Shown here one piece after another: positions 1 to 64,000 of a stretch of DNA of 64,000 bases. A program made the position numbers and the translations under genes. Origin of the DNA: Fervidobacterium pennivorans DSM 9078 (lineage in GTDB: Bacteria; Thermotogota; Thermotogae; Thermotogales; Fervidobacteriaceae); assembly GCF_000235405.2 (NCBI RefSeq), contig NC_017095.1, positions 1 to 64,000 on the forward strand, read 5' to 3'. Position 1 is the stretch's first letter. Every line of letters starts with the position of its first letter. A model generated the notes under the pieces. It ran no database searches, was not told where the DNA came from, and saw nothing but the letters and a program-made list of their open reading frames with translations.

Positions 1-192
1 ATCGATGAGGATTAATTATGATTAAAGAATGAGCACCGTTTTGGACAGAATAGTAGCAATTTTCAAAGTGTGCAGTGAGTGATTACTTAATGTTTCTTAA
101 TCGATTCTTTACAGTAAACAATTTCGAAACAAAACGTCATATACCATTCCTTGTGAGTAAAATATCATTCATGAGTTAACATAAAGTTTGTC

Positions 193-222
193 TTGATTTT
201 TAACATAGACTTATGAGATAAT
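193..222 (+). promoter_or_regulatory. Candidate dnaA promoter
   Basis: TTGATT at 193-198 and GATAAT at 217-222, spaced by 18 bp, lie about 105 bp upstream of the dnaA start. The rest of 1-327 shows no gene that I can support and no convincing cluster of DnaA boxes. Confidence 0.45.
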
Positions 223-327
223 ACTCAATGCACAGTAATCTTACCCCACCCCCGCCTTGTTGCGTTATAGATACTAGATTCATTTTAGCTTAATTTTCCT
301 TACAATTGCACGTCTCGAGGTGTACTT

Positions 328-1677
328 ATGGACAATGTAGAAATTAAGGAAAAGATTTTGTCCGCACTTAAGGAGAAGGTCAGCCGGCAGCAATGGGAAC
401 ACTGGTTTATAGACTTCTATGTTAAACGTGTAGAAGGTACCCACGTTGTTTTTGAAGTGGGTAACCTTTTTCTTAAAGGTTACATCGAAAAGAAGTTTGA
501 TAAGGTTATCAGAAAAGCTATTAGTGAGGTTGTTGGACAAGGGGCAACTTACGAAATTGTTTACGCTCAAGTTGTCAGTCCTGACAACTTTGAAGATGAA
601 ATTCCTGACAATGTTGCATTAGTCAGGAAAAAGCCTGTTCTGATAACTCCTCTAAATCCCAAGTACAGGTTCGACAATTTTGTTGTTGACGAGTTCAACC
701 AGTTTGTTTACAACTTACTCCTCGAAGCAGCAAAAAAACCAGGCACTTACAATCCGATATTTATCTACAGTGAAGCTGGAATGGGAAAGACTCATCTTGT
801 TCAAGCTTATGGTAATTATCTACTATCTCAAAACCCCGACCTGAGGTTTGCGTACTTAACTAGTGAAAGTTTTATGAACGAGCTCATCACAAAGCTTAAG
901 TCTGGTAATATGGAGGAATTCCGAGAAAGGTATAGAAAGAAAATCGATGTCCTTGTAATTGACGATATCCAGTTTTTAGCGGGCAAAAAGGGTGTTCAGA
1001 TAGAACTTTTCCATACTTTCAATGCCCTTTACGAAGCAGGAAAACAAATTATCGTATGCTCTGACAGGTCACCAAAAGAACTTAAAGACTTCCAAGACAG
1101 GGTCATTTCAAGGTTCCAGATGGGTGTCGTTGCACAAATTAAAACACCATCCCAAGAAGCGATGTACAAAATAGCAAGAAAAGTTGTTGATGACGAAAAG
1201 GCGGATATCGATGATGACGTACTGCGATACGTTGCTACACACATTAAGGGAAGTATAAGAATCCTAAAAGGTGCCGTGATAAAGTTAATTGCTTACAAGA
1301 GCATGTATGGAGAGTTAGACATTTCTGTCGTAAAATCCATACTGCGGGACATACTTACTGAAGATGTTAACACAAGCTCAAATGGAGATATTATAGAAAT
1401 TGTCGCTAAGATGTTTAAAACAACGAAAGACGATATTCTTTCGGGTTCCAGAGACCGAAATACTTCTTTAGCACGACAGGTGTGCATGTACTTTATGGTG
1501 AAAAAATACGGTTTATCAACAAGGAAAGTTGGCGAGATATTTAACAAGACACATCCGTCGGTGATAAATTCTGTAAAAGTTGTTGAAGAAAAAATGAGAA
1601 ATGAAAAGGATTTTGAATTACTATTGAAAACTGTGGAGAACGAACTTCAAAAAAGTGTTGGAAAAGCTTATTCATAA
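328..1677 (+). CDS. dnaA: Chromosomal replication initiator DnaA
   Basis: DnaA binds origin boxes, forms an ATP-dependent filament and opens the origin. The 449-residue length is normal for the family. Domain I is at about 1-80. The AAA+ domain follows, with a Walker A of the form SEAGMGKTH near residue 150, where GGxGxGKTH is usual, and a Walker B VLVIDDIQFL near residue 210. The C-terminal DNA-binding domain IV begins at about 350 and contains RQVCMYFMVKKYGLS. The box-recognition motif reads THPSV where most bacteria have DHTTV. The ATG follows a GAGGTG ribosome site at about 317-322. The next gene is ferredoxin, the same order I recall for Thermotoga maritima. Confidence 0.97.
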   Translation: MDNVEIKEKILSALKEKVSRQQWEHWFIDFYVKRVEGTHVVFEVGNLFLKGYIEKKFDKVIRKAISEVVGQGATYEIVYAQVVSPDNFEDEIPDNVALVRKKPVLITPLNPKYRFDNFVVDEFNQFVYNLLLEAAKKPGTYNPIFIYSEAGMGKTHLVQAYGNYLLSQNPDLRFAYLTSESFMNELITKLKSGNMEEFRERYRKKIDVLVIDDIQFLAGKKGVQIELFHTFNALYEAGKQIIVCSDRSPKELKDFQDRVISRFQMGVVAQIKTPSQEAMYKIARKVVDDEKADIDDDVLRYVATHIKGSIRILKGAVIKLIAYKSMYGELDISVVKSILRDILTEDVNTSSNGDIIEIVAKMFKTTKDDILSGSRDRNTSLARQVCMYFMVKKYGLSTRKVGEIFNKTHPSVINSVKVVEEKMRNEKDFELLLKTVENELQKSVGKAYS

Positions 1678-1718
1678 TAAGGTACGAGCATATGTAGAGA
1701 GTGATAGATTAGAGTCTG

Positions 1719-1747
1719 TTGAAAAACTAAAAAGGATGTGATATAAT
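1719..1747 (+). promoter_or_regulatory. Promoter of the ferredoxin gene
   Basis: TTGAAA at 1719-1724, a 17-bp spacer, and TATAAT at 1742-1747. This is a near-consensus sigma-70 promoter starting a short leader before the ferredoxin ATG at 1780, so ferredoxin can be transcribed separately from dnaA. Confidence 0.75.
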
Positions 1748-1776
1748 CATCAATGACGTCGAAGAGGAGGTGCTAA

Positions 1777-1962
<186 letters not shown>

Positions 1963-1995
1963 CTCGGGGTTAAATCGCATTTGGAGTTCTTTGCA

Positions 1996-2020
1996 GGGGG
2001 CAAAAGCCCCCTTTTATTTC
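1996..2020 (+). terminator. Rho-independent terminator after ferredoxin
   Basis: Six-base stem GGGGGC at 1996-2001 pairs with GCCCCC at 2006-2011 around an AAAA loop, followed by a T-rich run. Confidence 0.85.
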
Positions 2021-2125
2021 TAATACGTTAATTTGCCTTAATCGTGGTTAAAAGCTGGTCAGAGTTGGAAAAAAGAAAAGTATAAGAGGAGAAATACAAA
2101 AGTTTTTCTTGTTTTTTGTACATTA

Positions 2126-2156
2126 TTGCATTTGCTAAGACTCAGTGTGATATAAT
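2126..2156 (+). promoter_or_regulatory. Candidate promoter of the 2234-5208 gene pair
   Basis: TATAAT at 2151-2156 has TTGCAT at 2126-2131 with a rather long 19-bp spacer. It is the only good -10 element between the ferredoxin terminator and the GTG start at 2234. Confidence 0.5.
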
Positions 2157-2233
2157 ATAATCAACAAGCGGTATTCAAATTTCGAAATTAATGATAAATA
2201 TGAAAAAGCTTGTGAAAAGGAAGGTGTAAGGAA

Positions 2234-4111
2234 GTGTACATAGCAAAGCATTCGGAGCGATTACAGAAGTTTTTCTATTCATTCATAACTATCACTTTTT
2301 TGATTTTGGTTCTCTCCTCAGTAGTTTTCGGTTTGGATGTGACAAAAGCTCAGCAGATTTACAAAAGTTATTTTTCGCCTTCTTCTGATTTTCACCAATT
2401 TGTTATTTCACACATCAAGGGTGACCTTCCCTTGTACAGATTTTTGAAGATTTACATGGTAGGTTCAACGGAGAAAACAGAAACCACAAAAAAGACAGGA
2501 GATTATTTGGAAGCCCTCAAACCGATGGAAGGTGCTAATTCTGATGAAGAAAGGTTAGCTCGTACCATGTATCTTTCTTACTGGGAAGCTAAACTGAACA
2601 ACCGTTCGTTCGATGAAGAACTTGTAAAGGGCTCTCCTATTTTTAATTCTTTCTTCAACGATTATCAGATGCGTCTTGTAGATGCCTTTGGCAATTACGC
2701 CCAAGACCTTGCTGCCTACCTTTTCGGTGCCGATGTTAACTTGGCTTATATTCCAGAAGAATTGAAAAAGTTAAGAACCAACGTTATCGGAGATTATGAA
2801 TACACTCCCGTTTACAACGGTGAAGAACTGCAAGCAATAACTTTAATAATGAGAGAACCAGAAGTATTAAAAACCTTGGAAGAGATAATTTTGGAAGCAG
2901 CAAATTCAGCAAAAGATTTGGATCCGGAGATGCTAATTTTAAGAACGCGTGGGACCATATTCAGAAGTACATATACACATATTGCAGGCATAAAAGATGA
3001 GATAGCTAGAGAGTTTGTCATGATAACTCCAAAAGAATTAAACTTAGCGTGGATTAGATGGTTAGTGTATGTGGTTGTATTCTTTATCTGGTTCTACTTA
3101 TTTAAAAACATTCATATTCCACTTTTGTTGATAATAGCCTCGGAAACAGTTTATATAGGTGCGTTCATGAATATTCAATCAACATCAGATGGAATGATTT
3201 ATGGAATACTTATGACTATAGCACTGCTTTTCTCGATGTTCTACTTTTTATTTAAGAAGCAATTCACTCTTTTCTTGGTAAGCCTTGCTACAGTGGTTAT
3301 AGTATTTCTACCATCGTTTGCAACAAAAGACCTATTGATGCCGGAAACCTTTAGCGCATCTCCATTTTACAACTCGTTGGTGTCTGAAGTTCTTCAAGAA
3401 CCTTTGAGTGTTGTACAAAGAAGATTGAAAGACTACAACACTACGGTAAACGAATCCATTGAAAAGTTCAACATTCTTCTGAACGACGCAGGTGTTGATA
3501 CATTCAGTCTTTCAGAAGAATATTTCGCTCCGGAAGGTTTTGAAAAAAGGATAGAGTATGCAAGGAGTTTGTTAAGCAAAATAACGGACAAAGTGTTGAT
3601 AAAAGAAGCGAACGATTTTATCTACTTTGAAACGAAAAGAACTCAAAAAGTAGAAAAGCTTTTATCAGAATTTGAAAAAGATTTCATAAGATTTGTATCT
3701 ATTGGTTCTAACGACTTTAGAAAAAAACTCGTTGAATTCGTTGAATCCAATTTCGATGGAGCACACAAAGACAGATTACTGAAAGCTATGTCATCAACTC
3801 AAAGAAAACCTTATATCTTATTGCCTACTTATAAGATGTTCTATTCACTTTCGTCAGTCATACTGATATCTCTTGCTTTGTTCTTAATCGTGCTCAAAAG
3901 AGATGAAGCATTCATACCCCTTGTGGGTTCATTTGCCGTCTCGGTTCTCACGTTGTTCAAGACGCAAACTGTATTCATCCAAGTCGGCGTTCCTTCTGTT
4001 AACGTGTACGTCAGTTGGATAATTCCGTACACTTTGATACTGTCGGTTATTCTGGGTTACTACTGGTTTAAGGAAAACCATATCATCCTTAAAAGGAGGA
4101 AGAGAGTATGA
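2234..4111 (+). CDS. Polytopic membrane protein of unknown function, coupled to the BMP binding protein
   Basis: I do not recognise a named family for this 625-residue protein. A hydrophobic segment at about 13-33 acts as signal or anchor and is followed by a hydrophilic region of about 235 residues, presumably outside the membrane. Four membrane segments follow at about 270-365, then a charged, helix-rich stretch to about 530, then two or three more membrane segments ending in a basic tail. The start is a GTG after AAGGAAGG. The stop overlaps the next start as ATGA, so translation is probably coupled to the ABC binding protein. That suggests an accessory role in the same uptake system, but no motif proves it. 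Confidence 0.8.
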   Translation: MYIAKHSERLQKFFYSFITITFLILVLSSVVFGLDVTKAQQIYKSYFSPSSDFHQFVISHIKGDLPLYRFLKIYMVGSTEKTETTKKTGDYLEALKPMEGANSDEERLARTMYLSYWEAKLNNRSFDEELVKGSPIFNSFFNDYQMRLVDAFGNYAQDLAAYLFGADVNLAYIPEELKKLRTNVIGDYEYTPVYNGEELQAITLIMREPEVLKTLEEIILEAANSAKDLDPEMLILRTRGTIFRSTYTHIAGIKDEIAREFVMITPKELNLAWIRWLVYVVVFFIWFYLFKNIHIPLLLIIASETVYIGAFMNIQSTSDGMIYGILMTIALLFSMFYFLFKKQFTLFLVSLATVVIVFLPSFATKDLLMPETFSASPFYNSLVSEVLQEPLSVVQRRLKDYNTTVNESIEKFNILLNDAGVDTFSLSEEYFAPEGFEKRIEYARSLLSKITDKVLIKEANDFIYFETKRTQKVEKLLSEFEKDFIRFVSIGSNDFRKKLVEFVESNFDGAHKDRLLKAMSSTQRKPYILLPTYKMFYSLSSVILISLALFLIVLKRDEAFIPLVGSFAVSVLTLFKTQTVFIQVGVPSVNVYVSWIIPYTLILSVILGYYWFKENHIILKRRKRV

Positions 4112-5208
4112 AAAAGTTCCTTGTATTTACGCTTCTTGCGGTTCTTTTAACCCTTGGATTTTCATTCAAAGCTATCATGGTGACTGACACGGGTGGACTT
4201 GGCGACAAGTCGTTCAACGATGGAACGTGGGCAGGTATCCAAAGAGCTGCACAAGAACTCAAAGTGGAAGCAAAAGTTATCATGTCACAAGAACAGTCAG
4301 ACTACATTCCTAACCTTACAAAAGCAGCTGAGGAAGTTATGAAGGAAAAAGACGGCGGAATTGTTTTTGCAGTCGGTTTCATGATGACAGACGCTCTTAT
4401 GAAAGTTGCTCAACAGTACCCGACAGTTTACTTTGCTGGTATAGATATTGCTTTTGATAAGGAACTTCCAAACGTTATTAACTTCTTGTTCAAAGAACAA
4501 GAATCTGCATTCTTGGTTGGTTATATTGCAGCCGCTATGACAAGAACAGGTAAAGTCGGATTTATTGGTGGCATTCCAATACCTCCGGTTGAAAGGTTCA
4601 GGTACGGTTATGAAGCAGGTATAAAGGCTTACCAGGATCTCAAAGGGAAGAAGATTACAGTTTTGAGAGGATACACAAATGAATTCAGTGACCCAAAGAA
4701 GGGTAAAGACCTTGCAAATTCACAGTTCTCACAAGGTGCGGATATTATCTTTGCAGCAGCTGGTGCTTGTGGTAACGGAGTTATTGAAGCGGCAAAGGAA
4801 AGATCAGAGAAACTTGCAGGTAAAGGATACGAAAACATTAAGAAATACGCACTTTCTGGAAAACCACTCTACTACGCAATAGGTGTCGACGTTGACCAAG
4901 ACTACATGGCACCTGGAGTAGTTCTTACAAGTGCGATGAAAGGTATCGATGTGGCAGGGTACTACGGAGTCAAGTGGGCATACACTGGTCAATTCAAGGG
5001 CGGAACTAAAATTCTTGGCCTTAAAGAAAATGGTGTAAGAATTTCAGAACTGAAATACACAAAAGAAATCATCGACAAACTTGCTCCAGGCGTTCTTAAA
5101 GAACTTGATTATCTCAAACAACTTGTCATCGAGGGTAAAATTGTTATTCCAGATTCGGAAGATGCACTCAAGGCATTTACAGTTAAGGGTGTAAAACTTC
5201 CAAAGTAA
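4108..5208 (+). CDS. BMP-family ABC transporter substrate-binding protein (nucleoside type)
   Basis: This is the extracytoplasmic binding protein of the importer encoded downstream, of the PnrA/BmpA/NupN family that binds purine nucleosides. The 366 residues begin with a cleavable-type signal (MKK, hydrophobic core to about residue 19). There is no lipobox cysteine, unlike many BMP lipoproteins, so anchoring is unclear. The family motif TDTGGLGDKSFND lies just after the signal. AAAAGGAGGA stands 6 bp before the ATG. A terminator and a nested hairpin separate this gene from the ATPase gene, which would allow more binding protein than membrane components. Nucleoside specificity is inferred from the family. 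Confidence 0.9.
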   Translation: MKKFLVFTLLAVLLTLGFSFKAIMVTDTGGLGDKSFNDGTWAGIQRAAQELKVEAKVIMSQEQSDYIPNLTKAAEEVMKEKDGGIVFAVGFMMTDALMKVAQQYPTVYFAGIDIAFDKELPNVINFLFKEQESAFLVGYIAAAMTRTGKVGFIGGIPIPPVERFRYGYEAGIKAYQDLKGKKITVLRGYTNEFSDPKKGKDLANSQFSQGADIIFAAAGACGNGVIEAAKERSEKLAGKGYENIKKYALSGKPLYYAIGVDVDQDYMAPGVVLTSAMKGIDVAGYYGVKWAYTGQFKGGTKILGLKENGVRISELKYTKEIIDKLAPGVLKELDYLKQLVIEGKIVIPDSEDALKAFTVKGVKLPK

Positions 5209-5256
5209 TCCACATAGAGAAATACAATAATCTTTTCTCTTCTCGTTTTTTCAAGT

Positions 5257-5279
5257 CGGGGGCAACATGCCCCCGTTTT
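5257..5279 (+). terminator. Terminator-like hairpin after the BMP gene
   Basis: CGGGGGC at 5257-5263 pairs with GCCCCCG at 5269-5275 around an AACAT loop, followed by only four T. The short T run suggests partial termination, with read-through into the transporter genes. Confidence 0.7.
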
Positions 5280-5322
5280 GATAGACTATACGGATAGTGA
5301 GATCCGTTGGTCTATCAAAACG
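5274..5322 (+). repeat. Nested inverted repeat between BMP and ATPase genes
   Basis: A perfect 13-bp inverted repeat, CGTTTTGATAGAC at 5274-5286 and its complement at 5310-5322, encloses a second 5-bp stem CGGAT/ATCCG (5291-5295, 5302-5306). Its left arm shares two bases with the preceding terminator stem. As RNA it would be a stable hairpin that may block 3' exonuclease decay or compete with the terminator. Confidence 0.8.
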
Positions 5323-5377
5323 AGAAAGTGTTCAATTGTTTAAATATTAATCATTACTAACCGGAGGTGGACTCATA

Positions 5378-6967
5378 GTGGATGATTTAAGAAAAGATTC
5401 AAGACATTCTGAACTTGAAGGTCACGATAACCGTTCTGAGTACGCTGTTGAGATGATAGAGATTACCAAGAGGTTTCCTGGCGTTCTTGCAAATGACAGA
5501 GTAACGTTAAGGATTAAAAAAGGTGAAATCCACGCGATAGTTGGAGAAAACGGTGCTGGGAAAAGTACGTTGATGAACCAACTCTACGGTCTCTATCATC
5601 CAGATAGTGGCGAAATACGTATCTTCGGGCAAAAAAAGGTTTTTACAGGTCCGAGGGATGCGATAAAAGCCGGTATTGGAATGGTCCATCAGCATTTCAT
5701 GCTTGTGAATACATTGACCGTAGCTGAGAACGTAGTACTCGGTAACGAACCTGTGAAAGGTGTTAATTTTGACCTAAGAAGGGCAAGGCAAGAGGTTAAG
5801 GAATTATCCGAAAAATATGGTTTATACGTTGATGTCGATGCGAAAATCGAGGATATACCGGTCGGAATGCAACAACGTGTTGAGATAATAAAAACACTTT
5901 ACAGGGGTGCTAACATAATTATATTGGATGAGCCGACTGCGGTTTTGACTCCTCAAGAGGTTGAAGAACTGTTCGAAATTATGAGAAATCTCCAAAAAAG
6001 TGGGAAGACAATACTATTTATTTCTCACAAACTCAACGAAGTCATGGAGATTAGTGATAGGATAACAGTTATGCGTGGTGGAAGGGTAATTGCTGAGCTT
6101 ATCACGAAAGAAACGAACGAACGCGAAATAGCACGTGCAATGGTCGGTAGGGATGTTGTTTTGAAACTTGACAAAGCGCCGCATACACCAAAGGAAGTGG
6201 TATTTGAAGTCAAAGACCTTTGGGTGAAAGATAATAGGCATCTTGATGCCGTAAAAGGAGTTTCTTTCCAGGTGAGAAAGGGAGAGATAGTGGGTATTGC
6301 TGGTGTTGCAGGAAACGGGCAAACGGAATTAGTTGAGGCAATCACCGGTTTGAGAAAAGCAGAAAAAGGGCAGGTACTATTTGAAGGAATAGATGTGACA
6401 AATAAACATCCTAGGGTATTGCGAGAGATGGGGATGACGCATATAGCGGAGGACAGATTGAAGCATGCTTTAATAAAACAATTTCCTGCCTATTACAATG
6501 TAATCCTCGGTAGACATTACAAACGTCCGTTTGCGAATGGTGCATTCCTGAATCACCAAGAGATAAAGAGATACACAGCGGAATTGATGGAAGAGTTCGA
6601 CGTAAGACCGAGGATAATAGAACACTTAGGCGGTAATTTCTCTGGTGGTAACCAACAGAAGCTAGTTGTTGGAAGGGAAATAAAAGCTGGTCCAAAATTT
6701 ATGGTTGTCGCCCAACCAACAAGGGGTTTGGACGTTGGTGCAATTGAATTTATCCATAGGCAAATTCTGAGGATGAGAGAGCAAGACGTGGGTATACTTT
6801 TGATATCGATGGAATTAGAAGAGATATTCTCACTGAGCGATAGGATATTGGTTATGTACGAAGGGCAGATAATGGGAGAAGTGAGACCAGAAGAAACGAC
6901 AGTTGAGGAAGTTGGGTTGATGATGGCAGGTAAAAGACTAGAAGAAATTCGAGGTGGTAAGAGATGA
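5378..6967 (+). CDS. Nucleoside-type ABC importer, duplicated ATPase subunit
   Basis: This 529-residue protein contains two fused nucleotide-binding domains, as in RbsA and NupO, and powers uptake with the two permeases that follow. Domain 1 has Walker A GENGAGKST and Walker B IIILDEPTAVL, with a degenerate signature (PVGMQQRVEI). Domain 2 has a degenerate Walker A (GVAGNGQTE) but a good signature (FSGGNQQKL). This asymmetry is usual for the family. The start is GTG after GGAGGTGG. An N-terminal extension of about 25 charged residues precedes the first domain. The stop overlaps the next gene as ATGA. Confidence 0.93.
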   Translation: MDDLRKDSRHSELEGHDNRSEYAVEMIEITKRFPGVLANDRVTLRIKKGEIHAIVGENGAGKSTLMNQLYGLYHPDSGEIRIFGQKKVFTGPRDAIKAGIGMVHQHFMLVNTLTVAENVVLGNEPVKGVNFDLRRARQEVKELSEKYGLYVDVDAKIEDIPVGMQQRVEIIKTLYRGANIIILDEPTAVLTPQEVEELFEIMRNLQKSGKTILFISHKLNEVMEISDRITVMRGGRVIAELITKETNEREIARAMVGRDVVLKLDKAPHTPKEVVFEVKDLWVKDNRHLDAVKGVSFQVRKGEIVGIAGVAGNGQTELVEAITGLRKAEKGQVLFEGIDVTNKHPRVLREMGMTHIAEDRLKHALIKQFPAYYNVILGRHYKRPFANGAFLNHQEIKRYTAELMEEFDVRPRIIEHLGGNFSGGNQQKLVVGREIKAGPKFMVVAQPTRGLDVGAIEFIHRQILRMREQDVGILLISMELEEIFSLSDRILVMYEGQIMGEVRPEETTVEEVGLMMAGKRLEEIRGGKR

Positions 6968-8013
6968 AGAAGCCGGAAATGAAGAAGTTGTTAGAAAGTA
7001 TTGCGGTTCCTGTTCTTGCTGTATTGATTGCCTTGTTGATTTCTGGATTTATCATTCTTGCTATTGGTAAGAACCCGATAAAGGCTTACGGTGTTCTATT
7101 ACACGGTGCTTTTGGTAGTAAGCAAGCGATAATTGATACTCTTATAAAGACAACCCCTCTGATTTTAACAGGTCTGGCTGTTGGGTTTGGATTTAGAGCA
7201 GGTGTGTTCAATATAGGTGCCGAAGGTCAAATGGCAATGGGCGCTTTGATGGCTGCCACATTTGCTAGTAATTTTGGAGGATTACCACCTGCTGTAGCAA
7301 TTCCACTTACAATGTTAATTGGTATGGGTGCAGGTGCTGGATGGGCTGCTATAGCTGGATTTTTGAAAGCAAAGACCGGAGCCCACGAGGTTGTTACAAC
7401 AATAATGTTGAACTGGATAACAACTTACGTAGCTTCATTCATGGTAACAGGACCTCTCGCAACGGGCTCAGGAACACCGAAGAGTCCTGAAATTGCACAG
7501 TCAGCACAACTCCCCATTTTAATGAGAGTTGGTGCAATGGAATTGAGCGCTGGAATACTTATCTCTATAGCGGCTGCCGTATTTATGTATGTTTTTCTCA
7601 ACAAGACAACAACGGGATATGAAATAAAGGCGGTGGGTTTCAATCCGTATGCTGCGGAATACGGTGGAATAAGTGTGGCGAAAAACGTGGTGCTTGCAAT
7701 GGCAATCAGCGGTGCACTTGCGGGGCTTGCAGGTGTTACCGAGCTTATGGGTGTTCATCATAGGTTCTTGGGAGAGCTGTCTGGCGGTAAAGGTTTCGAT
7801 GGTATTAGTATTGCACTCATAGGACAAAATAATCCGATAGGTATCATCTTCGCAGCACTCTTGATAGGTGCACTGAGAACTGGCAGTAATGAGATGCAGT
7901 TCATGGGTGTTTCAAAATATATTGTCATCATCGTTCAAGGTATTGTTATCTTCTTAGTAGCGGCGGACAGAATCGTTAAGGCAATATACGCGAGAAAGAA
8001 GGTGAAAGCATGA
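6964..8013 (+). CDS. Nucleoside-type ABC importer permease 1 (NupP-like)
   Basis: A 349-residue inner-membrane permease of the BPD_transp_2 superfamily. It has about 8-10 hydrophobic segments and family motifs such as FRAGVFNIGAEGQM near residue 80 and GEL/GGKGFDGISIALIG near residue 280. It begins inside the ATPase stop codon (ATGA) and ends with the same overlap into the second permease, so the three subunits are translationally coupled. Confidence 0.92.
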   Translation: MKKPEMKKLLESIAVPVLAVLIALLISGFIILAIGKNPIKAYGVLLHGAFGSKQAIIDTLIKTTPLILTGLAVGFGFRAGVFNIGAEGQMAMGALMAATFASNFGGLPPAVAIPLTMLIGMGAGAGWAAIAGFLKAKTGAHEVVTTIMLNWITTYVASFMVTGPLATGSGTPKSPEIAQSAQLPILMRVGAMELSAGILISIAAAVFMYVFLNKTTTGYEIKAVGFNPYAAEYGGISVAKNVVLAMAISGALAGLAGVTELMGVHHRFLGELSGGKGFDGISIALIGQNNPIGIIFAALLIGALRTGSNEMQFMGVSKYIVIIVQGIVIFLVAADRIVKAIYARKKVKA

Positions 8014-8969
8014 GAGTTTTAACAGCTATACTTTCGATATTTGTGAACCCACAATTTTACAAAATAGCTCTCACGGCGGCAACACCTTTGATTTTTGCAT
8101 CCCTTGGTGGGGTGTTCAGTGAAATTACAGGCGTAGTCAACATCGCACTCGAAGGCATTATACTTATGGGTGCGTTTACGTCTGTTGTATTCACTTATTT
8201 GACAGGAAACGTGTGGTTTGGAGTCTTGATGGCGATTGTTAGCGGTATATTGCTTGCATTATTGCATGCATGGGGCAGTATAAAATGGGCAGGAAACCAG
8301 GTAGTTTTGGGAACGGCTATAATATTACTTTCTCAAGGCTTAACGGGTTTTCTAATGGAACCCATCTTTGGTCAGCCAGGTCAGACAGATTTTGTTGGAA
8401 AGGTGGACGAAATTACCATTCCCGGACTTGTAGATATTCCATTTTTAGGACAAGTGATTGGTGAAATCAGCCCGTTTGTCTATATAGCATTTGGTTGTGT
8501 TGCTTTCGGTTGGTGGCTGATTTACAAAACTAAACTTGGTTTGAGGATGCGTTCGGTTGGTGAAAATCCCGAAGCTGCGGATACACTTGGAGTTAATGTT
8601 TATGCGATAAGATACTTTGGAGTTATAATGAGCGGAGTCTTTGCTTCACTTGCGGGTGCTTACCTAAGCGTTGGCGAAATTGGTCAATTCAAGGAGCTTA
8701 TGTCTGGCGGAAGAGGTTTTATAGGTTTGGCTGCTATGATTATCGGAAAATGGAATCCTGTTGGAGCGATGCTTGCCAGCTTATTCTTTGGCTTGTTTGG
8801 TGCGTTCTCAAACCAGCTCCAAAGTTTGCAAGAGATAACTGTCGCAGCTAATGTTAAGTCACTTTTCGATACTATTCCGTTTGTTTTGACAATAATTGTT
8901 GTTGCTGGATTTGTTGGTAAATCAAGACCACCTGCTGCAGATGGTGTGCCATACGAAAAAAGCGAGTAA
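8010..8969 (+). CDS. Nucleoside-type ABC importer permease 2 (NupQ-like)
   Basis: The second permease of the heterodimeric channel, 319 residues and about 8-9 hydrophobic segments. It shows the paralogous motif SEITGVVNIALEGIILMG near residue 40 and SGGRGFIGLAAMIIGKWNP near residue 235. The start overlaps the upstream stop as ATGA. A 27-bp gap separates it from the YjbQ gene. Confidence 0.92.
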   Translation: MRVLTAILSIFVNPQFYKIALTAATPLIFASLGGVFSEITGVVNIALEGIILMGAFTSVVFTYLTGNVWFGVLMAIVSGILLALLHAWGSIKWAGNQVVLGTAIILLSQGLTGFLMEPIFGQPGQTDFVGKVDEITIPGLVDIPFLGQVIGEISPFVYIAFGCVAFGWWLIYKTKLGLRMRSVGENPEAADTLGVNVYAIRYFGVIMSGVFASLAGAYLSVGEIGQFKELMSGGRGFIGLAAMIIGKWNPVGAMLASLFFGLFGAFSNQLQSLQEITVAANVKSLFDTIPFVLTIIVVAGFVGKSRPPAADGVPYEKSE

Positions 8970-8996
8970 ATTTTCAAACAATTTGGTGGTGAGAAA

Positions 8997-9395
8997 GTGC
9001 TTCGCAAGTTTTCTGTGAGAACTTCAAAAAGGGTTGAATTTGTTGATATAACTGCCAAAGTTAAAACATTAGTAATGGAAAGCGGTGTAAAGGAAGGTGT
9101 TGTAGTTGTTTATGTACCTCATACAACTTGTGGGATAACTATAAACGAGCATGCGGATCCATCTGTTGTCGAAGATATCATCAACCAGCTATCCAACTTA
9201 GTTCCCACAAACGGAGGATACCATCATTTGGAAGGAAATTCGGATGCCCATATTAAGGCTTCAATCGTGGGTAGTAGTGTGACGGTAATTGTGAACAATG
9301 GAAACCTTTTGTTAGGGACATGGCAAGGTATTTTCCTGTGTGAATTTGATGGTCCGAGAACACGTGAGGTTGTTGTCAAAGTTGTTGAAGGATGA
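8997..9395 (+). CDS. YjbQ/UPF0047 family protein, copy 1
   Basis: A 132-residue protein of the YjbQ family, whose members fold as small trimers. Some have thiamine-phosphate synthase activity in vitro, but the true role is unsettled. Visible family motifs are [16 protein letters not shown] near residue 42, [11 protein letters not shown] near residue 79 and [16 protein letters not shown] near residue 106. The start is GTG after GGTGGTGAG. It may be the last gene of the transporter operon. A second member lies at 19333, only about 35-40 percent similar by eye. Confidence 0.85.
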
Positions 9396-9435
9396 GAAGT
9401 ATGTTTGACAACTTTTTTGTGGAATGAATAAAGTG

Positions 9436-9464
9436 TTGACAAAACCGCAAGAAGTTGTGATAAA
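9436..9464 (+). promoter_or_regulatory. Candidate promoter P1 upstream of HU
   Basis: TTGACA at 9436-9441, 17-bp spacer, GATAAA at 9459-9464 (or TAAAAT at 9461-9466 with 19 bp). It is 235 bp before the HU start, so it gives either a long HU leader or a separate short RNA. Confidence 0.55.
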
Positions 9465-9569
9465 ATAAAAGCGAGCAAAACATAGTTGTATCAGCCTCAT
9501 TTTAAGGGGTCTTTAAGATTCTGATAAAAGCCGATTTTATGCAAAAGATAAAATTCAGTGTCAAAATAC

Positions 9570-9599
9570 TTGATTTCTTCGCATATTTTGTGGTATAAT
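9570..9599 (+). promoter_or_regulatory. Candidate promoter P2 upstream of HU
   Basis: TTGATT at 9570-9575, 18-bp spacer, perfect TATAAT at 9594-9599, preceded by TGG (extended -10 character). Confidence 0.65.
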
Positions 9600-9627
9600 C
9601 TGCATAGAATTAGTATTCATCATGGTC

Positions 9628-9657
9628 TTGACTTTAACTCATCGAAAGTGCTATTAT
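9628..9657 (+). promoter_or_regulatory. Candidate promoter P3 upstream of HU
   Basis: TTGACT at 9628-9633, 18-bp spacer, TATTAT at 9652-9657. It is the promoter nearest the HU start at 9699. The three elements together account for most of the 303-bp gap 9396-9698. Confidence 0.55.
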
Positions 9658-9698
9658 ATATTTGATTTTCCACACCATCATGAGAAGGAGGGGGATTT

Positions 9699-9974
9699 AT
9701 GAACAAAAAAGAACTTGTCAACGCGGTAGCTGAAAAAACACAACTCAAGAAAAAAGACGTAAAACTCGTTATTGACACACTCTTTGAAACGATAGCAGCA
9801 GCTCTCGAAAAAGGCGAAAAAGTTCAGCTTGTCGACTTTGGTACATTTGAAGTTAAGAAGATGGAAGGCAGAACAGGCGTCAACCCAAGAACAAAAGCGA
9901 AGATTAAGATTCCTGCAAGAAAAGTTCCAAAATTCAGACCTGGAAAAGTTCTCAAGACAAGAGTCAACAAATAA
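9699..9974 (+). CDS. hup: DNA-binding protein HU
   Basis: A 91-residue histone-like protein that bends and compacts DNA as a dimer. The family pattern is complete: an N-terminal helical dimer core beginning MNKKELVNAVAEK, then VQLVDFGTFEVKK, then the arm with VNPRTKAKIKIPA and the conserved PKFRPGK near residue 80. AAGGAGGGGG precedes the ATG. It is a monocistronic unit with three candidate promoters and a strong terminator, which fits high and growth-dependent expression. Confidence 0.96.
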   Translation: MNKKELVNAVAEKTQLKKKDVKLVIDTLFETIAAALEKGEKVQLVDFGTFEVKKMEGRTGVNPRTKAKIKIPARKVPKFRPGKVLKTRVNK

Positions 9975-9990
9975 TTGTAAAAGCACAATC

Positions 9991-10019
9991 AAAAGTCGGG
10001 GCTTTGCCCCGACTTTTTT
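9991..10019. terminator. Bidirectional terminator between HU and the HD-GYP gene
   Basis: AAAAGTCGGGGC and its complement around a TTT loop, with T runs on both strands. It serves HU on the plus strand and the convergent HD-GYP gene on the minus strand. Confidence 0.88.
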
Positions 10020-10035
10020 GTTTTTGACCTATCTT

Positions 10036-11298
10036 TTAATTCTCGCTGAGTTCTTTAACACTCTCAAGTAATTTTTCAAAAACTTCTTTTGAAAATTTTC
10101 CTTTTTCCACGTCGGCTTCAATTATTTTCAGAACTTCTCCGAAGTCCCATGCTTCTTTATACGTTCTTTTGGATGAGAGTGCATCGAATACATCTGCGAT
10201 ACCAATAATCTTTCCGAATAAGGATATCTCTTCGCCTTTTTTCCCATAAGGGTATCCACTTCCATCGAGCCTTTCATGATGTTCTAAAGCGCCTTTGAGT
10301 ATGTCTTCGTCAACGTATTTGACTTGAGATAATATTTCTGCACCATAAACCGTGTGGTTTTTTATTATTTTGTACTCCTCATCAGTAAGTTTCCCTGGTT
10401 TCAGTAATATGCTATCAGGGATACCTATCTTCCCAACATCGTGTAATATAGCTGAGAACTCAAGCTTTTCTAATTCTTGTTGGCTAAGTCCCATTCTTTT
10501 ACCAATTTCCACAGATATCCTCGCTACGTTTTTCGAGTGTTGGTGTGTGTAATTATCACGCTTATCTATCGCGGTTGCTATTGCTAAGAGGATCTTCTTA
10601 AATGATTCAGAAAACTTTTCATATCTCCATGCGCTAAGAAGTTTTCGTCCAATCAATTTGGCGAAAAGCTCTACCGTTTCAGCATCTTCCTCGGAAAAAC
10701 CACCATCTTTGTTTAGCACCTCTATAACACCTATCTTTTCATCCTCTACCCAGATGGGTGAACCAACTATGTTTTTTGTTTTAAATTTTGCTACTTTATC
10801 GACGCCCTTAAAATGAACGGGATTTGTTTCCAAGTCGTTAAAAACAAGAGCTTTTCCTTCTAGAAAAATCTTCCCTGCGATCGATTCCATAGGAACAGGT
10901 ATACTTTCAATCTTACCACTCGCTTTCCCAACGGTCACAAGAAACCGCAGATGGTCAGCCTCGTACATAAGAATAGAAGCGGCTTCAGCGTTGATTATGG
11001 TGCATATTTCCTGCTGGATATCTTTTAAAAGCTCGTTCAACCTCAGGTTGCTGTTTAGCTTAGCTGCGATGTACACAACTTGGTCACGCAAGCTCGCAGG
11101 GTTAATCTTTACACCATGTTCAATCATCTCTGCAAGCCTTTTTAAAAAGTTTTGAGAGTAGTTGCCGAGCACATAGAATTCTATATCTTCGACAACCACT
11201 TTGTTTTTAGATACCCTTCCTACTAAACGTCCGTTGTACTTATACCCACAAAGCCAAGTTGGAGCTTCTACAAGTTTCTCTTTATTAAGATTAGACAA
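10036..11298 (-). CDS. GAF domain HD-GYP protein, predicted cyclic-di-GMP phosphodiesterase
   Basis: This 420-residue cytoplasmic signalling protein probably hydrolyses cyclic-di-GMP. A short N-terminal module (1-80) is followed by a GAF sensor domain at about 85-220. A complete HD-GYP domain occupies about 235-410. It has the HD dyad at residues 286-287 in LHDVGKIGIPD, the second histidine set in NHTVYGAEIL, HHERLDGSGYP at 340-350, and DVFDALSSKRTY. All metal ligands expected for an active enzyme are present. GGAGGC precedes the ATG. It lies 38 bp downstream of the FecR gene on the same strand and is probably the last gene of that operon. Confidence 0.9.
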   Translation of the reverse strand: MSNLNKEKLVEAPTWLCGYKYNGRLVGRVSKNKVVVEDIEFYVLGNYSQNFLKRLAEMIEHGVKINPASLRDQVVYIAAKLNSNLRLNELLKDIQQEICTIINAEAASILMYEADHLRFLVTVGKASGKIESIPVPMESIAGKIFLEGKALVFNDLETNPVHFKGVDKVAKFKTKNIVGSPIWVEDEKIGVIEVLNKDGGFSEEDAETVELFAKLIGRKLLSAWRYEKFSESFKKILLAIATAIDKRDNYTHQHSKNVARISVEIGKRMGLSQQELEKLEFSAILHDVGKIGIPDSILLKPGKLTDEEYKIIKNHTVYGAEILSQVKYVDEDILKGALEHHERLDGSGYPYGKKGEEISLFGKIIGIADVFDALSSKRTYKEAWDFGEVLKIIEADVEKGKFSKEVFEKLLESVKELSEN

Positions 11299-11336
11299 CG
11301 TTTGGCGCCTCCTTTTTGACGCTTAAAAACGATACC

Positions 11337-13505
11337 TTACCAGCTAATCTCACTACCGATATAGACACTCTGCACCCATTTTGTACCATCCCAATTGTAC
11401 ACAATACCTGCAACAAGGTTACGCTCCATAATTGGGTATGTAATTCTCAAGAACGATATAGTATCGCTGTCGAAGAACTCGCCGTTTGAAAATGGTGTTT
11501 GGTCGAAATAATATCCGTAGATAAATAGACCTGCCACAGCCCCTATCTGCGGTATTGTTATTCTAAACTCACCAAGTGCGTCCATGTCTCCACTGAAGTT
11601 ACCATAAATGTAAAATCTACCGGTAGCGATATCATGGTAGAAATTCAAACCTGCCAGGAAACCAAACGAGGTTTGAACATTATCCAGTGTTGGCAGTTCG
11701 TTTTTGGACTTTTGAATGGTGTAAATCCTGCCAAAGTGGAAGGGTCTAAAACCGTTCCAAGTTCCGTAACCACCGACGATGATATCTGCTATTCCTATCT
11801 TTCCACTCAAACCACCGAACGCACCAATACCGAACTTAGACATATCGGCTAACCATTGCGAACCAAATTCCAGACCAAAGTAGAAGTTGTTTAGTAGTGG
11901 GTATCTCAAAAATGCTGACAGTGAAAGATTTATTGGTGTATCATCAACTGTAGGTTTCGTATTTTCGTTGGTAACGTCAGTATCGTACAATGCGGCAATT
12001 CCCAAATCCATACCAAGAACTGCAGATTTCACCTCCATTTCACCTGCAAACACTGAGTCTGACTGAACAATTTCCGGCATCCAAAGTTTTGTAAGTTCGT
12101 AGGGAATATGCAAAAAGAGGGCAAAACTACCAAAGGCTATCTTGATATCAAAAGACTTAGCGTATGGTTTGAAATAATCCCTTACGGAAAAGCCCATACC
12201 TAATGAAATCGGAGGCATATTTCCATATCTCAAATAGAAATTTCCAAGATTCAAGGCAACGTGATTGATTGTTATCATGTTTATTATATCTGTGCTTGGA
12301 TTTTCAGAGGGTATACCATAGTACAAAGTTCCACCAACTTCGGTAGCGTAAGCGGTTAGTCCTATACCCAATGTGATGGGACCTATCGTAAATTCTGGAG
12401 AAATGCTGTAGACAATATATTTTTGGTTGTTTTTGATAGCTGTTTCAACACCGAGAGGTGGTATGTATGCCTTTGGTTGTGGTTCGGGTTGAGACTGAGG
12501 TTGTTGAATCTCTCCTGTTCTTGATGGCTTTTCTTCTTCCGGTTCTTCTGGAGTTTCTTCGAACAACTTTTCGATTTCTGGCATAATCTCTTTGAGAGGT
12601 TCTAAGGTAGTTGAGTCAAAGAGCTGAGAAATATCTTGGACAAGTTCAGTTCCAAGCTGGTAGATGAGTGTTTGACCTGCTGTTATCGGAAGCACAAAGT
12701 CATTTCCAAAGAAAGCAAATACCTCTCCACTCCAAACCTTTATAACCGGCTTGTCGTTGATAATTTCTACGCCAAATTCCGTTCCTCTCACACCAGCCGT
12801 GACACTACCTGCCTTAACTTCGAACGAAGAACCTGCCATCATTTTTTGAACAATGTTGTATGTTCCACCCTTTTGGATAACTATCGATACGAGAATCTTC
12901 CCTTCTTTTGATACTCTGAGTTTTTCAAAAAGAACCTGTGTGTTCTCAGTTATCTTTGTCATAGAACCGTCTGGAAATTTTACAACAACGTAAGATTTTT
13001 CCAATGTAAGAATCTCATCACCTTCTTGAATTACCATGTTTTTTGTTATTGATTCCCAAGTTGTTTTGTTAGATTTCTTTATCGCAACGCTTCCTCTGAA
13101 CGAGTCAATCTGAGCTTTCAACTGTTCTGAGAATTCACTCTCATCTTTTTCCGTTACTTTTATGGAAACTTCTTGAGTGAATATGCTCTTGTCTGTTGTC
13201 TCAGCTGTAAACGTTATTTTTATTTCACCTGCTCTCTTTGGAGCCAAATAGTTTAAGACTACTTTCCCGTTACCGGTCAGTCCTTTTGTTAATACTTCTG
13301 GCTTGTCGAATCCTCCAAGGTTCAATTTGGCTTTTAAAGTGTATTGAGCAGGTTTTCCGTCTTTGCCGGTCACTTCTACTGTAATCGGCAACTTTCCTCC
13401 GATGACAACAGTATCGCTTTGCAAATTGACTTTTAGTTCCGCGAATACCGAAATAGCAAAGAGTGTAAAAACTGCAAGAATAAGCATCCTGAAGATTTTC
13501 CTCAT
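11337..13505 (-). CDS. FecR-domain protein with a predicted C-terminal outer-membrane barrel
   Basis: This 722-residue exported protein begins with a signal peptide (1-22). A beta-sandwich-like region follows to about 120, then a FecR domain at about 133-265 (GSVAIKK, FPDGSMTKITENTQ, GTEFGVEI, WSGEVFAF). A proline- and glutamate-rich linker spans 315-350. The last 370 residues alternate aromatic and polar strands, repeat the pattern of barrel proteins and end in tryptophan, so I predict an outer-membrane beta barrel. FecR domains usually pass extracytoplasmic signals. An open frame extends 35 codons further upstream. I place the start at 13505 because that ATG has a GGGGGTG site and overlaps the upstream stop as ATGA. 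Confidence 0.85.
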   Translation of the reverse strand: MRKIFRMLILAVFTLFAISVFAELKVNLQSDTVVIGGKLPITVEVTGKDGKPAQYTLKAKLNLGGFDKPEVLTKGLTGNGKVVLNYLAPKRAGEIKITFTAETTDKSIFTQEVSIKVTEKDESEFSEQLKAQIDSFRGSVAIKKSNKTTWESITKNMVIQEGDEILTLEKSYVVVKFPDGSMTKITENTQVLFEKLRVSKEGKILVSIVIQKGGTYNIVQKMMAGSSFEVKAGSVTAGVRGTEFGVEIINDKPVIKVWSGEVFAFFGNDFVLPITAGQTLIYQLGTELVQDISQLFDSTTLEPLKEIMPEIEKLFEETPEEPEEEKPSRTGEIQQPQSQPEPQPKAYIPPLGVETAIKNNQKYIVYSISPEFTIGPITLGIGLTAYATEVGGTLYYGIPSENPSTDIINMITINHVALNLGNFYLRYGNMPPISLGMGFSVRDYFKPYAKSFDIKIAFGSFALFLHIPYELTKLWMPEIVQSDSVFAGEMEVKSAVLGMDLGIAALYDTDVTNENTKPTVDDTPINLSLSAFLRYPLLNNFYFGLEFGSQWLADMSKFGIGAFGGLSGKIGIADIIVGGYGTWNGFRPFHFGRIYTIQKSKNELPTLDNVQTSFGFLAGLNFYHDIATGRFYIYGNFSGDMDALGEFRITIPQIGAVAGLFIYGYYFDQTPFSNGEFFDSDTISFLRITYPIMERNLVAGIVYNWDGTKWVQSVYIGSEISW

Positions 13506-14140
13506 AACATCACCCCCATAAGTATCATCGTGGAAACTGTTGTTATGATGTAGCTCAGCATGTTGAATTTGGAGCCCCTTTTCTTGAACTTGAACACGGG
13601 AATCAAACAAAATAGTGCATAGATTATTAAAAACAATGGGTTAAGCAGATAAACGATAGGTGCTATCATTCGTAGTGCATATCCGATGTAGTCTCGTTGG
13701 TACTTACCATTGGATGTTATAAGGTGTACAAGTATACTTACAAAATACCCATTGAATATCATCACCGATAAGAGAACCACTAAAGTTCTTGGAAGAACAG
13801 GTTCCAAATGAGTTAACTGCGAGCTTATGAAAAGTAAAGATAACACATGTAACGATTGGTCAAAGAGATAATAATACCAAGTATTGCAAAATTTCTTTTT
13901 GCATAAGAATTTAAGTAAATCAATCAAAAAATGAATACCAGAAAGAAGACCAATCATGGTTAAACTCTTAATACTGAAATTTTTACCCACGATGAATAGA
14001 ACTTGAGAAAAAAATACTAAAACTGTGTGAAGTCCAAGAACTTTTAAGTCTTTCGACTTGTTAGTTGCTATATAACTTACTTGAAGAACGTAATCTCCAA
14101 AAAGGTGTCCCAGGAAAAGGTAAGGGAAGATAAGGTTCAT
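13502..14140 (-). CDS. DUF3307 family membrane protein
   Basis: A 212-residue integral membrane protein whose N-terminus (PYLFLGHLFGDYVLQ) is the DUF3307 signature, with six or seven hydrophobic segments. The function of the family is not known. The start has AGAGGTG and overlaps the upstream gene as ATGA. Its own stop overlaps the FecR gene in the same way. It therefore sits in the middle of a tightly coupled signalling operon, which suggests a membrane role in that pathway. Confidence 0.82.
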   Translation of the reverse strand: MNLIFPYLFLGHLFGDYVLQVSYIATNKSKDLKVLGLHTVLVFFSQVLFIVGKNFSIKSLTMIGLLSGIHFLIDLLKFLCKKKFCNTWYYYLFDQSLHVLSLLFISSQLTHLEPVLPRTLVVLLSVMIFNGYFVSILVHLITSNGKYQRDYIGYALRMIAPIVYLLNPLFLIIYALFCLIPVFKFKKRGSKFNMLSYIITTVSTMILMGVML

Positions 14141-15093
14141 TGTAATTCACCTCTGGAATCTATTACAGCTAAGTAACTATCTGGATATTTGCCTTGTAGT
14201 TTTGAGACATTCCACTTCAAAATTACAACATGTTCGGCAAAACCTATTGCTAAGGCTATTTTTGGAATTTCATACCCTTTCAATCCCTTTATACCAGAAC
14301 CATCTATAAACTCGTGATGATACAAACAAGAATCCAGAATAAAATGTGGAACATCCATTTCTTCGAGAATCTCATATCCTAAATCAACGTGTTTCAGAAA
14401 TTCCCTGTAATCTTCATTTGTGAAATCTCCGGTGAAAATCCTTACAAATAGTTCATCCCTTAAACCCACAAATCCAACATTGGCTATTCTTAGAGCAAAG
14501 TGCACCTCTTCGTGATTTAATTGTTCTATTTGTGCAATTCTCGATGCGATAGCTTCCATTCTATCTATGTCACTCTCATTTAATCGGACGCGTTTGTTCA
14601 GAGCAACGAACAATGTGTCAAGTGAACTTTTTAACAGTTGTTCTAGACGGTAGTTTATTATTATACTTTCAACAATGGAAACGAAAGAATCGTAAAATGC
14701 GAGCAAACCTAAGACTTCGTCGAACGTTAGAAAGCCGTGCAAAGTTATCGTCCCTAAATTACCGGAATTTTTGCTCACTATTGGTAATGAGGCATGATTA
14801 TTTTGAATATCCATTTGCAAGCTTGCTTCTGAATAAATAATTTTAACGTCTTTGTGTAGTTTCGATTTGAAGAAATCCTCAACTTTCTTTTTTACACTAT
14901 TTAAATCTTCCGCCTTTAACAGTTCGTGCACCATATCAAATAGTTTCTCATTTATTGGCAAACTATAATTCATCGCCAATTCATAAATCTCATCTTGAGT
15001 TGGTAAGTTGCCTGATATTTGAAATGTACCGTTGTTTTTCAGAACGAACTTAGTGTTGCTGAGTTCAATAATCAAATCATTGGAGCTTTTCAA
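14137..15093 (-). CDS. Degenerate HD-GYP protein, probably catalytically dead
   Basis: The C-terminal 140 residues align by eye with the HD-GYP protein at 10036. KHVDLGYEIL and HHEFIDGSG are kept, but the HD dyad of LHDVGKIG is replaced by IANVGFVG and the GYP triad by GIK. It therefore probably binds a ligand or partner rather than hydrolysing cyclic-di-GMP. The N-terminal half is unassigned. I prefer a TTG start at 15093, behind a GGGGGGA site. An ATG at 15108 in the same frame has no good ribosome site. An IS now ends 25 bp upstream, cutting the gene from its former operon partner, the cyclase at 16315. Confidence 0.75.
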   Translation of the reverse strand: MKSSNDLIIELSNTKFVLKNNGTFQISGNLPTQDEIYELAMNYSLPINEKLFDMVHELLKAEDLNSVKKKVEDFFKSKLHKDVKIIYSEASLQMDIQNNHASLPIVSKNSGNLGTITLHGFLTFDEVLGLLAFYDSFVSIVESIIINYRLEQLLKSSLDTLFVALNKRVRLNESDIDRMEAIASRIAQIEQLNHEEVHFALRIANVGFVGLRDELFVRIFTGDFTNEDYREFLKHVDLGYEILEEMDVPHFILDSCLYHHEFIDGSGIKGLKGYEIPKIALAIGFAEHVVILKWNVSKLQGKYPDSYLAVIDSRGELQ

Positions 15094-15109
15094 TATAATT
15101 CCCCCCATC

Positions 15110-15117
15110 TTCTTTGT
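15110..15117. repeat. Left flank of IS copy 1 (half of a split target duplication)
   Basis: TTCTTTGT. It does not match the right flank of the same IS but is the exact complement of 18242-18249. Confidence 0.9.
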
Positions 15118-16176
15118 GATAATGTTAACTAAAAGTATTGAAACTTTCCAAAAACCGCATTATCCTTATAAAGAGGGGACACCCCCCAACCAACTCTCGA
15201 CAAAGGAGGTATCCCGATATGAACAACTCAACGCTCTCTTGTCCAAAATGCGGTTCCACCAGCTTATACAAAAACGGTCATGACAAATACGGTAACCAAC
15301 AATTCCTTTGCAAACTCTGCCATCATTCTTTCAAACTCTCCCATTCTCAAAAACGCAAAAACTTCCCTTTCCCTTATCCCAAATGCACTTCTTGTGGTAA
15401 ATCTATGCAAATTTACAAAGTCCGTCGCTCTTTCGTTGTCTTCCGTTGTAGAGCTTGTCGTACCAAAGATAGAGTACCTTTTAACCTCCCCGAACCAGTC
15501 ACCCTTATTCCTGAGAAATTTAAATACTTCCGCTTCCCTATCTTTTTCGTCTTAAAGGCTTTCGTTTTGTATATGAAACACAATATGTCTTATCGCTCTC
15601 TTGCTCATTCTCTTAATATCAAAGTATCTCATGTCACCATATACAAATGGGTTATTAAATTGTGTACTTTATTCTCTGTACTTTTTCCAACATTTACCAT
15701 CGAAAATGTTTTCTCAGTTCATGCTGATGAAACTGTTCTTGTGTTCAAAGAACAAAAGTACTATGTTTGGCTATTAGTTGATCACGAAACTAACTTAATT
15801 CTTTGTTGGCATGTCTCAAAGTATCGTGATATGGGACAAGTCAAAGTATTGCTCGAGAAGTTCTTTGGTAATTCAAAACCTAGAAACATTGAACTTATTA
15901 CTGATGGACTTGGTGCATATGAAAGTGCAGTAAAGCTGTTGTTCAGAAATATCAATCACGTAGTGGTACCGCTCGGTAAAAACAATCAATGTGAATCTAA
16001 GTTTTCATTGTTGAAAGACTTTTTCCGACTCAAGCGAGGGCTGAAGAATACGAAGAACTTAGCGAAATATATTCAAGGATTTTGTGTAGTGAAGAATCTT
16101 TGGAAAACGCACAATGGCAATATCAATCGCATTCTTTCACAATTACACTCTTTCATCACTACAAGTTAACACTATC
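15118..16176 (+). mobile_element. IS1/IS6-like insertion sequence, copy 1
   Basis: A 1059-bp element present three times in the window. The ends are imperfect inverted repeats of the type GATAATGTTAACT / GATAGTGTTAACT. One transposase gene fills it, with a likely promoter TTGAAA (15138-15143), 17 bp, TATCCT (15161-15166). This copy differs from the other two by a single silent T-to-C change that I noticed near 15530. It lacks a direct target repeat, which is explained by inversion together with copy 2. Confidence 0.93.
15219..16169 (+). CDS. IS1/IS6-like transposase, copy 1
   Basis: A 316-residue DDE-type transposase. An N-terminal zinc ribbon (CPKCGS, then CKLC) and a second cysteine cluster (CTSCG, CRAC) precede a helix-turn-helix region (SYRSLAHSLNIKVSHVTIYKW). 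Catalytic candidates are D170 in HADET, D229 in ITDGLGAYES and E259 in NNQCESKF, spaced DD(29)E. This combination lies between classical IS1 and IS6 enzymes. The start at 15219 has a perfect AAAGGAGG site. An open frame 27 codons longer starts inside the promoter. Confidence 0.9.
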   Translation: MNNSTLSCPKCGSTSLYKNGHDKYGNQQFLCKLCHHSFKLSHSQKRKNFPFPYPKCTSCGKSMQIYKVRRSFVVFRCRACRTKDRVPFNLPEPVTLIPEKFKYFRFPIFFVLKAFVLYMKHNMSYRSLAHSLNIKVSHVTIYKWVIKLCTLFSVLFPTFTIENVFSVHADETVLVFKEQKYYVWLLVDHETNLILCWHVSKYRDMGQVKVLLEKFFGNSKPRNIELITDGLGAYESAVKLLFRNINHVVVPLGKNNQCESKFSLLKDFFRLKRGLKNTKNLAKYIQGFCVVKNLWKTHNGNINRILSQLHSFITTS

Positions 16177-16184
16177 ATGATTTT
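16177..16184. repeat. Right flank of IS copy 1 (half of a split target duplication)
   Basis: ATGATTTT, the exact complement of 19309-19316 at the far end of IS copy 2. Confidence 0.9.
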
Positions 16185-16244
16185 TTAAATTACTCAACGT
16201 TTTTGACGATCTCGTAGTCTAATTATTAGGGCCTTCTGCTAAAA

Positions 16245-16273
16245 ATTATACTAGATAAATTCTCTTTTTGAAA
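16245..16273 (-). promoter_or_regulatory. Candidate promoter now facing IS copy 1
   Basis: Read on the minus strand: TTTCAA, 17 bp, TATAAT. In the present order it fires into IS copy 1 and towards the degenerate HD-GYP gene. In the order before the inversion it would have faced the YjbQ gene at 19333. Confidence 0.5.
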
Positions 16274-16314
16274 CAACCAACTGACAATTTGAAGCAAAAA
16301 CAAAGGAGTGACGC

Positions 16315-18267
16315 ATGAAAAAACTACATATCCTGAACATATTACTAACGCTCTTTATGTTATGGGCAATTATGTTTAGGTTTGAAATGACAGAAGTTTT
16401 AGACCTCAAAATCTCTGATTTGTTTTACAAAATGCGTGGTGAGGTTGTCATCTCCCCTCAAGTTATCGTCGTTGGAATTGACGAGTACTCATTAAGTACT
16501 CTGGAAATCGAGGGTGATACTTGGCCCTGGAACCGTGATGTTTACGGAAATTTACTACAAAAAGTCTTCGAAGATGGTGCGAAAGTTGTAGCTTTTGATG
16601 TCTCGTTTACCGAACCAATGGACGAAGAAACAGATGCTTACTTTGCCAGCATGCTTCTTATGTACGGAAACGTTGTTCTGGGAACTTATCTGATAAATGA
16701 CAAAAAGACATACGAACTATTTAATCAAAAGCTTAGGGAAAAGATAGAACAAAATCGTACTTATCTTGACTACACATACAAAATGAAAAACTTTCGAGAA
16801 CTTTCGTTGATGAAACCTTTTAAGGTTTACAAAATACGGCCTGTTTACGAACCATTCGCAGTAGCAGCTTACAGTGCAACTTATGAAATAGGTGCCTTAG
16901 ACCCAGACGGAACCGTCAGGAGAATGCCATTACTTATCATCGAAGAATGGGCAAACGAAAATGGAATCTCTTCCGGTATTTTACCGCACATGAACGTTAT
17001 AGCTTGCGCTCTTTACCTTGGGGCAAAACCCGAAGAGATGTTACTCGATTTTTCAAAACGCTTTGTGGAATTGAATGGTAAAGAAGTTCCGTTTGACAAT
17101 TCAGGATACATGCATCTGTGGTATTATGGTAAATCATCCAACGTGTTCAAAGAAGTTCCGTTTTACGATGTGATATCAGGAAATTTTGAAAAAGGAATTT
17201 TTAAAGACAAGGTTGTACTTGTTGGATACACAGCAACTGCAAAGGGCCTTTATGATTTAAGGATAACCCCTTTTTCGAATGAAGAAGCAGGGGTTTTTAT
17301 CCATGCAACAGCGATAGAAAACATGCTGAGAGGTGATTTCTTAAAACTTTTGTCCCCTTTTTATAACAGTCTATTGGTAGTATTTTTAATGACGCTGCTT
17401 GGAATCCTGTCGAATTTTAAGAACAGGTATGTTAACGTAATAATTCCTACCATACCGGCTTTGTTTGTAGTAATATCATCCATCCTTTTTTTAAAGCATG
17501 TCTACGTATCGACCTTCTACCCAGTATTTGGATACATTGTTGTTGGTTCTGTCAAGCTGGTAGGTGATTTCCTATCTGAGAGTGCTGAAAAAAGAAGGAT
17601 GAAGGAATTTCTTTACAGGTATGTTCCAGATAGAGTTGCACAAGAATTGGTGAGTAAAGGTGAACTGAAACTCGGCGGGGAAACTAGAAACGTTGTGGTT
17701 TTGTTCTCAGACATAAAGGGATTTACTAGTATTTCCGAAAAAATGAAACCGGAAGAAGTGGTTGCGTTTTTGAATGTTTACTTTACAAGAATGAGCGAGA
17801 TTATCCGTTACAAGTACGATGGAACAATCGATAAATTCATAGGTGATGCAATAATGGCTATATTTGGAGCACCGGTTTCTTACGAGGATGATATCGAACG
17901 TGCACTCTCTTGTGCTTTGGATATGAGAGTTGCTTTGAAGGAACTTAACATAGAGTACGGATTCAACCTTGATAGTGGGATTGGTATACACTATGGACCA
18001 GCAATCGTGGGAAATATTGGTGCACCCTTTAGAATGGATTATACGTGTATCGGAGACACAGTAAATACCGCATCAAGAATTGAGCATCTCACACGAGAGG
18101 TTGATGCGGAAATTATAGTCTCAGAAGCAGTTGTAACTCGCACTGACAAGTTTTTATTTGAATACCTCGGTGAATTTGCCGTGAAGGGAAAAAGCGAAAA
18201 GCTGAAGCTGTACAAACTTGTCGGTAAAAAACTTGAAGAAGACAAAGAAGATAGTGTTAACTTGTAG
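16315..18267 (+). CDS. CHASE2-domain class III adenylate cyclase
   Basis: A 650-residue membrane enzyme making cyclic nucleotide in response to an outside signal. After an N-terminal membrane anchor (5-21) comes a CHASE2 sensor (about 30-340). Three membrane segments follow at 348-418, then a class III cyclase domain (455-640). Metal ligands are D466 (FSDIKGFT) and D511 (FIGDAIMAIFG). Transition-state residues are N584 and R588 (VNTASR). K507 and T577 form the Lys-Thr pair typical of bacterial enzymes that use ATP, so cAMP is the likely product. AAAGGAGTGACGC precedes the ATG. The last five codons and the stop lie inside IS copy 2. The native end was lost to the insertion. Confidence 0.92.
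   Translation: MKKLHILNILLTLFMLWAIMFRFEMTEVLDLKISDLFYKMRGEVVISPQVIVVGIDEYSLSTLEIEGDTWPWNRDVYGNLLQKVFEDGAKVVAFDVSFTEPMDEETDAYFASMLLMYGNVVLGTYLINDKKTYELFNQKLREKIEQNRTYLDYTYKMKNFRELSLMKPFKVYKIRPVYEPFAVAAYSATYEIGALDPDGTVRRMPLLIIEEWANENGISSGILPHMNVIACALYLGAKPEEMLLDFSKRFVELNGKEVPFDNSGYMHLWYYGKSSNVFKEVPFYDVISGNFEKGIFKDKVVLVGYTATAKGLYDLRITPFSNEEAGVFIHATAIENMLRGDFLKLLSPFYNSLLVVFLMTLLGILSNFKNRYVNVIIPTIPALFVVISSILFLKHVYVSTFYPVFGYIVVGSVKLVGDFLSESAEKRRMKEFLYRYVPDRVAQELVSKGELKLGGETRNVVVLFSDIKGFTSISEKMKPEEVVAFLNVYFTRMSEIIRYKYDGTIDKFIGDAIMAIFGAPVSYEDDIERALSCALDMRVALKELNIEYGFNLDSGIGIHYGPAIVGNIGAPFRMDYTCIGDTVNTASRIEHLTREVDAEIIVSEAVVTRTDKFLFEYLGEFAVKGKSEKLKLYKLVGKKLEEDKEDSVNL
18242..18249. repeat. Left flank of IS copy 2 (half of a split target duplication)
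   Basis: ACAAAGAA, the exact complement of 15110-15117. It lies inside the cyclase gene and ends exactly on a codon boundary. Confidence 0.9.
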
Positions 18268-19308
18268 TGATGAAAGAGTGTAATTGTGAAAGAATGCGAT
18301 TGATATTGCCATTGTGCGTTTTCCAAAGATTCTTCACTACACAAAATCCTTGAATATATTTCGCTAAGTTCTTCGTATTCTTCAGCCCTCGCTTGAGTCG
18401 GAAAAAGTCTTTCAACAATGAAAACTTAGATTCACATTGATTGTTTTTACCGAGCGGTACCACTACGTGATTGATATTTCTGAACAACAGCTTTACTGCA
18501 CTTTCATATGCACCAAGTCCATCAGTAATAAGTTCAATGTTTCTAGGTTTTGAATTACCAAAGAACTTCTCGAGCAATACTTTGACTTGTCCCATATCAC
18601 GATACTTTGAGACATGCCAACAAAGAATTAAGTTAGTTTCGTGATCAACTAATAGCCAAACATAGTACTTTTGTTCTTTGAACACAAGAACAGTTTCATC
18701 AGCATGAACTGAGAAAACATTTTCGATGGTAAATGTTGGAAAAAGTACAGAGAATAAAGTACACAATTTAATAACCCATTTGTATATGGTGACATGAGAT
18801 ACTTTGATATTAAGAGAATGAGCAAGAGAGCGATAAGACATATTGTGTTTCATATACAAAACAAAAGCCTTTAAGACGAAAAAGATAGGGAAGCGGAAAT
18901 ATTTAAATTTCTCAGGAATAAGGGTGACTGGTTCGGGGAGGTTAAAAGGTACTCTATCTTTGGTACGACAAGCTCTACAACGGAAGACAACGAAAGAGCG
19001 ACGGACTTTGTAAATTTGCATAGATTTACCACAAGAAGTGCATTTGGGATAAGGGAAAGGGAAGTTTTTGCGTTTTTGAGAATGGGAGAGTTTGAAAGAA
19101 TGATGGCAGAGTTTGCAAAGGAATTGTTGGTTACCGTATTTGTCATGACCGTTTTTGTATAAGCTGGTGGAACCGCATTTTGGACAAGAGAGCGTTGAGT
19201 TGTTCATATCGGGATACCTCCTTTGTCGAGAGTTGGTTGGGGGGTGTCCCCTCTTTATAAGGATAATGCGGTTTTTGGAAAGTTTCAATACTTTTAGTTA
19301 ACATTATC
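18250..19308 (-). mobile_element. IS1/IS6-like insertion sequence, copy 2
   Basis: The same 1059-bp element as copy 1, in inverted orientation 2.1 kb away. It begins with GATAGTGTTAACT and ends with AGTTAACATTATC. The two copies form a pair of long inverted repeats able to recombine. Confidence 0.93.
18257..19207 (-). CDS. IS1/IS6-like transposase, copy 2
   Basis: The same 316-residue transposase as at 15219, with identical protein sequence, intact zinc ribbon and DD(29)E residues. The start at 19207 again follows AAAGGAGG. The intact frame in all three copies points to recent activity. Confidence 0.9.
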   Translation of the reverse strand: MNNSTLSCPKCGSTSLYKNGHDKYGNQQFLCKLCHHSFKLSHSQKRKNFPFPYPKCTSCGKSMQIYKVRRSFVVFRCRACRTKDRVPFNLPEPVTLIPEKFKYFRFPIFFVLKAFVLYMKHNMSYRSLAHSLNIKVSHVTIYKWVIKLCTLFSVLFPTFTIENVFSVHADETVLVFKEQKYYVWLLVDHETNLILCWHVSKYRDMGQVKVLLEKFFGNSKPRNIELITDGLGAYESAVKLLFRNINHVVVPLGKNNQCESKFSLLKDFFRLKRGLKNTKNLAKYIQGFCVVKNLWKTHNGNINRILSQLHSFITTS

Positions 19309-19316
19309 AAAATCAT
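19309..19316. repeat. Right flank of IS copy 2 (half of a split target duplication)
   Basis: AAAATCAT, the exact complement of 16177-16184. Confidence 0.9.
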
Positions 19317-19332
19317 AAAGGGAGGGCTTTAT

Positions 19333-19743
19333 ATGAAGAGCTACACTGAATATCTTTGGTTCAACACGAGTAAGAAGAGAGAACTTGTCCACATAACCGA
19401 CAAAATCCAGGAAATTGTTGAAAAAAGTGGTATCAAAGAGGGCTTTTGCTTGGTTTCTGCAATGCATATCACCGCTGGAATAATTGTGAACGACAACGAG
19501 TCAGGTTTGCACCAAGACATCTGGGAATGGCTCGAAAAACTTGCACCAGCGGGTAATTACAAACATCACTGGACTGGCGAGACAAACGGAGATGCTCATC
19601 TGAAGAGAATACTAACACACCATCAAGTCGTCCTGCCAGTGACAAACGGAAAGCTAGACTTAGGTCCTTGGGAAGAGATATTCTATGCGGAATACGATGG
19701 TCAGAGGAGAAAAAGGGTCGTAGTCAAGGTGATTGGTGAATGA
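19333..19743 (+). CDS. YjbQ/UPF0047 family protein, copy 2
   Basis: A 136-residue member of the same family as the protein at 8997. It keeps the central [24 protein letters not shown] and [16 protein letters not shown] motifs but lacks the HTTC sequence of copy 1. GGGAGGGC precedes the ATG. It begins 24 bp after IS copy 2, so its own promoter was probably moved away by the inversion and now lies near 16245-16273. It is followed at 22 bp by the sigma-54-type activator, probably in one operon. Confidence 0.85.
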
Positions 19744-19765
19744 TAACTGCGATGGAGATGAGCGA

Positions 19766-21469
19766 ATGGAAAGGATTTACAAGATAGTCCTCGATTCAAT
19801 TATTGAAGGTATAATCATCGTCGATAAAGATGCAAGAGTACAATACATAAACAAAAATGCGCAAAAACTTCTGAACTTACCATCGGATATAATTGGCAAA
19901 AAAGTTGACGAGGTCGTTAAGAACACTCGTCTACATATCGTTGTACAAACGGGTATCCCTGAGATTGACCAAGTCCAACATACCGAGAACGCGGTGATTA
20001 TCACTTCAAGAATACCTATCAAAGACGAAAATGGAAAAATCATAGGTGTGGTCGCTGTTTTTAGGGATATAACAAGTATTAGGAAACTTGCAGAAGAAAT
20101 AACAAATCTGAAAGAAATAGAAGCGCAACTCAAGGCAATAATTGATTCTACCAACGACGCGATAAGTGTCGCCGACGAAAATGGGATAGTAAGGCTGGTC
20201 AACAAGGCGTACACAAAAATTACAGGTTACTCACCTGAAGATGTAATCGGTAAACCCGCTACAGTCGATATAGCAGAAGGCGAGAGCATACATATGCTCA
20301 TCGCCAAACTCAGACAACCGATATACAACGCAAGGTTGAAGGTTGGTCCTGCAAAGAAGGAAGTGATTGTAAACGCTACCCCGTTGTTTGTAAAAGGGAA
20401 GTTCAAAGGTAGTGTTGCGGTAGTGCATGACGTTTCAGAGATATTAAAACTCACAAACGAGCTTGAAGAAGTGAAAAGATTAATCCGTCATATGCGTGCA
20501 CAATATACATTCGATGATATCATAGGAGACAGTAAGCTAATCCAAATCGCCAAAGAACAAGCGAAGAAAGTTGCCCAAACACCGGCAACAGTGCTTCTAA
20601 GGGGAGAAAGTGGAACAGGTAAAGAGCTTTTCGCACACGCGATTCACAACGCAAGTCCAAGAAGGAATAAACCCTTTGTTAGTGTGAACTGTGCAGCAAT
20701 ACCGGAAAGCATTTTGGAATCAGAGCTCTTCGGGTACGAAGAAGGTTCTTTTACAGGGGCACTACATGGTGGGAAAAAGGGACTTGTAGAAGAAGCAGAT
20801 GGTGGCACGTTGTTCCTTGATGAAGTTGGGAAACTCCCATTGTCTTTACAACCTAAGTTGTTGAGATTTATCGAAACAAAGGAATACGTCCCCGTTGGTG
20901 GAAGAAATGTGAAAAAGGTTGATGTGAGGATCATCGCTGCAACAAATATGGAACTTGAGAAAATGGTAAGAAACGGGGATTTCTTACCTGATTTGTATTT
21001 CAGACTCAACGTATTCCCAATATATCTACCTTCCTTAAAAGATAGAAAAGAAGATATCCCAAAGCTTGCTATCCACATTGTGAAAAAGCTCAATCAACAA
21101 TACGGAAGAATGGTGGAAGGTATAAGCCCCGCAGTAATAAAGTACATTGTATCGAGGGATTGGCCCGGGAATGTGAGGGAACTTGAGAACTTCCTAGGCA
21201 GGGTTATGATAAACATGGGACCTGAGGAAAGATATATAGAACTCAAACATCTTCCGGAAGACAGTGGCTTAAAGGTTGAAAAGAAAGATGAAGAATTTAC
21301 GGACATAGGTGAGAAGTCTCTCAAAGACTTAGTTGAAGAATACGAAAAAAGGATTATCCTCACGGCATTAAAACAAACAGGTGGGGATAAAGTACAAGCT
21401 GCAAAGATGCTTGATATCAGTATCAGGACGTTATATTACAAAATGGAGCGGTATGGGATAGATGGTTAG
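19766..21469 (+). CDS. Sigma-54-type transcriptional activator with two PAS domains
   Basis: A 567-residue enhancer-binding protein. Two PAS domains occupy about 5-110 and 115-230. The AAA+ domain spans about 245-480, with Walker A GESGTGKE, the sigma-54 contact loop GSFTGA (GAFTGA is usual), Walker B GGTLFLDEVG and the arginine-finger region. A Fis-type helix-turn-helix (AAKMLDISIRTLYYKMERYGI) ends the protein. PAS domains suggest redox or small-ligand sensing. I chose the ATG at 19766, behind GGAGATGAG, over a TTG 33 bp upstream that overlaps the previous gene. I saw no clear -24/-12 promoter for its neighbours. Confidence 0.9.
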   Translation: MERIYKIVLDSIIEGIIIVDKDARVQYINKNAQKLLNLPSDIIGKKVDEVVKNTRLHIVVQTGIPEIDQVQHTENAVIITSRIPIKDENGKIIGVVAVFRDITSIRKLAEEITNLKEIEAQLKAIIDSTNDAISVADENGIVRLVNKAYTKITGYSPEDVIGKPATVDIAEGESIHMLIAKLRQPIYNARLKVGPAKKEVIVNATPLFVKGKFKGSVAVVHDVSEILKLTNELEEVKRLIRHMRAQYTFDDIIGDSKLIQIAKEQAKKVAQTPATVLLRGESGTGKELFAHAIHNASPRRNKPFVSVNCAAIPESILESELFGYEEGSFTGALHGGKKGLVEEADGGTLFLDEVGKLPLSLQPKLLRFIETKEYVPVGGRNVKKVDVRIIAATNMELEKMVRNGDFLPDLYFRLNVFPIYLPSLKDRKEDIPKLAIHIVKKLNQQYGRMVEGISPAVIKYIVSRDWPGNVRELENFLGRVMINMGPEERYIELKHLPEDSGLKVEKKDEEFTDIGEKSLKDLVEEYEKRIILTALKQTGGDKVQAAKMLDISIRTLYYKMERYGIDG

Positions 21470-21484
21470 AAAGGAGTGAGTAAT

Positions 21485-22576
21485 TTGGAGAATCTTTATC
21501 CTATGCTTGTAATATTTTCTTATTCACTTGTTTTAAACTCAATGCCGCCGTTGTTAAGTTCGTTTAGGGAATTTTTTAACATCTCGATAGCGCTATCTTC
21601 TTTCTTACCATTCTTTTCTTTGGCGGGTACTGTGATTTCCAACATCTTCACAGGTATTTTTCTCAACAAACTGGGCATCAAACGGGCGTTACTTACAGGT
21701 TACTCTTTAACAATCGTAGGTGCTCTTATAGTTGCTTTCTCCGGCAATTATTTACTTTCAATCCTTGGGCTTTTTGTATTTGGACTTTCAACAGGATTCG
21801 GATTCACAAGTTCGACAACACTTCTTTCGCAAGCTAAAAATCCTAATTTTGGATTTTACCACGGAGCTTATGGACTTGGAGGAATGCTTGCGCCATTTTG
21901 TATAACTTGGGCGACGAGAAATCTTGGTGATTTCAGAGACGTTTATCTAATGTATGCGATGATGTTTCTACTATTGGTCTTTTACACAGTTATAAAAACA
22001 TTCCCAGTACTTCACAGTGTGCAAGGTGCATTCTCGCTAAGAGGGATATCGAATGCATTTAGAAACGCAGATTTTTTAATATTCTTGTCACTTCTCATAC
22101 TTTACTCCTCTGTTGAAATAGGTGTGATAACGTGGGCTGGGGTGGTTATGAAAGATGTCATTATTTCCTCTTATACTGCTTATGCATTATTTTGGTTAAC
22201 ATTTACCCTGAGCAGATTCTTTACAAATTACTTAGAAAAAGTTATTCCATTACTCTTAAGAACAAATACGGTAATTTTGGGATTTACCATATTTTTGTTC
22301 TTTTGGTTAAGAAATCCTCTCTTCTTTGCTCTTTCCGGTCTTTTATTTGGTCCACTTTTCCCTTACATACAAAAGAACGCGCTTGTGAGGATAAAGAAAG
22401 AACACCTCACATTGTTCAACGGTGCAACATATGCCTTTACATCGCTTGGAGGTAGTATTGTTAGCATACTTATGGGAGTGATAATAGAACGGAACATCTT
22501 TTTGGCATTGCTTGTGCCGTTAATCATCTTTATTTCGATGGAATTGGTAAGTTTGAAGACAGGAAAAGTAAAGTGA
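21485..22576 (+). CDS. MFS transporter of unknown substrate
   Basis: A 363-residue membrane protein with 11 or 12 hydrophobic segments and major-facilitator features. These include GIFLNKLGIKRALLTG in the loop between segments 2 and 3 and GLSTGFGFTSSTTLL in segment 4. FYHGAYGLGGMLAP in segment 5 resembles fucose-permease-like carriers. The substrate cannot be read from sequence. The start is a TTG 8 bp after AAAGGAG. A GTG three codons earlier sits on the ribosome site and is unlikely. It lies 15 bp after the activator gene and is probably co-transcribed. Confidence 0.82.
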   Translation: MENLYPMLVIFSYSLVLNSMPPLLSSFREFFNISIALSSFLPFFSLAGTVISNIFTGIFLNKLGIKRALLTGYSLTIVGALIVAFSGNYLLSILGLFVFGLSTGFGFTSSTTLLSQAKNPNFGFYHGAYGLGGMLAPFCITWATRNLGDFRDVYLMYAMMFLLLVFYTVIKTFPVLHSVQGAFSLRGISNAFRNADFLIFLSLLILYSSVEIGVITWAGVVMKDVIISSYTAYALFWLTFTLSRFFTNYLEKVIPLLLRTNTVILGFTIFLFFWLRNPLFFALSGLLFGPLFPYIQKNALVRIKKEHLTLFNGATYAFTSLGGSIVSILMGVIIERNIFLALLVPLIIFISMELVSLKTGKVK

Positions 22577-22633
22577 GTACTATTAAACAACCCCCAGGTA
22601 GGTGCACTGAACCCCAATAATGAAACAGGAAAA

Positions 22634-22679
22634 AAAACACCCCCGAAGTGGTAAAATATAACCATCAAGGGGGTGTTTT
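22634..22679 (+). promoter_or_regulatory. Hairpin masking the IS3 orfA ribosome site, with a -10 element in its loop
   Basis: An 11-bp perfect stem (22634-22644 with 22669-22679) contains the GGGGG ribosome site of orfA in its right arm. The 24-nt loop carries TAAAAT/TATAAC-like sequence. Transcripts entering from outside fold and hide the site, while those starting in the loop lack the left arm. Confidence 0.65.
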
Positions 22680-22681
22680 CT

Positions 22682-22990
22682 TTGGCAAAGAAAGGACAAA
22701 AATTCAAAAAGTATCCTTCTGAACTAAAACAAGAAGTCATAAGACTCTATTTTATTGAACATCTTCCAAAAAAGACTATTGCTTCGCTTTTAGGTATTGA
22801 TGAAGGTAGAGTAAAGTTGTGGATAAAGAACTATATTACTCACGGAAAGGTAGAACTAAAAAAGGGAAAACCAAAGAAAGAAACACTTGAAGAAGAGATG
22901 GAAAGATTAAGGGCAGAGAATGCATATTTGAAATTAATGATGGAAAAAATGCTTGAAGAAAAAGATAAAAAAAAACAAAGATTGAAGTAA
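22682..22990 (+). CDS. IS3-family OrfA (helix-turn-helix protein)
   Basis: A 102-residue protein with an IS3 OrfA helix-turn-helix (YPSELKQEVIRLYF through LLGIDEGRVKLWIKNY) and a C-terminal coiled coil or leucine zipper (EEEMERLRAENAYLKLMMEKML). The start is a TTG behind the hairpin-buried GGGGG site. It ends 14 bp after a run of nine A where a -1 shift would fuse it to OrfB. Confidence 0.85.
   Translation: MAKKGQKFKKYPSELKQEVIRLYFIEHLPKKTIASLLGIDEGRVKLWIKNYITHGKVELKKGKPKKETLEEEMERLRAENAYLKLMMEKMLEEKDKKKQRLK
22967..22976 (+). other. Probable -1 programmed frameshift site of the IS3 element
   Basis: Nine A then C, with zero-frame codons AAA-AAA (22970-22975) suited to slip back one base. The -1 frame then runs without stop into OrfB, giving a fusion of about 377 residues. 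Confidence 0.7.
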
Positions 22991-23025
22991 TCAAACAACT
23001 AAGCAAAGACTTCAGTATTAAGTTA

Positions 23026-23814
23026 TTGTGTGAAATAGCAAATATATCAAGAAGTACATATTACCGAACGATAAATAAGGAAGATAAAGATGAGGAATTG
23101 AAAGAAAATATAAAGGAGATATATTTTAAATACAACGGTATTTACGGATATAGAAGAATAACAATGGTATTGAAAAGAGAAGGAAAGAAAGTAAATCACA
23201 AAAAGGTATACAGATTAATGAAAGAGATGGGTATATATGCGAGGATAAGAAGGAAAAATTACATAAGAAAAGCGACAAAAGAAACACAGTATGTAAGTGA
23301 TAACAAGCTTAAAAGAAACTTTAAAAGTAAAAGTAAGTACGAGAAATTTGTAAGTGATATAACAGAAATAAAAACAGAAGAAGGGAAATTGTACTTAATG
23401 ATAATTCAAGATTTATACAACAATGAAATAGTCAGCTATGGAGTAAGCAAAAGTAATAATATGGAATTAGCACATAAGGTGATAGATGAATGGCTGCAAA
23501 GTGGGAAATATAAAGAAGGAAGTATATTTCATACAGATAGAGGATTTCAATTTACACATATATTGACAGTAAAGAAACTAAATGAAAAAGGAATAATCCA
23601 AAGTATGCCAAGGAAAGGATTACCACAAGATAATGGACCAGTAGAAAGCTTTTTTAGTCATTTCAAAGAAGAGGTAGTAAAAATACATGGAGAAAAGACG
23701 GAAGAAGAATACAAGAAATTGATAGAAGAATATATAAGGTTTTACAACGAAGAAAGATATCAGATTAAATTAAAAGGCACGACTTCAGTAGAGTACCGAA
23801 GTCATGCCATCTGA
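23026..23814 (+). CDS. IS3-family OrfB (DDE integrase-core transposase)
   Basis: The catalytic half of the IS3 transposase. Counting from the TTG at 23026 gives 262 residues, but the frame is open upstream to the A-run at 22967. The natural product is therefore probably the OrfA-OrfB fusion. HTH_21-type sequence (YGYRRITMVLKREG) precedes the rve domain. The catalytic triad is D111 (SDITEIK), D171 (HTDRGFQF) and E207 (DNGPVESFFSHFKEE), with the classical DD(35)E spacing. No disruption is seen, so the element looks capable of moving. Confidence 0.88.
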   Translation: MCEIANISRSTYYRTINKEDKDEELKENIKEIYFKYNGIYGYRRITMVLKREGKKVNHKKVYRLMKEMGIYARIRRKNYIRKATKETQYVSDNKLKRNFKSKSKYEKFVSDITEIKTEEGKLYLMIIQDLYNNEIVSYGVSKSNNMELAHKVIDEWLQSGKYKEGSIFHTDRGFQFTHILTVKKLNEKGIIQSMPRKGLPQDNGPVESFFSHFKEEVVKIHGEKTEEEYKKLIEEYIRFYNEERYQIKLKGTTSVEYRSHAI

Positions 23815-23919
23815 AAAGTTAATAATATACTTTTTTATCTGTCCCACTTTCGGGGGTAAGTCCATAGGAACCTGGGGGTTGTTGTTAACTTAACGATTTC
23901 TTCAGACGTTTATGCGAAA

Positions 23920-24537
23920 TTATTTCACATCAATTTTTTCGAATCTTTCAATTCTAGGTGCGGATGTTGCTGGAATTTCTAACTTAACATAAATTTCATC
24001 TGGTGATCTGTTCAGTCCTTCTTTACCTACGCCTTTTCCAACACCGATAAGCCAGCCACCTGCCAGAAGCGTTTGATTTTCGTTGAGACGAACATATGTA
24101 TGACTTGAGAGCCTATCTTTGAGCCAGATTTGGAAGTAAGGTGTATCTGCATAGCCGAATGCGTAGAACATAAGTTTACCATCCGCTGTTCTGAAGATTC
24201 CATAACCTTTTGAAGCCTTTTTCTCAAGAACGATGTTAACCTCCTTACCGTCGAAATCCACTGATTTCACAGTGAACAATTGGTCAATTGGTTCTTTGAA
24301 TGAATACTTCTCAACAGCATTTATCTTTGCTTCGACGTAAACACCATTTTTATCAGCTTTCAATGGGAAATTATTAATCGTTCCATCAACAAATAGCTTA
24401 TTTCCGTAAGGATCGATAATATTAACAGTTGTCTTCACCTTTGGTGATGAGGTGTTTGAACCCGGATTAAAGATATTACAACTTGAGAGCACAACCAACA
24501 AAGAGAGCACGCCAATCAAAATTATCGTTTTCTTCAT
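23920..24537 (-). CDS. Secreted lipoprotein of unknown function
   Basis: 205 residues. A signal peptide ends in the lipobox LSSC (cysteine near 20), so the mature protein should be lipid-anchored outside the inner membrane. The rest is beta-rich with no family that I recognise. GAGAGGTG precedes the ATG at 24537. A GTG three codons upstream overlaps the ribosome site. It lies 29 bp after the large secreted protein at 24567 and is likely the third gene of that operon. Confidence 0.8.
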   Translation of the reverse strand: MKKTIILIGVLSLLVVLSSCNIFNPGSNTSSPKVKTTVNIIDPYGNKLFVDGTINNFPLKADKNGVYVEAKINAVEKYSFKEPIDQLFTVKSVDFDGKEVNIVLEKKASKGYGIFRTADGKLMFYAFGYADTPYFQIWLKDRLSSHTYVRLNENQTLLAGGWLIGVGKGVGKEGLNRSPDEIYVKLEIPATSAPRIERFEKIDVK

Positions 24538-24566
24538 ACTAATCACCTCTCTTTTCTCGTGGGTAG

Positions 24567-27245
24567 TTACTTCACACGTTCAGAAGCTGGAACTGCAAAG
24601 CCGAACATACTCGCAAAGTAGTACAAGTCATAGTCATCTACCTTATTTGTAGTATCTGTTAGATAACCAGCTCTGTAGCTATCATAATCCGGATATGGAG
24701 GAATAAAGTCATCACGAGGACCTATATTGTAAATAACATCGGCTCCATCTACAGTACTGCCAAGTTTAGAGACAAACATATTCCAGTCATTTATATCAAC
24801 AACAAAATCTTCGTTGAAGTCACCAACAACGTATAAGAATTTGTTTGTCCTAAACGACCTCTTAGCTCTCAATAATTCTGGTTCGACGTTTTGACCTTGG
24901 GTTTGTGCGTAACCATACAGGTCAAAGAACTCCATGTAGTAAGCGCTATCCACACCCGTGAACCGCACCTTTTCTGGGAACATTAAGTTCAGAGCAATAG
25001 TAGCAACCCTTGTAGTGTCTGTTAACGGTCGTTCGAAACTGCTCAACACTATCTGTAAAAAGTTTGAATCCACAGAACTCAAGTTTTCCAATTTAGTAAC
25101 TTCTGGTGCATATTCTTGCGAAACAATCCTATCTATGGTTATACCCTTCAGCGTTGTTAATTTTATCGTTTCCGCTATAGAATTTGGTGCCGCATCGAGG
25201 AACAAATAGGCTCGAGTTTTTCCATATGCGAATTCCGGAAGTAAGAGTGTGACAGTTGCGTTAAGCTCTGCGTAGAAGATTTCAAGATAAGCCGGACCAG
25301 AAAGAGGTAGTTTTACACTGTCTTGATCATAATAAACTTTTTTTGTGTACCCGGTTGGTTCGCTCGGATTCCAAGTGTAGACGTTCCATTTATATGCGAA
25401 GAAGGTCTTACCAGCGTGTGTGGGACTTGCATTTATTATTGCAACAGCTGTATCAGGATTGTTCCTGAACGAGTTGTAATCAAAGAAAAAGTCCTTGGTC
25501 ATCGCTGCTTCAGAGTTAGATTGTAGTGGGTATTTATGATACACATAGAACGTATAAGTAGCGTCGGTAAAAATTTCCAGTTTTCTGTCGTTATAGCGGA
25601 ACGTTATTGTAGCCGGGTTGTCCCCCTCACTTCCTTCGTAATCATTCGGACCTGTTTTCCAGAATTTGAATTTAAATGTTGAATCTTTTGAAAGTGAAAT
25701 ACCACCACTAGGAGTTACGTATCTTCCTATCAGAAGTTTTGCATCAGTTGGTGTTGCGAATTTGACTACAAGTTTTTGTGAACCCGGTACACCTTCAATT
25801 ACCTTAGCAAGGTTTGTTTCGTTTGTTCTGTAATTTGTGTAGGTGTTTACAACGGTGTTGTTAGCATCAACAACTTTAGCATCGTAAAGTAGACCATAAG
25901 AAATTGTAGAACCAAGCAACGAGCCAGAGAGTTCTCTTCCATAGTAACCTTCTTTTGCTATCAAGAATATTTTCGTTTTAAACGCGATTGCAGTTGAATC
26001 GATAAAGCCTGTGTTATTTATATTCTGTCCATACTTTGCCCAAATTCCGTATGGACCTCTTGCATTAAATTGCCATGCATAAACAGTGCCATCGTTTGTG
26101 GCTGTCACGAAATAGTAATTATCGCCATACAGTGCACCAAGTGGCGCAACGTTTACCGCGGCACTTATTGGGAATGTGCTTGGAACAGCGTATTCCCATA
26201 CCTTTGTGAACACGCCTGTAACAGCATCAAACGACAGAATCGTTATCTTTCCAGCCCCTGTTGTAGATGAGGGGATTATGAGATAAGTAACACCATCAAT
26301 GCCTTTAACGATAGCAGGTGTTGTCGTTATCTGCTGACCTATTGTGTATTCCCCAAGTTTTAATAAATTGCTGTTCAAAGCAACAACTTTGCCGTTATCT
26401 CCGAATATGTATATAATCCCATCGCCATCAATGAGTGGTCCAGATGAATTTGCAGAGGACAAAAATCTTGCGTGGTTTTCACTACCGGATGGGTCGATTT
26501 TGTAGATAATCCCATCATTGCTGAGCGCATACAAAAATCCGGATTCATCCATCGCCATTGGTGTTGTGAAATCGCCACCGAGCTCTATTTTCAGGCTAGC
26601 ATTCATGGTGGACACATCTACTGTGTAAAACTTACCATTTTGTGTAAGAACGTAGAGTTCCGTCTTGGAAGGACTGAGAACAGGAGGAATTTTGATTGGG
26701 CCAGCAAGGTTTGCAGTGGTTGGAACTGCGAAATTACTACTTGAAGTATCATACTCTACTTTGTACAATGTTCCGTGCATCGTTCCTGTAAATATAACTA
26801 TTTTTGAACCAGATAAATACGCATTTACACCGTAAGCTGCGTTATCAATACTTGTTGACTTTACTGTTCCGCCTGAACCTGAACCAAATTTATGCACAAC
26901 TAGTTTATTTTGCGCCGTTCCTTGCGCTGTGGTGTAGATAATGTATTGATTAGAGCTATCAGTGATATATGTCGGTGGTGCAACGATGTTTGTGATTTCG
27001 CTTGGCTGACCTTTTGGGTTAACTGCTCCTGCCATCGTAATCTCGTAAAGTGCACCGTCTTTTGCAAGGAAAAGTAAGTTTCCACCGTTTTTGGCTATGA
27101 TTGCAGGACCATATTTGTCGGGAATAGTTTTGGTGAATATATTGCCTGCCCACAGTCCAGAAATATTGAGCGTGGAAAAACCAACTTCAGCAAAAGCGAA
27201 AACTAAAAGCAACGAAGTCATCCAAAATATCAATCGACTTTTCAT
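24567..27245 (-). CDS. Large secreted protein with propeller-like repeats and a dockerin-like end
   Basis: 892 residues with a signal peptide (1-20). Residues about 25-430 carry repeats of the PQQ/YVTN propeller type, for example GKFYTVDVSTM, GFLYALSNDGIIYKID and GTVYAWQFNARGP. A beta-rich middle follows. The last 90 residues hold two EF-hand-like calcium loops, GDFNEDFVVDINDWNMF and TNKVDDYDLYYFASMFG, in the arrangement of a type I dockerin, though the second is degenerate. AAGGAGGTG precedes the ATG. No carbohydrate-active module is visible, so a role in cell-surface assembly or binding is more likely than a cellulosome, but this is inference. Confidence 0.75.
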   Translation of the reverse strand: MKSRLIFWMTSLLLVFAFAEVGFSTLNISGLWAGNIFTKTIPDKYGPAIIAKNGGNLLFLAKDGALYEITMAGAVNPKGQPSEITNIVAPPTYITDSSNQYIIYTTAQGTAQNKLVVHKFGSGSGGTVKSTSIDNAAYGVNAYLSGSKIVIFTGTMHGTLYKVEYDTSSSNFAVPTTANLAGPIKIPPVLSPSKTELYVLTQNGKFYTVDVSTMNASLKIELGGDFTTPMAMDESGFLYALSNDGIIYKIDPSGSENHARFLSSANSSGPLIDGDGIIYIFGDNGKVVALNSNLLKLGEYTIGQQITTTPAIVKGIDGVTYLIIPSSTTGAGKITILSFDAVTGVFTKVWEYAVPSTFPISAAVNVAPLGALYGDNYYFVTATNDGTVYAWQFNARGPYGIWAKYGQNINNTGFIDSTAIAFKTKIFLIAKEGYYGRELSGSLLGSTISYGLLYDAKVVDANNTVVNTYTNYRTNETNLAKVIEGVPGSQKLVVKFATPTDAKLLIGRYVTPSGGISLSKDSTFKFKFWKTGPNDYEGSEGDNPATITFRYNDRKLEIFTDATYTFYVYHKYPLQSNSEAAMTKDFFFDYNSFRNNPDTAVAIINASPTHAGKTFFAYKWNVYTWNPSEPTGYTKKVYYDQDSVKLPLSGPAYLEIFYAELNATVTLLLPEFAYGKTRAYLFLDAAPNSIAETIKLTTLKGITIDRIVSQEYAPEVTKLENLSSVDSNFLQIVLSSFERPLTDTTRVATIALNLMFPEKVRFTGVDSAYYMEFFDLYGYAQTQGQNVEPELLRAKRSFRTNKFLYVVGDFNEDFVVDINDWNMFVSKLGSTVDGADVIYNIGPRDDFIPPYPDYDSYRAGYLTDTTNKVDDYDLYYFASMFGFAVPASERVK

Positions 27246-27332
27246 AACAACACCTCCTTGTGGAATTTGAAGAGAGTTTCAACCTTTTGAGGTTAAACCA
27301 GGTTACAAAAAACTGAGACCGATACTATAGCC

Positions 27333-27360
27333 TTACCTTTCCGCTTTTCGCAGGAGGTAA
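27333..27360. other. Hairpin in the gap between two secreted-protein genes
   Basis: TTACC and GGTAA arms enclose an inner CCGC/GC-GG stem with one bulged base. The 179-bp gap 27246-27424 is too long for a simple spacer. The hairpin may process or attenuate the minus-strand message. Confidence 0.35.
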
Positions 27361-27424
27361 AATACTTTCTTACTGCTAACCACCTTCTTTTGTTTTTTTC
27401 TTTTATGTTGGTTAAACACAGCTA

Positions 27425-29062
27425 TTATTGCACGTACAAGAGGAAAGTACCAATATCGCGCATCACATTTCCGGATAGGTCCTGAACATTCAAAACGGTT
27501 ATGTAATAGTACCCTAATCCCATTGTTGTCGTCACCGAGAAGACTACTGTTTTTCCGTCTGATGAGATCTCTTCTGCATCCATTAGCAGATCTCTGTAAT
27601 AGTAATCGAAATTATTTTCCCTTATCAACAACCTCGGTTTCACGCCTGTGTTAATCCCACCTGGGTCGTATACTTTTATCTTGAACGTCACAAGCCCTGG
27701 GAAGACGTATCCAGGCTGGTCTTTTTTTAGTTCAGCATCGTTTGCTGTTAAAGATACAAACTTTGGACCGTTGTAATCCGGTACACTCGCTATCGTTTCA
27801 GCGATTCCACCTCTATTATCGTCCGATTCTGCGTAAATTGTAATGACATGTGAGCCCTCTTCTACATCCCAGAGAGTAAAGCGTTTTGCTTCTTTTCCTT
27901 CAGAACCAATGCTTGTATCAATCGCTTTACCATCCACAAAAAAGACAATCTTTGTATAATTCACGTTCGTTTCCTGGGACACAAGCGCGATAACAGCTGT
28001 CCCACCTGCCGTAAGATTTTCAGGACTGACCTCAACGGCAAAACTGAGTGCAGCAGAACCGACGTAGATTCTTTTTGAATAGTAAGCAGGATTACCTTCT
28101 TTGTCTTTCACATTTATGTTCAACGTATGAGTTCCAAGCTCCCTTTTTCCTATTCGCACGGCTTTTTCAAATGTTTTATCTCTTATCGAACCTTCTTCGA
28201 TAACTTCTCCATCAAACTCGATTTGATAACTGCTTAACTCCTGGTCGTCGAAGAATTTTACCTCGAAACTGATGTCAGAGTTTTCCGGATAAAAGGTCTT
28301 TGTAAATACATTGATAACAGGTTTTACTCTATCGACTTGGTTGACTTCGAAAGTCACTTTGGTGGCATCTTCCATATTATAGGCTTCGGTTTTTAAGAAA
28401 AGCTCAACTTTTCCTGGTGCAGTGATAGGTGAGAGTTTTTTGTACACATATCCTGCTTTTTCAACAAGTGTTTGATTTATCCAGCCACTGTCACTGGTTT
28501 TACCATCTATGTAATAAGTCACTACCGGATTCTGACTTTTAACCTTCAGCTGTAGCATTATTTCGTCACCAACGTAAGGTCGTTCCGGCAAAATCTGAAC
28601 TTCCTCTATTATAGGCGGAACTACGTCGTAGACAGTTATCGTTCCGTTTGCTGTATACCATCTATTTTCGGTAATCGAATATCCTTCAACAACCAAAGAA
28701 TAGATACCAGGTTTTTTGAAAACCCAAGGAATTTCATAAGGGTATTTTTGAACGAGAATCGCTTCTTCATAGACTTGACTATCGGCATTTTTTAACTTGA
28801 TGCGGATATTTGTCAATCCAGGTTCCAGTGGCTGTACCGAGATAGTAATGTTCGTATTTACTACCGTTGTTTCAGGGTATACTATACTGAACTTTGGACT
28901 ATCAGAGGTTGATTGGTTTGAGGTACATGAAGATAGGAGTATAGTAAGAAACACGACAATTAGAAACACTGAATAAGAAATATGAGTTCTTAGTTGGCGA
29001 AAATAATCAGATGTCTTTTTCGCAAACCAGCCGAACCATTTTTTAGTATGAAGATATTTCAT
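27425..29062 (-). CDS. Lipoprotein with repeated Ig-like domains
   Basis: 545 residues. The N-terminus is unusually long and basic (about 28 residues) before a hydrophobic core and the lipobox LSSC near residue 46. The rest is a chain of about five beta-sandwich modules, with repeated phrases such as DVVPPIIEEV, VDRVKPVINVF, VKDKEGNPAYY and VPDYNGPKFV that resemble bacterial Ig-like domains. It is probably a structural or adhesive surface protein. I chose the ATG at 29062, six bases after GGAGGTG. The open frame extends 19 codons further without a ribosome site. Followed at 179 bp by the dockerin-like protein gene. Confidence 0.75.
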   Translation of the reverse strand: MKYLHTKKWFGWFAKKTSDYFRQLRTHISYSVFLIVVFLTILLSSCTSNQSTSDSPKFSIVYPETTVVNTNITISVQPLEPGLTNIRIKLKNADSQVYEEAILVQKYPYEIPWVFKKPGIYSLVVEGYSITENRWYTANGTITVYDVVPPIIEEVQILPERPYVGDEIMLQLKVKSQNPVVTYYIDGKTSDSGWINQTLVEKAGYVYKKLSPITAPGKVELFLKTEAYNMEDATKVTFEVNQVDRVKPVINVFTKTFYPENSDISFEVKFFDDQELSSYQIEFDGEVIEEGSIRDKTFEKAVRIGKRELGTHTLNINVKDKEGNPAYYSKRIYVGSAALSFAVEVSPENLTAGGTAVIALVSQETNVNYTKIVFFVDGKAIDTSIGSEGKEAKRFTLWDVEEGSHVITIYAESDDNRGGIAETIASVPDYNGPKFVSLTANDAELKKDQPGYVFPGLVTFKIKVYDPGGINTGVKPRLLIRENNFDYYYRDLLMDAEEISSDGKTVVFSVTTTMGLGYYYITVLNVQDLSGNVMRDIGTFLLYVQ

Positions 29063-29097
29063 CGTGCACACCTCCGCACTATGTTTTTCATTTTTCT

Positions 29098-29190
29098 TCA
29101 GCACTGTGAATTTCTCCACTTTCTTATTCTATCTAAGGCGTGCTTCTTCCTAATTTTTGGCGACTCTTCCGTCCGGACTCTTATATGCAT
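29098..29190 (-). CDS. Possible 30-residue leader peptide
   Basis: A short frame starts with ATG at 29190 behind a perfect GGAGG at 6-bp spacing. It encodes a very basic peptide (MHIRVRTEESPKIRK and on) ending in cysteine just before a TGA at 29098. It stops 36 bp before the lipoprotein start. Such a well-placed ribosome site is unusual by chance, but there is no homology evidence. It could be a leader that affects translation of the lipoprotein. Confidence 0.3.
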   Translation of the reverse strand: MHIRVRTEESPKIRKKHALDRIRKWRNSQC

Positions 29191-29253
29191 TTAAACCTCC
29201 GATTTCAGAATTTCATTTAACATTTTATGAAAAAATCCTTTGGAAAAAACTTC

Positions 29254-29282
29254 TTGATTTTTTTTCGACAGGGTGATATAAT
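29254..29282 (+). promoter_or_regulatory. tRNA-Ala promoter
   Basis: TTGATT at 29254-29259, 17 bp, perfect TATAAT at 29277-29282, 48 bp upstream of the tRNA. Confidence 0.8.
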
Positions 29283-29329
29283 TCTGATGCACAATGCGGA
29301 CTTAGAAGTAATGTACTATGCTAACTTGT

Positions 29330-29406
29330 GGGGCCGTAGCTCAGCTTGGGAGAGCGCTACCATGGCACGGTAGAGGTCGTGGGTTCAAGTCCCATCGGCT
29401 CCACCA
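29330..29406 (+). tRNA. tRNA-Ala (anticodon GGC)
   Basis: All four stems form. The acceptor GGGGCCG pairs with CGGCTCC and has the G3-U70 pair that defines alanine tRNA. The anticodon stem CTACC/GGTAG holds the loop ATGGCAC with anticodon GGC. The T-loop reads GTTCAAG. The 3' CCA is encoded at 29404-29406. Confidence 0.97.
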
Positions 29407-29421
29407 AAACTAATCCACTTG

Positions 29422-29456
29422 AGCCCTGGAAATAAACCAGGGCTTTTATTTTTTCC
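29422..29456 (+). terminator. Terminator after tRNA-Ala
   Basis: AGCCCTGG at 29422-29429 pairs with CCAGGGCT at 29437-29444, followed by a T-rich tract. Confidence 0.85.
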
Positions 29457-29599
29457 CGTTGCAGCCCTTTATTTTGTCACCCAACATTAAGTGTTACCTT
29501 ATTTAGTGTAACTTCTGCAAAATGATGAGAAAAAATAAGAAAACTACATTTTTTTGTCTCTAAATCTAGGTAAACGGTATTAGCTTCGAATTATGGCTA

Positions 29600-29627
29600 T
29601 TCACATATTCAATTTTTCTGTTATACT
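29600..29627 (+). promoter_or_regulatory. Stranded groESL promoter
   Basis: TTCACA at 29600-29605, 16 bp, TATACT at 29622-29627, directly followed by a CIRCE element covering the expected start site. The groES gene is now more than 1.1 kb away because of the IS. Confidence 0.6.
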
Positions 29628-29631
29628 AAAA

Positions 29632-29658
29632 TTAGCACACGGAATATAAGAGTGATAA
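29632..29658 (+). promoter_or_regulatory. CIRCE operator (HrcA site) separated from groESL by an IS
   Basis: TTAGCACAC, nine bases, GAGTGATAA. The consensus is TTAGCACTC-N9-GAGTGCTAA, so each arm matches 8 of 9. HrcA represses groESL through this element in many bacteria. It ends 20 bp before the IS. Confidence 0.85.
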
Positions 29659-29671
29659 TCTAACACAAAAA

Positions 29672-29678
29672 ACGTGAC
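29672..29678. repeat. Target duplication of IS copy 3, left
   Basis: ACGTGAC, repeated exactly at 30738-30744 on the other side of the element. Confidence 0.9.
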
Positions 29679-30737
29679 GATAGTGTTAACTTGTAGTGAT
29701 GAAAGAGTGTAATTGTGAAAGAATGCGATTGATATTGCCATTGTGCGTTTTCCAAAGATTCTTCACTACACAAAATCCTTGAATATATTTCGCTAAGTTC
29801 TTCGTATTCTTCAGCCCTCGCTTGAGTCGGAAAAAGTCTTTCAACAATGAAAACTTAGATTCACATTGATTGTTTTTACCGAGCGGTACCACTACGTGAT
29901 TGATATTTCTGAACAACAGCTTTACTGCACTTTCATATGCACCAAGTCCATCAGTAATAAGTTCAATGTTTCTAGGTTTTGAATTACCAAAGAACTTCTC
30001 GAGCAATACTTTGACTTGTCCCATATCACGATACTTTGAGACATGCCAACAAAGAATTAAGTTAGTTTCGTGATCAACTAATAGCCAAACATAGTACTTT
30101 TGTTCTTTGAACACAAGAACAGTTTCATCAGCATGAACTGAGAAAACATTTTCGATGGTAAATGTTGGAAAAAGTACAGAGAATAAAGTACACAATTTAA
30201 TAACCCATTTGTATATGGTGACATGAGATACTTTGATATTAAGAGAATGAGCAAGAGAGCGATAAGACATATTGTGTTTCATATACAAAACAAAAGCCTT
30301 TAAGACGAAAAAGATAGGGAAGCGGAAATATTTAAATTTCTCAGGAATAAGGGTGACTGGTTCGGGGAGGTTAAAAGGTACTCTATCTTTGGTACGACAA
30401 GCTCTACAACGGAAGACAACGAAAGAGCGACGGACTTTGTAAATTTGCATAGATTTACCACAAGAAGTGCATTTGGGATAAGGGAAAGGGAAGTTTTTGC
30501 GTTTTTGAGAATGGGAGAGTTTGAAAGAATGATGGCAGAGTTTGCAAAGGAATTGTTGGTTACCGTATTTGTCATGACCGTTTTTGTATAAGCTGGTGGA
30601 ACCGCATTTTGGACAAGAGAGCGTTGAGTTGTTCATATCGGGATACCTCCTTTGTCGAGAGTTGGTTGGGGGGTGTCCCCTCTTTATAAGGATAATGCGG
30701 TTTTTGGAAAGTTTCAATACTTTTAGTTAACATTATC
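29679..30737 (-). mobile_element. IS1/IS6-like insertion sequence, copy 3
   Basis: The same 1059-bp element, with a perfect 7-bp direct repeat ACGTGAC on both sides, showing simple insertion. It inserted between the CIRCE/promoter region and the groES ribosome site. It has the same orientation as copy 2, 11.4 kb apart, so recombination between the two would delete that stretch including tRNA-Ala. Confidence 0.95.
29686..30636 (-). CDS. IS1/IS6-like transposase, copy 3
   Basis: An intact 316-residue transposase with the same protein sequence as the other two copies. It is transcribed away from groES, so it cannot drive groESL. A message from the stranded groESL promoter would cross it in antisense. 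Confidence 0.9.
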   Translation of the reverse strand: MNNSTLSCPKCGSTSLYKNGHDKYGNQQFLCKLCHHSFKLSHSQKRKNFPFPYPKCTSCGKSMQIYKVRRSFVVFRCRACRTKDRVPFNLPEPVTLIPEKFKYFRFPIFFVLKAFVLYMKHNMSYRSLAHSLNIKVSHVTIYKWVIKLCTLFSVLFPTFTIENVFSVHADETVLVFKEQKYYVWLLVDHETNLILCWHVSKYRDMGQVKVLLEKFFGNSKPRNIELITDGLGAYESAVKLLFRNINHVVVPLGKNNQCESKFSLLKDFFRLKRGLKNTKNLAKYIQGFCVVKNLWKTHNGNINRILSQLHSFITTS

Positions 30738-30744
30738 ACGTGAC
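30738..30744. repeat. Target duplication of IS copy 3, right
   Basis: ACGTGAC, only 16 bp before the groES ATG at 30761. The groES ribosome site AGGAGGGGG follows at once and remains intact. Confidence 0.9.
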
Positions 30745-30760
30745 AGGAGGGGGTTAGAGT

Positions 30761-31030
30761 ATGAAGGTAAAACCGCTTGGTGAAAGGCTTTTGATAAAGC
30801 CCATCATTGAAGAAAAGAAGACAGCAGGTGGAATAGTTCTTCCAGATGCTGCCAAAGAAAAACCGATGAAGGCTGAGATAGTTGAAGTTGGAAAGCTTCC
30901 AGAAGATTGCACACTTAAAGTTGGTGACAAGGTAATTTACAACAAATACTCAGGGACAGAGATTAAAATTGATGACGAAGACTACATCTTGATCGATTTA
31001 AACGACATCCTTGCAAAAATAGAAGAATAA
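30761..31030 (+). CDS. groES: Co-chaperonin GroES
   Basis: An 89-residue heptameric lid of the GroEL folding chamber. The start motif [12 protein letters not shown], the mobile loop ([19 protein letters not shown]) and the roof and core strands ([25 protein letters not shown]) are all present. AGGAGGGGG precedes the ATG, and groEL follows 26 bp on. Its native heat-shock promoter is cut off by IS copy 3, so expression now depends on read-through or a promoter made at the IS end. Confidence 0.96.
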
Positions 31031-31056
31031 AATAAAAAACAGAGGAGGTGTGAGAT

Positions 31057-32673
31057 ATGGCAAAGTTGTTGAAATACAGTGAAGAAGCAAGAAGAGCACT
31101 CGAAGCTGGTGTTGATGCGGTTGCAAATGCTGTAAAGATTACGCTTGGTCCAAAAGGTAGGAACGTCGTTATTGAAAAATCTTGGGGAAGCCCAACAATT
31201 ACTAATGATGGAGTTTCTATTGCAAAGGAAATAGAACTTGAGGACAAATTCGCAAATCTTGGAGCTCAACTTGTTAAAGAAGTGGCAAGCAAGACAAACG
31301 ATGTTGCTGGTGACGGTACAACAACAGCTACTGTTCTTGCTCAGGCAATGATTAAAGAAGGTCTCAAGATGGTTGCGGCAGGTGCAAACCCAATCCTTGT
31401 GAAACGTGGAATCGATAAGGCTGTGGCAAAAGTTGTAGAAGAAATCAAAAAGATTTCTAAGAAACTCTCAAGTACAGAAGATATTGCACACGTTGCTGCT
31501 ATCAGTGCAAACAGTGAAGAGATTGGTAAGCTCATTGCAGAAGCGATGGAAAAAGTCGGAGAAGATGGTGTCATCACAGTTGAAGACAGCAAGACAATAG
31601 ACACATACGTTGAATTCACAGAAGGTATGCAGTTCGACAGAGGTTACATCTCACCATACTTTGTAACAGACCCAGAAAAGATGGAAGTTGTTTACAATGA
31701 ACCATTCATACTCATCACAGACAGAAAACTTTCAAACGTAAAACCACTTATCCCAATCCTTGAAAAAGTTGCTCAAACTGGTAAACCACTTGTAATCATT
31801 GCAGAAGATGTTGAAGGAGAAGTTCTTACAACGCTTGTTCTCAACAAACTCAAAGGAACGCTCAACACAGTGGCAGTTAAGGCTCCTGGCTTTGGTGACA
31901 GAAGGAAAGCGATGCTCCAAGACATTGCTATCTTGACAGGTGGTATCGTTGCAAGCGAAGAAGTTGGAATCAACCTCGAAGACCTCACACTCCAGGACCT
32001 CGGTAGAGCAGATGTTGTCAGGGTGAAGAAGGATGAAACGATAATCGTTGGTGGAAAGGGTAAACCAGAAGAAATCAAAAAGAGAATTGCTCAAATTAAA
32101 GCCCAAATCGAGCAAACAACAAGCGAATACGAAAAAGAAACACTCCAGGAAAGAATGGCAAAACTTGCTGGTGGTGTAGCTGTTATCAAAGTTGGTGCCG
32201 CAACAGAAACCGAACTCAAAGAAAAGAAACACAGAATCGAAGACGCACTCAGCGCAACAAGAGCAGCTGTTGAAGAAGGTATCGTTCCTGGCGGTGGAAT
32301 TACACTCTTGAGAGCAAGAAAAGCCATTGAACCACTCCTCAACGAACTGACAGGCGATGAAAAACTTGGTGCACAGATTGTCTACAACGCACTCGAGGCA
32401 CCAATTAAACAGATAGCTCTCAACGCTGGTTACGATGGTGCAATTATTGTCCACAACGTCCTTAGCAAAGATGATGTAGCATACGGTTTCGATGCTCTCA
32501 AAGGTGAATACTGCAACATGTATGAACGCGGTATAATCGACCCAGCAAAAGTTACAAGGAGCGCACTCCAGAATGCAGCTTCCATTGCTGGAATGCTCCT
32601 CACAACGGAAGTACTCGTAGTTGAAAAGCCAGAAGAAAAGAAAGGTTCTATTCCTGAAATGCCAGAATATTAA
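31057..32673 (+). CDS. groEL: Chaperonin GroEL
   Basis: A 538-residue subunit of the ATP-driven 14-mer folding chamber. It has the full set of family motifs: [32 protein letters not shown] with the catalytic aspartate near residue 86, and [14 protein letters not shown] near residue 403. The C-terminus ends in charged residues and PEMPEY without the GGM repeats of many GroELs. AGAGGAGGTG precedes the ATG. A strong terminator follows. Confidence 0.97.
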
Positions 32674-32700
32674 TCTGTTCGCAAAACAAAGCAAATCAAG

Positions 32701-32730
32701 GCGGTACCCGAAGAGGGTACCGCTTTTTTT
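32701..32730 (+). terminator. Terminator after groEL
   Basis: GCGGTACCC at 32701-32709 pairs with GGGTACCGC at 32715-32723, followed by seven T. Confidence 0.92.
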
Positions 32731-32783
32731 GTTTGCATTCTCGTGTTAAAATTTAGCTTGGGAAAAATAAGAAGGGAACGGTG

Positions 32784-33311
32784 ATGGATACGAAGATTAG
32801 GTTACTGGCGGTAACAGATATACGTGGCACAATCGCTATTTCCGATGATGACAGAATTGAGTGGGGGAGTCCGGAAGATAAAAGACTTTTCAAAGAGATA
32901 ACAACCCAATCTGGTGTTGTCGTAATGGGGAGGAAAACATACGAAGCAATCGGCAGAAAGTTACCAGGGAGATACAATGTTGTTTTGAGTTCGAAAGCGC
33001 ATTTCAGGTGCGAAGCACCTGATTTGGTACTAAATGGGAGCGTAAACAATGTGGTGAAAATACTCTTCGAGAGAGGTTTCACGGACATGTGCGTTATCGG
33101 TGGGCAAGCGGTTTTCTCACAATTTTTGAAATCTGGAATGGTGACGGACTTACATCTGACGATAGAACCGATAATCCTGCCTGATGGATTGAACCTTTTT
33201 TCGAATATAGATAAGCAATTCTTGTTACGCCTTGAAAAAACGCATATTTTGAATTCTAAGGGAAGTATCTACATCCATTATCGGATTGAAAAAGTTGGAA
33301 GCAAAATATAG
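32784..33311 (+). CDS. Dihydrofolate reductase family protein
   Basis: A 175-residue NADPH-dependent reductase resembling the Thermotoga maritima DHFR that I remember, a dimeric form that differs from E. coli FolA. Motifs are GTIAISDDDRIEWGS, then VVVMGRKTYEAIGRKLPGR with the conserved GR-T nucleotide motif, then CVIGGQAVFSQFL. Some RibD C-terminal reductases look alike, so riboflavin synthesis is the alternative, but no rib gene is nearby. The ATG at 32784 is six bases after AAGGGA. A GTG one codon earlier is possible. Confidence 0.8.
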   Translation: MDTKIRLLAVTDIRGTIAISDDDRIEWGSPEDKRLFKEITTQSGVVVMGRKTYEAIGRKLPGRYNVVLSSKAHFRCEAPDLVLNGSVNNVVKILFERGFTDMCVIGGQAVFSQFLKSGMVTDLHLTIEPIILPDGLNLFSNIDKQFLLRLEKTHILNSKGSIYIHYRIEKVGSKI

Positions 33312-33314
33312 GGT

Positions 33315-33342
33315 TTGAAAATCCGAAATATTCTGGTAAAAT
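33315..33342 (+). promoter_or_regulatory. Promoter of the EF-G paralogue
   Basis: TTGAAA at 33315-33320, 16 bp, TAAAAT at 33337-33342 with TGG before it (extended -10). Confidence 0.7.
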
Positions 33343-33384
33343 ATACCACAGTGACATTTTTTTATCACATACGGAGGTGGGGAC

Positions 33385-35442
33385 ATGGTTGCGAAGGACA
33401 AACGCACGGTGGCTTTGGTAGGCCACAACGGTTCTGGAAAATCTGCTTTGATGGTGACAGCTCTTAACCTTGGTGGTATGAACGTAACAAAGAAAGAGGT
33501 TGATTTTGATCCAATAGAAGCACAGAGAGGTGCAAGCATAAATTCACACGTTGGAACGTTCAAGTTCGAAGGCAAACAGATTACACTGATTGACACTCCA
33601 GGTTTCAGCGATTTTATAGGTGAAGTCATTAGTGCTATTTTTGTTTCCGAAAACGTTGTTAGTGTTGTTAACGCTGTTGCAGGTGTGGAAATCCAAACGG
33701 AGAGAACATGGGCAATTGCAACAGAAATGGAAAAACCGATTATGGTTTTCATCAACCAGATGGACAAAGAAAGAGCAAGTTTTGATAATTCACTTGCCTC
33801 TCTCAAAGAACGCTTTGAGGCAAAGATTGTACCAATAGTTTACCCGATTGGTGCGGAAGCAAGCTTCAGAGGTGTGGTTGACCTCGTCTCCGGAAAAGCA
33901 TACGTTTACGAAAATGGTAAAGCAAAAGAAACAGAAATTCCGGCGGAAGTTAAGGATAAAGTGGAAGAAATAAAGATGTCCATACTGGAGGACATCGTTT
34001 CTCTTGACGATGCTCTTATGGAAAAATACTTCGCAGAAGAACCTATCACACCAGAAGAACTCTGGGCAGCTCTTAGAAAGGGATTCATAGAAAGACAAAT
34101 AGTTCCAGTTTTGGCAGGTTCCGCTGAAAAGAATATAGGTGTTGATATATTACTTAGAACAATAAATAACATTGGAGCATCCCCACTCGACGCAAAACCT
34201 TACAAAGCAAGACTTGAAAGCGGAGATGAAGTGGAAGTTTTGGCTTCTGAAACAGACCCATTTGTTGGATATACATTCAAGGCTGTTGTCGACCCATTCG
34301 TTGGAAAATTAAGCTACATCAAAGTAATCTCTGGTGTTCTAAAACCAGGAGATACATTTGTCAATGTGACCAGAGGTTCTCAAGAAAAAGTTGGTCACCT
34401 TTACTTTGCAAAGGGAAAGGAAACGTACGAAGTTGAAGAAGCATCATGTGGTGACGTTGTAGTTCTACCGAAACTCAAGGAAAGTTCCGTTAGAGATACT
34501 TTGACACACAAAGACAGAAAACTCACGATAGTTCCACCGGTTTATCCAGAACCGATGATTTCAAAGAGTGTCAATCCGAAATCGAAATCAGATATCGACA
34601 AAATTAGCAACGGTTTGAGCAGATTGGCAGATTCAGATCCAACGTTTGCATGGGAATTTGACCCAGAAACTTCCGAAACTGTTATCTCTGGTATCGGTGG
34701 TATGCATCTTGATGTTATGGTCGAAAGGCTGAAGAACATATTTGGTGTTGATGTTGAAGTCGGAAAACCAAAGATTGCTTACAGAGAAACAGTAACAACA
34801 AAGGCAATTTCTGAACACAAACACAAAAAGCAAACCGGCGGACACGGTCAATATGGTCACGTCAAAATCGAAATAGAACCACTCGAAAGAGGTGCAGGAT
34901 TCGAATTCGTTGACAAAATCGTTGGTGGAGTCATACCAAGAAACTTCATTCCGTCTGTTGAAAAAGGTATCAGGGAAGCTATGAAAAAAGGGGTTCTCGC
35001 AGCATATCCTGTTGTTGACGTTAGGGTAACACTCTTTGATGGTTCGTACCACGAAGTTGACTCTTCAGATATATCGTTCCAAATTGCGGCAATTCAGGCG
35101 TTCAAGAAAGGTATGCAACAAGCAAGACCAGTTCTCCTGGAACCTGTAATGTATGTCGAAGTCTTTACACCAGATGAAAACGCAGGAGATGTCATGGGTG
35201 ATATTAGCTCCAGAAGAGGAAGACCAATGGGTATGGAACCTGCTGGAAAAGGCATGACCGTTGTCAAAGCAGAAGTTCCTTTAGCGGAAATGCTTGACTT
35301 CCAAAGCAGATTATCATCCATCACAAGTGGTAGAGGTTACTTCACTATGAGATTTGCAAAATACGATATCGTTCCACCAAACATCCAAGAAAAGATAATA
35401 GCAGAACGCAAGAAATATCTCGAACAGCAAGCTGAAGAGTAA
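33385..35442 (+). CDS. Elongation factor G-like GTPase (EF-G paralogue)
   Basis: 685 residues with the five-domain layout of EF-G. The G1 loop is GHNGSGKS (13-20) rather than the AHIDAGKT of canonical EF-G. The switch region is EAQRGASI, G3 is DTPGFSDF and G4 is NQMDKE in place of NKMD. Domain IV keeps HKKQTGGHGQYGHV and the C-terminal EF-G V domain is present. These changes mark the EF-G-like subgroup, thought to act beside the main EF-G, for instance in ribosome recycling or at low activity. The gene is not in a str operon. ACGGAGGTGG precedes the ATG. Confidence 0.88.
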   Translation: MVAKDKRTVALVGHNGSGKSALMVTALNLGGMNVTKKEVDFDPIEAQRGASINSHVGTFKFEGKQITLIDTPGFSDFIGEVISAIFVSENVVSVVNAVAGVEIQTERTWAIATEMEKPIMVFINQMDKERASFDNSLASLKERFEAKIVPIVYPIGAEASFRGVVDLVSGKAYVYENGKAKETEIPAEVKDKVEEIKMSILEDIVSLDDALMEKYFAEEPITPEELWAALRKGFIERQIVPVLAGSAEKNIGVDILLRTINNIGASPLDAKPYKARLESGDEVEVLASETDPFVGYTFKAVVDPFVGKLSYIKVISGVLKPGDTFVNVTRGSQEKVGHLYFAKGKETYEVEEASCGDVVVLPKLKESSVRDTLTHKDRKLTIVPPVYPEPMISKSVNPKSKSDIDKISNGLSRLADSDPTFAWEFDPETSETVISGIGGMHLDVMVERLKNIFGVDVEVGKPKIAYRETVTTKAISEHKHKKQTGGHGQYGHVKIEIEPLERGAGFEFVDKIVGGVIPRNFIPSVEKGIREAMKKGVLAAYPVVDVRVTLFDGSYHEVDSSDISFQIAAIQAFKKGMQQARPVLLEPVMYVEVFTPDENAGDVMGDISSRRGRPMGMEPAGKGMTVVKAEVPLAEMLDFQSRLSSITSGRGYFTMRFAKYDIVPPNIQEKIIAERKKYLEQQAEE

Positions 35443-35466
35443 TAGATTATCCTCGCAAAGAGAAAC

Positions 35467-35496
35467 AAAAGGGTCGGCTAATACGCCGACCCTTTT
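35467..35496 (+). terminator. Terminator after the EF-G paralogue
   Basis: GGGTCGGC at 35471-35478 pairs with GCCGACCC at 35485-35492 with flanking A and T runs. Confidence 0.88.
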
Positions 35497-35569
35497 GCTT
35501 TTAATAAAAACTTTTCACACTTAGGAAAAATGTACAAAACAAAAGAAATATTGAAATGGAGGTGGAGTG

Positions 35570-36511
35570 ATGAAATCAAAAAAGGCTTTGTTTATCATAT
35601 TAGGAATAATCTTTGGAGTTCTCTTAATTGGTCTACTATTTTTTTACGGTTATTCTTCCTTTCTCGTAAGTCAGATATACGGTCAGCAAGCCTCTACTTT
35701 TCAGGCATGGAGGAATTATTTTGGATACTTATTTTCCAAAATTCCTTTTGTAAAGAACTTTATTCAATATGAACCGATTAGTGTTTTCACTGCAAAGGAG
35801 TATTTTGAAAAAGCATACGAAGAATACGCTTCACAATTAGATGCCAAATTGAAAGAACTTGAAGAAAAAGATAGGCTCTTAGCCCAAAAAGAAGCTCAAA
35901 TCGATAAGCTCTTGGAAGCTTTAAGAACCGTTGAGAACAATTGGAAAGAACAAAGGTTAAAAGAAGAACTTAACAAGGTTGAGGATACTACGACATTGAA
36001 ACGCTTACAGGATATTGTGGATACATTCCTCAACTCTGAACCAGCGCAACTTAGAAGATTGATGAATGCAGATAACATGTCTGTCGAGACGCTTGCACTG
36101 GTATTTTCCAAACTACCAGCGGACACAAGAGCAGAGTTAGTCCAAGAACTTACATCAGTTAACCCTGTGAAAGCAGCTCAAGTTATTGAAAAGATGGGTG
36201 GTGTGGATCAGTTAATTAGTGATTTAGAAAACAAGATACAAGATTTAGAAGAGAAGATACACGAAATAGTTTCATACGAAGCTCAAATAGTGACCATTGA
36301 CGGTTTTAGAAAAGGACTCTCAGCGTATCTGTCTGACATGCCATACGAAGAGATATGGAGTATGGTTGAAAAGATAAGCAAGAAACCAGATTTGGTGCTT
36401 TACATCCTATCAAATGTGGATGATCAGACACGAATCAGGTTGTTGAAAGATATAAAAGACAAAAATGAAGAGCTCTTTATCGAAGTATTGAACTTGGGGG
36501 CGAGATTTTGA
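35570..36511 (+). CDS. MotE/FlbB-like flagellar coiled-coil protein
   Basis: 313 residues: a membrane anchor at about 6-28, a coiled coil at about 90-135, and a helical repeat domain of the MgtE-N type (LRRLMNADNMSVETLALVFSKLPADTRAELVQELTS is its core, near 155-190). Proteins of this layout next to fliK act as periplasmic motor or export partners (MotE, FlbB). The ATG at 35570 follows GGAGGTGGAG. Its stop overlaps the fliK start as TTGA. First gene of a ten-gene flagellar operon. I found no clear sigma-28 promoter upstream. Confidence 0.75.
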   Translation: MKSKKALFIILGIIFGVLLIGLLFFYGYSSFLVSQIYGQQASTFQAWRNYFGYLFSKIPFVKNFIQYEPISVFTAKEYFEKAYEEYASQLDAKLKELEEKDRLLAQKEAQIDKLLEALRTVENNWKEQRLKEELNKVEDTTTLKRLQDIVDTFLNSEPAQLRRLMNADNMSVETLALVFSKLPADTRAELVQELTSVNPVKAAQVIEKMGGVDQLISDLENKIQDLEEKIHEIVSYEAQIVTIDGFRKGLSAYLSDMPYEEIWSMVEKISKKPDLVLYILSNVDDQTRIRLLKDIKDKNEELFIEVLNLGARF

Positions 36512-39264
36512 TAGATCTGATTAACCTTACGAAGATTCTCGGCAATTCTGAAAAGATACAAGATGTGCTCTCTCAAATAAACAAGAATTCCCAAAATGGA
36601 GAATCTTTTGAAAAGATTCTCCAAAGAGTTATTGAAGAGCTTTCAAAAAGCGAAGTAGAGAGTAATCCGATCAACGAAAGTTCAACACAAAAATCTACAA
36701 ACGGACTTCCAAAACAGGATGTAAAAAGGTCGGAAGAAACGCTTAAAAATGCGGACGGTCTAAGCGAAAGAAAGGTTAAAGAAATAACTGCCGGTGATGG
36801 AATTGAAAGAGAGCTTGATAATGTAAAAGGAAAATTGAAAGGAGCAGAAATAGAAAAGGACGATTTTAAATTGCTAAACAAAACACAGTTAATGACTAAA
36901 CATGAAGAGGATAAGCCACTGGACAGTTTGAAGCCTGCAGAAGCAATTGTGGAAGTAAGTTATGATGATTCAAAGAAAAGCACACAGGATTATGGAGATA
37001 CTACACTGCCTGTGACGGAGAATGCGGAAGTTATAAGAGGTACACAAGAAAACAATGAGTCTCTTGTTCTCAACAAAGAGAACAAAGAAACGGCTTCAGA
37101 ACTAAAACAAAAGTTTATAGAAGAATTCTCTCCGAAAGTTCCAAAAGAAAACGAAAAGAAAATTACCGTTGTGGATGCCAGTGCGAAAATCCAAAACAAC
37201 AATGGAAAGGAAAACGCTACTGTCCACGATGGTACTGAATATCTCTCTAACTTACAAAAGACGTCCAGCACTGAAAATGCCCTTGTAGAACCAACTATGG
37301 CATCAAACAAACAAGAACAAACAACTAAACCAAACAGTTCTCTACAACCAAACCAACCAGACCAGTCAATTCGAGCAAGTAAATCGACAGGGGAACTAAC
37401 TGGGAAAAGGCAAGTTAGTCATTTGAGTGAACAATCGCCTAATAGCAAAACGTATAACGAATGGCGTACATCATCTCAGTCTCAAGCATCAAGAGCCTTC
37501 CAAGATGTGAAATCATACCAAGCTCCGCAATCAAAACAACCGCAGCAGGTAATCGAAAACACAGCTGAAGCAAAGGGTAACTATGCCAGCAATGTTCCAA
37601 ACACTTCAAAAGATGGCAACAAAACATTAAATATTTACCAAAATTTCGGTGTTGAGAACGAATCGATGGAAACAAAAAATGTTTTGAAAGGCTTAGCTTT
37701 TCAAAGTTCAAATTCTGGGATGTTAGTTAATAATTCTCAAACAATACCTGGAGCGAATGTTCAAAAAGATTCATTGAGTTCTGGAGATAAGTTCGTTGAT
37801 GCAGGGACCGAGGAAAGAGAAAAAAGAGAGGTTGGAATCCCGAACAGAGTTACAACTATAGTAACAACTAATAAAGATAACTTTAGAACTGATTTGAGTA
37901 ACAAATCACAGATACTTAACGCTCTTACTGTTGAGATTTCACGTATTATCCAAAAACAACAAGCAGTCAGCGCGAGTTTATCAAACGTAAACCATGCTGG
38001 ACAAAACGCTCTAAGTTTTCATCAAATAGTCCAGGTTCAGACAGAGCAAAAGAAGAATTTCACATTTCAGATTCAAGCCGATATACCACTGACCGTTGTT
38101 GAAAAAGGATATTCTGAAAGAACGCAAAAAGTCAGTTCACAAGAGGTATTATCTTTCCCAATAGTTCAAACAAATTCACAGAAAGTTTTGAATGATAATA
38201 GTAGCAAGAAGAGCTCTAATAAAGGTGTAGATGATAACATCCTGCAAATGATTAATTCCATAAAGGTAATCACTTCTGAGCACTTACGAACGATTGGTGA
38301 TTTGGAAAACAAAAATGAAAAAGCCCCAGTTGTAGAAACGGTAAACTCAGCTGACCCAAAGCTCACCAATGGTCAGATGATTTTCGCAGCTGAACTTGTT
38401 AAAAATATTGTAGCAGAAAAACCTAAAATATACGACAACCAAACCATGGAGAACATTGAAAGCATCGACAGCGAAAATTCTTTAAAAGTTGGGGATAAAA
38501 CGCTCCTTACAAACGCGTTTCAATCGAAGATTGAAAAAGATGTGGTAGAGCAAGTTCATAGTGACTGGCAAAGTGATTCCCGAAATACAGAAAGCTTAGC
38601 TAAGGAAGAATACGATGCTCGAGAGTTTAGGAATGGAATAGCCCAGGCGTCGAAGAATAAATTAGAAATAAAGTCATTCGAAATTGAGTACAAGATGAAA
38701 GAAGAAAGTAAGAAAGAAGAATTTCAAGAACGCCCAAATATCTCAAACAAGTTCTTAGAAAGACTTGCAGAGTTGACTTACAAATCATCTGAGGCTAAAA
38801 CCGATCAGACCTACCAAACTAATAACAGGTTCGAACTTGTAGAACGTTTACAGCATTCCCAGAACCTCGAAGAAATTTATAAAAAAATTAGAGATTTCGG
38901 ATTCTCGAATAGATTGGAAGAAAACGTAAGGATGAAACTATATCCTGAGCAACTGGGAAACATCGATGTTGAACTCAGAAAAGAAGGAAAAGCGATAACC
39001 ATCGTCTTTGTTGCGGAAAACGAGAAAAGCAAAGAGTTACTCGAGAAAAACATCGGCATACTGAGAGATAGATTAACAGCTTTAGATTTCGATGTGAGGA
39101 ACATGGAAGTGAAGATGAAAGAAGAAAGTAGCTATCACGAAGACGCAAGACACTACCAGAACCAGCAAAACCAAAAACATGGAGAACAAAATCATGAAAA
39201 TAAAAGAAAGGCATTCAGTGAAGAGGTGATGGAAGATGATAATGAACGTGAACGCAACGGCTAA
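36508..39264 (+). CDS. fliK: Flagellar hook-length control protein FliK
   Basis: A 918-residue, very long FliK, the ruler and export-switch protein of the hook. The first 800 residues are low-complexity and rich in Lys, Glu, Asn, Ser and Gln, fitting an extended ruler. The conserved C-terminal FliK domain is at about 805-875 (VRMKLYPEQLGNIDVELRKEG, then LEKNIGILRDRLTALDFDV). The start is TTG overlapping the upstream stop, behind GGGGGCGAG. It overlaps flgD by 29 bp. The length fits the neighbouring FlgE, which is also unusually long. Confidence 0.88.
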   Translation: MIDLINLTKILGNSEKIQDVLSQINKNSQNGESFEKILQRVIEELSKSEVESNPINESSTQKSTNGLPKQDVKRSEETLKNADGLSERKVKEITAGDGIERELDNVKGKLKGAEIEKDDFKLLNKTQLMTKHEEDKPLDSLKPAEAIVEVSYDDSKKSTQDYGDTTLPVTENAEVIRGTQENNESLVLNKENKETASELKQKFIEEFSPKVPKENEKKITVVDASAKIQNNNGKENATVHDGTEYLSNLQKTSSTENALVEPTMASNKQEQTTKPNSSLQPNQPDQSIRASKSTGELTGKRQVSHLSEQSPNSKTYNEWRTSSQSQASRAFQDVKSYQAPQSKQPQQVIENTAEAKGNYASNVPNTSKDGNKTLNIYQNFGVENESMETKNVLKGLAFQSSNSGMLVNNSQTIPGANVQKDSLSSGDKFVDAGTEEREKREVGIPNRVTTIVTTNKDNFRTDLSNKSQILNALTVEISRIIQKQQAVSASLSNVNHAGQNALSFHQIVQVQTEQKKNFTFQIQADIPLTVVEKGYSERTQKVSSQEVLSFPIVQTNSQKVLNDNSSKKSSNKGVDDNILQMINSIKVITSEHLRTIGDLENKNEKAPVVETVNSADPKLTNGQMIFAAELVKNIVAEKPKIYDNQTMENIESIDSENSLKVGDKTLLTNAFQSKIEKDVVEQVHSDWQSDSRNTESLAKEEYDAREFRNGIAQASKNKLEIKSFEIEYKMKEESKKEEFQERPNISNKFLERLAELTYKSSEAKTDQTYQTNNRFELVERLQHSQNLEEIYKKIRDFGFSNRLEENVRMKLYPEQLGNIDVELRKEGKAITIVFVAENEKSKELLEKNIGILRDRLTALDFDVRNMEVKMKEESSYHEDARHYQNQQNQKHGEQNHENKRKAFSEEVMEDDNERERNG

Positions 39265-39892
39265 TCTCTTCTCTCAAGTGGCTGAAAGAACGACAAAAAA
39301 AGATATGGACAAAGAAGCCTTTTTGAGGTTGCTTATTACACAACTTAAAAACCAGGACCCTCTTGAACCAATGAAGGATAGAGATTTCATAGCACAAATG
39401 TCTCAACTTTCATCCCTCGAACAGATAATGAACATGAGTAAATCGGTCCAACAGTTCGTAGATACCGCAGCTCAGCTTTATAGAACGCAAGCAGTTTCCA
39501 TGATAGGAAAGACTGCTGTTGTCAAGACAAACACAATCACGGTGTCAGATGGGGTACCGGAAACTAAGGTATTCAAATTGGACACTCCAGCAACGATAGT
39601 TGTTAGAATCTTTGATCAAAACGGTAAGCTTATAAAAGAACAAAAGCTTGGAAACGTTGATGCTGGAATGCAGCTAATCGCATGGGATGGAAAAGATGAG
39701 AACGGGATGAAAGTAAAGGATGGAAAATACACTTTTAAAATACTAAAGCTGACAGGTAACGGAGATTACGAAGAAATTCCAAGTGTTGAAAGTGGTGTAG
39801 TTTCTGGTGTTCAATTTGACGGGAACAAAATCAATGTTGTTGTAAATAGCAAGATATACGAAATTTCAGAAATATCAGAAATCTATGCGTAG
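39236..39892 (+). CDS. flgD: Flagellar hook assembly scaffold FlgD
   Basis: A 218-residue cap on which hook subunits assemble. The N-terminal FlgD signature is present (DKEAFLRLLITQLKNQDPLEPMKDRDFIAQMSQLSSLEQ runs from about 25 to 63). The C-terminal half has the FlgD Tudor-like and Ig-like folds, with LIAWDGKDENGMKVKDGKYTF near 165. The ATG at 39236 lies inside the fliK 3' end after GAGGTG. A second ATG two codons on is possible. Confidence 0.92.
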   Translation: MIMNVNATANLFSQVAERTTKKDMDKEAFLRLLITQLKNQDPLEPMKDRDFIAQMSQLSSLEQIMNMSKSVQQFVDTAAQLYRTQAVSMIGKTAVVKTNTITVSDGVPETKVFKLDTPATIVVRIFDQNGKLIKEQKLGNVDAGMQLIAWDGKDENGMKVKDGKYTFKILKLTGNGDYEEIPSVESGVVSGVQFDGNKINVVVNSKIYEISEISEIYA

Positions 39893-39904
39893 GGGTGAGG
39901 ATAT

Positions 39905-42220
39905 ATGATGAGGTCTCTTTACAGTGGTGTTTCGGGGCTTCAGGGCTTCCAGCAAGAAATTGACGTTGTAAGTAACAACATTGCAAACGTTAATACGATA
40001 GGTTTCAAAGGTGCAAGGGTCACCTATGCAACTAACTTTTCTCAGATTCTTGATATGTCCAGAAGAGCAACCGATAGAACAGGTGGAACGAATCCAAAAC
40101 AAATTGGGTATGGTATTCGTGTTGCATCTATTGACAAGATAATGAATCAGGGAAGTTTCCAAAACACTGGAAAGAAAACAGATTTGGCAATTCAAGGTGA
40201 AGGATTCTTTATCCTTTCCGATGGTCAGAGGTATTTTTACACAAGAGCGGGTAACTTCGATTTAGACCTCAACGGAACCATCGTCCAACCAACAACAGGT
40301 TTGAAACTCCAAGGATGGGTTGCAGAAGTAGACCCCACAAGTGGAAGAAGATACGTTGATACCAACAAACCAATAGGTAGTATTCAAATATCAGCTGGCC
40401 TCAGCATGGCTGCAAAACAGACATCAAGAATGACATTGGCAGGGAACCTTGATGCAAGGGTAGGACCTGAGAAGTTTGTTATTGCAATAAATGGATACGG
40501 TGGTAGGACTATCAACACAAAAGTCACATTTGAAAGAGACTTTGGAGGACTCCAGGATACATTCAGTGACTATCAAATATATCTCGGTAAGATAGATGCA
40601 AACTTGGACGATAAGATTGATGGGAAAATCTATATTAAGTTTGACAAATTTGGGAATGTTGTGAGTGCTGGAGCTATTAAGCAAAAACTTTCTGGAACGG
40701 CTTCAAGTGGTACTATTACACTTACAGAACCAATCCAACAGCAAGATGGAAATTACTTGTTCATTATCAGGGATAGCCAAGGAAGAATAGTGGATACACT
40801 TTCTCGAAACGTGCTTAATGGAAGCGTCACAGAGGCAATCGCCAGTGAAAAACTTATTGACGGGCAAACTTACTTTGTGGAAATAGCAGCTTCTACCCAG
40901 GAAGTGGCTCCACTTGATTTGGAACTTGATAGTGCGAACGTTGCATCAACCACTGCAGGTCAACTTACAAGAAACTATACAGTTCAATACGTTATTGAAA
41001 ACCTTGATGGAACATTAGTTGCTGGGATTGCCCCGCAAGACATAAACAGTGCAGGAACACAGAGCTTAACAGATGCAAATCTTGTTGCAGGTAGGCAATA
41101 CAGAGTGCGTGTGGTTGTCAATGGAAAAACTCTTGGTTCAGAAGTTGTGACAGCAATTGATGATGGCGGAAATGGAAAAATAAGCTTTGAATACACACAA
41201 GGAAAATATGGAGTCGTGAGAGTGATTAGAGATTCTGTGACAGGAAATGCGATTGGAACATACAATGTGCTTTTGTTAAACGGAGGTAACACGATATACG
41301 ATGCAAATCTTTTAAGTGGAAATTCATATCAAGATGTTGTGTATCAGCCATCGAAAGTTGACCAACTAACTATTCCTGGCGCTGGTGAACCAAGGTTCTA
41401 CGAAGCGGATAATCCAACCAACTTCTCTGTTGTTTCGTTCAAATCACCATTCTATACAACATCAACCCAAGTTTACGATTCACTTGGGAACCCATACACG
41501 TTGTACATTGATTTTGTCAAACTAGCATCAGTTTACGGCGATAAAGAGAATGTTTGGGCGTTCAGAATTAGAAGCGCAACAGGGGAAAACATAAAATACC
41601 TTTCAAACTACGATACAGGCACTGAAATTACCGGTGGCAGCTTTGGAGTACTGAGGTTCGATAAAACAGGAAGACTACTCGGTGTTAATTCCTTTGATCC
41701 AAGTACTGGACGAATATCTGAAGGCGAAAACATTGATGCCATCATGTTCAATGCAGGTGAAAATGGTGATGGTATCGTAAAAATAAAGCTCGATATGAAT
41801 AGCATGACCCAGTTTGCCGCACTTGCAGATGCGTTTGTTAAATCACAAGACGGTAACGCTCAAGGAGTGCTTGAATCATTCTCAATTTCTGAAAACGGAG
41901 ACATAATTGGTTCCTTCACCAACGGTTTGGTTGACGTTCTTGGAAGAGTTGCACTTGCAACATTCAATAACCCTGCAGGTCTGCTTGAGCTTGGCAATTC
42001 GTTGTATGGAGAAAGCGCAAACAGCGGAACAGCACGTATTGGTCAACCTGGCAAGGGTGGGTTTGGTTCCCTTGTTGCAGGTGCACTAGAAATGTCCAAC
42101 GTAGACCTTTCCGAAGAGTTCACCAAACTCATAATAGCCCAAAGAGGTTTCCAAGCAAACGCAAGAACGATAACCACAGCTGACCAAATACTCCAAGAAG
42201 TGGTGAACCTCAGAAGATAA
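39905..42220 (+). CDS. flgE: Flagellar hook protein FlgE, long form
   Basis: 771 residues, against about 400 in enteric bacteria. The N-terminal rod-type segment (SLYSGVSGLQGFQ and VVSNNIANVNTIGFKGAR) and the C-terminal counterpart (IIAQRGFQANARTITTADQILQEV) are conserved and polymerise the hook. The extra length is a large beta-rich insertion between the core domains (about 190-520), probably exposed on the hook surface. GGGGTGAGG precedes tandem ATG codons at 39905 and 39908. Confidence 0.93.
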   Translation: MMRSLYSGVSGLQGFQQEIDVVSNNIANVNTIGFKGARVTYATNFSQILDMSRRATDRTGGTNPKQIGYGIRVASIDKIMNQGSFQNTGKKTDLAIQGEGFFILSDGQRYFYTRAGNFDLDLNGTIVQPTTGLKLQGWVAEVDPTSGRRYVDTNKPIGSIQISAGLSMAAKQTSRMTLAGNLDARVGPEKFVIAINGYGGRTINTKVTFERDFGGLQDTFSDYQIYLGKIDANLDDKIDGKIYIKFDKFGNVVSAGAIKQKLSGTASSGTITLTEPIQQQDGNYLFIIRDSQGRIVDTLSRNVLNGSVTEAIASEKLIDGQTYFVEIAASTQEVAPLDLELDSANVASTTAGQLTRNYTVQYVIENLDGTLVAGIAPQDINSAGTQSLTDANLVAGRQYRVRVVVNGKTLGSEVVTAIDDGGNGKISFEYTQGKYGVVRVIRDSVTGNAIGTYNVLLLNGGNTIYDANLLSGNSYQDVVYQPSKVDQLTIPGAGEPRFYEADNPTNFSVVSFKSPFYTTSTQVYDSLGNPYTLYIDFVKLASVYGDKENVWAFRIRSATGENIKYLSNYDTGTEITGGSFGVLRFDKTGRLLGVNSFDPSTGRISEGENIDAIMFNAGENGDGIVKIKLDMNSMTQFAALADAFVKSQDGNAQGVLESFSISENGDIIGSFTNGLVDVLGRVALATFNNPAGLLELGNSLYGESANSGTARIGQPGKGGFGSLVAGALEMSNVDLSEEFTKLIIAQRGFQANARTITTADQILQEVVNLRR

Positions 42221-42259
42221 TCAGGTAAAATAATCTGAAACCCATAAGGGGTGAAAAAA

Positions 42260-42463
42260 TTGATAAAACTAACAGGGCTGAACGGGAAAGAGTTCTATCT
42301 GAACGCTGAATACATAGAAAAAATTGAAGCCAATCCGGATACCACCATAACCTTATACAATGGTAAAAAGTACATAGTTCTTGAGCCTGTTCAAGAAGTC
42401 GTTAATCGTGTTATGGAATACAAAAGGAAGATATTCTTACCTCCGATGGTAGGTGAGGAATAA
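42260..42463 (+). CDS. flbD: FlbD family flagellar protein
   Basis: A 67-residue protein of the FlbD/SwrD family, found between hook and motor genes. Swarming motor torque is the role reported in Bacillus. The family start MIKLTGLNGKEFYLNAEYIEK is complete when the TTG at 42260 is used, six bases after AAGGGGTG. A GTG three codons upstream sits on the ribosome site. The stop overlaps motA by one base. Confidence 0.85.
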   Translation: MIKLTGLNGKEFYLNAEYIEKIEANPDTTITLYNGKKYIVLEPVQEVVNRVMEYKRKIFLPPMVGEE

Positions 42464-43251
42464 TGGATATTACCGTTTTACTCGGTGTTGTTTTAGGTTT
42501 TGGTATGATGATATATGGTATCATTAGCGGTTCTGGTGATTTTGCGACATTTATAAACATACCATCTGTTATTATCACTGTGGGTGGGGCAATTTCAGCT
42601 GCTATAACTGCAAACAAGAAGAATGTTGTTTTCGGAATTGTTAAAGTGATAATGAATGCTATAAAGGAACCAAAAATTGATTACATAGGAACTTTAAGAA
42701 CACTGGTTTCGTTCTCAGAAAAAGCAAGAAGAGAAGGGCTGTTGTCACTTGAGGCGAATTTGGAAGAAATTCAGGATCCATTTCTGAAGAAAGCTGTTCA
42801 ATTAGTTGTCGATGGAACTGAACCGGAAGTTCTGAAGTCCATGATGGAGATAGAAATTGAGATGGCAACAGCAGAAATGATGGACCAGAAGGGATTCTTT
42901 GATTCACTTGGAACGTTTGGTCCAGCATTTGGAATGATAGGAACTCTTGTTGGGCTTATCCAGATGCTTAAGAGTTTGAATAACCCAGAGACATTAGGCC
43001 CGTCTATGGCGGTTGCACTTATAACCACGTTGTATGGTTCTATTCTTGCCAACATCGTGGGGCTTCCGGTAGCAGAAAAAATAGCGAGACGTGCGGCAGA
43101 TTTAGAAGTTGCCAGAAGAATGATTTTGGAAGGTGTGTTGTCTATACAGGCTGGAGAGAACCCTAGGGTGCTTGAAGAGAAATTGAAATCGTATCTACCA
43201 ATCGCTGAGAAGGTTAAGTACGAAGCACAAGTTCAAGGAGCTGGTGCCTGA
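42463..43251 (+). CDS. motA: Flagellar motor stator protein MotA
   Basis: 262 residues with four membrane segments. The second pair is at about 145-205 and contains the proton-channel segment GTFGPAFGMIGTLVGLIQML. The large cytoplasmic loop (about 65-140) carries the charged residues that touch FliG. With MotB it forms the stator. The ATG shares a base with the flbD stop and the stop shares one with motB. Confidence 0.94.
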   Translation: MDITVLLGVVLGFGMMIYGIISGSGDFATFINIPSVIITVGGAISAAITANKKNVVFGIVKVIMNAIKEPKIDYIGTLRTLVSFSEKARREGLLSLEANLEEIQDPFLKKAVQLVVDGTEPEVLKSMMEIEIEMATAEMMDQKGFFDSLGTFGPAFGMIGTLVGLIQMLKSLNNPETLGPSMAVALITTLYGSILANIVGLPVAEKIARRAADLEVARRMILEGVLSIQAGENPRVLEEKLKSYLPIAEKVKYEAQVQGAGA

Positions 43252-44123
43252 TGGCAAAGAAACAAAAATGTGTTTGTCCTTCGATGCCGGCGTGGATGAA
43301 CACATACGCAGACATGGTTACTTTGCTGCTTACATTCTTTGTTCTATTGTTTTCAATGTCAAGTTTGAGCCCTGGAAAATTCCAACAGGTGGTAGTTGGT
43401 TTGACCTTAGCTTTGAGTGGTAATCCGCCTAGTGTCTTAACTGGTGGGCAGACCATGAGCGAAGAAGCGCTTATATCTTCAAAGCCAGGTGTTTATCAGG
43501 AACTGTTAAGAATATCTGAGGAATACAAAGGTAAGGTAACTATCGAAGAACGAGATGAAGGAATACTAATCACATTGACTAATTTTAAGATTTTCGAAAC
43601 AGGTAGCGCAAGACTAACAGCTGAAGCTAAGGAAATAATTGAGAAACTAGGTGCTATAATTCTGGAGCATACATCGAACATTATCGAGGTTAGAGGATAC
43701 GCGGATGACAGACCGACAACCCCAGACTCCATTTATCCATCGAACTGGCATCTTAGTAGTGCACGTGCTTCTTCAGTAGTGAATTTCATGCTAACGGAAT
43801 TAAAGCAAAAAAGGTATGCTTTAAGATATGCTGAAATAAGATCCGGATTATTCGATATTGATTATTTCTATTCGCCTGATAGATTTGTTCCAATTGGAAA
43901 AGGGGATGTCGATGTAAACAAAGAACTTAAATCCATAAAGGCGAACTACGACTACGACATGTCAAAGCTGCAAAAAGATTACGAAAGTGGTAAAATATCT
44001 ATAGAGGAATACCAGAGACGGCGGACAGAGCTTACTCAGAAATACTATAAAGACGTTGAGCAAACACGTGCAAAATATAGAAAAATAGAAATCGTAATCA
44101 AGAGAGAAACTAAGGGATACTGA
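43251..44123 (+). CDS. motB: Flagellar motor stator protein MotB with a helical insertion
   Basis: 290 residues. The plug and membrane helix include WMNTYADMVTLLLTFFVLL with the ion-binding aspartate D21. The OmpA-like peptidoglycan-binding domain begins at about 95 (GSARLTAEA, then IIEVRGYADDRP, then LSSARASSVVNFM). Between its second-last and last elements lies an extra segment of roughly 70 residues (about 201-275), charged and predicted helical (MSKLQKDYESGKISIEEYQ), before the final strand KYRKIEIVIKRE. Most MotB proteins lack this insertion. Ion type (proton or sodium) cannot be fixed from sequence. Confidence 0.92.
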   Translation: MAKKQKCVCPSMPAWMNTYADMVTLLLTFFVLLFSMSSLSPGKFQQVVVGLTLALSGNPPSVLTGGQTMSEEALISSKPGVYQELLRISEEYKGKVTIEERDEGILITLTNFKIFETGSARLTAEAKEIIEKLGAIILEHTSNIIEVRGYADDRPTTPDSIYPSNWHLSSARASSVVNFMLTELKQKRYALRYAEIRSGLFDIDYFYSPDRFVPIGKGDVDVNKELKSIKANYDYDMSKLQKDYESGKISIEEYQRRRTELTQKYYKDVEQTRAKYRKIEIVIKRETKGY

Positions 44124-44152
44124 TAAATTAAGAAAGCTAAGGAGGGCGAAAT

Positions 44153-44674
44153 ATGCCTGAAGAAGTTGAACAACAACAAGCTAAAAAGAAAGGCGGTTTG
44201 ATGGACTTAATAAAGATGATAGTAATTCCGTTGGTTGTTTCCCTTGTTGTAAGCTTAGTCGTTTTCTTTATGCTTGGTTCAAATAAGCAACCAAACCAAG
44301 CTCAGCAAGAAGAAGCAACTGTTGCTGCAGCACCAGTCCAGATAAAGGCAATTGTTATAGCTCAAGGTAAGTATCAAACATTTATGCTCAAAGGTGGAAG
44401 GGATGTTGCGGTTGTTGATTCTTTAACCTTGCTTGTTGGTAGTGAAACTTGCAGAGCGGCTGTAGCTGAAAAAAGCGATGAGATAATGGATGCACTTGCT
44501 ACGATATTCTTGAGTAAAGAGCGTTTTGACCTTGTAACTCCAGCGGGTTTAGATTTGTTAAAAAAGCAAATCAGGGAAGCTGTAAATCAGATTACTGGAT
44601 TTACTGGCGAGAAAGAAAAACTCGGGGTATTAAATGTTTATATTTACATAAAAGCGATAAGTAGTGTTCAGTAA
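44153..44674 (+). CDS. fliL: Flagellar basal body-associated protein FliL
   Basis: 173 residues: a short basic cytoplasmic end, one membrane segment at about 25-43, a glutamine-rich linker, and a periplasmic FliL domain that forms rings around stators. The conserved C-terminal motif (REAVNQITGFTGEKEKLGVLNVYI) is visible. AAGGAGGGCG precedes the ATG, and 29 bp separates it from motB. Confidence 0.88.
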   Translation: MPEEVEQQQAKKKGGLMDLIKMIVIPLVVSLVVSLVVFFMLGSNKQPNQAQQEEATVAAAPVQIKAIVIAQGKYQTFMLKGGRDVAVVDSLTLLVGSETCRAAVAEKSDEIMDALATIFLSKERFDLVTPAGLDLLKKQIREAVNQITGFTGEKEKLGVLNVYIYIKAISSVQ

Positions 44675-44710
44675 AGATGTTAAAATCCCTTTTACGGGAG
44701 GTTGTTGGTT

Positions 44711-45712
44711 TTGCCGGATGTACTGAGCCAAGAAGAAATAGACCGATTGTTGGCGGCACTTTCGCAAGGTGAAGTTAGTATAGAGGAAGTGAAAAAAGAG
44801 GGCGAAGAGAAAAAAATTCGCACATATGATTTTTTGCGCCCTCAAAAATTTTCGAAAGAGCAAATTAGAACTGTTCAGATGATACATGAAAACTTTGCAC
44901 GAAGCGTATCTACATATTTATCAGGTAAATTGAGATCCTTCACCTCAGTAAATGTTGTTGGTATAGATCAGCTTACCTACGACGAATACATGAAGTCCAT
45001 AAGTAACCCGTCTTTCATAACCATATTCACGGCGAGAGAGTTGGTAGGTAGCGCAATATTCAATATGAGCTTAGAAATATTTTATGGTGTTTTGGATGTT
45101 TTACTTGGCGGACCTGGTGAACCTGGCGATGTCAAAAGAATCCCAACAGAAATCGAAGTGGGAATAATTAAAAAGGAAGTTGTAAACCTACTTACCGCAC
45201 TTTCTCAAGCTTGGATGTCTGTTCACCCGTTTATCCCTGTTGTTGAATCTACAGAAACAAACCCACAATTTGTCCAGATAGTTCCAAGTAGCGAGATGGT
45301 TTTAGCAATAACATTTTTTGTGAGTTTTGGAAAAGTGGAAGGTTACATGAGTCTTTGCTGGCCTTCTTCTGTTATAGAGCCGATGGGGGAAAAGCTCACA
45401 ACACAAAGTTGGTTCAAAGTAAAGCAAAAAGAAATAACGGAAGAGCACGTTGAAAAGCTTAAGGAAAATCTGCAAAGAACGAAGATAGATGTTATCGCAA
45501 TTATTGGTGAAACTGTGCTGACCTTGGGCGAAATATTAACACTTGAGGTTGGCGACGTAATAAGGTTGAAGGAACACTACGATGAACCGATAAGAGTAGA
45601 GGTGAATGGTCGAACAAAATTCTTAGGCAAACCTGGTCAGTACAAGGGGAACTATGCTGTAAAGATTACCGAAGTGATAGAAGAACCTAAAGAGGAAGGT
45701 GAAGAAGCATGA
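44711..45712 (+). CDS. fliM: Flagellar switch protein FliM
   Basis: 333 residues. The N-terminal CheY-binding peptide (VLSQEEIDRLLAAL) is followed by the CheC-like middle domain (about 45-230) and the C-terminal SpoA domain (about 250-325, GETVLTLGEILTLEVGDVIRL). It sets motor direction. I place the start at a TTG at 44711, nine bases after GGGAGG, because the family begins MPDVLSQEEI. Two TTG codons upstream are too close to the ribosome site. The stop overlaps fliY as ATGA. Confidence 0.93.
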   Translation: MPDVLSQEEIDRLLAALSQGEVSIEEVKKEGEEKKIRTYDFLRPQKFSKEQIRTVQMIHENFARSVSTYLSGKLRSFTSVNVVGIDQLTYDEYMKSISNPSFITIFTARELVGSAIFNMSLEIFYGVLDVLLGGPGEPGDVKRIPTEIEVGIIKKEVVNLLTALSQAWMSVHPFIPVVESTETNPQFVQIVPSSEMVLAITFFVSFGKVEGYMSLCWPSSVIEPMGEKLTTQSWFKVKQKEITEEHVEKLKENLQRTKIDVIAIIGETVLTLGEILTLEVGDVIRLKEHYDEPIRVEVNGRTKFLGKPGQYKGNYAVKITEVIEEPKEEGEEA

Positions 45713-46818
45713 TAGCTGATGACTTCTTAAGCCAAGAAGAATTAGATGCGTTACTCAAGCAAGTTGTTCAAGATGAAGAACTTTCAGATATTGAAAAATC
45801 AATGGTTGGCGAAGTTGGAAATATAATCCTTGGTGCAGGTACAACTGCACTATCTAACATTCTGGGCAGAAAAGTGGATATTTCAACACCAGAAGTTGAA
45901 GTTATGACACTCAGCGAATTAAGAAAAGGTATAAGTGGCGAGAAAGTTTGTGTAACGATACATTTTGAAGGCGAAGTTGAGGGCTTAAATGCTCTGGTTC
46001 TTGAAAAACAATTGGCAGCTGAAATCGCTGATATAATGATGGGTGGCCTTGGTAAGCCAGAGAGTGATGAACTTGATGAGTTCAAACTTAGTGCCGTTGG
46101 CGAGGCCATGAACCAAATGATGGGTTCAGCTGCTACTTCACTTTCCGATATGATAAAAAAGCCCGTTAGTATCACACCACCGACAACGGAGATTCTAAAT
46201 TTCGATGACGAGAGTGTGAAATTCCCACCGATAGGTGATGAAAACGACAAGGTTGCAAAAGCAACTTTTACGATGACTATCGAAAGCTTGCAACCTGCCA
46301 AGTTCTTTTTGGCAATGCCTATTCCATTTGTCAAAAAATTGTATGAATTGATATTTGGGACTACTACCATAGGTAAGGAACAGACTACCGTATCTACCAC
46401 ATCTGCTCAACAAGCAACTCAATCTACAGCTTCAAAACCTACAACATTTGTTCCACCTACTCCACAGAAAGAAGGAAAGCAAGCGGTTGCGGCAAGACCT
46501 GTCCAATTTGAAGATTTCGGAAAAACTCAGCAACCATCCGAAAAACCACAGACTTTGGATGAAAGACTCCAGTTGCTATTCGATGTGCCGTTAAATGTTA
46601 CCGTAGAACTTGGACGTACAAAGCTCACTTTGAAAGAAATTATGGAACTTGGCGTGGGGTCTCTAATAGAACTCGATAAACTTACGGGAGAGCCTGTGGA
46701 TATCTACGTAAACAACAAACTAATTGCACGTGGAGAAGTCGTTGTCATCGATGAAAACTTCGGTGTGCGTATTACAGAGATAGTGAATCCTAAAGAAAGG
46801 CTTTACAGCTTAAAATAA
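45709..46818 (+). CDS. fliY: Flagellar switch phosphatase FliY (FliN family)
   Basis: 369 residues. An N-terminal CheY-P-binding peptide (FLSQEELDALLKQV) precedes a CheC-like domain with two complete phosphatase motifs, SMVGEVGN near residue 30 and SAVGEAMN near 128. A proline- and threonine-rich linker (about 230-275) leads to the FliN-type SpoA domain (about 285-365). It therefore both builds the C-ring and removes phosphate from CheY, as FliY does in Thermotoga and Bacillus. Last gene of the operon, followed by a bidirectional terminator. Confidence 0.92.
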   Translation: MIADDFLSQEELDALLKQVVQDEELSDIEKSMVGEVGNIILGAGTTALSNILGRKVDISTPEVEVMTLSELRKGISGEKVCVTIHFEGEVEGLNALVLEKQLAAEIADIMMGGLGKPESDELDEFKLSAVGEAMNQMMGSAATSLSDMIKKPVSITPPTTEILNFDDESVKFPPIGDENDKVAKATFTMTIESLQPAKFFLAMPIPFVKKLYELIFGTTTIGKEQTTVSTTSAQQATQSTASKPTTFVPPTPQKEGKQAVAARPVQFEDFGKTQQPSEKPQTLDERLQLLFDVPLNVTVELGRTKLTLKEIMELGVGSLIELDKLTGEPVDIYVNNKLIARGEVVVIDENFGVRITEIVNPKERLYSLK

Positions 46819-46840
46819 GAACATTAAACTCATACAACAA

Positions 46841-46866
46841 AAGAAGCCCCTTTCGGGGCTTCTTTT
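46841..46866. terminator. Bidirectional terminator between fliY and the GH1 gene
   Basis: AAGAAGCCCC and GGGGCTTCTT around a TTTC loop, with A and T runs on both sides. It serves the two convergent operons. Confidence 0.9.
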
Positions 46867-46877
46867 CTTTAGAATTC

Positions 46878-48194
46878 TTAAGATTTTAGAAATTCCTTTA
46901 ACCATAACGCTGAATCTTTCAGTATCCTTTTTTGTGTATTGTAATCTACGTAGATTATACCGAAACGTTTTGAATATCCGTATGCCCACTCGAAGTTGTC
47001 CATCAATGACCAAATGAAGTAGCCTTTCAAATCAACACCTGCGTTGATTGCTTCAAGTGCTTTTTCAAAGTGCTTTTCCAAATATTCAATTCGGTAATTA
47101 TCATGAACTCTACCGTTTTCCAATTTATCAGGTCCAGCCATTCCGTTCTCTGTGATATAAAGCGGTAGTTTATATCTTTCCTTCAGATAGACCAGCATAT
47201 CAAATAATCCCTGCGGGTAGATTTCCCATCCCATTTCCGTCTTTGGAAGGTCGCCTTGCACATACGAAAATCCAAGTGGATTGTTCATGTCAAAAACAAC
47301 GAGTGTTCTTGTGTAGTAATTCACGCCAAAGAAGTCAATGGGGGTTGAAATAATGTTCATATCGCTGTCGGGAACTTGCAGTCCTTTTTCCGTATAAAGT
47401 GCAACAGCTTCTTCGGGATATTTACCGAAAACTACAGGGTCATGGAACCATGCATTAACGAACTTATCAACAAGATTGGCGACCAAGAAACTTTCGGGTT
47501 TTGCATCGCCTGGTTCTATTTTCATCACAACGTTGGTCAAGCCAACTTTTCCATCTTTTACTTCCTCTCTGAACGCCTGAACGGCGTGTCCGTGTGCCCT
47601 CAACAGGTTATGTGCTGCAGTTATTGCTTCTTGTAAATTTTGATGGCCCGGGGCATGCTCTCCTGTGTAGTAACCCAAGAAAGAAGAACACCACGGCTCG
47701 TTCAGTGTAATCCAATGTTTCACACGGTCACCGAGTTCGTTGAACATAAACGTTGCGTATGCTCTGAAATAAAGTGCTATATCTGGGTTAAGCCATCCAC
47801 CTTTTTCATAGAGTGCGTATGGTAAGTCCCAGTGATAGAGTGTTACGAATGGTTTGATATCATTCTTTAAAAGCTCATCAACAAGCCTGTTGTAGAAGTC
47901 CACACCCTTTTGGTTGATGTTCTTCCCATCTGGCATGATTCTGGGCCAGGAGATAGAGAACCTGTAAGCGTCTAAACCTATTTCTTTCATCAGCTGGATA
48001 TCTTCCTTGTATCGGTGATAATGGTCACACGCAACGTCTCCCGTGTCACCATTCAAGGTTTTGCCAGGCGTGTGTGAAAAGACATCCCAAATCGATGGTC
48101 CTCTGCCATCTTCGTTTGCTGCACCTTCAATCTGGTATGCTGCCGTAGCCGTTCCGAAGATAAAATCTTTTGGAAAATCGGACCTCCTTATCAT
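46878..48194 (-). CDS. bglA: Beta-glucosidase, glycoside hydrolase family 1
   Basis: A 438-residue cytoplasmic enzyme that removes glucosyl or galactosyl units from cellobiose-type sugars. The acid/base glutamate is in TLNEPWC (near 166) and the nucleophile in ITENGMAG (near 348). The N-terminal FIFGTATAAYQIEGA signature is complete. The length fits Thermotoga BglA (about 446). No signal peptide. The start overlaps the upstream Gx transporter stop as ATGA, with GGGGGTGG before it. Its place at the end of a repair and metabolism operon is unusual for a sugar gene. Confidence 0.94.
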   Translation of the reverse strand: MIRRSDFPKDFIFGTATAAYQIEGAANEDGRGPSIWDVFSHTPGKTLNGDTGDVACDHYHRYKEDIQLMKEIGLDAYRFSISWPRIMPDGKNINQKGVDFYNRLVDELLKNDIKPFVTLYHWDLPYALYEKGGWLNPDIALYFRAYATFMFNELGDRVKHWITLNEPWCSSFLGYYTGEHAPGHQNLQEAITAAHNLLRAHGHAVQAFREEVKDGKVGLTNVVMKIEPGDAKPESFLVANLVDKFVNAWFHDPVVFGKYPEEAVALYTEKGLQVPDSDMNIISTPIDFFGVNYYTRTLVVFDMNNPLGFSYVQGDLPKTEMGWEIYPQGLFDMLVYLKERYKLPLYITENGMAGPDKLENGRVHDNYRIEYLEKHFEKALEAINAGVDLKGYFIWSLMDNFEWAYGYSKRFGIIYVDYNTQKRILKDSALWLKEFLKS

Positions 48195-48763
48195 TTTTCC
48201 ACCCCCTGATTTAGTTCAAAATCTCTCACAATACTGTGTGTCTTCAGAGCCAGGAATGCATTTGCAAACGCACTAAATGTACCTAACATCATCACTAGCG
48301 GTAGGAAGATGAAAATAGCTTTTGAACCGATTAAGAAACTGCCAATAGCGAACTGCACTAAATTGTTTGTTACCATTCCCAGAAAGCTTATTCCGAATAC
48401 ACTTAAGAAGTTAAACCTTGAGAGAAAACTTTGAACTATCGCAGATGCCACACTGCCGAAAAAACCCATGAAAAAACCTGGAGTAAATATGGTGCCAGAA
48501 AGAATAGAACCAAGTAAAGACTTAGAGACGGCAAGAAGTACAGCGTCTGAAAGACCGGAAAAAGCAGACATGTACAACACTAAGAAATTTGAAAAACCCC
48601 ACTTGCCTCCTGGTACAGGAAATGGTATTAAACCTTCAATAACGTATACTACGCTACTCAGCGCTATCATTATCCCAAAAATTACCACGTTTCTACGTCT
48701 ACTTCTTTCTTTTCTTTTTTCTCGTCTGTCTTGAACTCTATTATCATTCTGTTTGGTACGCAA
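48191..48763 (-). CDS. Gx transporter family membrane protein
   Basis: 190 residues with five or six hydrophobic segments and the family motif EGLIPFPVPGGKWGFSNFL near the start of the membrane part. This family was once labelled heptaprenyl diphosphate synthase component I and resembles ECF transporter S subunits. It commonly sits beside NusG domain II proteins, as here. The start is uncertain. I chose the TTG at 48763 because AGGAGGGAG lies just before it, which gives an 82-bp overlap with the upstream gene. A longer frame to 48805 has no ribosome site. Confidence 0.78.
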   Translation of the reverse strand: MRTKQNDNRVQDRREKRKERSRRRNVVIFGIMIALSSVVYVIEGLIPFPVPGGKWGFSNFLVLYMSAFSGLSDAVLLAVSKSLLGSILSGTIFTPGFFMGFFGSVASAIVQSFLSRFNFLSVFGISFLGMVTNNLVQFAIGSFLIGSKAIFIFLPLVMMLGTFSAFANAFLALKTHSIVRDFELNQGVEK

Positions 48764-49080
48764 ATTATACTCCCTCCTGGTCCTATCTTCCCTGTTTTTT
48801 CGCAAATTTTATCTGGACAATTCGAGTCGGTAACCCAAGCTCTATTTCCATCAAAATGTAGTGTTGTAATGTACTTTCCTTGTTGGTTTTTTATTATGAA
48901 TTCGCCAGGTTCTTCGACCGTGAATACCTCTTCACCTTGGATTCTCACAGAAAGTATTTGTGTTCCTGGAATGTTACCATTATCGTACCTAAAGTGAATA
49001 AAATACCAGGTTATTCCAAGAACAATTGCAACCAAAACAAAAACAATATCACTTAGTTTAAGGAATTTCCTCTCAGCCAT
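48682..49080 (-). CDS. NusG domain II-containing membrane-anchored protein
   Basis: 132 residues: one membrane segment at about 11-29, then a NusG-II domain facing out (ILSVRIQGEEVF, then AWVTDSNCPDKICEKTGKIGPG, where the two cysteines near 88 and 92 are a family hallmark). The role is unknown. The pairing with the Gx transporter gene is conserved in many anaerobes. It starts 3 bp after the hutI stop and its end overlaps the next gene. Confidence 0.85.
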   Translation of the reverse strand: MAERKFLKLSDIVFVLVAIVLGITWYFIHFRYDNGNIPGTQILSVRIQGEEVFTVEEPGEFIIKNQQGKYITTLHFDGNRAWVTDSNCPDKICEKTGKIGPGGSIICVPNRMIIEFKTDEKKEKKEVDVETW

Positions 49081-49083
49081 GAT

Positions 49084-50280
49084 TTAAAGAACCATCCTTC
49101 CATCTATAAAAACATGTTCAACAAAGTTCTCTTGCCACATATATGGAATGTCCAGAAATTCTGAAGTTTTCCAGAGTACCAAATCTGCGGGATATCCTGG
49201 TCTCACAATCCCGGAAGTAAAGCCAAGTAAATACGCTGAATTGACCGTATAGGCGGTTAGTATTTCTTCTGGTTCCATTTTCAAAAATCTTATTGCAAGG
49301 TGCATAACAAAACTTGGCATAAAAATGGGAGAAGAGCCCGGGTTGAAATCAGAGCCAAGAGCCACTGGTATACCTGCATCGATGAGTTCTCTTGCCGGTG
49401 CAAACGGTTCTCCGAGATAAAAGCTCGTATTTGGTATTAGTGTAACGATAGTCTGGCTTTTTGCTATTTCTTGGATATCCTCTTTTGCAACTTTCAAAAC
49501 ATGGTCAACACTCACAGCATTGAGTCGAGCACCAAACTTAGCAGCCCCAACATTTTCTATTTCGTCAGCATGCAACCGAACTTTAAACCCAAGTGATTTA
49601 GCAAAATTAAAGAACTCTTCAAGCTCCTCTGGAAGGTATGCACCTTTATCGCAGAACACATCAACAAAATCAGCAAGGTTCTTTTCCGAAATATCTTTGA
49701 GTAATTCTTTCATTTCGGCAATGTAATCTGTGACAGATTTATCCTTTGGTCTTGCGTGTAACCCGAGGAACGTAGCTATAATCTTGTTTGGAAGCGTATC
49801 TCTGAGTCGTCTTATTACTCTCAGCTGCTTCATTTCGTTTTCCTTATCTAGTCCGTAGCCGCTTTTGCATTCAATTCCGACTACACCGTGCTTTGTGAAT
49901 TCTTTAATATATCGAGCAGAAACATTGTAAAGTTCATCTTCGCTGGTTTGTTTTACTAAAGTCGAAGTATAATGTATGCCTCCGCCAGCCTGCAAAATCT
50001 CAAGGTAGGTTTTCCCACGAGCCCGCATGTAAAACTCTTTTGCGCGGGAACCAACGAAAGGGATGTGGGTATGAGCGTCAAAAAGACCGGGAGTGACGAG
50101 TCTGGCTTTTATATCAGCACTTTTATGTGGACGTATGTCTTTGATTTTACCATCTTCAATAACGATATCTTTATCAAGGTATTCTTCGACCCTTTTCATG
50201 TCTAATCCTCTTACGGGAGGTTCGAAGGTGGGGGTCAAAATTCTTTCAGCATGGATGATAAATTTTTCTGCATTGCTCAT
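49084..50280 (-). CDS. hutI: Imidazolonepropionase (HutI-type amidohydrolase)
   Basis: A 398-residue metal amidohydrolase that opens imidazolone-propionate in histidine breakdown. The metal-site motif DAHTHIPFVGSR (near 70), the HutI motif YLEILQAGGGI, KSGYGLD (near 142), HADE (near 243) and GSDFNPGSSP (near 315) all agree with HutI. No other hut gene is in the window, so use on a related imidazolone is possible. Start overlaps the rdgB stop as ATGA. Confidence 0.88.
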   Translation of the reverse strand: MSNAEKFIIHAERILTPTFEPPVRGLDMKRVEEYLDKDIVIEDGKIKDIRPHKSADIKARLVTPGLFDAHTHIPFVGSRAKEFYMRARGKTYLEILQAGGGIHYTSTLVKQTSEDELYNVSARYIKEFTKHGVVGIECKSGYGLDKENEMKQLRVIRRLRDTLPNKIIATFLGLHARPKDKSVTDYIAEMKELLKDISEKNLADFVDVFCDKGAYLPEELEEFFNFAKSLGFKVRLHADEIENVGAAKFGARLNAVSVDHVLKVAKEDIQEIAKSQTIVTLIPNTSFYLGEPFAPARELIDAGIPVALGSDFNPGSSPIFMPSFVMHLAIRFLKMEPEEILTAYTVNSAYLLGFTSGIVRPGYPADLVLWKTSEFLDIPYMWQENFVEHVFIDGRMVL

Positions 50281-50903
50281 ATTACAATCTCCCCAACTTT
50301 CATCAGAAATTCGAACAACTTTTTAAACGCCACGCTCCTGTGGCTTATGTGCTTTTTCACTTCTTCACCAAGCTCACCAAATGTCTTATCGTAGCCTTTT
50401 GGAATAAATATGGGATCATAGCCAAAACCTTTATCCCCGCGTATCTCTCGACTGATTGTTCCTTCAACATAACCTTCTACAGAAATCAAGAAATTCTTAA
50501 TAGGATTGAAATACGTAGCGGCACACACAAACTTTGCGCTTCGTTCTTCGTAATTTCTCATCAACTGAAGGATGCTCTCCATCTTTTCAACATAACTTGC
50601 CCCTTCCAAATACCTGGCACTCATAACACCGGGAAAGCCACCCAGCACGTCTATAGAAAGACCTGAATCATCGGCTATTACTGGCTGACCTATTTCTTTT
50701 CCATATTCGAGAGCCTTGATGATGGAATTCTCAATGAATGTCTCACCGGTTTCTTCAACATCAATCTCCCAGTTCACTGTTTCAAGTTCTACAAATTCCG
50801 GGACAACGAGTTTTATCTCTTCGATTTTGTGATTGTTCTTTGATGCAATGTAGATTTTTACCTTTTCTTGATTTGCAGGTTTTGTATTGTTTAACACGTT
50901 CAC
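50277..50903 (-). CDS. rdgB: XTP/dITP pyrophosphatase (RdgB/HAM1 family)
   Basis: 208 residues. It cleans the nucleotide pool of deaminated purine triphosphates. Motifs are [12 protein letters not shown] near residue 19, [22 protein letters not shown] near 78 and [13 protein letters not shown] near 162. The start is GTG overlapping the uvrA stop, with GAGGGGG before it. The first 14 residues form a short extension ahead of the usual start. Confidence 0.92.
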
Positions 50904-53713
50904 GATGCTTCCCCCTCATCACAGCATAACAAATTTTGGATTGTATCTGTATTGTCATTTGAATTTGAAAGCACCATCCTTAAGTATTTTCCAGTCCATG
51001 AACTTTCAACTTTTGCGACTTCTTCTGGCGTGCCTGTTGCAACGACGTATCCGCCTTTATCTCCACCCTCGGGTCCTAGGTCTATTATATAGTCAGCAGA
51101 CTTTATAACATCCAAATTATGTTCGATAACAATCACGGTATTTCCTTTATCGACAAGTCTATTAAGAACTTCTATTAACTTCTTTACATCATCAAAGTGT
51201 AGTCCGACGGTTGGTTCGTCCAATATGTACAATGTTCTTCCTGTAGCTTTTTTTCTTAATTCAGAAGCAAGCTTAACTCTTTGAGCCTCTCCGCCGGAAA
51301 GCGTTGTTGCCGGCTGACCTAATTTGATGTAACCGAGTCCGACATCTGATAGAACTTGCAACGTTTCTCTAATCGCTGGAATATTTTGGAAAAATTCAAG
51401 CGCCTCATCGACAGTCATGTCTAAAACATCTGCGATATTTTTCCCTTTGTACGTGACTTCCAAAGTTTCCGAGTTGTACCTTTTACCTTTACATACCTCA
51501 CATTCCACGTAGACTTCCGGCAAGAACATCATCTCAATCTTTACAACACCTTGTCCTCCACAAGCTTCACACCTTCCACCTTTAACATTAAAACTGAACC
51601 TTCCTTTATCATAACCACGTGCTTTCGCTTCCGGAGTCATAGCGAACAACTCCCTAATTGCATCAAAAACTTTGGTGTATGTGGCAGGATTACTACGCGG
51701 TGTTCTACCAATTGGTGATTGGTCGATGGCAATGATTTTGTCGATATTTTCAAGTCCTTCTATCCTATCGTGTTCCCCAACTTCGTATCGAGTTTTGTGA
51801 AGTTTATTCGCTATAGCAGGATAAAGTGTGTCAATAATCAACGAACTTTTACCTGAACCGCTCACACCGGTAACGCATATGAAAGTTCCAAGTGGAAACT
51901 CAACAGTAATATTCTTCAAATTGTTATGCTTTGCACCAACAATCCGTATAAACTTCCCGTTTCCTTTTCTTCGATACTTAGGTACCTCTATCTTCATTTT
52001 TCCAGAAAGATACTTTCCCGTAAGCGATTTTTCGCATTTCAAAAGACCATCCAACGTTCCAGCATAAACAATCTGCCCGCCATTTACACCTGCTCGAGGT
52101 CCCACATCTACCACGTAATCCGCGCTCCGTATAACCTCTTCATCGTGTTCAACGACAAGTACGGTGTTTCCCAAATCTCTCAGTCCTTTGAGCATAGATA
52201 TCAACCTGTCGTTATCTCTTTGATGCAATCCGATGGTCGGTTCATCGAGCACATAGATTACGCCAGTCAGTCTTGAGCCTATTTGTGTCGCGAGCCTGAT
52301 TCTTTGGGCTTCTCCTCCCGAGAGTGTGCGCACATTTCTTGAAAGGCTAAGATAACCCAATCCAACTTGTTCCAAGAAATCTAAGCGTTTCTCTATCTCG
52401 TTTAACAACTCCTTTACAGCTTCTCTTTGCTTTTCTGAAAGTTCTGATGGCAACGCCCTAATGATTTCCAATTCTTTTGATATAGGAAGCTCTGTAAACT
52501 CGATGATGCTTAGGTCCTTTATCGTGACGCTCAAAGCTTCCTGACGTAATCTTTTGCCTTTACATGTTTGACAGGTGCGTTCCACGAAAAAGTTCGCAAC
52601 TATCCATTCACGCATTTCTTCTGAAGTGTATTCCTCGTATCGTTCCTTTACAAGGGCAACTAATCCTTCAAAATACTCAGTTCCGTATAAAAGCGCCTCT
52701 TTAACCTCTTCGGGTTGTTGCTCAAAAGGTTTGGAAGGGTCTCCACCGTATTCTCGAACAATTCTTTCGATTCTTCTAGGAAGCCATCCGTCAGCTTTAT
52801 GTCCTATTCTTAAGCCTTGGGTAACGGGAATATCCTCTTCGAAAAGCGTGCGTTCATCAACTTCGAGTTTGAAACCCAATCCGTGGCAGTCAGGGCAAGC
52901 ACCGTACGGTGCGTTGAACGAAAAGAACTTAGGATTTATCTCAGGCATTGAAAAACCACAGGAAAGACATGAAAGCTTTTCCGAATAAAGGTGTTCATCG
53001 TCATCGGATCTTACCAAAACAAAACCGTTACCCTCTTTGAGGGCAAGTTCAACGGATTGGAACAACCTATGTGTGTCGGTATCGGACAGGTCCAACCTAT
53101 CGATAACCAGATTTATCGTGTGTCTGATATTTTTATTTAATTCCGGAACTTCGTCGAGTCTGTATATCTTTCCATCAACCTCAACCCTTGTGTAACCTTT
53201 GTTGAGAAAATTATCGAATTCGTCTTTAAATGTACCTTTCTTTTCCCGTGCGATAGGTGCTAGTATGATAACACGCTTGGTTTGAAAATGCTTTTGTACG
53301 TGTATTATAATTTCATCCACTGACATCCTTTGAAGCTCTCTACCACAATAAGGGCAGTGTGGTACACCTATCTGCGCATACAACACGCGCAGATAGTCGT
53401 AAATTTCAGTAACGGTTCCAACGGTGGACCTTGGATTGTGAGATACGCTCTTTTGGTCAATTGCTATAGTTGGAGAAAGCCCTTCGATACTATCCACATC
53501 GGGCTTTTTTAGCTCGCCTATGAATTGTCTTGCATAGGTAGAAAGGCTTTCCAAATAGCGTCTTTGTCCTTCGATAAAAATAGTATCCATTGCAAGCGAA
53601 CTTTTTCCAGAACCAGACAACCCAGTGATAACAACAAGCTTATTCTTTGGGATTTCAACGTCAATATTCTTTAAATTATGCACGCGTGCACCTTTGACAA
53701 TTATCTTGTCCAT
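50900..53713 (-). CDS. uvrA: Excinuclease ABC subunit A (UvrA)
   Basis: 937 residues, the DNA damage sensor of nucleotide excision repair. Two ABC modules are seen, with Walker [10 protein letters not shown] (near 31) and GVSGSGKSS (near 630), and signatures [12 protein letters not shown] and [12 protein letters not shown]. Zinc-binding cysteine sets occur at CPYCG, CLSCG/CPDC, CQTC and [12 protein letters not shown]. Length matches the family. It begins 3 bp after the small coiled-coil protein gene, in the mgtE operon. Confidence 0.96.
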
Positions 53714-53716
53714 CGA

Positions 53717-54067
53717 TTAACCTCTAAACCTCCTTGAAAGTATAGACCACAACATTACTATGAATAATAATCCAAAAAAGAGTGCTTCAACACTCAGAGC
53801 GACTATTTTCCTTTGAATATCATCGATGCTTAAATAGCGATACGTTGCTGCTTGGAATGGAAAGAACCAGGTAACTGCCATGACGACAAAAACAACTGTA
53901 GTCACTATAACAATAATTCTTAGATTATTCCATGCATCGTCTAATTCTTCTTGCAATCGTTGAAGCCTAAGGTTAATATTCTCTACGTCTTCTTCGTATC
54001 TTTTCAAATGCTCTTCAAGTTTTTCAATGGATTCAATTAACTTCTTTTCAATTTCCTCTTTTTCCAT
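53717..54067 (-). CDS. Small coiled-coil membrane protein of unknown function
   Basis: 116 residues: an acidic and basic coiled coil at about 1-45 ([18 protein letters not shown]), then two membrane segments at about 50-70 and 88-108. I do not recognise a family. The ATG at 54067 follows GGGGAGTGAG. A GTG three codons earlier lies on that site. It sits between mgtE (40 bp upstream) and uvrA (3 bp downstream). Confidence 0.75.
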
Positions 54068-54107
54068 ACGTCTCACTCCCCATTCAAGTGGAAAAAAAGG
54101 AACAAAG

Positions 54108-55454
54108 TTATTTTATTCCGAGTATATGTGTGACAACGGTAAAATAAATCCACATACCACCAAGGTCTGCCACCGTTGTTATCAGTGGACCAGCCATGAC
54201 TGCAGGGTCAATTCTCATCAGCTTACCAAGGAATGGTAGCATTGCACCTACAACATTTGCAAATATAATGATGATGAGTAATGAAATTGCTGCGGAAACG
54301 TTAACCATCACATCGTGCGAAATCATAAATCCGCGAACAAAAAGAACAGCACTGAGTATTGAACCGAGTATCAGTCCAACGTAAATTTCTCTAAGTAACA
54401 CTTTCCACCAGTCTTTGAGTTCGACATCCCCCAATGCCATACTACGGATTATGAGCGTGCTACTTTGTCCACCAACGTTTCCTCCAGCATCAACCATCGT
54501 TGCCATAAAGGCTGCAAGTATTGGCACAGCAGCTATAACACTTTCGAAACTGCTGATTATGTACGCACTAATACTCTGAAGCAATAATAATCCTAAAAGC
54601 CAAGGTAATCTGTTTTTGATAAAAATCAGAGGTGATGTGTGGAAATAAGATGTTGTTGTAACGCTCATACCTGCCATTTTGTGGATATCTTCCGTTGCTT
54701 CTTCATCGATAACATCAACGATATCATCTATGGTTATAATCCCAACAAGCCTCATATCGTTATCTACTACAGGAATGGCGTTTAAATCGTATTTCTTCAT
54801 TAGTTCAGCGACTTCTTCTTGGTCTGTATTCGTTTTAACGTAAATCGGGTCGGGAGTGTATATTTCCTCAATCAATGTATCGGGTTCGGCGAAGAGCAAA
54901 TCCTCGAGTTTTACAGTTCCAATAAGAGTTCTGTCTTCTTCCACTACGAAAATTGTATAAATTGTCTCTGCGTCTTTTCCAAACTTGCGCACCTTATCAA
55001 GTGCTTTTTGAACAGTCATGGACTTTGTCACATATATGAAATATGGTGACATCAAACGACCCGCAGAGTTTTCGGGATAGTTCAACACTTCAAGCGTCTG
55101 TTCTCTTTCACTTTTAGGTAGGAACGAAAGCAACTTGGTAACAACATCGGCGGGCAGTTCGTCGAGAAGTTCAGCCCTATCGGAAGGGTCCATGTTCTTG
55201 AAGATAGATTTGATTTCATCATCTGTGAGCATCTTTACCAATTCATATTGCTCATCGGGCTCAAGTTTGGAAAAGACTTCCGCAGCAAGATCTTTGTTCA
55301 GAAGGCGGAATACTACAGCTTTTTCTGAGGTTTCGAGCTCTTCGATCATTTCGTAGATCACGTTTGGATCTTGGTCTTCGAGTAGCATTTTCAGTGTTCG
55401 AAAATCACCGCGTTCGATGAGCTTGCGGATATCGATCTGGATTTTTACCTTCAT
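54108..55454 (-). CDS. mgtE: Magnesium transporter MgtE
   Basis: A 448-residue homodimeric Mg2+ channel. The cytoplasmic N domain (about 1-125, superhelical repeats such as LFSKLEPDEQYELVKML) is followed by two CBS domains (about 130-250) that sense Mg2+ and a long plug helix. Five membrane segments follow at about 275-445, with pore motifs VDAGGNVGGQSS and PLITTVADLGG. The ATG at 55454 follows GGAGGG. A TTG seven codons upstream lies on the ribosome site. A leader of about 200 nt precedes it. Confidence 0.94.
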   Translation of the reverse strand: MKVKIQIDIRKLIERGDFRTLKMLLEDQDPNVIYEMIEELETSEKAVVFRLLNKDLAAEVFSKLEPDEQYELVKMLTDDEIKSIFKNMDPSDRAELLDELPADVVTKLLSFLPKSEREQTLEVLNYPENSAGRLMSPYFIYVTKSMTVQKALDKVRKFGKDAETIYTIFVVEEDRTLIGTVKLEDLLFAEPDTLIEEIYTPDPIYVKTNTDQEEVAELMKKYDLNAIPVVDNDMRLVGIITIDDIVDVIDEEATEDIHKMAGMSVTTTSYFHTSPLIFIKNRLPWLLGLLLLQSISAYIISSFESVIAAVPILAAFMATMVDAGGNVGGQSSTLIIRSMALGDVELKDWWKVLLREIYVGLILGSILSAVLFVRGFMISHDVMVNVSAAISLLIIIIFANVVGAMLPFLGKLMRIDPAVMAGPLITTVADLGGMWIYFTVVTHILGIK

Positions 55455-55662
55455 CCTCTTTACCCTCCTTTGCAAGAGATTTATGGTGGCTTGTTACTGG
55501 AATAACTCGGGTATTCCACAGATAATCACCTTCCTTTCACCTGAAGAGTTATCATAAAGAAAACTTTCGAAAGTTTTGGAAGTTGTCCTAAATCAAAAAT
55601 CGCAGTTTAGGAACAGCTATACGGATTTTTCCGATGCTTTTGTTTTCTTGTGCTTTTTTGGT
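55455..55662 (-). other. Structured leader of the mgtE operon
   Basis: On the minus strand this stretch holds at least four hairpins: CGGA/TCCG, TCCTAAA/TTTAGGA, the 18-bp palindrome AAAACTTTCGAAAGTTTT, and TGGAATA/TATTCCA around a CCCGAGT loop. It does not show the conserved cores of the M-box that I know. It could still be a control element. Confidence 0.45.
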
Positions 55663-55668
55663 GTTTTA

Positions 55669-55674
55669 ATTATA
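55669..55674 (-). promoter_or_regulatory. Extended -10 of the mgtE operon
   Basis: On the minus strand TGGTATAAT, a perfect -10 with TGn extension. No good -35 is needed or seen. Confidence 0.6.
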
Positions 55675-55785
55675 CCAGAAAAAGTGACTTTCCGTGCAGG
55701 TTTGTATATGAATTTTCTGTGAAGAAAATTAGAATTCTTGGACATTTGCTCAAGGAAATAAGATGAGTGAAAAAATCGCATTTTA

Positions 55786-55794
55786 TGGTATAAT
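55786..55794 (+). promoter_or_regulatory. Extended -10 of the leuS operon
   Basis: TGGTATAAT, the same extended -10 as the divergent mgtE promoter 115 bp away. It starts a leader of about 70 nt before leuS. Confidence 0.65.
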
Positions 55795-55869
55795 GTATAA
55801 GAAATCAAAAAAGCAACGTGGAATATCAAAACTTAAAACGCAAAAAACTGAGCCTTGGAGGGAAAAGGT

Positions 55870-58326
55870 ATGAAGGAGTATCGTCCACAAGAGATAGAGC
55901 CAAAGTGGCAAAAGGTCTGGGAAGAGAAAAAGGTTTTTGAAACTCCTCAGTATTCTGAAAAGCCCAAGTATTACACACTCATCATGTTCCCTTATCCATC
56001 CGGAACATTGCATGTTGGTCACGTTAAAAACTACACGATAGGTGATATCGTTGCAAGGTATAAAAGAATGCAGGGATACAATGTATTACATCCATTTGGT
56101 TACGATGCTTTCGGCTTACCTGCAGAAAATGCAGCGATTGCTCATAAGATACATCCGAAGAAATGGACTATGGATAACATAAACACTATTCGTGGGCAAA
56201 TAAAGAAGATGGGGATTAGCTACGATTGGAATAGGGAAGTTATTACGTGTAATGAAGACTATTATAAATGGACACAATGGATATTTTTGAAACTCTACGA
56301 GGCGGGTTTGGCGTACAAAAAGCCCGGTGCGGTAAATTGGTGCCCAAGTTGTCAGACAGTTTTGGCTAACGAACAGGTGAAAGATGGAAAATGTGAAAGG
56401 TGTGGTACGACTGTTACAATGAAACACCTTGAACAATGGTATTTCAAAATCACAGATTACGCAGAAAAATTACTCGAAGGACTCGACAGACTTCCTGGTT
56501 GGCCGGAACACGTTAAAACAATGCAAAGAAACTGGATTGGAAAGAGCACAGGTGCGGAAGTTGATTTTCCAGTCGAAGGTCTCGACAAGAAAATCAGAAT
56601 CTTCACAACAAGACCAGACACTATATACGGTGTGACGTTCATGGCAATTGCACCGGAATCTCCACTGGTGCTTGAACTTGTGACCGATGAAAAGAGGAAA
56701 GAGGTAGAAGAATTCCTGGCGAAAGTTGCTCATGAAGATAGATTCAAGCGAACGAGTTTGGAAGCAAAAAAGGAAGGGGTCTTCCTCGGTAGGTATGCAA
56801 TCAACCCGTTGACTGGTGAGAGAATACCTATTTATGTTGCCAACTACATACTCTATGAATACGGAACAGGTGCAATTATGGCTGTTCCTGCTCACGACAA
56901 ACGCGATTTTGACTTTGCGAAAGCGTATGGCTTACCAATTAAACAGGTCATCAAGCCAAAAGAAGGTGATTGGAACATAGAAGAAGCCCCTTACGAGGAT
57001 GAAGGTATAATGATAAACAGCGGTCCATTTAACGGTTTGGACAGTAAGAAAGGCATTGAAGAAGTCACGAAATATATAGAGGAAAAAGGTTTTGGAAAAA
57101 GAAGCGTCCAGTACAAACTCAGAGACTGGCTTATTTCAAGACAGCGCTACTGGGGTGCTCCAATTCCAATAATCTATTGTGACAAATGTGGTATTGTTCC
57201 TGTTCCGGAAAAAGATTTACCGGTCAAACTTCCGGAAAACGTTGAATTCTTACCAACGGGTCAGTCGCCGCTTACATTGAGCGAAGAATTCAAACACACG
57301 ACATGTCCAAAGTGTGGTGGTCCAGCCCGCAGAGAAGTAGAGACAATGGACACATTTGTTGATAGTTCTTGGTATTTCTTAAGGTATGTCAATCCAAAAT
57401 TGGAAGATAAACCATTTGATACGAACGATGTAAATTATTGGTTACCGGTTGACCAATACATTGGTGGAGTTGAGCATGCCGTTTTGCACTTACTCTATTC
57501 AAGATTCATCACAAAGGTCTTACACGACCTTGGATATGTTGGTTTCGACGAGCCATTCCAGAATCTCTTCACCCAAGGTATGATTTACAAAGATGGTTGG
57601 AAGATGAGTAAGTCCAAAGGCAACGTGGTCTCCCCGGACGATATGATAGAAAAATACGGTGCGGATACACTGAGAATGTATATACTCTTCATGGCACCTC
57701 CGGAAAAAGATGCGGAATGGAGCGATGCGGGAATTGAGGGTGTGAATCGATTTGTTAAAAGACTTTGGAATAACTACTACAAAATGCTTGATATCATAAA
57801 CTCACAAGATGCTGAAGAAAGTGAATTTGGAAAAGAAGAAAGAGCTCTCAGAAGAAAATTGCACGCGATGATTAAGAAAATAAAAGAAGATATCGAAGGC
57901 GGTTTCAAATTCAATACCGCCATTGCTGGGTTAATGGAATTCAACAACCAACTTTCCGATTACCTCGAAACGGCCCAAAACCCAAACAAAAAACTGTTAA
58001 GGGAGATAGCGGAAAAAATAGCGCTTATAATTTCGCCATTTGCACCGCACATGGCAGAAGAAATGTGGCACGACTTAGGCAAAGAAACACTCATCGTTGA
58101 AGAACGCTGGCCAGATTACGATGAAGAAGCACTTAAGGAAGAAGAAATAACGATAGCCGTTCAGGTTAATGGTAAAGTGAGAGGTAGAATCACTGTTCCG
58201 GCAGACTCTTCGGAAGACCAAATAAAGGAAAAGGCTGTTGAAAATGTCAAGAAACTGGTAGAAGGCAAACAAATAGTCAATATCTTCTACGTGCCTGGAA
58301 AATTGGTGAATATCGTTGTTAAGTAA
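55870..58326 (+). CDS. leuS: Leucyl-tRNA synthetase
   Basis: An 818-residue class Ia synthetase. HIGH-type motif PYPSGTLHVGHV near residue 40, zinc-type cysteines CPSC and CERC near 160-180, and the editing domain (about 220-415) with TTRPDTIYG. A second zinc set (CDKCG, CPKCG) and KMSKSKGN near 578 are also seen. The start ATG at 55870 follows TTGGAGGGA. A TTG five codons earlier overlaps that site. First gene of a plus-strand run to the window end. Confidence 0.97.
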   Translation: MKEYRPQEIEPKWQKVWEEKKVFETPQYSEKPKYYTLIMFPYPSGTLHVGHVKNYTIGDIVARYKRMQGYNVLHPFGYDAFGLPAENAAIAHKIHPKKWTMDNINTIRGQIKKMGISYDWNREVITCNEDYYKWTQWIFLKLYEAGLAYKKPGAVNWCPSCQTVLANEQVKDGKCERCGTTVTMKHLEQWYFKITDYAEKLLEGLDRLPGWPEHVKTMQRNWIGKSTGAEVDFPVEGLDKKIRIFTTRPDTIYGVTFMAIAPESPLVLELVTDEKRKEVEEFLAKVAHEDRFKRTSLEAKKEGVFLGRYAINPLTGERIPIYVANYILYEYGTGAIMAVPAHDKRDFDFAKAYGLPIKQVIKPKEGDWNIEEAPYEDEGIMINSGPFNGLDSKKGIEEVTKYIEEKGFGKRSVQYKLRDWLISRQRYWGAPIPIIYCDKCGIVPVPEKDLPVKLPENVEFLPTGQSPLTLSEEFKHTTCPKCGGPARREVETMDTFVDSSWYFLRYVNPKLEDKPFDTNDVNYWLPVDQYIGGVEHAVLHLLYSRFITKVLHDLGYVGFDEPFQNLFTQGMIYKDGWKMSKSKGNVVSPDDMIEKYGADTLRMYILFMAPPEKDAEWSDAGIEGVNRFVKRLWNNYYKMLDIINSQDAEESEFGKEERALRRKLHAMIKKIKEDIEGGFKFNTAIAGLMEFNNQLSDYLETAQNPNKKLLREIAEKIALIISPFAPHMAEEMWHDLGKETLIVEERWPDYDEEALKEEEITIAVQVNGKVRGRITVPADSSEDQIKEKAVENVKKLVEGKQIVNIFYVPGKLVNIVVK

Positions 58327-58360
58327 TTCTAGTACCATAAAAATATTGGGGGGAGTTAAG

Positions 58361-59347
58361 ATGAAGAAACTAACAGTGTTTTTGGTGTTACTCATCAGTT
58401 TACTCACGTTCGCTCAGCAAGACATCGTTGCTGTTGTCAATGGAAGAAACATCACCATGGATGAATGGAACAGAGAGGCAAATGTTCAGAAATTACTTTT
58501 GGAGATTCAAAACTCAAACCCAACGTTTTACAAGGTTTTAACAACTTCTACAGAAGGGATTATTTTGATAGAAAAATACAAATTGGAGGTTCTGGACCAA
58601 CTTATTCGTAAGGTATTGTTTATCCAATTTGCTGAGAAACTTGGTGTTGCACCGGACGACAGAAGTGTTAAAGCAGATGTCGATAACGAAATTAACAAAA
58701 TGCTTACTGAACTGAAGATGACCGAACAACAATTTGACGAATACTTGGTACAGCTTGGAATGGGCAAGCTCGAAGATTACAGGCAAAAACTCTATTTCCA
58801 AAGAAAATATTCGCTATCACTTGCTAATGCTTATGCTCAATATCTTAAGAACGTGACGGTTTCGGACGAAGAAATAAAAGCTTACTATGAGAAAAACAAG
58901 GACAAATACACGGTTCCGGCTCAATATGATTTACTTGTTTTCAAAACGAACAACAAATCGACAGCAGATGCGTTAAGAGTAGATGTTGTGAAAGGTCTTT
59001 CAAACGACGAGATATTGAAAAAATATAATCTTTCACCTGTTGTCAACGGATACGTTAACATCAACGACATATCGAAGATTCCACAATCACTTTGGATACT
59101 TATCACCAGTGCGGTTAAAGGTACCACATTACCAGTCCAGCAAGTTGGGAATGAATACTACGTTGTGAAAGTAAGAGACATAAAGGTTGGTGGCACGAAA
59201 AACCTTAGTGAAGTTAGTGAAGAAATAAAAAACACCCTGCTTGCTTCAAAACAAGATGAAGTATCTAAGAAGCTTCTGGATGATTTCGAAAAATTTAGAA
59301 AAGATTCGAAGATAGAGATAAGGTACAAAAGTCCTATTGTTAAATGA
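58361..59347 (+). CDS. SurA/PpiC-like exported folding protein
   Basis: 328 residues with a signal peptide (1-18, ending in TFAQQ). A SurA-type N-terminal domain (VAVVNGRNITMDEWN near 22, then long helices) precedes a parvulin-like region (about 190-275) that is weakly conserved. The isomerase activity is therefore doubtful, while chaperone action in the periplasm is plausible. The ATG at 58361 follows GGGGGGAG. An open frame 15 codons longer overlaps the leuS end. Confidence 0.8.
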   Translation: MKKLTVFLVLLISLLTFAQQDIVAVVNGRNITMDEWNREANVQKLLLEIQNSNPTFYKVLTTSTEGIILIEKYKLEVLDQLIRKVLFIQFAEKLGVAPDDRSVKADVDNEINKMLTELKMTEQQFDEYLVQLGMGKLEDYRQKLYFQRKYSLSLANAYAQYLKNVTVSDEEIKAYYEKNKDKYTVPAQYDLLVFKTNNKSTADALRVDVVKGLSNDEILKKYNLSPVVNGYVNINDISKIPQSLWILITSAVKGTTLPVQQVGNEYYVVKVRDIKVGGTKNLSEVSEEIKNTLLASKQDEVSKKLLDDFEKFRKDSKIEIRYKSPIVK

Positions 59348-59389
59348 AAAGTGAGAAGCTCTGCGGAATACAAAGATTAGGTGTGAGAT

Positions 59390-60448
59390 ATGCCGAAAAA
59401 GGAATCGAAAAAAGCTTTTGGAACCGTAGAAAAAAACATACAAAACAGAGTAAAAAATGCCTTAGTAAGTATTTTTCTTATATTTCTAATTGGTACTTTG
59501 TACTACTGGTTGTTCGAAGGTTACTCACTTATAGATGCTATGTTCTTTGTTGGAATAACCATATCTACAGTTGGTTACGGAATGCATGAGGAACTTTCGA
59601 ACTTCGGTAAGTTTTTCACACTGATGCTTATACTTGCCGGATTGTCAGTTGTTTTGTACAACCTGTCGTATGTAACAGCTTTGCTAGTTGAAGGTGAATT
59701 AATCAAACTGATGAAACAAAGAAGAGTAGAAAGAAAGGTGTCGAAGATAAAGGACCATATAATCGTTGTTGGGGCAGGAAATATAGGAACGCAGGTGATA
59801 AACCAATTACTTAGGTTGAACGAACAAGTTGTCGCAATAGATAACCTTGTGACAGAGGAAGAACTAAGGGAAAAGATAACAGACAGTTCAAAGACCAAGA
59901 ACATAGTTTTTGTAAAAGGGGACGCAACGAATGAAGAGGTATTACTAAGGGCAGGTATTAAAAACGCTAGGGCACTTGTCACCACTTTACCAAATGACGT
60001 ACTCAACATCTTTGTCGCTTTAACTGCCAAAAACTTGAATGCAAATATATACATTGTTTCCAATATATCTAACTTGTCAAACTTAACAAAATTCATTTAC
60101 GCAGGAGTAGACCATCCAATTGCAACAGCAGAAATAGCTGGATTGAAGATAGTTGAGGCGCTGACTTTTCTAAAAAAACGGGAAAATATCATAGATGTGC
60201 TAAACATATCAGATAAAGCCTTTCAAGTTGAAATAATCGATATTAAAAACACAAAACTTGCTGGCAAAAAGATAGAAGAACTGAGACTTAAGGAAAAGTA
60301 CAATGTTTACATAATCGGCTTGTTGAAAGATAAAAACTTGGTTTTAGGTCCTTCGAAAAATGAGGTTTTGAGGGATGATAGCAAAGCGGTTCTATTTGGT
60401 GAAATAAACGGTCTCTCTAAGTTTAGGGAAGAATTTTTAAACAGCTAA
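59390..60448 (+). CDS. Two-helix potassium channel with RCK (TrkA-N) domain
   Basis: A 352-residue MthK-like channel. Two membrane segments (about 23-43 and 75-98) flank the pore loop with the potassium filter TVGYG at 60-64. The cytoplasmic RCK domain has the nucleotide-fold motif VGAGNIGTQ near 127. A TrkA-C-type domain follows at about 270-345 ([23 protein letters not shown]). It probably gates K+ flow by ligand or ion binding. The ATG follows AGGTGTGAG. Confidence 0.9.
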
Positions 60449-60492
60449 AAAATCACAAAAATCACAAAAATACGGTTAGGAGGGAGCAAACG

Positions 60493-62881
<2,389 letters not shown>

Positions 62882-62939
62882 GTGGGAAGTAGGGAATACA
62901 AACAAAAAGATAAGAGTAAAAAAGGACGGGAGAATTTTG

Positions 62940-64000
62940 ATGCAAGAGTTCAACGCAATTTTCGGCGAGGATAAAACCTTGATAGAAAAGATTAGAAAAA
63001 TGGATTACGAAGAGCTTCGTTCTTTTGCTCAGGAGATTAGAAAATACATGATTGATGTGACCTCCGTCAACGGAGGTCACTTGGCTTCCAATTTAGGAAC
63101 TGTCGAATTAACCCTCGCACTATATCGAGTCTTTGACCCATACGAGGACTACGTTATTTGGGACACGGGACATCAAACGTACACTCACAAACTATTGACA
63201 GGTAGATGGGATGCGTTTAAAACACTTCGGACCTTTGGCGGGATATCAGGGTTTACGAACGTGTTTGAAGCGAAGGTGGATAGATTCGGTGCAGGGCATG
63301 TTGGAACCTCGATAGCAGCCGCATTAGGTGTGGAAAAAGCATTAAAGTTGCAAAACAAAAAGGCTAACGTTGTGGTGGTCATAGGTGATGGTGCGCTGAC
63401 AAGTGGACAAGCTCTAGAAGCACTCAACCAAGTTAAAGCGCAGGATTCAAAGATAAAGATAATACTTAACAGCAATGGAATGAGCATTTCCAAAAATGTT
63501 GGTGGGCTGTCCCAAGTACTTGAGGCTCTCAGAACGAGCAAGATTTATATAACAATCAAAGAGAAGCTGAAAAAAGGGTTCAACGAAGCTGTTGAGTTTG
63601 AATTGAAAAAGATTAGAGAGGTTTTAAAAGTTGCACTCATTGGTGAGGACTTCTTTGAATCCATAGGTTTAAAACATTTTGGACCTGTTGACGGGCATGA
63701 CGTGAGGTCTTTAGAAGAAGCTCTAAGACAAGTTAAAGACTATCCATATCCGACGATACTCACAGTATTTACAATAAAGGGTAAAGGCTATTATTTCTCC
63801 GAGCAAAATCCTACAAAATTCCATGGTGTGGATAAATTTGATCCAGATTCTGGCATTTTTGAAAAGCCTGAGGGAACTTACTCCTACAGTGAAGTCTTTG
63901 GAACGACATTGACAAAAATTGCTTCCCAGGATGATAAAGTTGTTGCATTGACTGCTGCAATGCCTGATGGAACAGGGCTCAGTCAATTTTCAAAACAATT
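62940..64000 (+). CDS. dxs: 1-deoxy-D-xylulose-5-phosphate synthase, 5' part
   Basis: 353 codons of a thiamine-diphosphate enzyme that makes DXP for isoprenoid and thiamine synthesis. The gene runs off the window end. Motifs are SVNGGHLASNLGTVELTLAL, WDTGHQTYTHKLLTGR, AGHVGTSIAAALG, the ThDP motif VIGDGALTSGQALEALN (near 147) and FGPVDGHDV. The pyrimidine domain begins near 315. GGGAG precedes the ATG at 62940. Confidence 0.93.
   Translation, partial: MQEFNAIFGEDKTLIEKIRKMDYEELRSFAQEIRKYMIDVTSVNGGHLASNLGTVELTLALYRVFDPYEDYVIWDTGHQTYTHKLLTGRWDAFKTLRTFGGISGFTNVFEAKVDRFGAGHVGTSIAAALGVEKALKLQNKKANVVVVIGDGALTSGQALEALNQVKAQDSKIKIILNSNGMSISKNVGGLSQVLEALRTSKIYITIKEKLKKGFNEAVEFELKKIREVLKVALIGEDFFESIGLKHFGPVDGHDVRSLEEALRQVKDYPYPTILTVFTIKGKGYYFSEQNPTKFHGVDKFDPDSGIFEKPEGTYSYSEVFGTTLTKIASQDDKVVALTAAMPDGTGLSQFSKQ

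What the first reader, a model, noticed from the sequence alone, without database searches (positions are those of the whole stretch)
11337..13505. FecR domain fused through a proline-rich linker to a probable outer-membrane barrel
FecR proteins are usually inner-membrane anti-sigma factors or small periplasmic proteins. Here the domain is followed by a Pro/Glu linker and about 370 residues with barrel-like strands ending in Trp. This would tether FecR to the outer sheath (toga).
Basis: inference. Interest (0 to 1): 0.55.

Follow-up and report, generated by a model that had tools for sequence, protein, structure and literature searches.

The report
Outer-membrane FecR receptor beside adenylate cyclase
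A heat-loving bacterium carries a predicted outer-membrane barrel with a FecR domain hanging into the space below it, encoded next to an inner-membrane enzyme that probably makes cyclic AMP, so it may carry outside signals across the cell envelope.

Summary
The barrel is a prediction: pLDDT 81 and only barrel matches listed, but low TM-scores.

What matters lies around it. In Thermotogota it is the fourth gene of a tight operon: CHASE2 cyclase, degenerate HD-GYP, DUF3307 membrane protein, Ig-FecR-barrel, GAF-HD-GYP. CHASE2 lies 2.4-2.9 kb away in 31 of 33 fusion loci, fragments included. The genome has no TonB receptor and no second FecR hit, so a Fec-type anti-sigma role is unlikely.

Best model: an outer-membrane receptor or tether that controls the inner-membrane cyclase through FecR-CHASE2 contact. 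The precedent is NsrA-CyaK of Sinorhizobium meliloti. FecR lies beside CHASE2 cyclases in 13 of 15 plasmid neighbourhoods viewed. Against it: one Thermotogota genome has the first three genes without the fusion next to them, and the pairing is weak in Spirochaetota. Contact, ligand, product and toga attachment are untested. In this strain an IS pair has inverted the cyclase out of the operon. New variant of a known kind.

The parts
11337..13505 (-). Ig-FecR-linker-barrel gene (722 aa plus stop), subject of the finding
13440..13505 (-). signal peptide, residues 1-22, ending ...SVFA (read by eye, no predictor run)
   Evidence: similar N-termini in relatives
13146..13439 (-). Ig-like / macroglobulin-like domain, residues 23-120
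   Evidence: weak Pfam BatD/Big_8, below cut-off; VIA match to complement C5 and TEP1 chains, Z about 11
12720..13019 (-). FecR domain PF04773, residues 163-262 (structural domain about 130-275)
   Evidence: VIA match to PupR 6ovk Z 13.8, rmsd 2.3 A, 121 aligned, and 4m0n Z 13.1
12456..12641 (-). Pro/Glu-rich linker, residues 289-350 (284-351 below pLDDT 50)
11340..12455 (-). C-terminal predicted outer-membrane beta-barrel, residues 351-722, 20 strands in the model, terminal Trp
10036..11298 (-). GAF-HD-GYP protein with HDxGK and HHExxDGSGYP motifs; last gene of the operon
13502..14140 (-). DUF3307 membrane protein; overlaps the FecR gene by 4 nt
14137..15108 (-). degenerate HD-GYP protein (no HDxGK); overlaps the DUF3307 gene by 4 nt
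16315..18267 (+). CHASE2 class III nucleotide cyclase, first gene of the operon in relatives, inverted here
15138..16169 (+). IS transposase ORF (DDE_Tnp_IS240), copy 1, at the cyclase / degenerate HD-GYP junction
18257..19288 (-). IS copy 2, inverted relative to copy 1; target duplications swapped with copy 1

Best explanation
It is an outer-membrane-anchored receptor or envelope sensor for an inner-membrane CHASE2 class III cyclase. The C-terminal barrel sits in the outer membrane, and its loops or lumen meet the outside. The flexible Pro/Glu linker carries the Ig and FecR domains into the periplasm. FecR touches the periplasmic CHASE2 domain of the cyclase and changes its activity when the barrel is occupied or when the distance between the membranes changes. 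The cyclase makes a cyclic nucleotide (residues of the adenylate type, by recalled motifs). The GAF-HD-GYP protein of the same operon ends the signal or converts it into a cyclic-dinucleotide change. The DUF3307 protein and the degenerate HD-GYP protein are membrane or scaffold partners. Shown: sequence architecture, operon conservation, co-occurrence. Predicted: barrel fold and topology. Inferred: FecR-CHASE2 contact, direction of signalling, product, ligand, and the roles of the other genes.
For: FecR and Ig folds. Barrel. The genome has no second FecR hit and no TonB-dependent barrel hit, so FecR has no evident Fec-type partner. Fusion or a fragment of it in 33 of 103 Thermotogota genomes; CHASE2 on the same contig 2375-2852 bp away in 31 of 33, the other 2 on separate contigs. 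FecR in 31 and CHASE2 in 37 of 103, all 31 shared, Fisher p 1e-20, not corrected for kinship. Order cyclase / degenerate HD / DUF3307 / fusion in 16 of 16 neighbourhoods that hold the fusion with its upstream side, HD-GYP next in 15 of 16 (one contig end), genes overlapping or nearly so. A sister genus lost the operon and keeps only cyclase remnants in place (G076). Outside the phylum: a FecR-TPR gene with a C-terminal Phe directly precedes cyaK on S. meliloti pSymB. NsrA is the outer-membrane receptor upstream of the S. meliloti CHASE2 cyclases (passages of PMC7529298, PMC13001267). Campylobacterota CHASE2 cyclases mostly cluster with a FecR-domain outer membrane protein (passage of PMC9239204). 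FecR is the adjacent gene in 13 of 15 plasmid CHASE2-cyclase neighbourhoods viewed. In Paracoccus a DUF3307 gene follows FecR and the cyclase. A CRP-like protein is present in this genome (called CRP-like by eye).
Against: No contact, localisation, nucleotide or ligand was measured. Foldseek TM-scores of the barrel model are low (TMq 0.21-0.38 over the 50 listed rows, rmsd about 10 A or more), so closure and strand count are uncertain. In Thermotogota genome G004 the cyclase, degenerate HD and DUF3307 genes are present, but the next 766 bp to the contig end show no match to the fusion; G003 has the same three genes with only 362 bp left; neither genome matched the fusion. So the cyclase may work without it. 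In 20 Spirochaetota genomes FecR lies within 6 kb of CHASE2 at only 3 places, about 1 expected, and one of the 3 genomes (G107) I had put in knowing it was positive. Two Azospirillum cyclases have an unrecognised protein instead of FecR. In this strain the cyclase is inverted out of the operon, and in G070 its ORF is split. A FecR gene near cyaD1, smc02177, was not needed for plant-signal perception (passage of PMC5498481).
Confidence: 0.62

Rival explanations
1. A mechanical spacer: the barrel anchors the Ig-FecR arm to the outer membrane (toga) and the arm binds peptidoglycan or the inner membrane to set periplasmic distance; the cyclase only shares the operon.
For: Toga envelopes have known outer-membrane anchor and porin proteins OmpA1/OmpB (abstract and passages of PMC3387000). 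FecR is joined to the peptidoglycan-binding LysM domain in Burkholderia (passages of PMC5192318). The Ig domain plus linker is a plausible strut. The three upstream genes occur without the fusion beside them in G004.
Against: That LysM-FecR gene also sits next to a CHASE2 protein. Thermotoga maritima, a toga bacterium among the 14 control genomes, rings for neither FecR nor CHASE2. Where contigs allow a check, the fusion always has a CHASE2 gene beside it (31 of 31).
Confidence: 0.16
2. A nutrient porin whose transport is regulated or reported by FecR; signalling is secondary.
For: The barrel also exists alone with a signal peptide in the same genome (37% identity) and barrel-region relatives occur in 10 genomes without the fusion. 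Structural matches include Occ porins and AlgE.
Against: Does not explain the fixed signalling operon.
Confidence: 0.1
3. The C-terminal half is a soluble periplasmic beta protein, not a membrane barrel.
For: Low Foldseek TM-scores; strand alternation is as strong in the soluble N-terminal domains; the terminal aromatic residue is not kept in all relatives.
Against: 20 strands, pLDDT 81, only barrel titles among the 50 listed VIA rows; aromatic- and glycine-rich, no Cys.
Confidence: 0.08
4. A Fec-type anti-sigma regulator.
For: FecR domain; the genome has matches to Sigma70_r4_2, three over the cut-off.
Against: Signal peptide instead of a cytoplasmic anti-sigma domain; no sigma gene among the conserved neighbours; no TonB receptor hit in the genome.
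Confidence: 0.03

Closest known systems
NsrA-CyaK of Sinorhizobium meliloti
   Same: FecR domain near the N-terminus and a C-terminal barrel in one secreted protein, encoded together with a CHASE2 cyclase (barrel and receptor role from passages of PMC7529298 and PMC13001267).
   Different: The pSymB protein is 1190 aa with TPR repeats between FecR and barrel and no Ig hit; no HD-GYP or DUF3307 genes in its listed surroundings. tblastn with this protein listed four other plasmid records and no Sinorhizobium. That the pSymB gene is nsrA rests on its place beside cyaK and on recall.
Campylobacterota CHASE2 cyclase clusters
   Same: CHASE2 adenylate cyclase + FecR-domain outer membrane protein + phosphodiesterase in one cluster (passage of PMC9239204).
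   Different: Their cluster has a cAMP phosphodiesterase and a TPR protein; here HD-GYP proteins and DUF3307. Sequences not compared.
Burkholderia BiofilmReg operon (LysM-FecR + CHASE2 histidine kinase)
   Same: FecR protein next to a CHASE2 receptor (passages of PMC5192318).
   Different: FecR is joined to LysM (cell wall) rather than a barrel; the output is a kinase.
FecR/PupR anti-sigma regulators
   Same: FecR-domain fold (6ovk, 4m0n).
   Different: Those are inner-membrane anti-sigma proteins that meet a TonB receptor (general knowledge); here FecR is itself attached to a predicted barrel.

Membership tests
FecR domain (PF04773) | Pfam score above gathering cut-off and FecR fold | tested here: met
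   47.9 vs 24 bits; Z 13.8 to PupR 6ovk
Outer-membrane beta-barrel protein | signal peptide and barrel-compatible C-terminal domain | tested here: inconclusive
   Model and VIA matches favour it, TM-scores low, signal peptide by eye only
Outer-membrane beta-barrel protein | physical location in the outer membrane / toga | not testable with these tools
   needs fractionation or proteomics
Fec-type sigma/anti-sigma signalling | cytoplasmic anti-sigma N-terminal domain | tested here: not met
   N-terminus is a signal peptide (by eye) plus Ig-like domain; no anti-sigma Pfam hit
Fec-type sigma/anti-sigma signalling | TonB-dependent receptor partner | tested here: not met
   PF00593: 0 matches in the whole genome
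NsrA-like receptor of CHASE2 cyclases | FecR domain plus C-terminal barrel in one exported protein | tested here: inconclusive
   FecR met; barrel by prediction
NsrA-like receptor of CHASE2 cyclases | gene beside a CHASE2 cyclase gene | tested here: met
   31 of 33 loci in Thermotogota within 2.9 kb; inverted but near here
NsrA-like receptor of CHASE2 cyclases | TPR repeats between FecR and barrel, as in NsrA | tested here: not met
   no TPR in P0001; present in the pSymB protein. So it may work like NsrA but is not filed as an orthologue
NsrA-like receptor of CHASE2 cyclases | required for signal-dependent cAMP production | not testable with these tools
   needs mutants and cAMP assay
Class III adenylate cyclase with CHASE2 (operon partner) | catalytic domain with metal, Lys and Asn/Arg motifs | tested here: met
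   CHASE2 E 4e-48, Guanylate_cyc E 2.7e-30; FSDIKGFT, DKFIGD, DYTCIGDTVNTASR in this genome (reading as adenylate type is recalled knowledge, activity not tested)

The most novel reading that the evidence does not exclude
CHASE2, whose signal is described as unknown, is a general docking domain for FecR-type periplasmic proteins rather than a small-molecule sensor. Bacteria attach FecR to different envelope layers: an outer-membrane barrel in Thermotogota and in NsrA-type proteins, the cell wall through LysM, or a free periplasmic form. In Thermotogota this couples the toga to cyclic AMP and, through the GAF-HD-GYP protein, to cyclic dinucleotides.
Probability: 0.33. Interest if true: 0.75.

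Novelty: new variant of a known kind. Interest (0 to 1): 0.55.

Why it matters
What CHASE2 domains sense is described as unknown (passage of PMC5192318), and how toga bacteria signal across their loose outer envelope is, as far as I know, open. A five-gene operon conserved across part of Thermotogota, with a predicted outer-membrane FecR protein beside the CHASE2 cyclase, gives a probably heat-stable protein pair in which FecR-CHASE2 contact can be tested directly. It would also explain similar gene pairs in Alphaproteobacteria, Campylobacterota and Burkholderia.

Tried and rejected
Plus-strand reading of the coordinates: stops throughout. PDB sequence search: nothing useful, best E 0.048. Homology of the Spirochaetota Ig + C-terminal-Phe protein to this barrel: profile comparison with the barrel alignment gave 0.3% probability; against the full set only the signal peptide and Ig start align, 51%. 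So that is an analogous arrangement, not a shown homologue. General FecR-CHASE2 clustering in Spirochaetota: weak in the 20-genome sample (3 places, about 1 expected by my hand estimate from 147 FecR rows in about 66 Mb). It looks strong only among the best-scoring CHASE2 rows: ranks 1, 2, 3, 5 and 7 have a FecR row 2.2-2.5 kb away, rank 6 (G129) has none in its complete list, and rank 4 was not resolved because one search is a capped list. My first reading that CHASE2 genes without the fusion in G003 and G004 only reflect contig ends was checked and dropped for G004; confidence was lowered from 0.65 to 0.62 and the novel case from 0.35 to 0.33 for that. First genome-contig scan with the single protein: no relative. 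Pfam found nothing in the barrel-only paralogue (protein 8). Plasmid tblastn with the whole protein matched only around the FecR domain. Papers: listings of searches for Thermotoga + FecR, CHASE2 + Thermotog, DUF3307, FecR domain + cyclase terms and a six-term search showed no title or abstract start about this operon in Thermotogota; this covers only the held open-access library.

Full report
What is there. The gene at 11337-13505 is on the minus strand and encodes 722 aa. In order: signal peptide (by eye), Ig-like domain, FecR domain (PF04773, residues 163-262, E 1.9e-12), disordered Pro/Glu linker (289-350), C-terminal beta-rich half (351-722). The full-length AlphaFold2 model on nine sequences has mean pLDDT 67.7 and pTM 0.46. 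Its FecR part matches the PupR cell-surface signalling domain (6ovk, Z 13.8, rmsd 2.3 A, 121 aligned) and another FecR protein (4m0n, Z 13.1). Its Ig part matches complement C5 and TEP1 chains, Z about 11. The C-terminal half modelled alone reaches pLDDT 81.0, pTM 0.72, with 20 strands. All 50 listed VIA rows are, by title, outer-membrane or mitochondrial barrel proteins or complexes, best Z 13.3, rmsd mostly 5-9 A. Against this, Foldseek TM-scores are only 0.21-0.38 over the 50 listed rows, with 9 of 641 matches at E 0.001 or better. The barrel is a supported prediction, not a fact.

How widespread. In 103 Thermotogota genomes, 43 have a match. 33 carry the fusion or a fragment of it. Six of these are not intact in the data: two cut by contig ends (G087, G098), one in two frames (G055), one in a shortened frame (G041), one fragment of 86 residues (G073), one with an in-frame TGA (G101). 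The other 10 have only matches to the barrel region. The barrel also occurs alone with its own signal peptide in this genome, 390 aa, 37% identical. So the fusion joins a stand-alone family to an Ig-FecR arm. FecR domains are found in 31 of 103 genomes, and in this genome once only. Nine genomes also have short FecR relatives of 296-364 aa frames.

The operon. Around the fusion the same genes recur: CHASE2 cyclase, a degenerate HD-GYP protein, a DUF3307 membrane protein, the fusion, a GAF-HD-GYP protein. I counted 16 neighbourhoods (15, L079). The first four are in that order in 16 of 16, with the cyclase inverted in the window and split into two frames in G070; the fifth follows in 15 of 16, the exception being a contig end. 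Left out of that count because contigs are too short: L073, L074, L075, L077, L078. Gaps are mostly overlaps or a few bases, measured on longest ORFs. The HDxGK pair is present in 14 of 14 GAF-HD-GYP proteins and absent in 15 of 15 of the other HD proteins. Cyclase motifs: Lys in 15 of 15 catalytic halves, the metal motif by my pattern in 13 of 15, the YTxxGDxVNxAxR pattern in 10 of 15; unmatched ones may only differ from my pattern. CHASE2 is in 37 of 103 genomes; all 31 FecR genomes are among them (Fisher p 1e-20, not corrected for kinship).

The six CHASE2 genomes without a FecR hit. G053 has the fusion with FecR below threshold. G073 is 60% complete and has a fusion fragment. G102 has the first genes up to a contig end. 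G076 keeps cyclase remnants after loss of the rest. G003 and G004 have cyclase, degenerate HD and DUF3307, but no match to the fusion anywhere. In G004 the next 766 bp hold no match; in G003 only 362 bp are left. So the first three genes can apparently stand without the fusion beside them, which counts against an obligate partnership.

Not a Fec system. There is no TonB-dependent receptor hit in the genome, no sigma gene among the conserved neighbours, and no anti-sigma N-terminus. There are three PF00027 matches, one in a 231-aa CRP-like protein that could read cAMP.

The wider pattern. On S. meliloti pSymB a 1190-aa FecR-domain gene directly precedes cyaK; Pfam gives FecR 66-160 and TPR repeats, and it ends in Phe. 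Papers (passages only) state that NsrA is the outer-membrane receptor required for signalling through CyaK and CyaD1/D2, with a barrel portion at 600-1200 (PMC7529298; also PMC13001267), that most Campylobacterota CHASE2 cyclases lie in a cluster with a FecR-domain outer membrane protein (PMC9239204), and that Burkholderia pairs LysM-FecR with a CHASE2 kinase (PMC5192318). The 2018 NsrA paper is not held; that nsrA lies directly upstream of cyaK and that its domains suggested transmembrane signalling is recall. I viewed 15 of the 40 listed plasmid hits, chosen among rows with gene tables (652 records matched). FecR is the adjacent gene in 13 of 15, one of them seen only by Pfam and two on the opposite strand. 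The two Azospirillum loci lack it; two of the 15 are from one species, S. meliloti. Paracoccus also has DUF3307 next to the cyclase. In Spirochaetota the best CHASE2 matches have FecR and an Ig + C-terminal-Phe protein as separate neighbouring genes. The pairing is weak in a 20-genome sample that included one genome known beforehand to be positive, and their Ig protein is not shown to be homologous to this barrel.

Mechanism. I commit to an outer-membrane-anchored receptor that regulates a CHASE2 cyclase through FecR (0.62). Shown: architecture, conservation, operon, loss of the operon in one sister genus. Predicted: barrel. Inferred: contact, product, ligand, and the role of HD-GYP and DUF3307.

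Strain peculiarity. In this strain the cyclase is inverted between two inverted IS copies whose 8-bp target duplications are swapped: copy 1 left equals copy 2 right, and copy 1 right equals copy 2 left (read from the flanks printed). That is the mark of inversion by recombination between the copies.

Noticed in passing
window 15118-19308: Two inverted IS copies flank the CHASE2 cyclase, which is inverted relative to the relatives examined; swapped 8-bp target duplications point to recombination between the copies. The cyclase tail is altered and the rest of the operon has probably lost its original leader, so the strain may be uncoupled or phase-variable (inference).
   Followed up: yes
window 29686-30717: Third copy of the same IS with its own 7-bp target duplication (read by eye).
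   Followed up: partly
L055 (G070) 11116-13009: The cyclase gene of a related Fervidobacterium is split into two overlapping frames (331 and 328 aa), while the FecR-barrel frame is open; a sequencing error is not excluded.
   Followed up: no
L076 (G076) 6452-7169: A sister genus has lost the operon and keeps only cyclase remnants between the same flanking genes.
   Followed up: partly
L073 (G004) 1-766: Cyclase, degenerate HD and DUF3307 genes without the FecR-barrel gene next to them.
   Followed up: partly
L002 1423-2595 (genome 366 kb): Stand-alone barrel paralogue (390 aa, signal peptide by eye, no Pfam match), perhaps an undescribed Thermotogota porin-like family.
   Followed up: partly
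L060 13828-14838 and L061 2885-3964: Short Ig-FecR paralogues without a barrel lie about 6 kb from the operon in two genomes.
   Followed up: no
L092, L107: Azospirillum CHASE2 cyclases have an unrecognised small protein upstream and an FhaC/ShlB-type protein downstream instead of FecR.
   Followed up: no
paper PMC4439547 (passage): Magnetospirillum mtxA, for a protein with signal peptide, is followed by a CHASE2 adenylate cyclase gene; the paper does not mention FecR.
   Followed up: no
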